Origin: Chitinophaga pinensis
GTDB taxonomy: Bacteria; Bacteroidota; Bacteroidia; B-17B0; Aurantibacillaceae
Assembly (NCBI GenBank): GCA_945860225.1
Contig: CAMAPT010000024.1
Span: 1-42,375, forward strand
Direction: 5' to 3'
Length of the DNA stretch: 42,375 nt
Of the stretch, positions 1-42,375 are shown one piece after another; the stretch's first letter is position 1, and the number at the start of each line of letters is the position of its first letter. A program made the position numbers and the translations under genes. The notes under the pieces are model-generated. The model did no database searches and was not told where the DNA came from. It saw only the letters and a list, made by a program, of their open reading frames with translations.

Positions 1-3000
1 GCTGCAGCAGTCGTATTTAAAGTTACCGTATTACTGAATGCAGGGTTGCTACAATCTAAACCAGTACCAAAAGCTTTACGTCTGATGTAAACCGGATAAG
101 AAGTGATGACACCACTTGGAATAGATAAGGTAGGAGTATTTGAAGCAGAACCAAAAGTTAAAATGGTTGCAAAATTTGGAGTGTATGAATATTCGAATTG
201 GTATTTATTAGTTGGTACATAAATATTCACATTATTACCTGTAATAGCATTCGGCGTTAAACATCCATTTTCAACTGGAGTGATTGTACCAGCAACTGCT
301 GATGGTTTGACATAGAAATTACCACCAATACTACCCAAGGTTTGACATCCATACATGTTGAGGGTATATTTAGCGTATATGTTGTTTGGTCCAACACTTA
401 ATATGCTATTATCCATAAACGAGAATGGAATATTGAACATATTACTAGACTTTAAGGTACCGGTAAAAGTATAAGTCAATGCACTAGGACCTGTATAAGC
501 CTGCAGCGGAGTGGTTGAACTATTGATAAAAAATTCGAAGGTAATTGAATTCACCGTAGCAGCTTGACTAGCCATTTCGGGATCAAAATTATAGTTATCT
601 GATATAGCATCCCAAACATTTTGAACTGTAAATGTTACAACAGTATTCCCGCACAAATCCTGATTAGGAATAGTTCCTTGTACATTATGTTTTTTAAATG
701 AAGTTACGATGAAGGTATCACTCGGAATCCAAGTATCTTGTTTACAATAAGGATCACTGTATTTAGCTACTCTTCTCACCATTGTACCAAGGAAATTGGA
801 TGAAGGGTAAACGTTTAGAGTCATACTTGGTGTGTTGACACCTGAGAAATCAGTCCAATTACCCCATAAATTATGTTGCCATTTGTATTCTGCTGTTAAA
901 GAAGGTGTCCAACAAGGTGCTGTTAAATTCAAGGTCGCTTGATCACAATACTGCACATATTTATCTGGAGAAACCGTTTTAGTACCAATAACAGTTGCAG
1001 GAGCAATGAAGCTACCTGATTTTCCGTTACAAGGATTTACTTTACTTAAAAATCCTTGGAAAACGGTCACTGTATCTTCAATTGTTTGACACAAAGTTTG
1101 GTATTTAATTTTAAAGGATCTACTTGCACTCGGAGGATTTGCTGTTTCAGGAGATTTACATAAACTTAAAACCGGGTATAGAACATTTCCAGCAACAGAT
1201 GACAAATACTGATAAATATTGTTATAAGAACCGGAAGAAACCCAGCTAGCTGTATTCGATGGAGTATTGCTTGCTTGAATAGAAAGATTAAATACACTAC
1301 CGCTGTTAAAATAGGAACCACCATTTTGAGAAGTGCCGATTTTATAGGCTATTGGCAATGGAACACTCGCACAGCTTGATGGTAAATTTGGTAAACAAGA
1401 AATATCATAATTTTTCAAATTAAAGTCAATATCCCTATAAGTTCCAGGCATACATCCACCCGTTGCGAAATAGGCATAACTATGCATGTAACCGGGAGTA
1501 GAAGCATCATTAGTTTTTGCAAAAAACGTAATAGTGATGGTTGGAGAAGCACATACAAATTCAGAAAAATCTAATTCTTTAACCTGCCAGCTCGTCATTT
1601 TTTCAAACGTCAAAACTCCAATTGATTGTTCTGTAAAAGCACCTGTGAAATTTGTACCTCCAGAAATAACATTATTGAAATTAAAATCATTACTGTTGTA
1701 CATATTATGGTTTACTCCTTGACTAGTCATTCCATTCAAACCACTAAATTGGTAATTACAAACAAATCCAAATCCAGTTTTTACTCCAGAAGTCTGTTTA
1801 TTAACAAAATTCCAAGGGTATATATCAGTTAAGCCAACATTTTTTTCTCTCATCCCTAAATAATATACTTTGAATTTAGAGTTAGCGGCTGTCGGACAAA
1901 ATGTATAAGTCACGTAACAAGCTGTTCCTGCCGGACGAGTTTCTGTTGCATTTATAATTCTACCCACACGCATCGCATTAGTTACACCCGCTGGTAAAGT
2001 TAGGCTACCGAAATTAGGATCAGTTGCAAAAGAAGCGGCATTAACCATAGCAAAAGGGCTAGTGCTAGCTGTATTATTAACTACAGTGTTAGAATGCACC
2101 GTTAGAGTTGTTGCAGGGAATGCAAATAAAGATCCATTTCTAGACCATCCACCTTCATATTGTACACGAGTCCAATTTTGACTCCAGCCTTGGCTCATGT
2201 CAATGTTAGGATGACAACTTGAAGCAGCAGGAGGCGCAGGCAATACTTGAATATCAATCGTATCCGATTGTGTACAAGCAGTATTAGAAGCGATTCCTTT
2301 TAAAATAATACGGTAATTACCCGCAGCTGTAAAAGTCATAGCACTTGAAGTACCTGAATAAATCGTGGTATTATTGGCTAAATTAATTAATTTCCATTGT
2401 TGCGTTGGATAAGCCGATGCGCAACTATTACCGGTAAATGTTTGAGAAACTGAAGCACCACTTAAAATTAAAGTATTTGGCAATACTGTTCCATTAACGG
2501 TAGATGTAGGTGCTGAAATTGACATGGTACAAGTAACTACACACGCCGCATTACACACATTAGAATTTAATAATGAATTTCTTGGGCCTACAAATTTATC
2601 AATCATGAAACGCATACGTTTGATTTGACCATCTGTAAATTTGTACTGACAATTCCAACTTCCGTAATCCATGTAATTATCAGTTAAATCGTTCACATCA
2701 GTTGCTGGCTTAGTATTATCATGAATAGCTGATAAAGCATCTGATGAACACGTGTTCATGGTTGTAGAACAAGTTGCGATAGGTGACTGACTGAAATCTG
2801 GAGGTGTATCACACACCATATCTCCGTCAAATAAACAGTTATTGTTATCACAAGAACAAGCCTGGAATAAAGGATCACAAATACCGAATGTATGAAACAT
2901 TCCTAAGTAATGTCCCATCTCATGAGTTAACACGGTTGTGTTGTAAGCTAAATCATTAGGAGCAGGTGCAGGTAATAACCATTTTGCTTCAATATAAATC

Positions 3001-3728
3001 CCATCAAATGCACTTCCGTGAGCAGATGGCATGAAAGCAAACCCAGCAACCGGATCAGCAATATCTTCTACTACATAAATATTGATGTATTTATCTGTTG
3101 GATAATTTGAAGTTGATTGAACAACATTACTCAAGGTGTTAATTTGACCTTGATTTGAATTACTTAAAGATGTAGTTAAAGGATTTGAATACGTTGTGGT
3201 AGCAATAGTTTGACCAAAATTATTAATCTTGGCTTGGCAAAACTGAATATAAGTGTTATTACCAGCTAATTTAGTTCCAACAGCTTGTCCAGCAAAAATG
3301 CTGTTTAATGTAGTTATTACGCTAGTTGTAATTGCAGAGGAAGATGCAACTTGTTGAACCGTGGGTGAACTTCCATTTACCATAAAGTGAAATACCACTG
3401 GTAACGTTACGTTATCGTACACTGCAGTTGTTCCAGATGTTCTAGCACGGTTATAAAACGGGTTGTGCTTTATAGCCCAATCTTGCCATTTTACATTCAT
3501 ATCATCGAATTTTTTCTTATACAACTGATCGCCGTTGTATAAATTACGATGAAGAACATCGGTAGCGCAATAGTGCGCCTTTTCTCCGGAAACACTTTTA
3601 TCCTTAGATAAAGCTTTTCCAAAAATTGAATTTTTCGGATTCAATTTAGATGGCCATGACAAACTTTGGCCGTACGACAGCTGGACTGCCATACAAATTG
3701 TTAAAAATAAAAAAACTAGTTTTTTCAT
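1..3728 (-). CDS. Secreted M43-type (cytophagalysin/pappalysin) metalloprotease, 3' end off window
   Basis: This is a long open frame on the minus strand, beginning at an ATG at 3728 and still open at base 1, so about 1242 N-terminal residues are visible and the C-terminus is missing. Residues 1-21 (MKKLVFLFLTICMAVQLSYG) form a signal peptide. The zinc site is HEMGHYLGMFH at residues 269-279, matching the metzincin HExxHxxGxxH pattern, followed by a Met-turn-like NYMDYGSW near residue 345; both fit peptidase family M43. Residues ~395-490 look like a PKD/Ig-like fold. The remainder is Thr/Ser/Asn-rich, with paired cysteines, typical of exported Bacteroidota adhesin or protease extensions. A type IX secretion C-terminal domain would be expected past the edge but cannot be seen. 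The likely role is extracellular protein degradation. The family call is firm; substrate and full length are unknown. Confidence 0.85.
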   Translation of the reverse strand, partial: MKKLVFLFLTICMAVQLSYGQSLSWPSKLNPKNSIFGKALSKDKSVSGEKAHYCATDVLHRNLYNGDQLYKKKFDDMNVKWQDWAIKHNPFYNRARTSGTTAVYDNVTLPVVFHFMVNGSSPTVQQVASSSAITTSVITTLNSIFAGQAVGTKLAGNNTYIQFCQAKINNFGQTIATTTYSNPLTTSLSNSNQGQINTLSNVVQSTSNYPTDKYINIYVVEDIADPVAGFAFMPSAHGSAFDGIYIEAKWLLPAPAPNDLAYNTTVLTHEMGHYLGMFHTFGICDPLFQACSCDNNNCLFDGDMVCDTPPDFSQSPIATCSTTMNTCSSDALSAIHDNTKPATDVNDLTDNYMDYGSWNCQYKFTDGQIKRMRFMIDKFVGPRNSLLNSNVCNAACVVTCTMSISAPTSTVNGTVLPNTLILSGASVSQTFTGNSCASAYPTQQWKLINLANNTTIYSGTSSAMTFTAAGNYRIILKGIASNTACTQSDTIDIQVLPAPPAASSCHPNIDMSQGWSQNWTRVQYEGGWSRNGSLFAFPATTLTVHSNTVVNNTASTSPFAMVNAASFATDPNFGSLTLPAGVTNAMRVGRIINATETRPAGTACYVTYTFCPTAANSKFKVYYLGMREKNVGLTDIYPWNFVNKQTSGVKTGFGFVCNYQFSGLNGMTSQGVNHNMYNSNDFNFNNVISGGTNFTGAFTEQSIGVLTFEKMTSWQVKELDFSEFVCASPTITITFFAKTNDASTPGYMHSYAYFATGGCMPGTYRDIDFNLKNYDISCLPNLPSSCASVPLPIAYKIGTSQNGGSYFNSGSVFNLSIQASNTPSNTASWVSSGSYNNIYQYLSSVAGNVLYPVLSLCKSPETANPPSASRSFKIKYQTLCQTIEDTVTVFQGFLSKVNPCNGKSGSFIAPATVIGTKTVSPDKYVQYCDQATLNLTAPCWTPSLTAEYKWQHNLWGNWTDFSGVNTPSMTLNVYPSSNFLGTMVRRVAKYSDPYCKQDTWIPSDTFIVTSFKKHNVQGTIPNQDLCGNTVVTFTVQNVWDAISDNYNFDPEMASQAATVNSITFEFFINSSTTPLQAYTGPSALTYTFTGTLKSSNMFNIPFSFMDNSILSVGPNNIYAKYTLNMYGCQTLGSIGGNFYVKPSAVAGTITPVENGCLTPNAITGNNVNIYVPTNKYQFEYSYTPNFATILTFGSASNTPTLSIPSGVITSYPVYIRRKAFGTGLDCSNPAFSNTVTLNTTAA

Positions 3729-4039
3729 GTTTTTAATTAAAATAATGCCTACTCTATCAAAGTTTTTCAGCTTCCACTTATCCTATAAAATCATAGGGCT
3801 ACAAAATTCGACCATTTTTCAATGCTTTGTTTGTATAAAAAATTGTTTTTTTAGTAAGTCTGATTTATTTTTTAAACAAAAAATAAATCATTTGTTAAAA
3901 AATTAATCAAAAAAAAACACAGAATTTTGTAAAAATTTTGGAAATCAAATTTTTAGTAAAAACACGCATACAATAATTAATTCTGGCACTAAATTGAATC
4001 TTAATTTAACCCACATTAATATTGCTATAACAGAGAAAT
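3729..4039. other. Intergenic region upstream of the M43 protease
   Basis: This stretch of about 310 bases has no credible gene. It should hold the promoter of the minus-strand protease, but I found no clean TAnnTTTG box on that strand. It is very AT-rich, with poly-A/T runs around 3840-3960, and has only a weak short dyad (cctat/atagg near 3782-3797). Confidence 0.5.
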
Positions 4040-5551
4040 TTATTTATAAAAATCTTTTACTAATTTCTTGTTATATTTTGCAGTTACCCATTTTTGATAA
4101 CATTCATTGAGCAACAATGAGTGTTTCCAATTTTTATCATTCGAACTGCTTTCTAACAATTTTTTCAATAATGCTGATTCTTTTTGGCTGGTAATATGCT
4201 TTACCCCAACTATTTTAATCAAAGTAGTAACAATTTTTTTCTCACAAGAATTTAAATGGAAGGAATAAGAATTACTTGAGAGCATTTTTTTTCCAAAAGA
4301 ATTGACTAATCTATCATTTTTTAATTCAAAATGAACAATTAAATTCAACAGCTCTAGCCTAATATAAACTTTAGGATTGTCTTTCTCTTCAAAATCATTT
4401 AATGCATCGTTCAAATACTTTAACGCTTTATTAAACTCTCCTAAATATACTAGTGCCGTTGTGAAAACATAATAAAAATAGAGCATATGATATGGCTCAA
4501 TTATTATATCCGATTTCAAAAATTCTTTTTCTATGAACTCACATTTATCTATCACTTTTGGAAAGTCGTTATTTAACAAATAGTATTCTAATTTATGAGA
4601 ACTTGTGTGTATAAATATCCGGTAAGCCACTAAATCCTTATGCAAAAGGACTTTTTTCGTAAAATCTTTTAAACAATTAACATCATCAATAAAAGAATTA
4701 TCATTAAGCTTTAATTTAACTCCTATTAATTTATTGTACGTCGTTAAATAATCTAAAGGATGTTCGATAGCATAAATTTTCGAAGAGTTTAAACTATCAA
4801 TTAATTCCTGCAAATGAACTAGTTCTTTTTGGGGATTGTCAAACAAATAGTAATAATTTGCATAAGAAAGATGATAATAAATATTTGCGGAAAATGAAAG
4901 AACATATTGTTTATCCAATAATTCAGGCTGTTTAAAAATATCGTTTATCTTTTCCAAATCGACCTGCTTATTCCTTTGATCTACCTCATCTCGAATCAGA
5001 TTGATTTGATAAAACAAATCTGCCATTTTTTTGACATTATTCAGTAATCGTAAATATTTATCAATTGATAAATTTATTTCATGTGCCTTATAAGACCCTA
5101 AAGAATATGCCCCACAATTTTTTTTCCAGTTTAACAACTCTATCATTAATTGAAAATTTTCGCATTCAATGGCTAATGCTTCATTTTTTTCAATCAATTT
5201 CATACATTCATCATACAAGCCTTTTCGAAGCAGAATTTCGATAGATAATAAAGACTCTTTTATTTTAAAATTCAAATTTTTAGCATGATAAAATTCGTTT
5301 AGACTTCTTAAAATAAGATGATAGAGATAATTTTTATCCGCTGAGATAAAATCAGTTTGAACGCCTTTTATTTTTAAATTTTTCTTTAAATCTTCGTCAT
5401 TTTCTTGGTCTGCTTTTTCAAGCTCAGTGAATAGAATAACATATTTGTTTTGCGTTCCAATAGTATGCCTTTCTGAAAAAATTTTGAAATAACGTTTTTC
5501 AGACATATTTAACTTTTTTATAAGCACAAAAGCCGGACTGTTTTTCTTCAT
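4040..5551 (-). CDS. Helical (TPR-like) protein of unknown function
   Basis: The product is 503 residues, entirely helix-forming, with no signal peptide or membrane segment, so it is probably cytoplasmic. The N-terminus (SPAFVLIKKLNMSEKRYFKIF) resembles a group of ~500-residue Bacteroidota hypothetical proteins as I remember them. Further on, repeated ~35-residue helix pairs such as FNKALKYLNDALNDFEEK near residue 390 look like degenerate tetratricopeptide repeats. No catalytic motif is visible. It lies 97 bp downstream of the repeat-helix protein on the same strand and could be co-transcribed with it. A protein-protein interaction scaffold is an inference from the fold; the function is unknown. 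Confidence 0.7.
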   Translation of the reverse strand: MKKNSPAFVLIKKLNMSEKRYFKIFSERHTIGTQNKYVILFTELEKADQENDEDLKKNLKIKGVQTDFISADKNYLYHLILRSLNEFYHAKNLNFKIKESLLSIEILLRKGLYDECMKLIEKNEALAIECENFQLMIELLNWKKNCGAYSLGSYKAHEINLSIDKYLRLLNNVKKMADLFYQINLIRDEVDQRNKQVDLEKINDIFKQPELLDKQYVLSFSANIYYHLSYANYYYLFDNPQKELVHLQELIDSLNSSKIYAIEHPLDYLTTYNKLIGVKLKLNDNSFIDDVNCLKDFTKKVLLHKDLVAYRIFIHTSSHKLEYYLLNNDFPKVIDKCEFIEKEFLKSDIIIEPYHMLYFYYVFTTALVYLGEFNKALKYLNDALNDFEEKDNPKVYIRLELLNLIVHFELKNDRLVNSFGKKMLSSNSYSFHLNSCEKKIVTTLIKIVGVKHITSQKESALLKKLLESSSNDKNWKHSLLLNECYQKWVTAKYNKKLVKDFYK

Positions 5552-5648
5552 AAATACAAGAGAACCGATAAAATAAACATTAAAAATAATTACTAAATCG
5601 AAAGAAGTATATAATTATCTTTTTAAGAAATATGTGAAAAAGAAAAAA

Positions 5649-8219
5649 TTAACGCTTAGTTTCTTGTTCGAAAGTAGATTCAGTGATGACTTCATCATCT
5701 CGGAAATAAGAAATACCTCCCCAATTAAATACTTTCTTTTGATAAACGTTTGCCATATTATTTTTTACAACAACCCGTTGAATAATTACCACACCATTCC
5801 CGGTAATGGTTTCTTCTGTGATACCTTGAGGATACTTAGCAAGTAATGATTTTTGTCTTTGATTAATTTCACTGGCTATATATTCGTCAGATTTCATTAT
5901 TTTTTCAATTTCAATCAAACGCCCTTTTGCGTAAGCATCTCCAACTTTTGAAATTAAAGCTTCTTCATAATTTTTTTTAGCTTCAGCATACCGTTGTGAA
6001 CTAAATAATTGATCTGCTTTAATAATTAGCTGATTATACCTTTCAATTGCCAATTTTCTTGCAGCTGCTGCCTTTTCAGCGGCTAATTTTTTAGCAGCTG
6101 CGATGCGTTCTGCTTCTGCCTTAGCTTTTTCAGCAGCCAAGCGCTCTGCTTCTATTCTTGCTTTCTCTGCTGAGATACGTTCTGCTTCTACCTTAGCTTT
6201 TTCAGCCGCGATGCGCTCTGCTTCAGCCTTTGCTTTCTCTGCGGCAATACGATCAGCCTCTGCTTTCTCAGCCGCTAATTTTTCAGCAGCAATACGCTCT
6301 GCCTCTATTCTAGCTTTCTCTGCTGTTATACGTTCTGCATCTATCCTTGCTTTCTCTGCTGCAATACGTTCTGCTTCAACCTTAGCTTTTTCTGCAGCTA
6401 AACGTTCTGCTTCAGCCTTTGCTTTCTCTTCAGCTAAACGTTCTGATTCTATTCTAGCTTTCTCTGTAGCAATACGTTCTGCTTCTATTTTAGCTTTCTC
6501 CGCAGCAATGCGCTCTGCTTCAGCTTTTGCTTTCTCAGCGGCAATGCGATCTGCTTCTATTTTAGCTTTCTCCGCAGCAATGCTATCTGCTTCAGCTTTT
6601 GCTTTCTCAGCGGCAATACGTTCTGCCGCAACTTTCTCTGCAGCTAATTTTTCAGCAACTATACGCTCTGCTTCAGCCTTTGCTTTCTCTGCTGCCAATC
6701 TATCTGCCTCAACTTTAGCTTTTTCGGCTGCAATTCGTTCTGCCTCTGCTTTTTCTGCCGCCAATCTCTCAGCAACTATACGCTCTGCTTCTATCCTTGC
6801 TTTCTCTGCGGCAATGCGTTCTGCTTCTATTTTAGCTTTTTCGGCTGCAATTCGTTGTGCCTCTGCTTTTTCTGCCACTAATTTCTCAGCCGCCAATCTA
6901 TCTGCTTCTATTTTAGCTTTTTCAGCGGCTAAACGCTCTGCCTCTGCTTTCTCAGCCGCTAATTTCTCAGCTACCAATCTATCTGCCTCAACTTTAGCTT
7001 TCTCTGCAGCTAATTTTTCAGCCTCCAATAAATCTGCTTCTAATTTAGCTTTCTCTGCTGCGATTCTTTCTGCCTCTGCTTTTTCTGCGGCTAATCTCTC
7101 AGCAGCAATACGTTCTGCTTCAGCCTTTGCTTTTTCAGCGGCAAGACGCTCTGCCTCTGCTTTCTCAGCCGCTAATTTCTCAGCTACCAATCTATCTGCT
7201 TCAACTTTTTCTTTCTCTGCTGCGATGAGTTCTGCCTCTGCTTTTTCCGCTGCTATTTTCTCTGCAGCAATGCGCTCTGCTTCTGCCCTGGCATTTTCGA
7301 CTGCAAGACGCTCTGCCTCTGCTTTCTCAGCCGCTAATTTCTCAGCTGCCAATCTATCTGCCTCAACTTTAGCTTTCTCTGCAGCGATACGTTCTGCCTC
7401 TGCTTTTTCAGCCGCTAATTTCTCAGCAGCGATGCGATCTGCTTCTGCCCTGGCTTTTTCAGCTGCAAGACGCTCTGCCTCTGCTTTTTCTGCCGCTAAT
7501 TTCTCTGCGGTAGCCAATTTATCCGCTTCTGTTTTTTCTTTAATTGAATCAATTTTGGCTAACTGATCTTTTGGATAATTTTCATTTGGCTTTAATTGAG
7601 AGGCATTAGCATAATTGGAAATAGCCAAGTCGTAGTTTTTCTTTTGAAATGCTTTGTCCGCAGTTTTTACAGCCGCTTTATACTTTGCTTCCAATTCTTT
7701 AAGTTTAGCTCTAGCTAATTCTTCCTCTTCATGCAATTTTTCTAACGCTAGTAATATTTTTTTAAAATATTCCATATCGAAACCGAAATCATCTCTATCA
7801 GGCAAATACATGTATTTTTGAAGAGGTTGATTAAGAAGTGAGTAATCAATGCCTTCCATTTTTTCAAACAATGAAATATCTGCCTTGATTGGAGTAAAAT
7901 CCTGAAATATTTTATCAATAGGAATACCTTTGGTAGAAATTTGAAATTTTTTAGCGGCAGTTTTAGGTGAAGTAACTAAAACCATGTACTCTGAATTAAA
8001 TGGAAGATTGAATGAATAACGTCCCTTAGAATCTACTTCGTTCTGGAGATACAACTTTGAACCAATAAAAACCTCTACTTTTGCACCAGCCAAAGGCTTA
8101 TCTTCCAAATTAGTGACCCGACCTTCAACATAAACATTGTAAGTTTCCATTTCATTTTGAGAAAAACAAACAGACCATCTGCACAATGAAAATATTAAAA
8201 TGAAAAAAAGATATTTCAT
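5649..8219 (-). CDS. Exported protein with carboxypeptidase-regulatory-like domain and long Ala/Glu/Lys repeat helix
   Basis: The product is 856 residues. Residues 1-20 form a signal peptide ending in VCFS. Residues ~28-105 resemble a carboxypeptidase-regulatory-like beta-sandwich (GRVTNLEDKPLAGAKVEVF, then a DSKGRYSF segment). A TPR-like helix pair follows at ~185-220 (AFQKKNYDLAISNYANASQL). Residues ~225-727 are near-perfect repeats built from IAAEKAKxEAER-type 12-residue and xAAEKLAAEKAEAER-type 15-residue units. A second TPR-like pair (LFSSQRYAEAKKNYEEAL) starts at ~737. The C-terminal ~60 residues carry a conserved-looking FNWGGISYFRDD segment. The protein is probably a periplasmic or envelope spacer. 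The two TPR-like halves flanking the repeat suggest the repeat expanded inside an ancestral TPR protein. Function is unknown. The start is the ATG preceding the signal peptide. Confidence 0.85.
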   Translation of the reverse strand: MKYLFFILIFSLCRWSVCFSQNEMETYNVYVEGRVTNLEDKPLAGAKVEVFIGSKLYLQNEVDSKGRYSFNLPFNSEYMVLVTSPKTAAKKFQISTKGIPIDKIFQDFTPIKADISLFEKMEGIDYSLLNQPLQKYMYLPDRDDFGFDMEYFKKILLALEKLHEEEELARAKLKELEAKYKAAVKTADKAFQKKNYDLAISNYANASQLKPNENYPKDQLAKIDSIKEKTEADKLATAEKLAAEKAEAERLAAEKARAEADRIAAEKLAAEKAEAERIAAEKAKVEADRLAAEKLAAEKAEAERLAVENARAEAERIAAEKIAAEKAEAELIAAEKEKVEADRLVAEKLAAEKAEAERLAAEKAKAEAERIAAERLAAEKAEAERIAAEKAKLEADLLEAEKLAAEKAKVEADRLVAEKLAAEKAEAERLAAEKAKIEADRLAAEKLVAEKAEAQRIAAEKAKIEAERIAAEKARIEAERIVAERLAAEKAEAERIAAEKAKVEADRLAAEKAKAEAERIVAEKLAAEKVAAERIAAEKAKAEADSIAAEKAKIEADRIAAEKAKAEAERIAAEKAKIEAERIATEKARIESERLAEEKAKAEAERLAAEKAKVEAERIAAEKARIDAERITAEKARIEAERIAAEKLAAEKAEADRIAAEKAKAEAERIAAEKAKVEAERISAEKARIEAERLAAEKAKAEAERIAAAKKLAAEKAAAARKLAIERYNQLIIKADQLFSSQRYAEAKKNYEEALISKVGDAYAKGRLIEIEKIMKSDEYIASEINQRQKSLLAKYPQGITEETITGNGVVIIQRVVVKNNMANVYQKKVFNWGGISYFRDDEVITESTFEQETKR
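6040..7547 (-). repeat. Degenerate tandem repeat encoding the Ala/Glu/Lys helix
   Basis: About 1.5 kb of coding DNA is built from related 36-bp and 45-bp units, each encoding variants of AEKAKxEAERIA and AEKLAAEKAEAER. Units differ mostly at silent and conservative positions, so it is an old or recombining coding repeat rather than a recent perfect duplication. Such arrays tend to vary in copy number between strains. Confidence 0.85.
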
Positions 8220-8233
8220 ATATTGATAAGCAG

Positions 8234-8241
8234 TAATTTTG
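8234..8241 (+). promoter_or_regulatory. Bacteroidota -7 box TAATTTTG
   Basis: TAATTTTG matches TAnnTTTG exactly and lies 47 bp upstream of the ATG at 8289. It supports that ATG over the in-frame TTG at 8223, which would lie upstream of the transcription start. No good -33 TTG was found. Confidence 0.5.
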
Positions 8242-8288
8242 TATTAAGGGTTAAATTTAAAGAATTTATAATTAATAAGTCATATAAT

Positions 8289-9431
8289 ATGGTGTATAAT
8301 TACAATTATCATACAAATTTTAGTTTTTGGGAGACTCAATCTTATTTCCAAAACATTGAACTTACAGTTATAGGAAGTGGGATTGTAGGGCTAAATGCTG
8401 CCATATCATTTAAAGAAAAACATAAAAAAGCTAAAGTGGTAGTCCTTGAAAGAGGTATTTTACCCAACGGAGCCAGTTCTAAAAATGCTGGGTTTGCTTG
8501 TTTTGGAAGTATCAGCGAACTATTATCTGATTTAAAAAAAAATGATGAAGACATTGTTTGGCAAACTCTTGAAATGAGGATACAAGGTTTAGAGCGACTT
8601 AGAAAACTGTTAGGAGATAAACATTTAGACTATAAAGAACTGGGTGGTTATGAAGTATTTAAAGAAAAAAAGCAATTTGATGAATGCGCTCATTACATAG
8701 ATTTGTTTAACAAACAGGTGAAATCATACACAGGAATTAAAGAAACTTATGAAATTTGCAATCAAAACATTGAAACATTTCAATTTAAAAGTGTCAAAGG
8801 TTTAATTGTAAATAAAAAAGAAGGGCAAATCGATACAGGTAAGATGATTCAAAACCTCACCAAATTAGCCATAAAAAAGGGTGTTATTTTATTAAACTCA
8901 ATTCATGTTTCAGAAATTAAAGATTTAGAGAATAAAGTGCATTTATCAACATCAATTGGTGATATTTACTCTAAAAACGTTATAGTTGCTACTAATGGAT
9001 TTGCTGCCGAACTATTAAACATTCAAGATATTAAACCTGCTAGGGCTCAAGTTTTAGTAACCAAACCTATTCCCTCACTTCCTTTTAAAGGCACATTTCA
9101 TTATGATGAAGGATTTTATTATTTCCGTAATATTGGAAACAGAATTTTATTGGGAGGAGGTAGAAATTTAGATTTTGAAACTGAGACCACCACCCATTTT
9201 GAATTAAATGAAACAATTCACTTTCAACTAAAAAAATTACTTGAAACAATGATTTTACCAAATATTCCTTTCGAAATCGAACAAAGATGGTGTGGTATTA
9301 TGGGTATTGGAAATGAAAAAAAACCAATTATTAAAAAAATTTCTCCAAATATTGTTTGTGCTGTTAGAATGGGTGGAATGGGAGTTGCAATAGGCTCTTT
9401 AGTTGGTAAATTAGCCGTAGATAGATTCTGA
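8289..9431 (+). CDS. FAD-dependent amine/amino-acid oxidoreductase (DAO family)
   Basis: The N-terminal dinucleotide-binding motif VIGSGIVGLNAA lies about 25 residues in. It is followed by an acidic strand end (VVVLERG) and GASSKNAGFA, the FAD-contacting stretch typical of glycine-oxidase-like and gamma-glutamylputrescine-oxidase-like DAO proteins. The C-terminal GGMGVAIGSLVG fits the second FAD-binding segment. The ATG at 8289 gives 380 residues, the usual family length; the frame is open further upstream to a TTG at 8223, but the added residues are not family-like and precede the -7 box. The expected reaction is oxidative deamination of an amine or amino acid with O2 or another acceptor. 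The substrate cannot be read from sequence. It is transcribed divergently from the repeat-helix protein. Confidence 0.82.
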   Translation: MVYNYNYHTNFSFWETQSYFQNIELTVIGSGIVGLNAAISFKEKHKKAKVVVLERGILPNGASSKNAGFACFGSISELLSDLKKNDEDIVWQTLEMRIQGLERLRKLLGDKHLDYKELGGYEVFKEKKQFDECAHYIDLFNKQVKSYTGIKETYEICNQNIETFQFKSVKGLIVNKKEGQIDTGKMIQNLTKLAIKKGVILLNSIHVSEIKDLENKVHLSTSIGDIYSKNVIVATNGFAAELLNIQDIKPARAQVLVTKPIPSLPFKGTFHYDEGFYYFRNIGNRILLGGGRNLDFETETTTHFELNETIHFQLKKLLETMILPNIPFEIEQRWCGIMGIGNEKKPIIKKISPNIVCAVRMGGMGVAIGSLVGKLAVDRF

Positions 9432-9461
9432 AAGGAATAAATTAAAATATTGAAGAAATGA

Positions 9462-10562
9462 TTATTTTAGAAAAACGACCCGAAATCCTAACCCATCGTT
9501 TTCATAATTTGCAGCATTACTAAAACGTGAAGCCGACCTGCAGTGCCATGCACTTCCATCCCATCCACCTCCTCTAATTATTCTCTCCATTCCTAAGGTT
9601 GGTCCTTGAGGATTTTTTTGAGATGATGTATCATATTCACCATACCAATCATTACACCACTCATTAGCATTACCATGCATATCATATAATCCAAATTCAT
9701 TGGGTGCATATGACCCTACTGGCCGCGTTTTAGTAGTTTTAGTTTTACTAGTTATAGAACACTGCTGATAATGATGCGTCCAATCAAAATTTGCTTGATT
9801 ATCACTTAAGCAATTGCCTGTATTGAAAGATGTATTCGTTTTAGACCTACAAGCATATTCCCACTCTGCCTCAGTGGGCAAACGTCCTCCAACAAATTTA
9901 GCAAACTCGTCTGCACCATACCAAGTTACATTAACCACTGGATGATTTTCATAGCCCTTTACCGGAAACCATTTAAATTCTAGAAACACTAATCCCCAAC
10001 CAATATTTGGATAAATCAACACCTTGCCTGGATATTCCCCTAATTTATTTATACCATCACTGCCCACATGCATTGAATTTAAAAATTGTGCATACTGAGC
10101 ATTTGTGATTTCAAATTTGCTGATTTTAAAGGTATTTAGAGAAACCTTATACTGAACTTCATCATAACCCCGATTTAACTCTCCCAAGGGACTTCCAATC
10201 GTAAAAGTATCAGAGACTATTTTAACAACCTCAATTTTTGGAATCGCAAATGAATCTTTCTGGAAAATTCCCTTTAAAGCAATCACTTGTTTTAAATGCT
10301 CAAACTCAATTTTAAGAGAAACCATCTGTTGTTTTAGATGAAGGTTTTCTTGCTTTAATTCATGTAATTGATCTGATAATTTATTATACTCTTTATGAAA
10401 TTGGATATCGGAACTATCTATTGACTTTGTGGATGACTCTTGATTATTTTTATTGGGCCCTTCTAAATTATCTTTATGAATCTTCAATCGATTAAATTGA
10501 GCACATAAACAACTACAGACCATCATCACACCAAAAAATATAAATAGGCGTTTCTTCAACAT
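9462..10562 (-). CDS. Exported SUMF1/FGE-fold domain protein, catalytic cysteines absent
   Basis: The product is 366 residues. The N-terminus is an export signal; VCSC near residue 17 is a marginal lipobox, so it could be a lipoprotein. Residues ~45-95 form a coiled coil. The formylglycine-generating-enzyme fold begins near residue 117 (FTIGSPLGE) with FEITNAQYAQFL, GGRLPTEAEWEYACR, FGLYDMHGNANEWCNDWYG and a final RGGGWDGSAWHCRSASR...GLGFRVV. In the last block only one cysteine remains (HCRSASR), at the position of RCAAR in the human enzyme. The two copper-binding catalytic cysteines of true formylglycine-generating enzymes are not present. It is therefore more likely a non-enzymatic or divergent member, as in gliding-motility GldJ/GldK-type lipoproteins. 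It converges on the DAO gene with a 30-bp gap. Confidence 0.82.
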   Translation of the reverse strand: MLKKRLFIFFGVMMVCSCLCAQFNRLKIHKDNLEGPNKNNQESSTKSIDSSDIQFHKEYNKLSDQLHELKQENLHLKQQMVSLKIEFEHLKQVIALKGIFQKDSFAIPKIEVVKIVSDTFTIGSPLGELNRGYDEVQYKVSLNTFKISKFEITNAQYAQFLNSMHVGSDGINKLGEYPGKVLIYPNIGWGLVFLEFKWFPVKGYENHPVVNVTWYGADEFAKFVGGRLPTEAEWEYACRSKTNTSFNTGNCLSDNQANFDWTHHYQQCSITSKTKTTKTRPVGSYAPNEFGLYDMHGNANEWCNDWYGEYDTSSQKNPQGPTLGMERIIRGGGWDGSAWHCRSASRFSNAANYENDGLGFRVVFLK

Positions 10563-10712
10563 AAGACATTAGTGTTTAATAGTCGAAAATAACTAAATAT
10601 CAATCAACAATCAAATAAAAATAACCACATCATTAGTTATTCTCACTTTATACGAATAAACGTTTCTCATATCATTCAATCCTAGGATTTAAAAAGTACT
10701 ATTTGCTTTACT

Positions 10713-11198
10713 TTAAAGCACTTTTCTCATTAAAAAATCATTCATTTCAAAGCCATTTTCAATATCAATATCTTCTGTCTTTAGTATTTTGAAACCATTT
10801 TTAAAATAAAAATTAATTGATTTAAAATTTTTACGATTCACATTTAGCATCAATTCATTAGGTCGAATTATTTCAATTAATTTATCCAGAACTTTAGACC
10901 CTATTCCATTGTTCGATTTTTGAGGCAGGATGTAAAATTTGTGAATGAAATAGGAGTTTTCCTTTGTTAAACTAAAAGCAATAAAACCAATATTTTTTGC
11001 CTCATCCTCTATCAAATAAAAAACTTGTTTTTTGTCTGACCATTGTTCAAATAAACTTTCATGACTATACATTTTATTGAGCATGTATTCGACTTGCTGT
11101 TTACCAATAATTTCGATGTAGTGCTCATTCCATATAGCTTCTGCCAATTGTGCAATTGTATTTAAATCTTTTTCATCTGCAATTCTTAAACATATCAT
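10713..11198 (-). CDS. GNAT-family N-acetyltransferase
   Basis: The product is 161 residues, the usual single-domain GNAT length. It opens with the family-typical beta strand ICLRIADEKDLNTIAQLAEA. The acetyl-CoA pyrophosphate loop is FYILPQKSNNGIGSKVLDKL (residues ~92-111), and the late NFKSINFYFKNGFKIL strand-helix is the classic C-terminal GNAT motif. The acceptor is unknown. It is divergent from smpB with a 65-bp gap. Confidence 0.85.
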   Translation of the reverse strand: MICLRIADEKDLNTIAQLAEAIWNEHYIEIIGKQQVEYMLNKMYSHESLFEQWSDKKQVFYLIEDEAKNIGFIAFSLTKENSYFIHKFYILPQKSNNGIGSKVLDKLIEIIRPNELMLNVNRKNFKSINFYFKNGFKILKTEDIDIENGFEMNDFLMRKVL

Positions 11199-11215
11199 AT
11201 AGAAAAGGAATTATG

Positions 11216-11223
11216 TATCTTTA
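11216..11223 (+). promoter_or_regulatory. Possible -7 box TATCTTTA(C) of smpB
   Basis: TATCTTTA differs from TAnnTTTG at the last base and lies 40 bp upstream of the smpB start. Similar TAnnTTTAC strings precede the genes at 12632 and 29243. There is no clear -33 element. Confidence 0.3.
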
Positions 11224-11263
11224 CCCGAATAAAAAAAATTATAACATCTAAATAAAGCTACAA

Positions 11264-11722
11264 TTGAAACCGAATATACAGCAAAAAATTTCAATCAAAA
11301 ACAGACGGGCAAGTTTTGATTATTCTTTTATTGAAAAATACACAGCAGGAATCGTTTTAGTTGGAACCGAAATAAAATCTATTCGACAAGGTAAGGCTTC
11401 ATTAGTAGATAGCTTTTGTTATTTTAGGAATGGGGAATTGTTCATCAAAAACATGAACATTAGTATTTATACGGAAGGTAATGTTTATAACCATGAACCG
11501 AATAGAGAACGCAAATTATTATTGAGTAAAATGGAGTTAATAAAGCTTCAGAAAAAAATTATTGACAAAGGCTTAACAATCATTCCAACCCTCCTGTTTA
11601 CGTCTGATAATGGTTATGCAAAGGTTGAAATTGCTTTAGCAAAAGGGAAAAAATTATATGATAAACGAGAAGATTTAAAAACAAAGGATTTAAATAGAGA
11701 AATGAATAGAAAATTCAAATAA
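11264..11722 (+). CDS. smpB: SsrA (tmRNA)-binding protein SmpB
   Basis: SmpB binds tmRNA and directs it to stalled ribosomes for trans-translation. The 152-residue product has the hallmark [19 protein letters not shown], the [17 protein letters not shown] segment, the [12 protein letters not shown] region and the C-terminal [20 protein letters not shown] tail that enters the decoding site. The start is a TTG at 11264. No in-frame ATG lies nearby, and [16 protein letters not shown] aligns with normal SmpB N-termini. nadE follows 28 bp downstream on the same strand, so the two are probably co-transcribed. The tmRNA gene itself is not in this window. Confidence 0.96.
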
Positions 11723-11750
11723 TTTCAATCAGTTAAAGTACCAATCATCT

Positions 11751-12527
11751 ATGAAACACCAAGAAATCATTCATCATATAGTCAATTGGCTAAATCAATA
11801 TTCCATTCAATCAAAAACAGAAGGATTTGTTATCGGTATTTCAGGAGGTATAGATTCCGCTCTAACTTCCACTCTATGTGCCCTAACCCATAAAAAAGTC
11901 ATCTGTTTAAATATGCCAATTAGGCAACATCTATCAGAATATAATAGAGGTAAAGAACATATAGATTGGTTAATACAAAAATTTCCAAATGTGAGCAGTT
12001 TCGAAGTTAATCTGACTAGCATTTTTGAAGAAATGGAAAAAACATACGACCACGATATTCAAGATTTTTTGACGATGGCAAATACTCGTGCACGATTAAG
12101 AATGACCACATTATACGCCTACGCGGGCCATTATAAATTACTTGTAGCGGGCACAGGAAATAAAATTGAAGATTTTGGAATTGGATTTTTTACCAAATAT
12201 GGTGATGGTGGTGTAGACATAAGCCCTATAGCCGATTTAATGAAATCTCAAGTCTATGAATTAGCCTCCAAACTTGGGATAACGTCATCCATTTTAAATG
12301 CACGACCAACAGATGGATTGTTTGCAGATGGACGAACAGATGAAGATCAAATTGGTGCTACTTATGATGAACTGGAATGGTGTATGGAGTATTTAGAAAA
12401 TAAACACACAACCGAATTATCAGAAAGACAAAAAAAAGTGATGGATATTTATTTGGCTCGCAACAACGCCAATAGACATAAGATGGATGCGATACCTGTT
12501 TGTCTTATCCCTGAAGATTTTGTTTAA
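11751..12527 (+). CDS. nadE: Ammonia-dependent NAD+ synthetase
   Basis: The enzyme converts nicotinic acid adenine dinucleotide, ATP and ammonia to NAD+, the last step of NAD biosynthesis. The ATP-pyrophosphatase loop SGGIDS is at residues 31-36, and GTGNKIEDFGIGFFTKYGDG, the conserved substrate-binding stretch, is at ~133-152. At 258 residues there is only the synthetase domain, with no N-terminal glutaminase (nitrilase) domain, so free ammonia should be the nitrogen donor. It lies immediately downstream of smpB. Confidence 0.95.
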   Translation: MKHQEIIHHIVNWLNQYSIQSKTEGFVIGISGGIDSALTSTLCALTHKKVICLNMPIRQHLSEYNRGKEHIDWLIQKFPNVSSFEVNLTSIFEEMEKTYDHDIQDFLTMANTRARLRMTTLYAYAGHYKLLVAGTGNKIEDFGIGFFTKYGDGGVDISPIADLMKSQVYELASKLGITSSILNARPTDGLFADGRTDEDQIGATYDELEWCMEYLENKHTTELSERQKKVMDIYLARNNANRHKMDAIPVCLIPEDFV

Positions 12528-12631
12528 CAACTTATTGAAACGGTATATGTTAATTTAACAAAATTAAAACCATAATATCAACATTACACGATAAATATTA
12601 AATTTACCGCTTTATTAAAATCATATACTTT

Positions 12632-13618
12632 ATGTCAACAGCAACAAACAAAGGTCCTATTTCAAAATTTGTAGAACATCATTATAAACATTTCAATGCA
12701 GCAGCCTTAGTAGATGCGGCCAAAGGTTATGAAACTCATTTAACCGAAGGGGGTAAAATGATGGTAACTTTAGCAGGAGCTATGAGTACTGCTGAATTAG
12801 GTAAGTCTTTGGCTGAAATGATTCGCCAAGGTAAAATTGATATTATTTCTTGTACAGGTGCCAACTTAGAAGAAGATATTATGAATTTAGTGGCTCATAG
12901 TCATTACAAACGCGTACCTAATTATAGAGATTTATCTCCTCAAGAAGAATGGGATTTACTAGAAAATCACTATAACCGAGTGACTGACACTTGTATTCCA
13001 GAAGAAGAAGCATTTAGAAGATTGCAAAAACACATCCATAAAATCTGGAAAGATGCAGATACAGCAGGAGAACGCTTCTTCCCACATGAGTATATGTACA
13101 AAATTTTATTGAGTGGCGAATTACAGCAATATTACGAAATCGATCCTAAAGACAGTTGGATGCTTGCTGCCGCTGAACGTAATTTACCAATTGTTGTTCC
13201 GGGATGGGAAGATAGTACTATGGGGAACATTTTTGCCTCTTATGTGATAAAAGGCGAAATGAAAGCTAGTACCATGAAAAGCGGTATTGAATACATGGCT
13301 TGGTTAGCTGACTGGTATACAAAAAACAGTAGCGGAAAAGGAGTTGGATTCTTTCAAATTGGAGGAGGTATTGCAGGAGATTTCCCTATTTGTGTAGTTC
13401 CAATGCTATACCAGGATATGGAAATGCATGATGTTCCTTTTTGGAGTTATTTTTGTCAAATTTCCGATTCAACAACCAGCTATGGTTCTTATTCTGGTGC
13501 AGTGCCAAACGAAAAAATCACTTGGGGTAAATTAGATATACATACACCTAAATTTATTGTAGAAAGTGATGCAACAATTGTTGCTCCCTTAATTTTTGCT
13601 TGGATTTTGGGCTGGTAA
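12632..13618 (+). CDS. Deoxyhypusine-synthase-like protein (putative spermidine-dependent aminobutyltransferase)
   Basis: The product is 328 residues and aligns by eye with deoxyhypusine synthase. It has LAGAMSTAELG near residue 48, then ISCTGANLEEDIMNL, VGFFQIGGGIAGDFPIC and SDSTTSYGSYSGAVPNEKITWGK. In eukaryotic deoxyhypusine synthase the lysine of the WGK motif takes the aminobutyl group from spermidine; here it is conserved as K300. Bacteria lack eIF5A, so another acceptor is expected, for instance putrescine in a homospermidine-synthase-like reaction. That assignment is inference. It ends in a strong terminator shared with the convergent saccharopine-reductase-like gene. A TAAATTTAC string (12599-12607) about 25 bp upstream may be its -7 region. 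Confidence 0.85.
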   Translation: MSTATNKGPISKFVEHHYKHFNAAALVDAAKGYETHLTEGGKMMVTLAGAMSTAELGKSLAEMIRQGKIDIISCTGANLEEDIMNLVAHSHYKRVPNYRDLSPQEEWDLLENHYNRVTDTCIPEEEAFRRLQKHIHKIWKDADTAGERFFPHEYMYKILLSGELQQYYEIDPKDSWMLAAAERNLPIVVPGWEDSTMGNIFASYVIKGEMKASTMKSGIEYMAWLADWYTKNSSGKGVGFFQIGGGIAGDFPICVVPMLYQDMEMHDVPFWSYFCQISDSTTSYGSYSGAVPNEKITWGKLDIHTPKFIVESDATIVAPLIFAWILGW

Positions 13619-13681
13619 TTACTCTTTTAAGATATTACTAAATTATAGTTTTATCGATAAAATACTTCAAAAGTTAAATTT

Positions 13682-13720
13682 AAACTAAAGGCTGTCTCAA
13701 TATGAAACAGCCTTTAGTTT
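13682..13720. terminator. Bidirectional intrinsic terminator
   Basis: A perfect 14-bp inverted repeat (aaactaaaggctgt at 13682-13695, acagcctttagttt at 13707-13720) has an 11-nt loop. The A/T-rich arms give U-tracts on either strand. It lies between the convergent genes ending at 13618 and 13736. Confidence 0.9.
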
Positions 13721-13735
13721 TTATTTGATATAGTA

Positions 13736-15064
13736 TTAATTTTCAGTTTCGATAAATTTAATACCCAACAATTCTAATTCTGTCAACATCGGCTCATAAA
13801 TCTCTTTCACGACTGGAATTTGAACCCCGTACAATTTATATTTATCTGTTAAAAAATTCTTTATAGCTATAGCCAAGGGTAAACCTACCGTTTTTGCCAT
13901 AGCGGTATGTACTTCATCATCGCCAACCACCACCAAAGAGGAATTCATTTTTTTCATTTGCTCTCCCAATCGATATTCAAATTGGTGTTGCATCACAATC
14001 ATGTCCTTGTCGCCTGATTTAAGTACCCATTTTTCTTCGAGTAAATTTTGTAATAATTCTGCCGGAGAACCTTCTTTAAGCATAATTGGTTTATAAGAAA
14101 ATAATTCTAAATATTCCAATTTATCAATTACCTCTTGATCTATTTCATTACCCATAAAAGAAACCAAACGTTCTTTAACAATCCCCTTACCTTGTGGCAA
14201 AAAAGACTCTAGCAAATCTGTATAAGTCAGAGAATTGGCATGTTTAATTTTATACGTATCGTCAGTTAATCCCAATTTAACAAATACATTCCACGCTTTA
14301 CAATAACCAGGCATCCTTAGTGTGCCTCTCAACATGGTAGAAATATTGTTTAACCCATAAGAATCTTTATACCCTATACTATCACGATTTGCATATCCAT
14401 CAAAATTTCCAAAACCGTCGACTTCAATCGTTTGAATTTGGGTGTAAATTCGATTATATGGAACAAATTTCAATTTTCCATTTTCGATATACTGAGCCGT
14501 GCCCTGCCCTGCTAAAACTACATTTCTTGGATTCCAACTAAATTTATATCCCCATGGATTATCATTACTTTCAGGCGCTACCAAACCTCCACAAAACGAC
14601 TTAAAACTTGTGATGACACCTCCCTGCTCTTGAATATGATGAATGACTTTCATAGCAGAAGCATGATCTATACCTGGATCTAATCCACATTCATTTAACA
14701 ACAATATATTTTTACTTTTCGCCTCCTCATTCAATACTTTCATTTCTTCACTAACGTAACTAGCAGTAGCTAAATGTATACCTAAACGCACACAATCTCT
14801 AGCAACTTGCCCATGCATAAATGCTGGCAACATCGAAATTACAAAGTCGGATTGACTAATTAATTCTTCTCTTAATAAACTATCAGAAATATCGAAGGCG
14901 ACACTAGATGCAACCTCCTTGTAATGAATGATTTTTGATTCAACAGCCAATTTATTTGAATCTGCTATCGTTATATACCATTGATATGTTTTGGCATGTG
15001 ATAAAAAATACTCTATTAAACTAGACGAGGAACGACCTGCTCCAATAATTAATATTTTAGTCAT
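13736..15064 (-). CDS. Saccharopine reductase/dehydrogenase-like protein (LYS9 type)
   Basis: The 442-residue product begins with a Rossmann motif (ILIIGAGRSSSSLIEYFL) and contains NECGLDPGIDHASAMK near residue 122, the signature of saccharopine reductases, plus GGLVAPESNDNPWGYKFSW near residue 158, which is also LYS9-like. Known family members interconvert saccharopine and 2-aminoadipate semialdehyde plus glutamate with NADP(H). A lysine-catabolic role is the most natural reading, but no lysine-ketoglutarate reductase is visible here. A paralogue, carboxynorspermidine dehydrogenase, works in polyamine synthesis; the LYS9-type GLDPGID motif argues against that. A -7 box lies 17 bp upstream. 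Confidence 0.85.
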   Translation of the reverse strand: MTKILIIGAGRSSSSLIEYFLSHAKTYQWYITIADSNKLAVESKIIHYKEVASSVAFDISDSLLREELISQSDFVISMLPAFMHGQVARDCVRLGIHLATASYVSEEMKVLNEEAKSKNILLLNECGLDPGIDHASAMKVIHHIQEQGGVITSFKSFCGGLVAPESNDNPWGYKFSWNPRNVVLAGQGTAQYIENGKLKFVPYNRIYTQIQTIEVDGFGNFDGYANRDSIGYKDSYGLNNISTMLRGTLRMPGYCKAWNVFVKLGLTDDTYKIKHANSLTYTDLLESFLPQGKGIVKERLVSFMGNEIDQEVIDKLEYLELFSYKPIMLKEGSPAELLQNLLEEKWVLKSGDKDMIVMQHQFEYRLGEQMKKMNSSLVVVGDDEVHTAMAKTVGLPLAIAIKNFLTDKYKLYGVQIPVVKEIYEPMLTELELLGIKFIETEN

Positions 15065-15081
15065 AAGATATATATACTTCG

Positions 15082-15089
15082 CAAAAATA
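15082..15089 (-). promoter_or_regulatory. -7 box TATTTTTG for the saccharopine-reductase-like gene
   Basis: The plus-strand CAAAAATA reads TATTTTTG on the minus strand, an exact TAnnTTTG match, 17 bp from the start codon at 15064. No -33 TTG was found at normal spacing. Confidence 0.45.
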
Positions 15090-15222
15090 ACCTTAATTTA
15101 CTCACTATCCATAAGAATATTCTCATTCTGAAAAACAATTAAAAAAATTAGCCTTACGATTAATCTAATTTCGTTATTAACCATTACAATATGATAATTT
15201 GATTTTATCTTAATTTAGATTT

Positions 15223-15342
15223 ATGGATATTTTAACTAAATTAGGACCTTGCATGTTCAAAAGCCACTTTGTTTACAATATTAAAATTAATCTTTATAAC
15301 GAAAAAAGTTGCCTCGAACAAGTGTATAAAAAAAGACTATAA
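15223..15342 (+). CDS. Possible 39-residue leader ORF abutting manC
   Basis: An ATG at 15223 opens a 39-codon frame (MDILTKLGPCMFKSH...) whose TAA is followed directly by the manC ATG. No family is recognised. It is amphipathic and basic with two cysteines. The exact abutment is suggestive, but frames this short arise by chance in AT-rich DNA, so it is recorded at low confidence. The 158 bp between it and the divergent gene hold no other feature apart from the minus-strand -7 box. Confidence 0.2.
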   Translation: MDILTKLGPCMFKSHFVYNIKINLYNEKSCLEQVYKKRL

Positions 15343-16431
15343 ATGAAAAATCAGTACTGCATTATAATGGCTGGAGGTGTAGGTTCTCGCTTTTGGCCTA
15401 TGAGTACCACATCTCAACCAAAACAATTTTTGGATATTTTGGGAACAGGAAGAACACTTATTCAACAAACCTTTGATCGTTTTATTGAAATTTGTCCAAT
15501 CAACAATATCTATATTGTAACGAATGAAATTTATAAATCGTTGGTTTTAGAGCAAATTCCGGAACTTAATCCTGAAAATATTTTAACAGAACCTTATCGA
15601 AAAAACACGGCTCCTTGTGTAGCTTATGCCTCATATAAAATACATAAACTAAATCCGGAAGCCATTACAATTGTTGCTCCTTCTGATCACTTAATTACAA
15701 AAGAAGACACCTTCAAAAAAGCAATTAATTCATGCGTTGAGAAAGCTCAAAGTGAAGATTGTTTGGTTACTTTAGGTATTAAACCCTCTAAACCGGAAAC
15801 CGGATATGGTTATATCCAATTTATCGATTCTCCGATACAAGAACAAGATAACCGAATGTTTAAAGTAAAAACTTTTACTGAAAAACCTGACTACGAAACC
15901 GCCAAATTTTTTATAGAAACCGGTGAATTTCTATGGAACAGTGGAATTTTTGTTTGGAAAACAAAAAGTATTATTGCTGCCTTTGAAAAGCATGATAATG
16001 AACTAGCTGCCATATTTAAAGAAGGAAACGACTATTACAATACGTCTCAAGAACAGGAATTCATTAAAAAAGCCTATCAGATTTGTAAAAATGATTCGAT
16101 TGATTATAGTGTCATGGAAAAGGCTAAAAATGTTTATGTTCGTTCTTCTATTATTGGTTGGAGCGATTTAGGAACTTGGGGATCCTTATATTCTCATATT
16201 CGTCATGATGCAAACAACAATGCACTTGTTGGAAAAAACATATTACAATACAACTGCAATAATTGTATTGTTCATGTCCCAAAAGATAAATTAGTCGTTC
16301 TGCAAGGTTTAGAAGATTATATTGTTGCTGAATCTAATGGTGTTTTAATGGTTTGCAAAAAAGAAGATGAACAACAAATCAGAAATTTTGTCAACGATGT
16401 TAAGGTTCAAAAAGGAGATAAGTTTATTTAA
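15343..16431 (+). CDS. manC: Mannose-1-phosphate guanylyltransferase
   Basis: The enzyme makes GDP-mannose from mannose-1-phosphate and GTP. The nucleotidyltransferase signature MAGGVGSRFWPMS is at residues ~9-21, followed by QPKQFLDI; EPYRKNTAPC, PSDHLI, FTEKPDYETA and LWNSGIFVW are all family landmarks. At 362 residues it is the short type without the phosphomannose-isomerase cupin of bifunctional ManC/AlgA. It likely supplies GDP-mannose for glycans and for the polyprenyl-phosphate mannose synthase 1.7 kb away. The MFS transporter gene follows 58 bp later on the same strand. Confidence 0.93.
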   Translation: MKNQYCIIMAGGVGSRFWPMSTTSQPKQFLDILGTGRTLIQQTFDRFIEICPINNIYIVTNEIYKSLVLEQIPELNPENILTEPYRKNTAPCVAYASYKIHKLNPEAITIVAPSDHLITKEDTFKKAINSCVEKAQSEDCLVTLGIKPSKPETGYGYIQFIDSPIQEQDNRMFKVKTFTEKPDYETAKFFIETGEFLWNSGIFVWKTKSIIAAFEKHDNELAAIFKEGNDYYNTSQEQEFIKKAYQICKNDSIDYSVMEKAKNVYVRSSIIGWSDLGTWGSLYSHIRHDANNNALVGKNILQYNCNNCIVHVPKDKLVVLQGLEDYIVAESNGVLMVCKKEDEQQIRNFVNDVKVQKGDKFI

Positions 16432-16489
16432 ATCACCGCTAAAATAGATAAGGATTGATTCGAAGTCTTTATCATAATAAATATTGACT

Positions 16490-17752
16490 ATGTCGCAATC
16501 TCAAGCTAAAAACCTCAACAAGTTAATCATTGTAGCCGCGCTAGGCTATTTTGTTGATATATATGATTTATTATTATTCGGTGTTGAAAGGACGGATAGT
16601 TTAAACGAGATTTTACCAATTCAGTTCCCTAATGTTTCCGCGCAAACTTTAAAAACACTTAATGCTACTTTTGGAAAATTATTACTCAACTGGCAAATGG
16701 CTGGTATGTTAGTAGGTGGGATTTTTTGGGGAATGCTAGGCGACAAAAAAGGGCGTTTATCTGTTTTATTTGGTTCCATATTAGTTTATTCGTTAGCAAA
16801 TATTCTTAATGGTATGGTTCATAATACGGATTCCTATATTATATTACGTTTTATTTCAGGATTTGGGTTAGCGGGTGAATTGGGTGCTGGTATTACCTTA
16901 GTGAGCGAAAGTATGAGCAAAGAAAAAAGAGGATACGGTACCATGATTGTGGCAACTGTTGGTGTGTTTGGGGCTGTTGTAGCTGGATTTATGGGAGATG
17001 TGATTACAAATTGGAGATATTCATTTTATTTAGGTGGGGGCATGGGATTAGCGCTTTTACTGCTCCGAATTGGAGTGTTTGAATCTGGTATGTTCGATGC
17101 TATCAAAACCGAAACTAAAGTAAAAAAGGGTGATATGCTTCATTTATTTTCGAGTAAAAAAAACATCATAAAATACTTCTGTATCATTTTTGTAACAGTA
17201 CCGGTTTGGTATGTTATGGGAACATTGGTTTTATTTGCGCCTGAATTAAGCGAAAAATTAGGTTTAGCTCCCAAAGCCATATCAGCCGGAAGAGCTATAA
17301 TGTTTGCTTATGCCGGAATTACGGTAGGTGACATTTTCTCCGGATTAATCAGCCAACTTTTAAAATCAAGAAAAAAAACACTTGGTATTTTTCTTACGCT
17401 TACTGTCATAGGAACCATATTATACTTTTTATTCGGTGGTAGTTCAGTTACTCTATTTTATGCAATTGTTACGTTCATAGGTTTTGCTACAGGCTATTGG
17501 GCGGTATTTATAAGTACAGCGTCAGAACTATTTGGAACCAATATTAGAGCTACCGCAACTACCACTGCGCCCAATTTTGTGAGAGCTTCTACCATTTTAA
17601 TATCTTTATTATTGGATAGCATAATCTCTATTTTCTCTGTTGATAAACTACAAGCAACTATTATTACGGGTACTATCGTAATTAGCCTTGGTTTTATTGC
17701 ACTTTATTTTTTAGAAGAAACTTTTGGTAAAGATTTAAATTATGTTGAATAA
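16490..17752 (+). CDS. Major facilitator superfamily transporter
   Basis: The product is 420 residues from the ATG at 16490; an in-frame TTG two codons upstream is less likely. About twelve hydrophobic segments are visible. The loop between helices 2 and 3 carries GMLGDKKGRLSVLFGS, the MFS motif A (GxLxDxxGRR-like), and helix 1 contains ALGYFVDIYDLLLF with an acidic pair typical of metabolite:H+ symporters. The substrate is unknown. Its 3' end overlaps the next gene by 11 bp, which implies translational coupling with the CoA-binding protein. Confidence 0.88.
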   Translation: MSQSQAKNLNKLIIVAALGYFVDIYDLLLFGVERTDSLNEILPIQFPNVSAQTLKTLNATFGKLLLNWQMAGMLVGGIFWGMLGDKKGRLSVLFGSILVYSLANILNGMVHNTDSYIILRFISGFGLAGELGAGITLVSESMSKEKRGYGTMIVATVGVFGAVVAGFMGDVITNWRYSFYLGGGMGLALLLLRIGVFESGMFDAIKTETKVKKGDMLHLFSSKKNIIKYFCIIFVTVPVWYVMGTLVLFAPELSEKLGLAPKAISAGRAIMFAYAGITVGDIFSGLISQLLKSRKKTLGIFLTLTVIGTILYFLFGGSSVTLFYAIVTFIGFATGYWAVFISTASELFGTNIRATATTTAPNFVRASTILISLLLDSIISIFSVDKLQATIITGTIVISLGFIALYFLEETFGKDLNYVE

Positions 17753-18110
17753 TAAACCAACCGTTGTTATAGGAGCCTCTCCTAATTCTGACCGCTATAG
17801 TTATAAAGCGACCGTGAGTTTGCAAAAGCATGGGCATACTGTATTTCCTATAGGTATCAGAAGTGGTAAAATAAATGAAATAGAAATTCTTATAGATAGA
17901 CCTCAGCTCGAAAATATTGACACGGTTACTCTATATGTTGGTCCGGACAATCAAAAACCTTGGATGGATTATATTTTTTCTCTTAAACCCAAACGCATTA
18001 TTTTTAACCCGGGAACTGAAAACGAAGAAATTCAAAATTTAGCCACGGATAAAGGAATAGAGGTGTTGGAAGCATGTACCTTGGTATTATTATCTATTAA
18101 TCAATACTAA
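17742..18110 (+). CDS. CoA-binding domain protein (YccU/CoA_binding_2 type)
   Basis: The product is 122 residues, a single Rossmann-like domain. VVIGASPNSDRYSYKATVSL at the N-terminus, the central VTLYVGPDNQ and the late IIFNPGTENEEIQNLA with EACTLVLL match the small CoA-binding family related to succinyl-CoA synthetase alpha. Family members bind CoA or acyl-CoA; no reaction is known for most. The start codon lies within the end of the MFS gene. Confidence 0.88.
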   Translation: MLNNKPTVVIGASPNSDRYSYKATVSLQKHGHTVFPIGIRSGKINEIEILIDRPQLENIDTVTLYVGPDNQKPWMDYIFSLKPKRIIFNPGTENEEIQNLATDKGIEVLEACTLVLLSINQY

Positions 18111-18131
18111 AACAAGCAAGCAAAAATTTAC

Positions 18132-18839
18132 TTATTTCATAAAGCGCATTTGTAAAACACCTATAAATGCCTCCTTGAAAATTTTGGTGCTCATCTTGCT
18201 TGTTCCTAAAATACGATCTGTAAACATAATAGGAACTTCTATAATTTTAAACCCTTTTCTATAAGCTCTATATTTCATTTCAATCTGAAAAGCATACCCC
18301 ATAAATCGAACATCATCTAATTCGATAGTTTGTAATACTTTTTTTCTGTAACATTTAAAGCCTGCCGTTGTATCTTTAATAGATATCCATAACACCATCC
18401 TTACATAAACAGAAGCAAAATAACTCATTAATATTCTTCCAATAGGCCAATTTTTCACTTTCCCCCCCTTGCAATATCGTGAACCAACGGCCACATCTGC
18501 ATCATTTTCACAATTTTCCAATAATCTTACCAAATCAGATGGATTGTGACTAAAATCGCAATCCATTTCAAAAATAAAGTCAAAATCACGTTCTAATGCC
18601 CATTTAAAACCGTGAATGTATGCAGTACCTAAGCCCAACTTACCTTTACGCTCTTCTAAGTGTAATTTTTCAGGAAATTCAGCTTGTAATTCCTTAATTT
18701 TTTTGGCTGTTCCATCTGGTGAGCCATCATCTACAATTAATAAATTAAATTCTCGGGGCAAATCAAAAACACAACGAACCATTTTCTCGATGTTTTCAAT
18801 TTCATTGTAGGTAGGAATAATAACAATATTTTTGCCCAT
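18132..18839 (-). CDS. Polyprenyl (dolichyl-type) phosphate beta-mannosyltransferase, GT2
   Basis: The product is 235 residues. The GT2 N-terminus IVIIPTYNEIENIEKMV, LIVDDGSPDGT, the DxD motif in FEMDCDFSHNP and GSRYCKGG followed by KDTTAGFKCYRKKVL place it with DPM1-like synthases that transfer mannose from GDP-mannose to a polyprenyl phosphate. It lacks C-terminal membrane helices, like the soluble single-domain DPM1 type. It converges on the CoA-binding gene with 21 bp between them. Nearby manC could supply its donor. The exact sugar is inferred from the family. Confidence 0.88.
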   Translation of the reverse strand: MGKNIVIIPTYNEIENIEKMVRCVFDLPREFNLLIVDDGSPDGTAKKIKELQAEFPEKLHLEERKGKLGLGTAYIHGFKWALERDFDFIFEMDCDFSHNPSDLVRLLENCENDADVAVGSRYCKGGKVKNWPIGRILMSYFASVYVRMVLWISIKDTTAGFKCYRKKVLQTIELDDVRFMGYAFQIEMKYRAYRKGFKIIEVPIMFTDRILGTSKMSTKIFKEAFIGVLQMRFMK

Positions 18840-18849
18840 AATTTGGACG

Positions 18850-18857
18850 CAAATATA
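18850..18857 (-). promoter_or_regulatory. -7 box TATATTTG of the mannosyltransferase gene
   Basis: The plus-strand CAAATATA is TATATTTG on the minus strand, an exact consensus match only 10 bp from the ATG at 18839, implying a leader of a few bases. Confidence 0.5.
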
Positions 18858-19060
18858 CGGCTTTGTTAGATTATTATGGATGTTATTTAATCGTTAATTC
18901 ATGAATTTAAATTCGTTTTACATATCTTTATAAAAAGTTAACTTTATTTTTTTTAAATGATACCCTATGTTATCGGGAGAACAAAAAAATTCAAAAAACG
19001 CTACCATTTAAGCCAAAATTGAACTACCTCATCAATAGATAAAAACAATAAATAACTCCC

Positions 19061-19110
19061 TATGAAATAGCCATGTGCTGCGCGCACAAACACAAATGAA
19101 AATACATGGC
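19061..19110. repeat. Dispersed intergenic repeat, copy 1, with hairpin arms
   Basis: The stretch starts with tatgaaatagccatgt and continues ctg, gcgca and caaatgaa. It closely matches 42331-42375: the first 26 bases differ at two positions, and the match then continues with a one-base gap. In this copy GCCATGT (19070-19076) and ACATGGC (19104-19110) are perfect 7-bp inverted arms enclosing the core. It could be a REP/MITE-like element or a structured RNA site; its nature is unknown. Confidence 0.7.
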
Positions 19111-19150
19111 GTATAACATATGACAACTAAAACACAAACAATTTAGACAT

Positions 19151-19849
19151 ATGAAGATTGATAAGTATATTGGACATTCAGGGTATACATCTAGAAGAAA
19201 AGCCTGTCTTTTAATTGAAGAAAAAAGGGTATTAGTAAATGGTAAAGTCGCTAATTTCAGCACTAAAATTGATGAAAGTGATATTATATTAATTGATGGT
19301 ATAGAACTAAAAAAAAAGGCATTTATTCCGTATTATATAGCTTACCATAAACCCAAAGGAATTATTTGCACAAGTGAAAAAGTTAAAGACAACATCATTG
19401 ATGCCATCAATCATCCGGAAACGATTTACCCAATTGGCAGATTAGACAAAGATTCGGAAGGATTGATTCTATTAACGAACGATTTACCAATTATTGACAA
19501 AATAGGTAATTCTAAATATGCTCACGAAAAAGAATATATCGTTACACTAAATCTAGCCGTTCGAAATACCTTTTTAACAGAAATAAGAAATGGAATAGAA
19601 ATAAACGGTGAAAGAACAAAGCCTTGTATAGCCGTAAAAGAACCAAATTCGAAACGAATTTTCAGAATTACACTAACTCAAGGCTTAAATCGTCAAATTC
19701 GTAGAATGTGTAATGCTTATAATTACCAAGTTATCAAATTACAACGAGTAAGAGTTATGAATATCCATTTAGAAACGTTAAAACCTGGACAATGGAGAAA
19801 CTTAACAACTGAAGAATTAACGAATTTATTGAGTAATTTACAATCATAG
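19151..19849 (+). CDS. RsuA/RluB/E/F-family pseudouridine synthase (RluF-like)
   Basis: The product is 232 residues. An N-terminal S4 RNA-binding domain (residues 1-45, KIDKYIGHSGYTSRRKACLL) is joined to a pseudouridine synthase domain whose catalytic aspartate is D99 in GRLDKDSEGLILLTND. The GLNRQIRRMCNAYNYQV motif near residue 178 is characteristic of the RsuA/RluF branch. It isomerises a specific uridine in rRNA, and RluF is the closest type by eye. It converges on the permease gene with a 15-bp gap; a weak 6-bp dyad (AGTAAA/TTTACT, 19853-19869) sits between them. Confidence 0.92.
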   Translation: MKIDKYIGHSGYTSRRKACLLIEEKRVLVNGKVANFSTKIDESDIILIDGIELKKKAFIPYYIAYHKPKGIICTSEKVKDNIIDAINHPETIYPIGRLDKDSEGLILLTNDLPIIDKIGNSKYAHEKEYIVTLNLAVRNTFLTEIRNGIEINGERTKPCIAVKEPNSKRIFRITLTQGLNRQIRRMCNAYNYQVIKLQRVRVMNIHLETLKPGQWRNLTTEELTNLLSNLQS

Positions 19850-19864
19850 TTAAGTAAAACTTAT

Positions 19865-21106
19865 TTACTCAAATCTTAAAGACTCAATCGGATCAAGCAG
19901 TGCAGCTCTTTTGGCAGGCAAATATCCGCTCATTAAACCAACTACCAAACAAACTATAAAACCGGTAATTATCCAAAACCATGGCATAAAAAATTCTGAA
20001 CTTAAATTAAAAGAAATTAAATTAGCCGTTACTATTCCCATTAGAATACCAAAAAAACCGCCTAATACACAAATCAACACGCTCTCGATTAAAAATTGAT
20101 TTTTTATTGTTTGCGATGTGGCCCCCAAAGCCTTTCTAATTCCTATTTCTCTTGTTCTTTCAGTTACAGAAACTAACATAATATTCATTAATCCAATAGA
20201 AGCACCGATAAGTGTAATTATTCCTATAATAATAGCCCCCATAGATGCTTTACTTGTTAATCCAATTAACATGTTTGCTAAACTATCAGAACGAGTTATT
20301 TCAAAATTGTCATCTTCTCCAATCGAAACATGCCTAATTTTTTTGAATAACCCACTAGCTTCTCCCAATGAAAAATCTAGCCATTGCGAATTTTCAGCTA
20401 ATACATTAATTGTAAAACTCATGTCAGGCTTACTAAAATATTGCCTTGCCGTCAAGAGTGGAACAATCGTAATTTTATCTCCTCCAAATCCCATACTATT
20501 TCCCTTACTTGCCATCACCCCTATCACTTTATACTTACCACCGTTTATAGTAATAGTTTTATTTAAAGCCTTTATTTTCCCCTTAAACAAAGCAAACTCA
20601 ACATCTTTTCCTATAACCACAACATGAGCTCCGTATCTTATTTCTTGTTGTGAAAAATTTCTACCTTTTTCTAATTCATACCCGCTCGTTTTTAAATAAT
20701 TTTCATCTCCTCCAAATAACGTAATATTAGGATTAGTTGTTTCATTCTCAAATTTCAAACGAGCATTAAAAGATGCCATTGTTGAAACAGCAGTAGTAAC
20801 TGGTAATAAGAATTCATTTTTAAAACGAACGGCTTCTTTATATGTGATAGACGGATGTTTTTTTGACCTTTTACCATGTCTGCCAATTTTTACTGAACTT
20901 TCCCTATTTCTAATAGTAAAAGAATTAGCACCCATACTTGTAAAATTACTATTAATAGAACTTTTCATAGCATCGATGGCAGAAGAAATACCTACTAACG
21001 CCGTTATTCCAAAAAAAATAATCAGCATGGTAAGAAAAGCCCTTAACTTGTTTCCTTTTATAGAATCAATGGCTATTGTAATATTTTCTTTGAGCAGTAG
21101 TGCCAT
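19865..21106 (-). CDS. MacB/FtsX-family ABC transporter permease
   Basis: The ATG at 21106 gives 413 residues. An upstream in-frame ATG at 21154 would add 16 residues rich in Phe/Tyr that family members lack, whereas ALLLKENITIAIDSIKGNKL is the normal opening. There is one membrane helix near residue 35, a large periplasmic MacB_PCD domain (~50-270) and three C-terminal helices containing the FtsX signature VTERTREIGIRKALGAT. The partner ATPase is not adjacent. Such permeases export or release lipids, lipoproteins or peptides; the substrate is unknown. Confidence 0.88.
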   Translation of the reverse strand: MALLLKENITIAIDSIKGNKLRAFLTMLIIFFGITALVGISSAIDAMKSSINSNFTSMGANSFTIRNRESSVKIGRHGKRSKKHPSITYKEAVRFKNEFLLPVTTAVSTMASFNARLKFENETTNPNITLFGGDENYLKTSGYELEKGRNFSQQEIRYGAHVVVIGKDVEFALFKGKIKALNKTITINGGKYKVIGVMASKGNSMGFGGDKITIVPLLTARQYFSKPDMSFTINVLAENSQWLDFSLGEASGLFKKIRHVSIGEDDNFEITRSDSLANMLIGLTSKASMGAIIIGIITLIGASIGLMNIMLVSVTERTREIGIRKALGATSQTIKNQFLIESVLICVLGGFFGILMGIVTANLISFNLSSEFFMPWFWIITGFIVCLVVGLMSGYLPAKRAALLDPIESLRFE

Positions 21107-21207
21107 AATGTAAAAGTATAAAAATAGTTCAAATATGTTTTTATAGCCCATCATTTAGCTTAATTTAAACAAATACGAATCACACGTCCATAAGTCTATA
21201 AAAATGA

Positions 21208-21215
21208 TACTTTTG
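21208..21215 (+). promoter_or_regulatory. -7 box TACTTTTG, almost touching the CPBP start
   Basis: TACTTTTG matches TAnnTTTG exactly and ends 5 bp before the ATG at 21221. Transcription would begin at or next to the A of the ATG, giving a leaderless message. No -33 TTG was seen. Confidence 0.5.
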
Positions 21216-21220
21216 TAAAG

Positions 21221-22201
21221 ATGGAAACAGAAGATACAATAACTAAACCTCCCCATAACCCATTCCCCTTCAATAACTTATTTTTGATTAAAGGATTCTT
21301 AACCGGTAAAAATGATTTTTTAAATTATGTAATCGGAATTGTAGCATCATTTTCTGGTTATTTGATATTTCAACTGATTATGATGGTGCCTTTGTTATCC
21401 TTGGCCATGAAAAATGGTCTGACGATTAACGAAATAGCAGCCAATCCTAATGTTTTGTTTAATCCAGACAAAGTAGGTATTCATAAATCCTTACTGTTGG
21501 CATTAATGATGGGAATGTTCGTGTTTGCTTTATTATTTTTTTGGCTTTCAATTAAATTCATTCAAAAAAAAACATTAGCATCTATCATTACCGGCTATGA
21601 AAACATTAGATGGAACCGTTATTTTTATTCATTTATAATATGGGGTAGCTTAATTACAATTTTAACGATCGTTTCTTATTTTATTTCTCCGCAAGACATT
21701 GAAGTAAAATTTAACCCCTTACAATTTTTGATTTTATTGATTGTAGCCATCCTTTTAATACCCATTCAAACAGCTATTGAAGAGATTATTTTTAGAGGAT
21801 ATTTAATGCAAGGATTTGGCTTAGCTTTTAAAAATGGGCTGTCTCCTTTGGTTATTACCTCTGTTCTATTTGGACTCATGCATGCATCCAATCCTGAAGC
21901 CAAAGCTCATGGATTATTGATTATGATGCCTTATTACATCTTTTTCGGAGCATTTTTAGGGATTTTAACATTACTTGATGAAGGAGCTGAATTATCAATG
22001 GGCATTCATTGTGCAAATAATTTATTTTCAAGCTTATTGGTTTGCTCCAAAAATTCGGTTTTACAAACTGATGCTATTTTTTATTCTACAACCGAAAATC
22101 CTGTTGCTGAATTTGGTATCTGGATTTTAATGGCAACCGTTTGTTTTTTCATACTTTTCAAAAAATACCAATTTTCAAATTGGAAATTATTAATTCGATA
22201 A
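21221..22201 (+). CDS. CPBP-family intramembrane glutamic protease (CAAX-protease-like)
   Basis: The product is 326 residues with about eight membrane segments. The catalytic EExxxR motif is E187-E188-IIF-R192 (AIEEIIFRGYL), followed by the FGLMHASNPE histidine motif and the final MGIHCANN. These are the Abi/CPBP (Rce1-like) active-site blocks. Bacterial members process membrane proteins or peptides; the target is unknown. The M61 peptidase gene starts 12 bp downstream, making a probable two-gene protease operon. Confidence 0.92.
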   Translation: METEDTITKPPHNPFPFNNLFLIKGFLTGKNDFLNYVIGIVASFSGYLIFQLIMMVPLLSLAMKNGLTINEIAANPNVLFNPDKVGIHKSLLLALMMGMFVFALLFFWLSIKFIQKKTLASIITGYENIRWNRYFYSFIIWGSLITILTIVSYFISPQDIEVKFNPLQFLILLIVAILLIPIQTAIEEIIFRGYLMQGFGLAFKNGLSPLVITSVLFGLMHASNPEAKAHGLLIMMPYYIFFGAFLGILTLLDEGAELSMGIHCANNLFSSLLVCSKNSVLQTDAIFYSTTENPVAEFGIWILMATVCFFILFKKYQFSNWKLLIR

Positions 22202-22213
22202 CCTAATCTTCTC

Positions 22214-24058
22214 ATGCATAAAGTTCTGTTTTTAATCCTCACCACATTTATTGTCAATCAAGCAATAGCAGATGGAGATTATCACTACTCTGTCGATTTA
22301 ACCTCAGTTAAAGATGACAAACTTCATGTCAATTTAATTCCACCGGACCTAAAAGAAACTGAAACTGTTTTTATGTTTCCAGCAATGGTGCCAGGAACCT
22401 ATGATGTTTACGATTTTGGGCGTTTTGTATCAAACTTTAAGGCTGAAGGTAAAGATGGTACCACTATTCATATTGAAAAATTAGATAATAATTCTTACAA
22501 ATTATGGCCGGCTAACTTAATCCAAAAAATTAACTACGATGTAGAAGATACATGGGATACAAGTATTAGTGAAAAAATTGTTTTTGAACCAGGAGGAACA
22601 AACATTGAAGAAGGGAAAAATTTTTGCTTAAATACTCACGGTTTTTTTGGCTATTTTAAAAATAATTTACAAACCAATTTCATATTAGAGGTCACAAAAC
22701 CTTCTGGATTTTACGCCTCTACAAGTATGACAAATTTAAAACATGGAGAAACTAAAGATATTATTTCTGTTTTTGATTATCATAATTTAGTTGATGCCCC
22801 TATTTTATACTCACAACCGGACACCACCTTTATTCAAATAGGGAAAGCACAGGTATTGGTTTCAGTTTTCTCACCTAATAAAGTCATCACATCAAATTTT
22901 ATAGCACGTAATCTAAAAGAATTATTACAAGCGCAAGCTGAGTATTTAGGAGGACAACTTCCTATTGATAAATACGCATTCTTGTTTTATTTTTCAGATA
23001 AACCGTCTCTAAGTGGTTCTGCTGGAGCATTAGAGCATTCTTATTCCTCTCTTTATTATTTGCCTGAAGGCGATACGGCTTTATTAGCTCAAGAAATAAG
23101 AGATGTTGCTGCTCATGAATTTTTTCATATCGTAACTCCACTAAGCATTCATTCCAAAGAAATTGGGGAATTTGACTTCAATAATCCCAAAATGAGTCAA
23201 CATTTATGGCTCTATGAAGGATTAACAGAATATGCGGCTCATCATATGCAGGTTAAATCAGGCTTAATTGAATTTGATTCTTTTTTCAATGTGATTATTA
23301 CTAAGATGCGAAATGCGCGCGAAAATTATAACGATACAGTTCCTTTTACAACAATGAGTAAATATGTGTTAGATAAATATAAAAAGGAATATACCAATGT
23401 ATATGAAAAAGGGGCCTTAATTGGAATGTGTCTCGATATTATGTTACGTTACTATAGCAATGGTAATTATGGTACACAAGAACTGATGAAAGATTTATCA
23501 AAAAAATATGGTAAAACCACCTCATTTAACGATGAAGACTTATTTAATGATATTGAAAAATTAAGTAATAAAGAAATTCGCTTGTTTTTGGATAACCATG
23601 TTAGTGGTCCAAATCCATTACCTTTTAAGGATATATTTGCCATGGTTGGATTTAATTATTCGGAAAAACGTACCGACGAAAAAATTACATTAGGAGGTAT
23701 TTCTGTTGGCTATAACCCATCTACTAATCATTTAGTTATTGTTAATACATCTATGCTTGATGATTTTGGTAAAAAACTTAATTTTAAAGAACAAGATGAA
23801 ATTTTAACCTTCAATAATCGTAAATTAACCTTAGATAATATGAAAGATATCTTAAACGGTTATATGCAAAATGCCAAAAAAGGCGACAAGCTAATCATTG
23901 AAGTTTTGAGAAAAAACAAAAAAGGGATTGAAATTATAAAAGAATTAAAAGCTAAAGTAAAACCAGTAAAGGTAACAGAAACCGACATCATTGAAATTAA
24001 TGAACTGGCTAATGAGCGTCAAATTAACACCAGAAAAGCATGGTTGGGACTCTATTAG
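22214..24058 (+). CDS. Exported M61-family (glycyl aminopeptidase-like) metallopeptidase with PDZ domain
   Basis: The product is 614 residues, with a signal peptide ending at IADG near residue 21. The N-terminal beta domain is followed by the zinc site HEFFH (H301, E302, H305) and the downstream glutamate ligand in LYEGLTEYAAHH. Residues ~500-590 form a PDZ domain (VGYNPSTNHLVIVNTSMLDD with DEILTFNNRKL). This layout is that of M61 peptidases, which cleave N-terminal glycine or alanine. It is probably periplasmic. It is likely translated from the same mRNA as the CPBP gene. Confidence 0.9.
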   Translation: MHKVLFLILTTFIVNQAIADGDYHYSVDLTSVKDDKLHVNLIPPDLKETETVFMFPAMVPGTYDVYDFGRFVSNFKAEGKDGTTIHIEKLDNNSYKLWPANLIQKINYDVEDTWDTSISEKIVFEPGGTNIEEGKNFCLNTHGFFGYFKNNLQTNFILEVTKPSGFYASTSMTNLKHGETKDIISVFDYHNLVDAPILYSQPDTTFIQIGKAQVLVSVFSPNKVITSNFIARNLKELLQAQAEYLGGQLPIDKYAFLFYFSDKPSLSGSAGALEHSYSSLYYLPEGDTALLAQEIRDVAAHEFFHIVTPLSIHSKEIGEFDFNNPKMSQHLWLYEGLTEYAAHHMQVKSGLIEFDSFFNVIITKMRNARENYNDTVPFTTMSKYVLDKYKKEYTNVYEKGALIGMCLDIMLRYYSNGNYGTQELMKDLSKKYGKTTSFNDEDLFNDIEKLSNKEIRLFLDNHVSGPNPLPFKDIFAMVGFNYSEKRTDEKITLGGISVGYNPSTNHLVIVNTSMLDDFGKKLNFKEQDEILTFNNRKLTLDNMKDILNGYMQNAKKGDKLIIEVLRKNKKGIEIIKELKAKVKPVKVTETDIIEINELANERQINTRKAWLGLY

Positions 24059-24088
24059 TTTAAATTTCTTTTAAACAAAAAACATTCT

Positions 24089-24107
24089 AATTGAAAATCA
24101 ATTTTTT
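24089..24107. terminator. Weak AT-rich hairpin with T-run downstream of the M61 gene
   Basis: AATTGA (24089-24094) and TCAATT (24098-24103) pair around an AAA loop and are followed by a T-run. The stem is short and AT-only except one pair, so this is a tentative terminator. Confidence 0.3.
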
Positions 24108-24111
24108 ATTT

Positions 24112-24138
24112 TTGAAATAAAGGTAAATAGTATATTTG
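24112..24138 (+). promoter_or_regulatory. Promoter of the TerB-DnaJ gene (TTG, 16 bp, TATATTTG)
   Basis: TATATTTG (24131-24138) is an exact -7 box, with a TTG at 24112-24114 sixteen bp upstream. It ends 33 bp before the TTG start codon at 24172 and supports that start. Confidence 0.5.
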
Positions 24139-24171
24139 TTTCTTTGTCTCACCTTTTAATAATTTACTACA

Positions 24172-24939
24172 TTGTTTAAGTTTATAGGCGCTATTATCGG
24201 ATTTATTTTTTTGGGAAAAAATTTTTTTGGAGCTTTTATAGGTTTTTTAGTTGGTTCATTTATTGATAATGTAACCGTTATTAAAAAACAAATTTCTTCA
24301 AAAGGTGGTTCGGTAAATGATGTTTTTTCTTATTATCAAGAACATTCAAATAAAAACCATGAGGATTTTGCAACGATGCTGATAGCCTTATCGGCTGCCG
24401 TTATGAGAGCCGACGGGAAAGTATTAAAGGTTGAATTGGATTATGTTAAAACTTTTTTTGCTCAACAATTTGGACCTCAATTTTCAGTTTCTCATTTACA
24501 AACATTAAAACATTTTGTAAATAGTGGTGAAATTCCATTGGATCGTATATGCAATGACATTAAAACTCGTACTCAGGTAGAAGTAAGAATTCAGTTATTG
24601 CACTATCTTTTTGGTATTGCTAAAGCAGATGGACAAGTATCAGATATAGAACTTCAATTAATTAACCGAATTTCTGTCATGATGGGCATTTCGAATATTG
24701 ATTTCGAAAGCTTAAAAAATATGTTTTACAGAGATAGTCAATCTGATTACAAAATTCTTGGTATTGAAAGTACAGCTACAGACGATGAAATAAAAAAAGC
24801 CTACCGACAAATGGCTATTCGTTATCATCCTGATAAGGTGGCTTCTTTGGGTGAGGAATATCAAAAAGGCGCCCAAGAAAAATTTCAAAAAATTCAAGAA
24901 GCTTACGAAAATATAAAAAAACAAAGAGGTTTAAATTAG
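24172..24939 (+). CDS. Membrane-anchored TerB-DnaJ (DjlA-like) co-chaperone
   Basis: The product is 255 residues starting at TTG. Residues 1-35 form a glycine-rich membrane hairpin (FIGAIIGFIFLGKNFFGAF). Residues ~60-175 form a TerB-like helical domain (ALSAAVMRADGKVLKVEL and FGIAKADGQVSDIEL, each with an acidic metal-binding-like loop). The C-terminal J domain (~192-255, YKILGIESTATDDEIKKAYR) carries the HPD motif at about 218-220. The order anchor-TerB-J is that of DjlA, which recruits DnaK at the inner membrane. No upstream in-frame ATG fits, and the first internal ATG would delete the anchor, so TTG is chosen. Confidence 0.87.
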   Translation: MFKFIGAIIGFIFLGKNFFGAFIGFLVGSFIDNVTVIKKQISSKGGSVNDVFSYYQEHSNKNHEDFATMLIALSAAVMRADGKVLKVELDYVKTFFAQQFGPQFSVSHLQTLKHFVNSGEIPLDRICNDIKTRTQVEVRIQLLHYLFGIAKADGQVSDIELQLINRISVMMGISNIDFESLKNMFYRDSQSDYKILGIESTATDDEIKKAYRQMAIRYHPDKVASLGEEYQKGAQEKFQKIQEAYENIKKQRGLN

Positions 24940-25002
24940 GCCTTATCTATCTAAGGATACTTTAGCAATTTATAAGGACTATTATCTATCCACCTCAATT
25001 AT

Positions 25003-25010
25003 TAAATTTG
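25003..25010 (+). promoter_or_regulatory. -7 box TAAATTTG of the LolC/E-type permease gene
   Basis: This is an exact TAnnTTTG match 27 bp upstream of the GTG start at 25038. No -33 TTG at good spacing was seen. Confidence 0.4.
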
Positions 25011-25037
25011 GCTCTCACTAAACATAATTTCTAAAAA

Positions 25038-26261
25038 GTGAATCTCTCCTTTTTCATAGCCAAACGATATTTAATTTCAAAAAAATCTACTAATGCCATC
25101 AATATCATTTCTTGGATAAGTATTGTAGCTATTACAATAACCACGGCCGCTCTCGTTATTGTACTTTCAGCTATGAATGGATTAACATCAGTGGTAGCTG
25201 ATTTATACCATGCTATGGAACCTGATTTAAAAATTACCCCGGTTAATTCAAAATATATTTATAATCAAAAAAGTATTTCAGATAAACTTATAGCAATTAA
25301 TGGAATTAAAGGAATATCCTATTCTATAGAAGAAAACGCTTTGGTAAAACTAGATGACAAACAAGCTGTTATAACCGTTAAAGGTGTAGACCATGAATTT
25401 AAATCCCTGACCCATTTTGATACACTAATCATTGATGGTAAATATATTCTTTCCAGAGGTCAACAAAATTATGGAATTTTCGGAAGAGGAATTGCTTACA
25501 AACTAGGATTAAATGTAAACGATATTGTTTCACCTATTTCAATTTACGCTCCAAAAAGAGGAAAAATTGAAAGTTTTAATCCGGAAGATGCTTTTAATAG
25601 ACTTTCTATTAGCCCAGCAGGTATTTTCACATTAAATGATGATTTTGATTTCAAATTTGTATTAATAGATTTAAAAGCTGCCCAACAATTATTTAATTGT
25701 CCTAATGGGTTTTCGAGTATTGAATTGACGGTTTCTGACAATGATTTATTAGACGGGATTCAACATCAATTGCAAGAAAAATTAGGTCCTAGTTTTCAAG
25801 TTAAAAATCGTTATCAACTCAATGACGTTCTGTTCAAGACTTTAAAAACAGAAAAACTTTGGACATTTTTAATCTTAGCCTTTATTTTAATTATTGCAAC
25901 ATTCAATATTATAGGTGCATTAACTATGTTGATTATTGAAAAAAAGAAAGACATCCAAACATTATATAGTCTTGGCGCAAGTCAAACGCTCATTAGAGCT
26001 ATTTTCATGCAAGAAGGCATTTTAATTACGTCTGTTGGTGCATTAAGCGGATTATTTTTGGGATTGAGCATCTGTTTAATTCAACAAAATTTTCATATTG
26101 TAACATTTGATGAACAATCTATTATTCCTTACTACCCTATAAAAATGCAAGTAAATGATTTTATTTGGATTTTAATTCTCGTTTTAACTATTGGTTTTTT
26201 AGCTGCCATTTACCCTGTTAGAGTTTTTACAAAAAATAATTTGATTCATTCAAACCGCTAA
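25038..26261 (+). CDS. LolC/LolE-type ABC transporter permease (FtsX family)
   Basis: The product is 407 residues starting at GTG. NLSFFIAKRYLISKKSTNAI at the N-terminus, immediately before helix 1, is the standard opening of Bacteroidota LolC/E-like proteins, so the GTG is convincing. There is a large periplasmic domain (~50-265) and three C-terminal helices with EKKKDIQTLYSLGASQTLIR, the FtsX signature. Family members extract lipoproteins from the inner membrane for outer-membrane transfer. The ATPase (LolD) is not adjacent. It ends at a terminator shared with cphA. Confidence 0.9.
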   Translation: MNLSFFIAKRYLISKKSTNAINIISWISIVAITITTAALVIVLSAMNGLTSVVADLYHAMEPDLKITPVNSKYIYNQKSISDKLIAINGIKGISYSIEENALVKLDDKQAVITVKGVDHEFKSLTHFDTLIIDGKYILSRGQQNYGIFGRGIAYKLGLNVNDIVSPISIYAPKRGKIESFNPEDAFNRLSISPAGIFTLNDDFDFKFVLIDLKAAQQLFNCPNGFSSIELTVSDNDLLDGIQHQLQEKLGPSFQVKNRYQLNDVLFKTLKTEKLWTFLILAFILIIATFNIIGALTMLIIEKKKDIQTLYSLGASQTLIRAIFMQEGILITSVGALSGLFLGLSICLIQQNFHIVTFDEQSIIPYYPIKMQVNDFIWILILVLTIGFLAAIYPVRVFTKNNLIHSNR

Positions 26262-26296
26262 TTTCTTATATCAAATTAAATTTTAGTTACTTAACA

Positions 26297-26325
26297 AAAA
26301 AGCTGTCCTTTTGAGACAGCTTTTT
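26297..26325. terminator. Bidirectional intrinsic terminator
   Basis: A perfect 11-bp inverted repeat (aaaaagctgtc at 26297-26307, gacagcttttt at 26315-26325) has a 7-nt loop and A/T tails on both sides. It lies between the convergent permease and cphA genes. Confidence 0.88.
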
Positions 26326-26348
26326 AAATGACAGACTTTGAAAAGTCA

Positions 26349-28964
26349 TTATCCTTCTCTTTCCTTATCTAAATAAGACTGCACAACTTCAATAGCATTA
26401 TCAATAACATCACTTAATGCTGTAATAAAAGTGCCAGGCTTGGCTAAAGACAAAGCGTGCTCTAAAGCTTCTATTTCTTTAGGAATATATTCATATGACT
26501 GATTAGGATTAACTTCTTTTATTCCTTCTACTAATAAATTAACAATTTCATCCGCCATTCGCCCTCTCAAAAATTTATCCTGACGAATAATGATATGATC
26601 AAACATTTGCGCTGAAATTCTTCCCATATCTCTTATATCATCATCCCTTCTGTCACCTGTTCCTGTTATAATACCGATTTTGTAAGGAGATTCAACCGTC
26701 GATAAAAATTCTTTGATTCCATTAAAACCATCGGCATTATGAGCAAAATCAATCATGACTTTATATTCCTTGAAATCAAAAATATTCATCCGACCAGGAG
26801 TTTGAGCTGCCGAAGGGATAAATGTTCCCAAACTCATTTTTATATCCTCTATCGTAAACCCATAAACATAAGATGCTAATGTAGCAGCTAAAACATTATA
26901 AATATTAAAGGTTACTTTACCTCCAAATGTTAATGGTACATGTGATGCTTTTTCAACCCTGAATTTCCAATCTCCTTTTTTAATTGTTATATAACCATTT
27001 TCGTAAATAGCTGCTATTCCACCTTGCTTACAATGTTCAATAATAATTGGATTATGTTCATCCAAGCTAAAATAGGCAATATGACAATCAGTGGTTTTAG
27101 AAATAGACACGCAATACTCATTGTCAGCATTCAATACGGTATATCCATCGCGTTTTACGGCTCTTGCCACCACACCTTTTACATTTGCCATATCTTTTAA
27201 CGTATGAATATCTGAAAGGCCCATGTGATCTTCTTGGATATTTGTAACCACAGCGACATCACATTTTCCAAACCCCAAACCTGCCCGTAAAATACCACCC
27301 CGAGCTGTTTCTAAAACAGCAAATTCTACTGTTGGATCTTTTAAAATGAATTCCGCGCTAACCGGACCTGTTGTATCTCCCTTTGTAAGCATTGAATTCT
27401 GAACATAAATACCATCGGAAGTCGTAAATCCAACTCTATAACCATTGTTTTTTACAATATGAGAAATTAAACGAGTCGTGGTGGTTTTTCCATTTGTTCC
27501 TGTTACTGCTATAATAGGTATTCTGCAAGACTTGCCAGCCGGATATAACATATCAATAACCGGTGCTGCCACATTTCGAGGTAATCCTTTTGCAGGTGCT
27601 AAATGCATTCTAAAACCAGGAGCCGCATTTACTTCAAGAACTACGCCACCTGTTACATCGAGCGGCTCACTCAAATTGGAAGCCATAATATCGATACCAC
27701 AAATATCCAACCCTATAACTCTCGAAATACGCTCACAAATAAAAATATTATTAGGATGTACAATATCTGTCACATCTGTTGATGTGCCTCCTGTGCTTAA
27801 ATTAGCGGTACCTTTTAAATAACAAACCACTCCTTTTTCAAGGATTGTATCTAGTGTATAATTTTGTTTTTCTAACTGTTCATGTGTTTCTCTGTCGATA
27901 CTTATTTCTGTTAATACATTTTCATGTCCATAACCACGACGCGGATCGCTGTTTTCAATGGCTACTAATTCGTTAATGGTAGAAAAACCATCTCCTACGA
28001 CATGAGCTGGTTCGCGCAAGGCAGCAGCAATAAAACGATTATTAATCACCAACACACGAAAATCATATCCTGAAATAAACTTTTCGATGATAATTTTTCG
28101 TGAATATTTTTTAGCATGCTGAAAAGCTGCTTTTGCTTCGTCTAATGTCTTTACATTAATGGATGCACCCTTACCATGATTACCGTCTAATGGTTTGAAT
28201 ACCAAAGGAAAACCTACCTTTGATACAGCTGTTTCTAACTCTGATTCATACGAAATACAAACTCCCTTTGCTACCGGAATAGCAGCTTCCTGTAATAACT
28301 TCTTAGTTTCATCCTTATTGCTTGCTAAATCAACTGCAATTGAACTAGTTCTATCAGTCATCGTAGCTCTAAAACGTACTTGATTTTTACCATAACCTAA
28401 CTGAACCAATGATTGATCATTTAACCTGATATAAGGAATATCTCTTGCTACGGCTTCATCTACAATACTTCCTGTACTTGGTCCAAAGCGCTCACGCTCG
28501 CGCATTTCACGCATCGCTTTAATATCAGCCTCTAAATCATAGTCAGTAGCATTAATCAATGCTTCGGCAATTTTAACAGAGGCCTTTGCTGCATAAAGTC
28601 CGACGGTTTCTTCCGTATAAGAAAAAACCACATTATATATACCTTTTGTACGAGTACTTCTGGTTCTCCCAAAACCACATTCCATTCCTGCTAGAGTTTG
28701 AATTTCTAAAGCTATATGTTCAATCACGTGTCCTATCCAAGTCCCCTCATTCACCCGTTCAAAAAAACCACCAGCATAATTTTTAGAACATCGATGCTTT
28801 TGCATGGAAGGAAACATATTCTGCAATCTTTCGGAAAAACCATTGATTTTGTTAGTTGGCAATTCTTCCAAAACACCAATGTCAAGTTTCATGACAATTA
28901 ATTTTTTTCTATAATTAGACCAATAGTTAGGTCCACGGAGTGTTTTTAGTTCAATTATTTTCAT
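26349..28964 (-). CDS. cphA: Cyanophycin synthetase
   Basis: CphA polymerises aspartate and arginine into cyanophycin, a non-ribosomal nitrogen storage polymer, using ATP. The 871-residue length is normal. An N-terminal ~160-residue domain with GTWIGHVIEHIALEIQTLAG is followed by an ATP-grasp domain (~210-480; PLDGNHGKGASINVKTL, DICGIDIMA, VLEVNAAPGFRMHL), which adds Asp. A Mur-ligase-like domain starts with GTNGKTTTTRLI near residue 490 and continues with ETARGGILRAGLGF, NIQEDHMG and IDFAHNADG; this half adds Arg. All key blocks look intact. cphB is divergent, 278 bp away. No clear minus-strand -7 box was found. Confidence 0.96.
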   Translation of the reverse strand: MKIIELKTLRGPNYWSNYRKKLIVMKLDIGVLEELPTNKINGFSERLQNMFPSMQKHRCSKNYAGGFFERVNEGTWIGHVIEHIALEIQTLAGMECGFGRTRSTRTKGIYNVVFSYTEETVGLYAAKASVKIAEALINATDYDLEADIKAMREMRERERFGPSTGSIVDEAVARDIPYIRLNDQSLVQLGYGKNQVRFRATMTDRTSSIAVDLASNKDETKKLLQEAAIPVAKGVCISYESELETAVSKVGFPLVFKPLDGNHGKGASINVKTLDEAKAAFQHAKKYSRKIIIEKFISGYDFRVLVINNRFIAAALREPAHVVGDGFSTINELVAIENSDPRRGYGHENVLTEISIDRETHEQLEKQNYTLDTILEKGVVCYLKGTANLSTGGTSTDVTDIVHPNNIFICERISRVIGLDICGIDIMASNLSEPLDVTGGVVLEVNAAPGFRMHLAPAKGLPRNVAAPVIDMLYPAGKSCRIPIIAVTGTNGKTTTTRLISHIVKNNGYRVGFTTSDGIYVQNSMLTKGDTTGPVSAEFILKDPTVEFAVLETARGGILRAGLGFGKCDVAVVTNIQEDHMGLSDIHTLKDMANVKGVVARAVKRDGYTVLNADNEYCVSISKTTDCHIAYFSLDEHNPIIIEHCKQGGIAAIYENGYITIKKGDWKFRVEKASHVPLTFGGKVTFNIYNVLAATLASYVYGFTIEDIKMSLGTFIPSAAQTPGRMNIFDFKEYKVMIDFAHNADGFNGIKEFLSTVESPYKIGIITGTGDRRDDDIRDMGRISAQMFDHIIIRQDKFLRGRMADEIVNLLVEGIKEVNPNQSYEYIPKEIEALEHALSLAKPGTFITALSDVIDNAIEVVQSYLDKEREG

Positions 28965-29242
28965 AACGTTTTTTTTAAAATATTACTTATTATTCTATTG
29001 TTTTATAATCTTTTATTCTTGAGAAATCATAGAACTTGTAAATAAACTCTCTATTACAATAAGCCTAAATACCCACACCGCTGACTATTTATTAAAATAA
29101 ATTTTATCATAAATAGGTTTCTGAATTTAAGTGATTAAATTTTAATAAACAAAATTCTGTTAAAAATAAACTGAGAATTTAATTTTATTTGATTAACAGA
29201 TACATACAATTAGCTTAACTTTACAACATAAACATAGAGAAC
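28965..29242. other. Divergent cphA-cphB control region
   Basis: This is 278 bp of AT-rich non-coding DNA between the two cyanophycin start codons. The only candidate element is TAACTTTAC at 29216-29224, 18 bp before the cphB ATG, a variant -7 box with a TTG at 29189-29191 (24 bp spacing). I saw no clear operator dyad. Confidence 0.35.
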
Positions 29243-30115
29243 ATGAATAGTCCAAAAGGGAAGTTAGTTATCATTGGAGGCTCAGTAGACAGAGGAAGTT
29301 TTTCGGAAAGTGAAGCTGATTTAAAACGTAACTTAAATTTTTTTGAAAAAGGAATTTTAAAGCGTATTACTACCGAATCCTTAAAAAATAATTTATCCCG
29401 ATTTGAGATTATTACTTCAGCATCAAGCATTCCTGAAGAGGTGGGTGATGAATACGTCAAAGCGTTTGCTCAGTTAAATGTATTAAATGTAGGTTTACTT
29501 CATATTCGTTCTCGCGAAGAAGCCAACTCTCCAGAAAATATCGAACGATTAAAAAATGCAGATGTTGTGATGTTCTCAGGTGGGGATCAGCTCAGATTAA
29601 CTGCCATATATGGAGGTACAGCCTTTCACCATTTGTTGCTTGAAAAGTACCAAAACGAAGACTTTCTTATTTCCGGAACTTCAGCAGGAGCAGCTGCTAG
29701 TTCAAATAATATGATTTATCAAGGAAGTAGTAGCGAGGCTCTTCATAAAGGAGAAGTAAAAATAACAGGAGGATTAGGATTCATTAATAATGTCATTATT
29801 GATACTCACTTTGTTCAAAGAGGCCGAATAGGTCGCTTACTTTATGCTTGTGCTAGTAATCCTATCAATCTAGGAATTGGTTTAGGTGAAGATGCAGGCT
29901 TATTAATTACAAATGGACATAGTATGGAAGCTATTGGCTCTGGCTTAATTATGTTGGTAGATGCTACTCATATGAAACATACCAGTCTCAGCGAAGTTGA
30001 AATGGGGTCGCCTGTATCTATTGATAATTTAATTGTACACGTTATGGCACTTGGTGACCATTATGACTTAAAAAACAAAAAACTGACGATTCAAATTCCT
30101 AAAGCAATTGACTAA
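29243..30115 (+). CDS. cphB: Cyanophycinase
   Basis: CphB hydrolyses cyanophycin to beta-Asp-Arg dipeptides. It is a 290-residue serine peptidase of family S51. The nucleophile is S147 in GTSAGAAASS, preceded by the conserved FSGGDQLRLT (residues 111-120) and followed by GGLGFINNVIIDTHFVQRGR and GLGEDAGLLI, all cyanophycinase landmarks. There is no signal peptide, so it acts in the cytoplasm on stored polymer. Divergent pairing with cphA allows separate control of synthesis and breakdown. The dipeptidase needed for the next step is not in this window. A terminator-like hairpin follows. Confidence 0.95.
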   Translation: MNSPKGKLVIIGGSVDRGSFSESEADLKRNLNFFEKGILKRITTESLKNNLSRFEIITSASSIPEEVGDEYVKAFAQLNVLNVGLLHIRSREEANSPENIERLKNADVVMFSGGDQLRLTAIYGGTAFHHLLLEKYQNEDFLISGTSAGAAASSNNMIYQGSSSEALHKGEVKITGGLGFINNVIIDTHFVQRGRIGRLLYACASNPINLGIGLGEDAGLLITNGHSMEAIGSGLIMLVDATHMKHTSLSEVEMGSPVSIDNLIVHVMALGDHYDLKNKKLTIQIPKAID

Positions 30116-30149
30116 TATCATTATAATAAGTTTTTATTAACATAAAACT

Positions 30150-30178
30150 AAGCTATGCAAATGATGTGTAGCTTTTTT
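30150..30178 (+). terminator. Intrinsic terminator downstream of cphB
   Basis: AAGCTA (30150-30155) pairs with TAGCTT (30169-30174), with further partial pairing inside (8 of 10 bases overall), followed by a T-run to 30178. Confidence 0.6.
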
Positions 30179-30297
30179 AATTTATAATTGATGTATCCGG
30201 CCAATTGATTGAAAGAGAAATTATCTACATATCAATTGTTAGAAATCATTTATTATTTCATCACACACAAACACTATAATAATTAATTTTAAATATT

Positions 30298-31011
30298 ATG
30301 GATTTTAGTATAAGCAGAAACGACGAATTATTATTTGAAGGAAAAAGAAAAAGATTGGTAGAGCAATTAAAAGAAAAGGGAATTACCAATCAAGCAGTAT
30401 TAAATGCGATATTAAAAATACCTCGTCATTTTTTCTTAGATCAAGATACTATTCTTCAAAAACCTCAACACATTAAATTGATAGAAAGACCTGCGCTTTT
30501 AGAACATGCTTATTCGGATAAAGCACTAAAAATAGGAGCTGGACAAACTATATCTCATCCTTTTACAGTAGCATTTCAAACAGAAAAATTAAATATCCAA
30601 AAAGGCGATAAAGTTTTGGAAATTGGCACTGGTTGTGGATATCAAACTGCCGTATTATTAGAGATGGGGGCTAAGGTATACAGTATTGAACGTCAAAAAG
30701 AATTATTTGATAAAACCAAACTTTTTTTACCAAAAATGGGCTATCAATTGGCAAAACTCATGTATGGAGATGGTTATAAAGGATGGCCTCAGTATGCGCC
30801 TTTTGACAAGATTATTGTAACGGCAGCAGCTCCATACATTCCTCAAGATTTATTAGCTCAATTGGTAATTGGAGGGATTTTGGTTATTCCTTTGGGCGAA
30901 GGCGAAGAACAAGTAATGAATGTGATTGTAAAAAAAACGGATAAAGAATTTGAAAAACAATCATTTGGCAAATTTAAATTTGTTCCGATGCTGCAAAATA
31001 AGGCTTCCTGA
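30298..31011 (+). CDS. pcm: Protein-L-isoaspartate O-methyltransferase
   Basis: PCMT methylates L-isoaspartyl residues in damaged proteins using S-adenosylmethionine, starting their repair. The 237-residue product has the N-terminal LLFEGKRKRLVEQLKEKGI, the substrate-binding GAGQTISHPFTVAFQTE and the SAM motif KVLEIGTGCGYQTAVL (~104-119), then FDKIIVTAAAPYIP. This is the standard Pcm architecture. It stands alone between cphB and the outer-membrane protein gene. A link to cyanophycin metabolism, whose products also carry beta-aspartyl bonds, is possible but only an inference. Confidence 0.94.
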   Translation: MDFSISRNDELLFEGKRKRLVEQLKEKGITNQAVLNAILKIPRHFFLDQDTILQKPQHIKLIERPALLEHAYSDKALKIGAGQTISHPFTVAFQTEKLNIQKGDKVLEIGTGCGYQTAVLLEMGAKVYSIERQKELFDKTKLFLPKMGYQLAKLMYGDGYKGWPQYAPFDKIIVTAAAPYIPQDLLAQLVIGGILVIPLGEGEEQVMNVIVKKTDKEFEKQSFGKFKFVPMLQNKAS

Positions 31012-31049
31012 AAAATTAAAACTTTAAAAACCAGCATATTAACATAAAG

Positions 31050-31082
31050 TTGTTTAAAATTAAAAACAAATTACTATTTTCG
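31050..31082 (+). promoter_or_regulatory. Promoter of the outer-membrane protein gene (TTG, 22 bp, TATTTTCG)
   Basis: TTG at 31050-31052 and TATTTTCG at 31075-31082 (one mismatch to TAnnTTTG) are 22 bp apart. The predicted leader is ~70 nt and very A-rich just before the ATG, as in strongly expressed Bacteroidota genes. Confidence 0.5.
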
Positions 31083-31158
31083 CGGTCGATTTAAAACAAA
31101 TATTTGTAAAACTTTAAAGTTTAACTCTACAAATTAAAAAACTAACAAAAAAACAATT

Positions 31159-32043
31159 ATGAAAAAATCAATCGCTTTAGTAGCAATGGCATTCGGTGTA
31201 ACCTCTGCATTTGCTCAAGATTTAACTTCAAAAAAAGGTGAGCCATTTTTACCAGAAGCTGGTGACTATGCTATCGGTATTGATGCTACTCCATTCTTAA
31301 ATTATGCTGGTAATTTTTTCGGTAAAGGTGCAGCTAACGTAGCTCCAACTTTTGATTTCCATAACACTAACTACGTTATCACTGGAAAAAAATTCAAAGA
31401 TGCTAACAATGCATACCGTGCAAGTTTACGTGTAGGTTTATCTAAATATACTTCAAAAGCTCAAGTAATTGATGCTGGTATTACCTCAGCACCAACTTAC
31501 CCTGCTTTACCTTCAATGAAAGAAGATAAAGGTTCTTTTGGTAGCACTAATGTTGCTTTATCAGCTGGTGTTGAAAAACGTCGTGGTAAAACTCGTTTAC
31601 AAGGTGTATATGGCGCTGAAGCTGCTTTAGGTTTAACTTCTTCTTCAGAAAAATACACTTATGGTAATGCATTATCTACAACTGTTGATGTTGTAAATTA
31701 TGCTACTACTGATTTCGGTAACAATATCGTTGCTGATACTTATGGTAACGCTGCTCGTATCACTAAAAACAAAGCTGGTGCATTCTTTACAATTGGTGCT
31801 CGTGCTTTCGTAGGTGCTGAATACTTTGTTGCTCCAAAAATCTCTATCGGTGGTGAATTTGGTTGGGGTCTAGGTTTAGGTATCCAAGGTAAATCTACTA
31901 CAACTATCGAATCTACAAACGGAACATCTGTTGGTACTCAAGAAATTACTGGTGACAAATTCTCTGCTATCGTTTTAGATACAGATAATACTAATACTTT
32001 CTTTGGTCCATCTGCATCTTTACGTTTAAACTTACATTTCTAA
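31159..32043 (+). CDS. Abundant outer-membrane beta-barrel protein, function unknown
   Basis: The product is 294 residues with a clear signal peptide (MKKSIALVAMAFGVTSAFAQ). The mature part alternates polar and hydrophobic residues with Gly/aromatic strands (AYRASLRVGLSKYT, GAFFTIGARAFVGAEYFV, ISIGGEFGWGLGLGIQG) and ends in SASLRLNLHF, a terminal phenylalanine typical of barrel insertion. Codon choice is strongly biased (GGT, GCT, CGT, ACT, AAC) relative to its neighbours, indicating very high expression. It has its own promoter and a strong terminator, so it is monocistronic. No specific porin family was recognised. Confidence 0.85.
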   Translation: MKKSIALVAMAFGVTSAFAQDLTSKKGEPFLPEAGDYAIGIDATPFLNYAGNFFGKGAANVAPTFDFHNTNYVITGKKFKDANNAYRASLRVGLSKYTSKAQVIDAGITSAPTYPALPSMKEDKGSFGSTNVALSAGVEKRRGKTRLQGVYGAEAALGLTSSSEKYTYGNALSTTVDVVNYATTDFGNNIVADTYGNAARITKNKAGAFFTIGARAFVGAEYFVAPKISIGGEFGWGLGLGIQGKSTTTIESTNGTSVGTQEITGDKFSAIVLDTDNTNTFFGPSASLRLNLHF

Positions 32044-32067
32044 GCAGATTACTAAGTATACTACTAG

Positions 32068-32093
32068 AAAAACCTCGCAAATGCGAGGTTTTT
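32068..32093 (+). terminator. Strong intrinsic terminator of the outer-membrane protein gene
   Basis: AAAAACCTCGCA (32068-32079) and TGCGAGGTTTTT (32082-32093) form a GC-rich stem with a 2-4 nt loop, followed by further Ts to 32096. It starts 24 bp after the stop codon. Confidence 0.93.
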
Positions 32094-32115
32094 TTTATGT
32101 CTTAAAATATTTTAC

Positions 32116-32221
32116 TGACGGAATTAATATAAAAATAAATTTATAAGTGACGGAATTTAAATTAATTTAGATATTTAACTGACGGAATTAATTCAAAAAT
32201 AGATTTTTAAGTGACGGAATT
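32116..32221 (+). repeat. Four TGACGGAATT boxes at exact 32-bp spacing
   Basis: Identical decamers TGACGGAATT begin at 32116, 32148, 32180 and 32212, each exactly 32 bp apart. The base before the box alternates C, G, C, G and the flanks also alternate, so the array is two copies of a 64-bp unit, each with two 32-bp half-units. Spacers are 22 bp and AT-rich. The array lies between the terminator of the upstream gene and the -7 box of the AAA/DUF4143 gene, as expected for an operator or activator array. A fifth exact box lies inside the gene at 32554-32563. Confidence 0.9.
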
Positions 32222-32235
32222 TGAAATACAATAAC

Positions 32236-32243
32236 TATATTTG
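32236..32243 (+). promoter_or_regulatory. -7 box TATATTTG of the AAA/DUF4143 gene
   Basis: This is an exact TAnnTTTG match ending 17 bp before the ATG at 32261. The last TGACGGAATT box ends 14 bp upstream of it, close to where the -33 region would lie; no properly spaced TTG is present. Confidence 0.5.
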
Positions 32244-32260
32244 TCTATACATTATAAATA

Positions 32261-33397
32261 ATGGCTATTATACAAAGATATTTAGAGCAAGTTATACTCA
32301 ACAGATTAAAGCCTAATAAAGTAATGATTATTGTAGGTGCAAGGCGAGTTGGCAAAACTGAATTAGTAAAACAATTACTTAAAAAAATAGATGAAAAACC
32401 CCTAATTTTAAATGGTGATGATATTGAAACCATCAATGCACTTGCTGTAAAATCACTTTCAAACTACAAACGATTATTAGGTAATACAAAATTATTAATA
32501 ATAGATGAAGCCCAAGAAATACCAGATATTGGAGCCAAATTAAAATTAATGATTGACGGAATTGACGGATTAAAAATTATAGCTACCGGCTCGTCGGTGT
32601 TTGATTTGAATAATAATTTAGGGGAGCCTTTAGTGGGGCGCAAAACAACGTTTCATTTATATCCTTTAGCTCAATTGGAATTTTCGTTAACCGAAAATTA
32701 TATGGAGACAAAATCTAAATTAGAGGATCGTTTAATTTTTGGTTCCTATCCCGAGCTAGAACACTTAGAAAACAAACTAGATAAAATAAATTATTTAAAA
32801 GAACAAGTTAATTCATATTTATTAAAAGATGTATTAGCATTTGAAGGAATTAAAAAGCGAGAAAAAATAGTTGAATTATTAAAGATTTTAGCCTTTAGAA
32901 TTGGAAGTGAAATATCATTGGAAGGTATTGGAAACGAATTACAAATAAGTAAAAATACCGTAGAAAAATACCTTGATTTATTTACTAAAGTATTTATCTT
33001 AAAAAAAATAACCGGTTTTAGTAGAAATTTAGACAATGAGATAACTAAAAAAAACAAATGGTATTTTTTAGATAATGGTATCAGAAATGCCTTAATTAAT
33101 AATTTTAATAATTTAGATTCGAGAAATGATACAGGCCAACTTTGGGAAAATTATTTAAATTACGAACGCATTAAATTTTTAGAATATAAGGGCATACATT
33201 GCTCTGACTATTTCTGGCGTACGCATTCAAAACAAGAAATTGACCGTATAGAAGAATTAAATGGTAGTTTAAATGCATACGAATATAAATGGAGTGTAAA
33301 CGCAAAAGAAAAAATTCCTGAACTTTTTATAAAAGGTTACCCCGATGCAAAATTCACTTTTGTAAATTCTTCTAATTACTTAGACTTTATTACATAA
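32261..33397 (+). CDS. AAA-family ATPase with DUF4143 / nuclease-like C-terminus
   Basis: The product is 378 residues. The N-terminal ATPase has Walker A GARRVGKT (26-33) and Walker B LLIIDEAQEI (D82, E83), followed by the sensor-like IIATGSSVFDL. The middle region has a winged-helix look (ELQISKNTVEKYLDLFTKVF, ~228-247), then YFLDNGIRNALINNF and LWENYLNYERIKF, typical of DUF4143. The C-terminus has EID (326-328) and EYK (341-343), the spacing of a PD-(D/E)xK nuclease core. These ATPases are widespread, often multicopy and of unknown function. The phased box array directly upstream is the notable feature of this one. It is monocistronic by context. Confidence 0.88.
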   Translation: MAIIQRYLEQVILNRLKPNKVMIIVGARRVGKTELVKQLLKKIDEKPLILNGDDIETINALAVKSLSNYKRLLGNTKLLIIDEAQEIPDIGAKLKLMIDGIDGLKIIATGSSVFDLNNNLGEPLVGRKTTFHLYPLAQLEFSLTENYMETKSKLEDRLIFGSYPELEHLENKLDKINYLKEQVNSYLLKDVLAFEGIKKREKIVELLKILAFRIGSEISLEGIGNELQISKNTVEKYLDLFTKVFILKKITGFSRNLDNEITKKNKWYFLDNGIRNALINNFNNLDSRNDTGQLWENYLNYERIKFLEYKGIHCSDYFWRTHSKQEIDRIEELNGSLNAYEYKWSVNAKEKIPELFIKGYPDAKFTFVNSSNYLDFIT

Positions 33398-33506
33398 AAC
33401 TTTAAAATTTTCAATTTCTCGTTTAATATTTGTCTTTTTTAAAGGACCGATTAACTTTTAAAATAATTTAGTTTTTTGTATTTTTATTCCAATAAATTCG
33501 TCCTTC

Positions 33507-34361
33507 ATGAAAATTATCGAATGTCCAAGAGATGCTATGCAAGGCATCAAAGAAATAATTCCAACTGAGGTAAAAGTTAAATACTTAAATTCATTACTCA
33601 ACATTGGGTTTGATACAATAGATTTTGGAAGTTTTGTTTCACCAAAAGCTATCCCTCAAATGCATGATACAGCCAATGTTTTAAAGCAATTAAATATATC
33701 AACATCATCTAGTAAATTATTGGCCATAATTGCCAATATTAGAGGTGCCCAAGATGCTTGCTGCTTTGATGAAATTAATTATTTAGGATTCCCTTTTTCA
33801 ATATCTGAAACTTTTCAGCAACGTAATACCAATTCAAGTATTTCTGAATCATTAATTAGAATTGATGAAATACAAAACCTTTGCGTAAAATACAATAAAG
33901 AATTGGTCATATATATTTCAATGGCTTTTGGTAATCCTTATGGGGATAAATGGAATAGCGACATCGTTATTGAATGGACAAAAAAACTGAATCAGTTAGG
34001 AATTAAAATTATTGCCTTATCAGATACTATAGGTGTGTCTGATCACGAAAATATTTCATATTTATTTTCAAATATTATTCCTGAATTTAAACATATCGAA
34101 ATAGGGGCGCATCTTCACACAACCAAGGATAAAGCTCTGGAAAAAATTGATGCGGCTTATAAAAGTGGTTGCAATAGATTTGATGTTGCCATTCATGGTT
34201 TTGGTGGCTGTCCTATGGCAAAAGATGATTTAACAGGTAATTTAGCAACAGAAGATTTGGAGAATTATCTTGTAAATAATAATATAAATCACCAATTAAA
34301 TATTGATTTATTGCAAAACGCCTACTCTGAAAGTTGGAGAGTCTTTAATAATTACCATTAA
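33507..34361 (+). CDS. Hydroxymethylglutaryl-CoA lyase (HMGL-like)
   Basis: The enzyme cleaves HMG-CoA to acetoacetate and acetyl-CoA, the end of leucine catabolism. The 284-residue TIM-barrel has ECPRDAMQGI at the N-terminus (PRDGLQ in most lyases, with Arg and Asp conserved), IDFGSFVSPKAIPQM, the GAHLHTT metal-binding histidines and the flexible catalytic loop GGCPMAKDDLTGNLATEDL carrying the active cysteine. Its length is near normal. It converges on der with a 46-bp gap. No other leucine-degradation genes are visible. Confidence 0.9.
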   Translation: MKIIECPRDAMQGIKEIIPTEVKVKYLNSLLNIGFDTIDFGSFVSPKAIPQMHDTANVLKQLNISTSSSKLLAIIANIRGAQDACCFDEINYLGFPFSISETFQQRNTNSSISESLIRIDEIQNLCVKYNKELVIYISMAFGNPYGDKWNSDIVIEWTKKLNQLGIKIIALSDTIGVSDHENISYLFSNIIPEFKHIEIGAHLHTTKDKALEKIDAAYKSGCNRFDVAIHGFGGCPMAKDDLTGNLATEDLENYLVNNNINHQLNIDLLQNAYSESWRVFNNYH

Positions 34362-34407
34362 AAGCAAGCCGTCAGTTGCCTATTTATAGATTGATACTAT
34401 AAAAGGA

Positions 34408-35718
34408 TTAACTTTTTGCTCTGAAATAAAAAGAAAGTGGTACACCGGTAAAATTATAACTTTCCCTGAATTTGTTTTCCAAAAACCGTTTATAAGCATC
34501 GGTAACATACTGAGGTAAATTACAGAAAAAGACAAATGCGCAAGTGTCCTTGATTTGGGTCACGTATTTAATTTTTACAATTTTACCTTTTACTGCTGGA
34601 GGAGGAAAGTTTTCAATTAATGGCAAAAAATACTCATTTAACTTGCTAGTAGGTATTTTTGTTGTTCGATTTTGATACACTTCCATAGCCGTATCTATCA
34701 CTTTCATAATACGTTGCTTTTCGGTAACGGAAGTAAATATAATTGGCACATCTTTAAAAGGCATCATGCTTGTTCTGATCTGCTCTTCAAAATGTTTCGT
34801 AGTCATGGTATTCTTATCTTGAATTAAATCCCATTTATTAACGACAACAACAATCCCTTTATGATTTTTAACAATTAAATGAATAATATTTAAATCCTGA
34901 GATTCAAGTCCCAAAGTAGCATCTAACATTAAAACGCACACGTCAGAACTTTCTATAGCCTTGATGGTTCTCATCACGCTATAAAATTCAATATCTTCAT
35001 GAACTTTTGCCTTTTTTCGCATTCCGGCCGTATCTATCAATAAAAAATCATGGCCAAATTTATTATATCTAGTATGGATGGTGTCTCGGGTTGTACCGGC
35101 AACAGATGTTACAATATTTCTATCCTCACCTAATAAAGAATTAATTAAAGAAGACTTTCCAACATTAGGACGACCTACAATGGCTATTTTAGGTAAGTTA
35201 CTATCTTCTATAGCGCCTGCATCATCCGGAAATGTTTTAACTAAAGCATCCATTAAGTCTCCTGTACCCATGCCACTATTAGAAGAAATACAATATGGGT
35301 CGCCTAAACCTAAACTGTAAAATTCTGCGGCGTACGAATTTCTTTCGCTATTATCAACTTTGTTGACTGCCAATAAAATCGGTTTTTTACTTCGACGAAC
35401 AATATTAGCCACATCTTTATCAAAATCTGTTACTCCATCCGTTACGTCAACTAAAAACAATATACTTGTACTTTCGTTAACAGCTATCTCTACTTGTTTT
35501 CTGATTTCTGATTCAAAAATATCATCACTTCCATTTATATATCCACCAGTATCTACCACAGAAAACTCAATACCATTCCAATTGGTTTTCCCATAATGCC
35601 TATCTCTGGTTACTCCGGGTTCATCATCAACTATGGCCTCTCTCGATTCGGTTAATCTATTAAAAAGGGTCGATTTCCCTACGTTAGGACGACCTACAAT
35701 GGCTACTAAATTTGGCAT
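34408..35718 (-). CDS. der: Ribosome-assembly GTPase Der (EngA)
   Basis: Der is an essential GTPase with two tandem G domains and a KH-like C-terminus that acts in 50S subunit assembly. The first P-loop is GRPNVGKSTLFNRL (~8-21) with DTGG and NKVD; the second is GRPNVGKSSLINSL (~182-195) with DTAGMRKK and NKWD. The C-terminal ~90 residues form the KH domain. 436 residues is the expected length. A full promoter lies just upstream with the -7 box 7 bp from the ATG. Confidence 0.97.
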   Translation of the reverse strand: MPNLVAIVGRPNVGKSTLFNRLTESREAIVDDEPGVTRDRHYGKTNWNGIEFSVVDTGGYINGSDDIFESEIRKQVEIAVNESTSILFLVDVTDGVTDFDKDVANIVRRSKKPILLAVNKVDNSERNSYAAEFYSLGLGDPYCISSNSGMGTGDLMDALVKTFPDDAGAIEDSNLPKIAIVGRPNVGKSSLINSLLGEDRNIVTSVAGTTRDTIHTRYNKFGHDFLLIDTAGMRKKAKVHEDIEFYSVMRTIKAIESSDVCVLMLDATLGLESQDLNIIHLIVKNHKGIVVVVNKWDLIQDKNTMTTKHFEEQIRTSMMPFKDVPIIFTSVTEKQRIMKVIDTAMEVYQNRTTKIPTSKLNEYFLPLIENFPPPAVKGKIVKIKYVTQIKDTCAFVFFCNLPQYVTDAYKRFLENKFRESYNFTGVPLSFYFRAKS

Positions 35719-35725
35719 AATGTTG

Positions 35726-35754
35726 CAAAGGTAAAAAAAAAGCTGTCCCTACAA
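35726..35754 (-). promoter_or_regulatory. Promoter of der (TTG, 18 bp, TACCTTTG)
   Basis: On the minus strand TTG (35752-35754) is followed after 18 bp by TACCTTTG (35726-35733), both perfect. The box ends 7 bp before the ATG at 35718, so the leader should be only a few nucleotides. Confidence 0.65.
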
Positions 35755-35843
35755 CATATTTTATTTAAGATGATTTTTTTAAATTTAATTCCATGCAAAT
35801 AACATTTACCTATATTGAAATTTCGGTTTTTAAACAAAAAACT

Positions 35844-35851
35844 TAATTTTG
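35844..35851 (+). promoter_or_regulatory. -7 box TAATTTTG, 4 bp before the DUF4293 start
   Basis: This is an exact TAnnTTTG match; the predicted transcription start coincides with the ATG at 35856, suggesting a leaderless message. The nearest upstream TTG (35815-35817) is 26 bp away, outside the usual range. Confidence 0.5.
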
Positions 35852-35855
35852 TGAC

Positions 35856-36305
35856 ATGATTCAACGTAAACAAACTATTTTTTTATTGATAGCGATAATT
35901 ATTGTATCAACTCAATTTTTAATCCCTTTTCAAACATTTACTTATAATAATGTTGATTGGTCTATCTGTTTGTTAACAGGATATAGTTCTGAAATAACCA
36001 ATTCTAATCTTACTATTCTTTTTAGTTTAAATACAATAACGCTTCTTTTAATCGGATTTATTATTTTTTTATACAAGAAGCGAGTTCTACAATATAAGCT
36101 CGCAAATTTTACTGTATTATTAAACATGCTAATGATTGGGTTATTTTTCTATCTATCTTATATAAAAGATAATCTAATGGGTTCTTCTATCCATTATCAA
36201 ATTGGCTCATTTTTACCAATTCTGAGTGCGTTTTTTTGTTACTTAGCTGCCGTTCATATTAAAAAAGACGAAGAGCTTGTGAGAAGTGCCGATAGAATCA
36301 GATAA
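35856..36305 (+). CDS. DUF4293 family membrane protein
   Basis: The product is 149 residues with four membrane helices, beginning MIQRKQTIFLLIAIIIVSTQ, the characteristic opening of DUF4293 proteins, which are essentially restricted to Bacteroidota. No catalytic residues are evident and the function is unknown. It is divergent from der and upstream of accB, which has its own promoter. Confidence 0.85.
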   Translation: MIQRKQTIFLLIAIIIVSTQFLIPFQTFTYNNVDWSICLLTGYSSEITNSNLTILFSLNTITLLLIGFIIFLYKKRVLQYKLANFTVLLNMLMIGLFFYLSYIKDNLMGSSIHYQIGSFLPILSAFFCYLAAVHIKKDEELVRSADRIR

Positions 36306-36423
36306 TAATACTTCTTTGTATTTTTAAACTTTTTAATCTGATTTATTACGATTAATTTTGTTAATAATTAGGTCTTTTTTTGAACATTTGATTGATTTTG
36401 GACCAAAAAAATGTGTTTTTTGA

Positions 36424-36451
36424 TTGTTTTTGTAAAAAAATAATACTTTTG
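36424..36451 (+). promoter_or_regulatory. Promoter of accB-accC (TTG, 17 bp, TACTTTTG)
   Basis: TTG at 36424-36426 and TACTTTTG at 36444-36451 are 17 bp apart, both matching consensus. The box ends 25 bp before the accB ATG. Confidence 0.6.
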
Positions 36452-36476
36452 CAATCATAACTAACACACTGACAAA

Positions 36477-36968
36477 ATGAAATTAACTGAAATTCAAGAT
36501 TTAATAAAATTTGTTTCTAAAAGCGGGGTAAACGAAGTTGAATTAGAAACAAAAGAGATAAAAATTGTTATCAAAACAGGTAAACAATCATCTCCGGTAG
36601 TTTATCAAGCAGCGCCGCAAGCAATTTCAACAGCCCCTGCTCAAGTAATAGCTGCTCAACCGTCTGCTCCTGCTCCTGAAGCATCTGCACCTTCAGCAAA
36701 TGTGCCTGCTGCATCTAATGATGCTAAATATGTGACCATAAAATCTCCAATGATTGGAACATTTTACCGCTCTGCAGGTCCTGACAAACCAGCTTTTGTT
36801 AATGTTGGTGATGATATTGAAGCAGGAAAAGCAGTTTGTATCATTGAAGCTATGAAGTTATTCAATGAAATTGAAAGTGAAGTAAGAGGTAAAATTGTAA
36901 AAGTATTGGTTAATGATGCTACTCCAGTTGAATACGACCAACCTTTATTCTTAGTAGATCCTTCATAA
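36477..36968 (+). CDS. accB: Acetyl-CoA carboxylase biotin carboxyl carrier protein
   Basis: AccB carries the biotin that shuttles carboxyl groups for malonyl-CoA synthesis. The 163-residue product has an N-terminal helix-strand segment, an Ala/Pro-rich linker (~38-82) and a biotinyl domain (~84-163) with the EAMKLFNE motif; K127 is the biotinylated lysine. The PMIGTFYRSAGPDKPAF block with its thumb loop is typical of bacterial AccB. It is followed by accC after a 75-bp structured spacer. Confidence 0.96.
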   Translation: MKLTEIQDLIKFVSKSGVNEVELETKEIKIVIKTGKQSSPVVYQAAPQAISTAPAQVIAAQPSAPAPEASAPSANVPAASNDAKYVTIKSPMIGTFYRSAGPDKPAFVNVGDDIEAGKAVCIIEAMKLFNEIESEVRGKIVKVLVNDATPVEYDQPLFLVDPS

Positions 36969-36979
36969 TTCGACAATGG

Positions 36980-37013
36980 GTCGATTTGGCAAATCGACAA
37001 TGAAAAAATTGTC
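36980..37013 (+). other. Two overlapping hairpins in the accB-accC spacer
   Basis: GTCGATTT (36980-36987) and AAATCGAC (36991-36998) form a perfect 8-bp stem around GGC. GACAAT (36996-37001) and ATTGTC (37008-37013) form a second 6-bp stem that shares GAC with the first, so the two cannot form fully at once. The direct repeat tcgacaatg (36970-36978, 36994-37002) overlaps both. There is no U-tract, so it is not a standard terminator. Confidence 0.6.
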
Positions 37014-37043
37014 TGATTAACTAATTAACTAATTGAAAAAGGT

Positions 37044-38387
37044 ATGTTTAAAAAAATATTAATCGCCAATCGTGGCGAAATTGCTTTACGTGTCATTAGA
37101 ACATGTAAGGAAATGGGAATTAAAACTGTAGCCGTATATTCTACAGCAGATAAAGACTCATTGCATGTTAAATTTGCTGATGAAGCTGTTTGTATAGGTC
37201 CTCCTCCAAGTAAAGATAGCTATTTGAACATGGCAAACATTATTGCTGCAGCTGAAATTACGAATGCCGATGCCATTCATCCAGGTTATGGTTTTTTAAG
37301 TGAAAATGCCAAATTTTCTGAAATTTGTCGTCAAAATAAAATCAAGTTCATTGGCGCATCCCCAGAGATGATTAATCAAATGGGAGATAAAAGTAATGCG
37401 AAAGCAACCATGATAAAAAATGGAGTGCCTTGTGTTCCTGGATCTGACGGCTTATTAGATAATGTAGAGCAAGCGATTGAACTTGCTAAAGAAATAAAAT
37501 ACCCTGTTATTATTAAAGCAACTGCCGGAGGTGGTGGTAAGGGTATGCGTATTATTTGGAAAGAAGAAGATTTCAAAACAGCATGGGACAGCGCTGTGCA
37601 CGAAGCTACTGCAGCTTTTGGTAATGGTGCCATGTATATGGAAAAGTATATTGAGGAACCTCGTCACATTGAGATTCAAATTGTTGGAGACGCTCATGGA
37701 AAAGCATGTCATTTAAGTGAACGAGATTGTTCTGTTCAACGTCGTCATCAAAAATTGGTGGAAGAAACTCCGTCACCTTTTATGACTCCTGAATTACGAG
37801 AAGCTATGGGTGATGCCGCTGTAAAAGCAGCTTTAGCGATTAACTATGAAGGCGTTGGAACCATTGAATTTTTAGTCGATAAGCATCGCAATTTTTATTT
37901 TATGGAGATGAATACACGTATTCAAGTTGAACACCCTATTACAGAAGAGGTAGTTAACTATGATTTAATACGTGAACAAATTCTAGTTGCAGCGGGGGTT
38001 CCTATTTCAGGTAAAAATTATTACCCTCAATTACACGCCATAGAATGTAGAATTAATGCTGAGGATCCATTCAAAAATTTCACTCCTTCTCCCGGACTTA
38101 TAACTACTTTGCATACCCCAGGCGGACATGGTGTAAGAGTAGACTCTCACGTTTACAGTGGCTATAGAATTCCTCCTAATTACGATAGTATGGTCGGAAA
38201 ATTAATCACTGTAGCTCAAACAAGAGAAGAAGCTATTGCTAAAATGCATCGTGCACTAAGTGAATATGTTATTGAGGGTGTAAAAACAACAATTCCATTT
38301 CACATTAAGTTAATGCAAAACGAAGATTTTAAGGCAGGAAACTACACAACTAAGTTTATGGACACTTGGGATTTTAACAAAGACTAA
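37044..38387 (+). CDS. accC: Acetyl-CoA carboxylase biotin carboxylase subunit
   Basis: AccC carboxylates the biotin on AccB using bicarbonate and ATP. The 447-residue product starts [20 protein letters not shown] and has [13 protein letters not shown], the ATP-grasp glycine-rich loop [49 protein letters not shown] and [15 protein letters not shown], all diagnostic of biotin carboxylase. It forms an operon with accB and ends at a strong bidirectional terminator. Confidence 0.97.
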
Positions 38388-38418
38388 GCAGATATAATTA
38401 GAGTACAAATATGAATAC

Positions 38419-38455
38419 AAAAAAAGTTATTGGAGATTAACCAATAACTTTTTTT
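38419..38455. terminator. Bidirectional terminator after accC, overlapping the end of the convergent gene
   Basis: A 15-bp stem (aaaaaaagttattgg at 38419-38433, ccaataacttttttt at 38441-38455) has a 7-nt loop. The minus-strand stop codon (38437-38439) lies in the loop, so the last codons of that gene form one arm. Confidence 0.9.
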
Positions 38456-38769
38456 ATTTTATTGATAGTATTTATCAAATTCTTTTTTTGATGATTGATT
38501 TCATCCATAGTTTCAGCTTTTCCTAAAGCTAATTGAACTTCAAAATGATCTAATTTTTCTTTTAAATCCAAATAGGTGTCTTTTCCATCGCTCACCAACC
38601 GATTAACACCTGACTTTAAATTGTTGAATTTGTTTAAGGAATCCTTTTTTATTTCTTCCAATTTATCCGAAAGTTCTGCTTTTCCTAAACTTGCTTGTAC
38701 TTGCAACTCTTCTAATGAGACGACCGTATTTTTTAAAAAATCGATTGTTTTATCTCCTAAATGATTCAT
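38437..38769 (-). CDS. Small helical protein with internal duplication
   Basis: The product is 110 residues, all helix-forming and charged, with no signal peptide or membrane segment. Residues 19-38 (LEELQVQASLGKAELSDKLE) and 73-92 (LDHFEVQLALGKAETMDEIN) are clearly related, so the protein is two copies of a ~54-residue unit sharing a LGKAE core. It may form a helical hairpin or coiled-coil bundle. No family function is known to me. It has no partner in an evident operon; a TAAATTTG box on its strand lies ~100 bp upstream (38873-38880). Confidence 0.75.
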   Translation of the reverse strand: MNHLGDKTIDFLKNTVVSLEELQVQASLGKAELSDKLEEIKKDSLNKFNNLKSGVNRLVSDGKDTYLDLKEKLDHFEVQLALGKAETMDEINHQKKNLINTINKIKKVIG

Positions 38770-38971
38770 ATAGATATTAATGATTATGATTAGGTATCCT
38801 TGTTATCATCATCAGAGTTTTGATGGTTACTAAAAACATAACTATTTTAGATAATAACGGGATTTAACAAATCAAATTTAATTCACATCCATAAAATAAA
38901 AAATGAAGTTTGTCTTTTGTAATAGCTGATATTAATCATTAACAAAATAACGTAATAGCTATATGATGATA

Positions 38972-40027
38972 TTAACCAAAATCTTCGTTTGTATAATATA
39001 ACTTATAGTATTTAAGAGCTTTTTCCTCATCATATCCTTTTTCTACAAAATCATGACGGCCATGCACATAGATATGAAAATTTTTGTCTAACTTAACTAC
39101 ACTCTTCATGAATTTTTGATTTTTCTTTACTGCGGTTGGGGATATTTCAAAATCATCAATGGCATTTAAATCCATTTTTTCATTATAATTCTGACGATAT
39201 TCTCTAAAGGCCTCTTGTAATTCAGGTTGTGGCAAGATTTCTTTTTCAAATTCATGGATGTCGAACTTATCTTTTTCCTTAAAAAAACTAGTGCTTTTAT
39301 TTAACATCATCATTTGATCCTGTTTAGCAACATTATTTGCCTCTGTCAAAACCTCTTCACAAAAACCTTTACAAGTTTCAATAAAATTAGAGGTATGGAA
39401 ATAGGCATTTTCTTTCATCTTAGTATTTAAAAAATCTTCAACCCAATAAAAGGCACAATCTGCAATTTTATTATTTGTATCGACCACACTAATTTTAAAT
39501 CCTTTCTCACTTTCTGTATTAAAAATTAAACAACCTTTATCTAATTTATTAATATTAATTCCATTATCACATTCAATATCAAAGTTATCCATGTGCTGAA
39601 AAACTTTTAAATAGGTATCCTTATTTTCGGTTTTAAACAATCCAATCGCATCACATATTATGCCGTCAACATTACAATCCTTAAAATAACAAGTATAAAA
39701 TTCTCCACCTTTTATTTTTGGGTGCATTGACTGATTATGCAAATGCTCTGCAATGCGTTTGCTACATTCTATAAAATTAGTTCTCGAAGAAAAAATATCA
39801 GCTGCATAACTTTTCACATCTTGGTAATGCATTTCATTTTTAGATTTAAACTGATAATATATATCCGTTTTAAAAGGCGATGTTAAATACCTCATTACGG
39901 TATCCCGCAGAAAATCATCACTTATTTCAATATTTTTTTCACTCAAAGATAAGTCTTCTCCCAAACCTTTATTTCCAACATAATGGATTATAAATTGTGT
40001 TAATTCTGAACGGGTAAAATCAATCAT
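38972..40027 (-). CDS. Nucleoid-associated protein (YejK/NdpA family)
   Basis: The product is 351 residues. The N-terminus IDFTRSELTQFIIHYVGNKG, the GGEFYTCYFKDCNVDGIICDAIGL segment near residue 109 and AFYWVEDFLNTK resemble the 37-kDa nucleoid-associated protein family (E. coli YejK), whose Bacteroidota members are ~350 residues. It is a soluble protein thought to bind DNA and act in the nucleoid; the detailed role is unknown. It is divergent from the tail-specific protease gene with a 234-bp gap. Confidence 0.8.
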   Translation of the reverse strand: MIDFTRSELTQFIIHYVGNKGLGEDLSLSEKNIEISDDFLRDTVMRYLTSPFKTDIYYQFKSKNEMHYQDVKSYAADIFSSRTNFIECSKRIAEHLHNQSMHPKIKGGEFYTCYFKDCNVDGIICDAIGLFKTENKDTYLKVFQHMDNFDIECDNGININKLDKGCLIFNTESEKGFKISVVDTNNKIADCAFYWVEDFLNTKMKENAYFHTSNFIETCKGFCEEVLTEANNVAKQDQMMMLNKSTSFFKEKDKFDIHEFEKEILPQPELQEAFREYRQNYNEKMDLNAIDDFEISPTAVKKNQKFMKSVVKLDKNFHIYVHGRHDFVEKGYDEEKALKYYKLYYTNEDFG

Positions 40028-40138
40028 AGTATTAAATCAATTAAAAAATGAACAGTAAATGTAACCATTAGAAAGAGCCTTCAATTAACAAAGTTTAAAC
40101 AAATATTATTAATGCAATGATATATCTTACCAAAGAAC

Positions 40139-40168
40139 TTGTATTTTTATGGTTGACAGATATATTTC
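40139..40168 (+). promoter_or_regulatory. Candidate promoter of the tail-specific protease gene
   Basis: TTG (40139-40141) and TATATTTC (40161-40168, one mismatch to TAnnTTTG) are 19 bp apart. This would give a leader of about 90 nt before the ATG at 40262. Confidence 0.35.
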
Positions 40169-40261
40169 ATTCTGTTGCACAAAAAACGATTAATATAAAT
40201 GAACGGAATACAGTAATTGAATAATTATTAAAATCCAATTATCAACTTCAACCCTTTAGGT

Positions 40262-42340
40262 ATGCAAAAAAACATTATAAAACCAACCGTATTAGCAATA
40301 GTAATCTTTGCCCTTTGTTCATTTACTATTTTTCAATTTGAAAAAAATCAAATACTACAAGACATGTTAATGTCTGTATTAAATCAGGCTCACTATAGTC
40401 CTTTGAAAATTAACGATGACTTTAGCGAAAAAGCCTTTAATCTGTATCTAAAAAAACTCGATGCAGGGAAAAAATTTTTGTTACAATCTGATGTTGATGC
40501 CTTAGCCAAATACCGCAACAAAATTGACGATGAAATTAATAACGGCAAATTTGATTTTTATAAATTATCAGCTGATTTAATTAATACAAGAATAAAAGAA
40601 AAAGAAAATTGGAGTAAGGAAATTTTATCGGAAAAATTCGATTACTCAATAGATGAAGAATATGAAACAGATGGAGACAAATTGAAATATGCATCTAGCG
40701 AAACTGAATTGAAGGCAGAATGGAAAAAAATGTTGAAATATCAAACCTTATCTAATTTGGATGATATGCTGTCTGCCCAAGAAAAAGCTAAAGAGAAAAA
40801 AGACAGCATTTTTAAAGAAAAAACATTTGATAGTTTAGAGGTGGAAGCCCGCAGGAAAAGTTTAAAAACTAATATCGAATGGTTTAAACGTTTGAATAAA
40901 ATAACGATGAAAGATCGTTTTTCAACCTATGTCAATACTATTACAGGGCTGTACGATCCACATACAGAATATTTTGCACCAAAGGAAAAAAAGAAATTTG
41001 ACCAAAGTATGAGTGGCCAATTTGAAGGAATTGGAGCTAGGCTGCAAGCTAAGGATGGAATACTTAAAGTGAGCGAAATTATTGTTGGTTCACCATCTTT
41101 TAAACAAGGTGAATTAAAAGCCGGTGATGAAATACATAAAGTAGCTCAAGGTGCAAATGAACCTATTGACATTACCAATATGGAAATGGATGATGCGATA
41201 GATTTGATTAAGGGAAAAAAAGGAACCGAAGTTAGATTAACAGTAAAAAAACCGGATGCTACTTTTAAAGTAATTTCGATTATAAGAGATGTTATTGAAA
41301 TTGATGAAACATATGCCAAATCGGCTATATTAGAAAATAATAGCAAAATTGGATATATCTACCTACCTATGTTTTATGCTGATTTTACTAGAAATGGAGC
41401 CCATCGTTGTTCTGCTGATATGAAAAAAGAACTAGAAAAATTAAAAAACCAGGGTGTTGAAGGTATTATTGTTGACTTAAGAGACAATGGTGGTGGCTCA
41501 TTACAAGAGGTGGTTGATATGGCTGGATTATTTATACCTAAAGGACCAATTGTTCAGGTAAAAGATAGATCTGGTAAAATATATGTAATGGATGATAAAA
41601 ACCCGTCAGTTACTTGGGATGGACCTTTAGCAGTGCTAGTCAATCATGGTAGCGCTTCCGCTTCCGAAATTTTAGCAGCCGCCATTCAGGATTATAAAAG
41701 AGGGGTAATTATTGGTACTCAAAGTTTTGGTAAAGGTACTGTTCAATCTTTTTATAATCTCGACCAATATTTGCTACCACAATTCGACACAATTAAACCT
41801 TTGGGAGAAGTTAAAATTACCAATCAAAAATTTTACAGAATAAATGGTGGTGCAACACAATTAAAAGGAGTAATGCCTGATGTAGTGTTACCTGATCCAT
41901 ATGCGTTTATTGAGGTGGGAGAAAAAGAAATGGACTACCCTATGCCATGGGATGAAATTGTGAAAGCTTCATATCAAGAATTTGCGACCATCGATTATAA
42001 TAGGATAAAAAAGGGAAGTGCCAATCGTTTAAAATCGAGTACAGCTTTTAAATTAATTGAAACTGAATCAAAAGAGATGAAAGATAAAAAAGATGATACC
42101 AAATATCATTTAAAACTTGATAAATATAGAGCTGAACAAAAAGAATTTCGTGAGAATTTTAAAAAATACGATGATCTAAAAAATGATATCAAAGGTTTTT
42201 CGGCTAATTTAACTTCTTTTGATAAAGAGAAAATAAAGTCTGATACAACTAAGTTAAATAAAGAAACCAAATGGGCTAAAAATATTCAAAAAGATCATTA
42301 TATCTACGAAGCCAGTAACATTTTAAATGATATGAAATAG
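40262..42340 (+). CDS. prc: Tail-specific (C-terminal processing) protease, family S41
   Basis: The product is 692 residues. A signal anchor (~8-25) leads into an N-terminal helical domain (YLKKLDAGKKFLLQSDVDAL near 59-78), a PDZ domain (~250-335, QFEGIGARL and ELKAGDEIHKV), the S41 core, and a C-terminal lysine-rich DUF3340-like domain. The catalytic serine is S466 in GSASASEILAAA, and the lysine base is K491 in SFGKGTVQ, 25 residues later as in other S41 proteases. It works in the periplasm on proteins with particular C-termini. Its stop codon lies within the second copy of the dispersed repeat. Confidence 0.95.
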   Translation: MQKNIIKPTVLAIVIFALCSFTIFQFEKNQILQDMLMSVLNQAHYSPLKINDDFSEKAFNLYLKKLDAGKKFLLQSDVDALAKYRNKIDDEINNGKFDFYKLSADLINTRIKEKENWSKEILSEKFDYSIDEEYETDGDKLKYASSETELKAEWKKMLKYQTLSNLDDMLSAQEKAKEKKDSIFKEKTFDSLEVEARRKSLKTNIEWFKRLNKITMKDRFSTYVNTITGLYDPHTEYFAPKEKKKFDQSMSGQFEGIGARLQAKDGILKVSEIIVGSPSFKQGELKAGDEIHKVAQGANEPIDITNMEMDDAIDLIKGKKGTEVRLTVKKPDATFKVISIIRDVIEIDETYAKSAILENNSKIGYIYLPMFYADFTRNGAHRCSADMKKELEKLKNQGVEGIIVDLRDNGGGSLQEVVDMAGLFIPKGPIVQVKDRSGKIYVMDDKNPSVTWDGPLAVLVNHGSASASEILAAAIQDYKRGVIIGTQSFGKGTVQSFYNLDQYLLPQFDTIKPLGEVKITNQKFYRINGGATQLKGVMPDVVLPDPYAFIEVGEKEMDYPMPWDEIVKASYQEFATIDYNRIKKGSANRLKSSTAFKLIETESKEMKDKKDDTKYHLKLDKYRAEQKEFRENFKKYDDLKNDIKGFSANLTSFDKEKIKSDTTKLNKETKWAKNIQKDHYIYEASNILNDMK

Positions 42341-42375
42341 CCATGTACTGAGCGCAAAAAACAAATGAAGATAAA
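42331..42375. repeat. Dispersed repeat, copy 2, running off the right edge
   Basis: This copy starts tatgaaatagccatgt, with ctg, gcgca and caaatgaa in the same order as at 19061-19110. Its first bases are the last codons and stop of the protease gene. The window ends before the position of the right hairpin arm seen in copy 1. Confidence 0.7.

Follow-up and report, generated by a model that had tools for sequence, protein, structure and literature searches.

An array of 32-bp repeats at the promoter of a PDC-S01 ATPase gene, a probable binding platform for the ATPase itself

The window, by which the whole analysed stretch of 42,375 nucleotides is meant, carries a tandem array directly upstream of an ATPase gene of the AAA_14/DUF4143 family, which we take to be COG1373. 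The following features could be assigned to this region.

About 32071..32097, + strand: hairpin resembling a terminator, downstream of the preceding gene and at the left edge of the array region, read by eye from the sequence
32107..32227, + strand: tandem array with 32-bp and 64-bp periods, upstream of the ATPase gene
32116..32125, + strand: box 1, TGACGGAATT
32148..32157, + strand: box 2, TGACGGAATT
32180..32189, + strand: box 3, TGACGGAATT
32212..32221, + strand: box 4, TGACGGAATT, just 5' of the -7 box
32236..32243, + strand: TATATTTG, fitting the Bacteroidota -7 box TAnnTTTG
32261..33397, + strand: ATPase ORF of 378 aa, AAA_14 + winged helix + DUF4143 (PD-(D/E)XK-like), PADLOC PDC-S01
32948..32956, + strand: codons S230-K231-N232, where the predicted recognition helix begins; family-wide, these residues go with the array motif
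33242..33289, + strand: D328 ... E341-x-K343, intact and in conserved columns, putative D/ExK catalytic motif of the nuclease domain

The four identical TGACGGAATT decamers described in an earlier note on this DNA were all recovered, with starts at 32116, 32148, 32180 and 32212 and steps of exactly 32 bp. Tandem Repeats Finder called the 32-bp array at 32116-32221 (score 135) as well as a 64-bp unit at 32107-32227 (score 200, 89% matches), in agreement with the duplicated, alternating 64-bp unit that had been noticed before. The array also occupies the gap between the terminator-like hairpin of the upstream gene and TATATTTG, the putative -7 box of the ATPase gene, in keeping with the note. 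TATATTTG was identified by means of TAnnTTTG, presumably the Bacteroidota -7 consensus; 14 bases separate it from box 4, which we assume to lie where the -33 region would be, and 17 bases lie between its end and the ATG of the ATPase. With up to one mismatch to TGACGGAATT, ten sites were found in the window, five of them exact, against a shuffle mean of 2.98 and none of 100 shuffles reaching ten. The fifth exact copy, at 32554, is located within the coding frame (...IDGIDG...). The intervening inverted half-sites are degenerate in the window and match just 2-6 of 10 letters. A reading of the region as a single-strand DNA hairpin was rejected, since with DNA parameters the fold of the array region is unremarkable (z = 0.04). 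Across the 2.9 Mb of the genome, the paired pattern matched at the array locus only (three overlapping matches), with no match for the control pattern. Elsewhere in the window, long tandem repeats with periods of 36, 81 and 162 bp are present at 6106-7529, perhaps encoding a repetitive coiled-coil protein.

Both Pfam domains of the ATPase scored above their curated cut-offs (DUF4143 118.8 bits against 28.1, AAA_14 92.8 against 27), and the protein matched the PADLOC PDC-S01 model PDLC04789 with an E-value of 2.8e-150. Among 57 sequences G31, K32, D82, E83 and D328 are invariant, while E341 and K343 are kept in at least 90%; the window ATPase has all of these residues. The assignment of D328 ... 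E341-x-K343 as the catalytic PD-(D/E)XK motif is our assumption, and so is the Walker assignment. A sequence search for a solved structure of this ATPase found none. An AlphaFold2 model was obtained with a mean pLDDT of 91.2, whose secondary structure we interpret as an AAA+ domain followed by a lid, a winged helix (about residues 198-270) and a PD-(D/E)XK-like domain (about 271-378). Helix 231-243 is the predicted recognition helix, and residues 230-232 lie at its start. The same genome encodes one further, distant relative, a PF01637 ATPase_2 protein with weak DUF4143/DUF234 matches (G000:C7). Its gene is preceded by a palindromic repeat of its own, TATTATGGTGCCAAA/TTTGGCACCA (L195:509-625), consisting of two 52-nt copies spaced 65 bp. 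The habit of carrying an array may thus extend to a sister family.

For a comparison across the family, homologues were gathered from 100, 87 and 395 genomes, one contig scan and further fetched stretches. Of the first 47 loci, 46 went into a profile HMM, which leaves out the truncated L024. Genes were excluded if they were shorter than 320 aa, if the profile covered them incompletely or if they had no usable start codon. There were 141 full-length genes, or 127 after removal of redundancy by k-mer similarity, and 170 bp upstream of each gene were scanned for repeats. The best upstream repeat had a shift of 31-33 bp in 93 of the 127 homologues, and of exactly 32 bp in 77. The corresponding numbers for the controls were 30/635 for shuffles, 9/125 downstream, 2/127 in coding sequence and 4/120 at 430-600 bp upstream. 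The fuller form of the array consists of inverted half-sites alternating every 16 bp, this also being the commonest centre-to-centre distance in the 38 loci with at least two strong palindromes. The geometry is constant while the motif varies by subfamily.

Close relatives lacking the boxes, which according to the earlier note would speak against its proposal, were not encountered: a 31-33-bp repeat is present in each of the 19 homologues of our set that reach 60% identity to the window protein, with a score of at least 12 in 17 of them and of 10-12 in two. At 40-45% identity a repeat scoring at least 12 was found in 26 of 44 homologues, and below 35% in one of seven. Altogether 43 of the 127 homologues have no 30-34-bp repeat of that score; 28 of these 43 carry a palindrome scoring at least 10, compared with 13 of 215 shuffles. 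Outside the Bacteroidota and their relatives, ten database loci were picked by hand among 60 of 517 plasmid records and among 18 phage records. One of them, an archaeal homologue of about 25% identity on a Methanosphaera plasmid, has three 32-bp repeats. The other nine include a Bacteroides locus (L197) with a 33-bp repeat of score 15, a locus (L206) with a weaker 32-bp repeat within a 62-base palindrome, and three (L200, L203, L205) with palindromes near the start codon; the remaining four of the ten showed no clear array.

The linkage of array and gene was also seen when the motif was searched for first. Three such patterns gave hits in 5/297, 3/395 and 3/395 genomes, with one locus each and no match for the reversed controls, and ten of the 11 bacterial loci found in this way lie directly upstream of an AAA/DUF4143 gene. 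The exception (L211, G482:C9) is an intact GGTGA-class array with no ATPase within the fetched 3 kb; this array follows a gene read as a Cys/Met-metabolism enzyme. A comparison of the sites after the OMP gene, in which nine of 18 loci were readable by script, showed both array and ATPase in G005, neither of them in G003, G004 and G011, and in G015 a decayed array with no real ATPase match (best E 0.54) in the 5.6 kb examined. In the window itself the gene order at 32043-33507 is OMP-ATPase-HMGL; in relatives the HMGL gene has different neighbours, which suggests a rearrangement at the right border.

The position of the array relative to the promoter is shared as well. TAnnTTTG was present within 70 bp of the start codon in 52 of 84 loci with a strong array, compared with 0/84 in a coding control and 1/84 far upstream, and in these 52 loci a median of 6 nt separates the end of the array from the box. 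Sites at the gene's own promoter, as expected of an operator, are thus found in the window and in these 52 loci, and this place beside the -7 box is where a repressor would sit.

Subfamily cores include TGACGGAATT, TGACAAAATT, GGTGA/TCACC, GGATT/AATCC, CGGTTT and others. Co-divergence of array and protein was analysed on the 84 loci with a 30-34-bp repeat scoring at least 12. Array similarity rises with protein identity (Mantel rho 0.556, reached in none of 500 permutations), from a median of 9.4 at 35-40% identity to 53 above 70%, which could be plain co-inheritance. After correction for identity, column 232 ranked first of all columns, with 0.49 against a maximum of 0.24 in 60 permutations. 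Column 230 (0.29) followed, and columns 68, 178 and 121 were likewise above the permuted maximum, which columns 231 (0.24) and 227 (0.23) do not clearly exceed. The triple 230-232 was the first of 262 windows in pairs below 45% identity and the first of 284 below 48%; in pairs below 42% it was second of 226, behind window 179. Windows 178-179, 265-267 and 120 score high too. Identity over the complete winged helix has no explanatory value once whole-protein identity is accounted for (partial -0.02), so that specificity of the whole domain was dropped and the claim restricted to positions of the helix.

Particular residues go together with particular cores. TGAC occurs in 39/41 loci with S/N230 and N232 against 3/43 others, GTGA in 6/6 with D230 and N232 against 8/78, GGA in 12/12 with K232 against 23/72, and CGGTT in 4/6 with E232 against 0/78; these pairs were selected after the residue/motif table had been viewed, and the Fisher tests and permutations ignore kinship. 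The correlation is partly due to shared ancestry, because 36 of the 46 same-triple pairs of low identity involve a single lineage, L147/L148. Without this lineage, ten same-triple pairs are left, with a difference of 4.6 against a permuted maximum of 0.89. Where N232 is absent (37 loci), arrays resembled each other more if residue 232 was shared, with 12.5 against 9.9 and a difference of at most 1.5 under permutation. A tree from which the winged helix was omitted gave 2-4 strictly independent pairs per trait on its supported branches, too few for significance singly. These pairs mostly run in the expected direction, and five of the six trait pairs average 0.0 opposite; for N232 alone, 1.6 were with, 0.3 against and 2.1 without difference. 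Hardly any other stretch appears to follow the motif as well as residues 230-232, in a comparison with few independent lineages. One genome (G313) carries four AAA/DUF4143 paralogues (at L161, L147 and L172), two of which are neighbours on one contig, and the four arrays differ from one another.

These computed features point to the array as the binding platform of the adjacent ATPase, a reading to which we give a probability of roughly 0.7: the winged helix would bind the DNA, the protein would assemble on the 32-bp sites, and it would repress its own gene. Judged from sequence, the ATPase probably binds its own array. In the proposed mechanism, the winged helix between the AAA+ and nuclease domains would read the half-sites (TGAC-GGAATT in the window), with residues 230-232 at the start of the recognition helix setting the sequence that is read. 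Several ATPase molecules would then assemble, perhaps cooperatively, on sites spaced by 32 bp, or by 16 bp where inverted half-sites alternate. Since the array ends beside the -7 box, its occupancy should block the promoter, and the ATPase would in this way repress its own gene. Expression would rise once the ATPase is titrated or consumed, as phage DNA with the same array might do; any role in defence is inferred as well. The earlier note had already suggested a binding platform for the ATPase. This part is strongly, if indirectly, supported by the linkage, the constant 32-bp geometry and a motif that appears to follow the predicted recognition-helix residues. The simple row of boxes had to be revised, as fuller arrays have inverted half-sites every 16 bp and the motif is specific to the subfamily.

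Copies of the array were found in phages. The exact paired decamer matched seven IMG/VR stretches, with no match for the reversed pattern. Two looser patterns, which have no reversed control, matched five stretches each and added L112-L114 and L207-L209, giving 13 distinct viral records with a TGAC-class array, or about seven groups by our own reading of shared genes. With a relaxed pattern, every one of these records yielded one array (control 0), and several of the arrays have half-sites beyond those in the search pattern. Genes sampled near them include portal, terminase, replicative helicase and endolysin genes. In one phage (L113) a 26-mer of the array recurs unchanged in the array of a chromosomal ATPase (G525), the outer spacers being different. 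Eleven of the 13 arrays have no TAnnTTTG box within 45 bp and are therefore not like ATPase-type promoters. Three records (L102, L105 and L208) have a common stretch CTGGGCYATATATCGG after the array, which in L208 continues with a palindromic partner; CTGGGCYATATATCGG is another conserved element adjoining the phage array.

By the Pfam model, DUF4143 was detected in none of the ten array-bearing viral records that were searched whole, and our own HMM found no DUF4143 ATPase in the other three (L209 whole, L207 and L208 as fetched stretches). As far as searched, these phages thus carry the site without the reader, and the records may be fragments. A phage-encoded ATPase was also looked for in the viral contigs at large and given up: a single-protein search gave no match and an alignment search a single partial one (L210), both with short peptide patterns that can miss relatives. 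In INPHARED, DUF4143 is present in 18 of 50,697 records, 15 of them named 'Bacteriophage sp.', and a 101-base phage array used as query gave chance-level matches only (best E 0.9). The TTGGTGA class gave no match in viral contigs, so phage copies are established for the TGAC class only. The phage arrays could serve as a decoy, as borrowed regulation or as a cleavage target.

A different use of the array would be as the DNA target of the ATPase-nuclease, i.e. a loading or licensing site at which gene regulation is secondary, with the protein acting on the arrays of phages. Such a target would suit a nuclease motif that the family conserves and the window ATPase has intact, the presence of the array in viral records, in which the reversed exact pattern had no match, and the unlikeness of most phage copies to a promoter of the ATPase type. 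A phage that is cut should lose its array, yet contigs with shared genes keep it (L100/L103, L112-L114), and the chromosomal arrays lie at the gene's own promoter, which would be a target too; we regard this explanation as unlikely. It is clearly more doubtful still that the arrays are the ends of a small mobile element carrying the ATPase gene. The array palindrome on both sides of the gene, with a score that none of 20 shuffles reached, was found in seven of 46 loci (L012, L016, L029, L031, L032, L033, L035), and three loci (L084, L086, L088) share the next gene with G005 (L095) but have neither array nor ATPase. Most loci, the window included, have no downstream copy, and 36 of the 46 do not beat shuffles. 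When both ends were compared, three of 20 shuffles were as good for L006, with the same figure given for the window; L011 and L042 beat shuffles weakly, and L025 does so by a stretch other than the array. Filled and empty sites are too diverged for a target-site duplication to be read, and an operator combined with horizontal transfer accounts for the empty sites. An element with terminal repeats was rejected on these grounds, matching repeats at both ends being absent from the window and from most of the 46 loci.

A marginally smaller chance is given to a different host regulator that binds the array and has the ATPase gene as merely one of its targets. The promoter position would suit any regulator, and in G482 an intact array stands without an adjoining ATPase. 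Against this, the paired pattern occurs once in its own genome and elsewhere nearly only beside such genes, arrays of paralogues within one genome differ (11 of 12 pairs score at most 10.4, the exception being G473 with 19.4), and the motif varies with residues of the ATPase. Slippage generates short tandem repeats, and an ordinary minisatellite without function could have come about in this way. The constant period with differing sequences in a large family and in the archaeal homologue, the rarity of such repeats in control regions and the linkage to the ATPase gene make this explanation highly improbable. The minisatellite was rejected also with respect to unlinked copies, which the earlier note had named as a sign of it: there is one array in the genome, and in other genomes it lies nearly always beside such a gene, as in ten of the 11 bacterial loci.

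The binding of the ATPase to its own array with repression of its gene is therefore kept as the preferred reading. A wider reading is put forward tentatively, and it may well prove wrong: PDC-S01 ATPases would be sequence-addressed, each with a private array address set by three residues of the helix, while phage copies would draw off or borrow the protein and an arms race would diversify the addresses.

PDC-S01, an ATPase fused to PD-(D/E)XK, belongs to the most common candidate defence proteins of bacteria and archaea; it is ranked as the fourth most common defence across prokaryotes, and validation is given as pending for most PDCs (PMC12988326). Among single loci in rumen genomes it is reported to be the most frequent one (PMC13356809), and a Thermus AAA_14/DUF4143 gene is tabled within a section on gene-expression changes in a further paper (PMC4406477). 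In the portions of the open-access literature that were searched, no account was found of an array in cis, a code in the recognition helix or copies in phages for PDC-S01, nor was a mechanism for it in the parts that were examined. A linked DNA site for each member together with a readable helix code leads to bench-ready questions on binding, repression, loading, cutting and phage copies, and the phage copies of the array are a direct way to test the role of the protein. The family may supply natural ATPase-nucleases with target sites written beside their genes.

The ATPase of the window matches the model of the PADLOC candidate defence protein PDC-S01 and has the same domain make-up. The best structural matches of its model were the archaeal AAA+ ATPases SSO1545 (2fna) and PABY2304 (2qen), with VIA-align 2 Z-scores of 16.7 and 16.5 over about 260 residues at an rmsd of 3.6. 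These alignments end near residue 280, so that the nuclease domain was barely compared, and a shared fold shows no function. The STAND-like ATPases CED-4 and plant NLRs reached a Z-score of about 14. Foldseek also listed RuvB, with a low TM-score.

Orc1/Cdc6 initiators have an AAA+ domain and a winged helix, an architecture that the window ATPase may share. The Foldseek E-value to 2qby was 4.2e-7 but the TM-score 0.33, and 2qby_B aligned to the model with a Z-score of 12.4 and an rmsd of 9.1. Origin recognition boxes of Orc1/Cdc6 are repeated boxes near the protein's own gene, and in this the likeness to the array consists; the PDC-S01 family differs by its nuclease domain. The operators of autoregulated toxin-antitoxin systems, of AbiEi and of restriction-modification systems are repeats at the gene's own promoter which are bound by the DNA-binding product. 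The likeness lies in these repeats and in a product that binds DNA, which for PDC-S01 is predicted. Unlike these operators, PDC-S01 combines the ATPase, the predicted reader and the nuclease in one protein, and its 32-bp array is fixed in geometry while the motifs are diversified.
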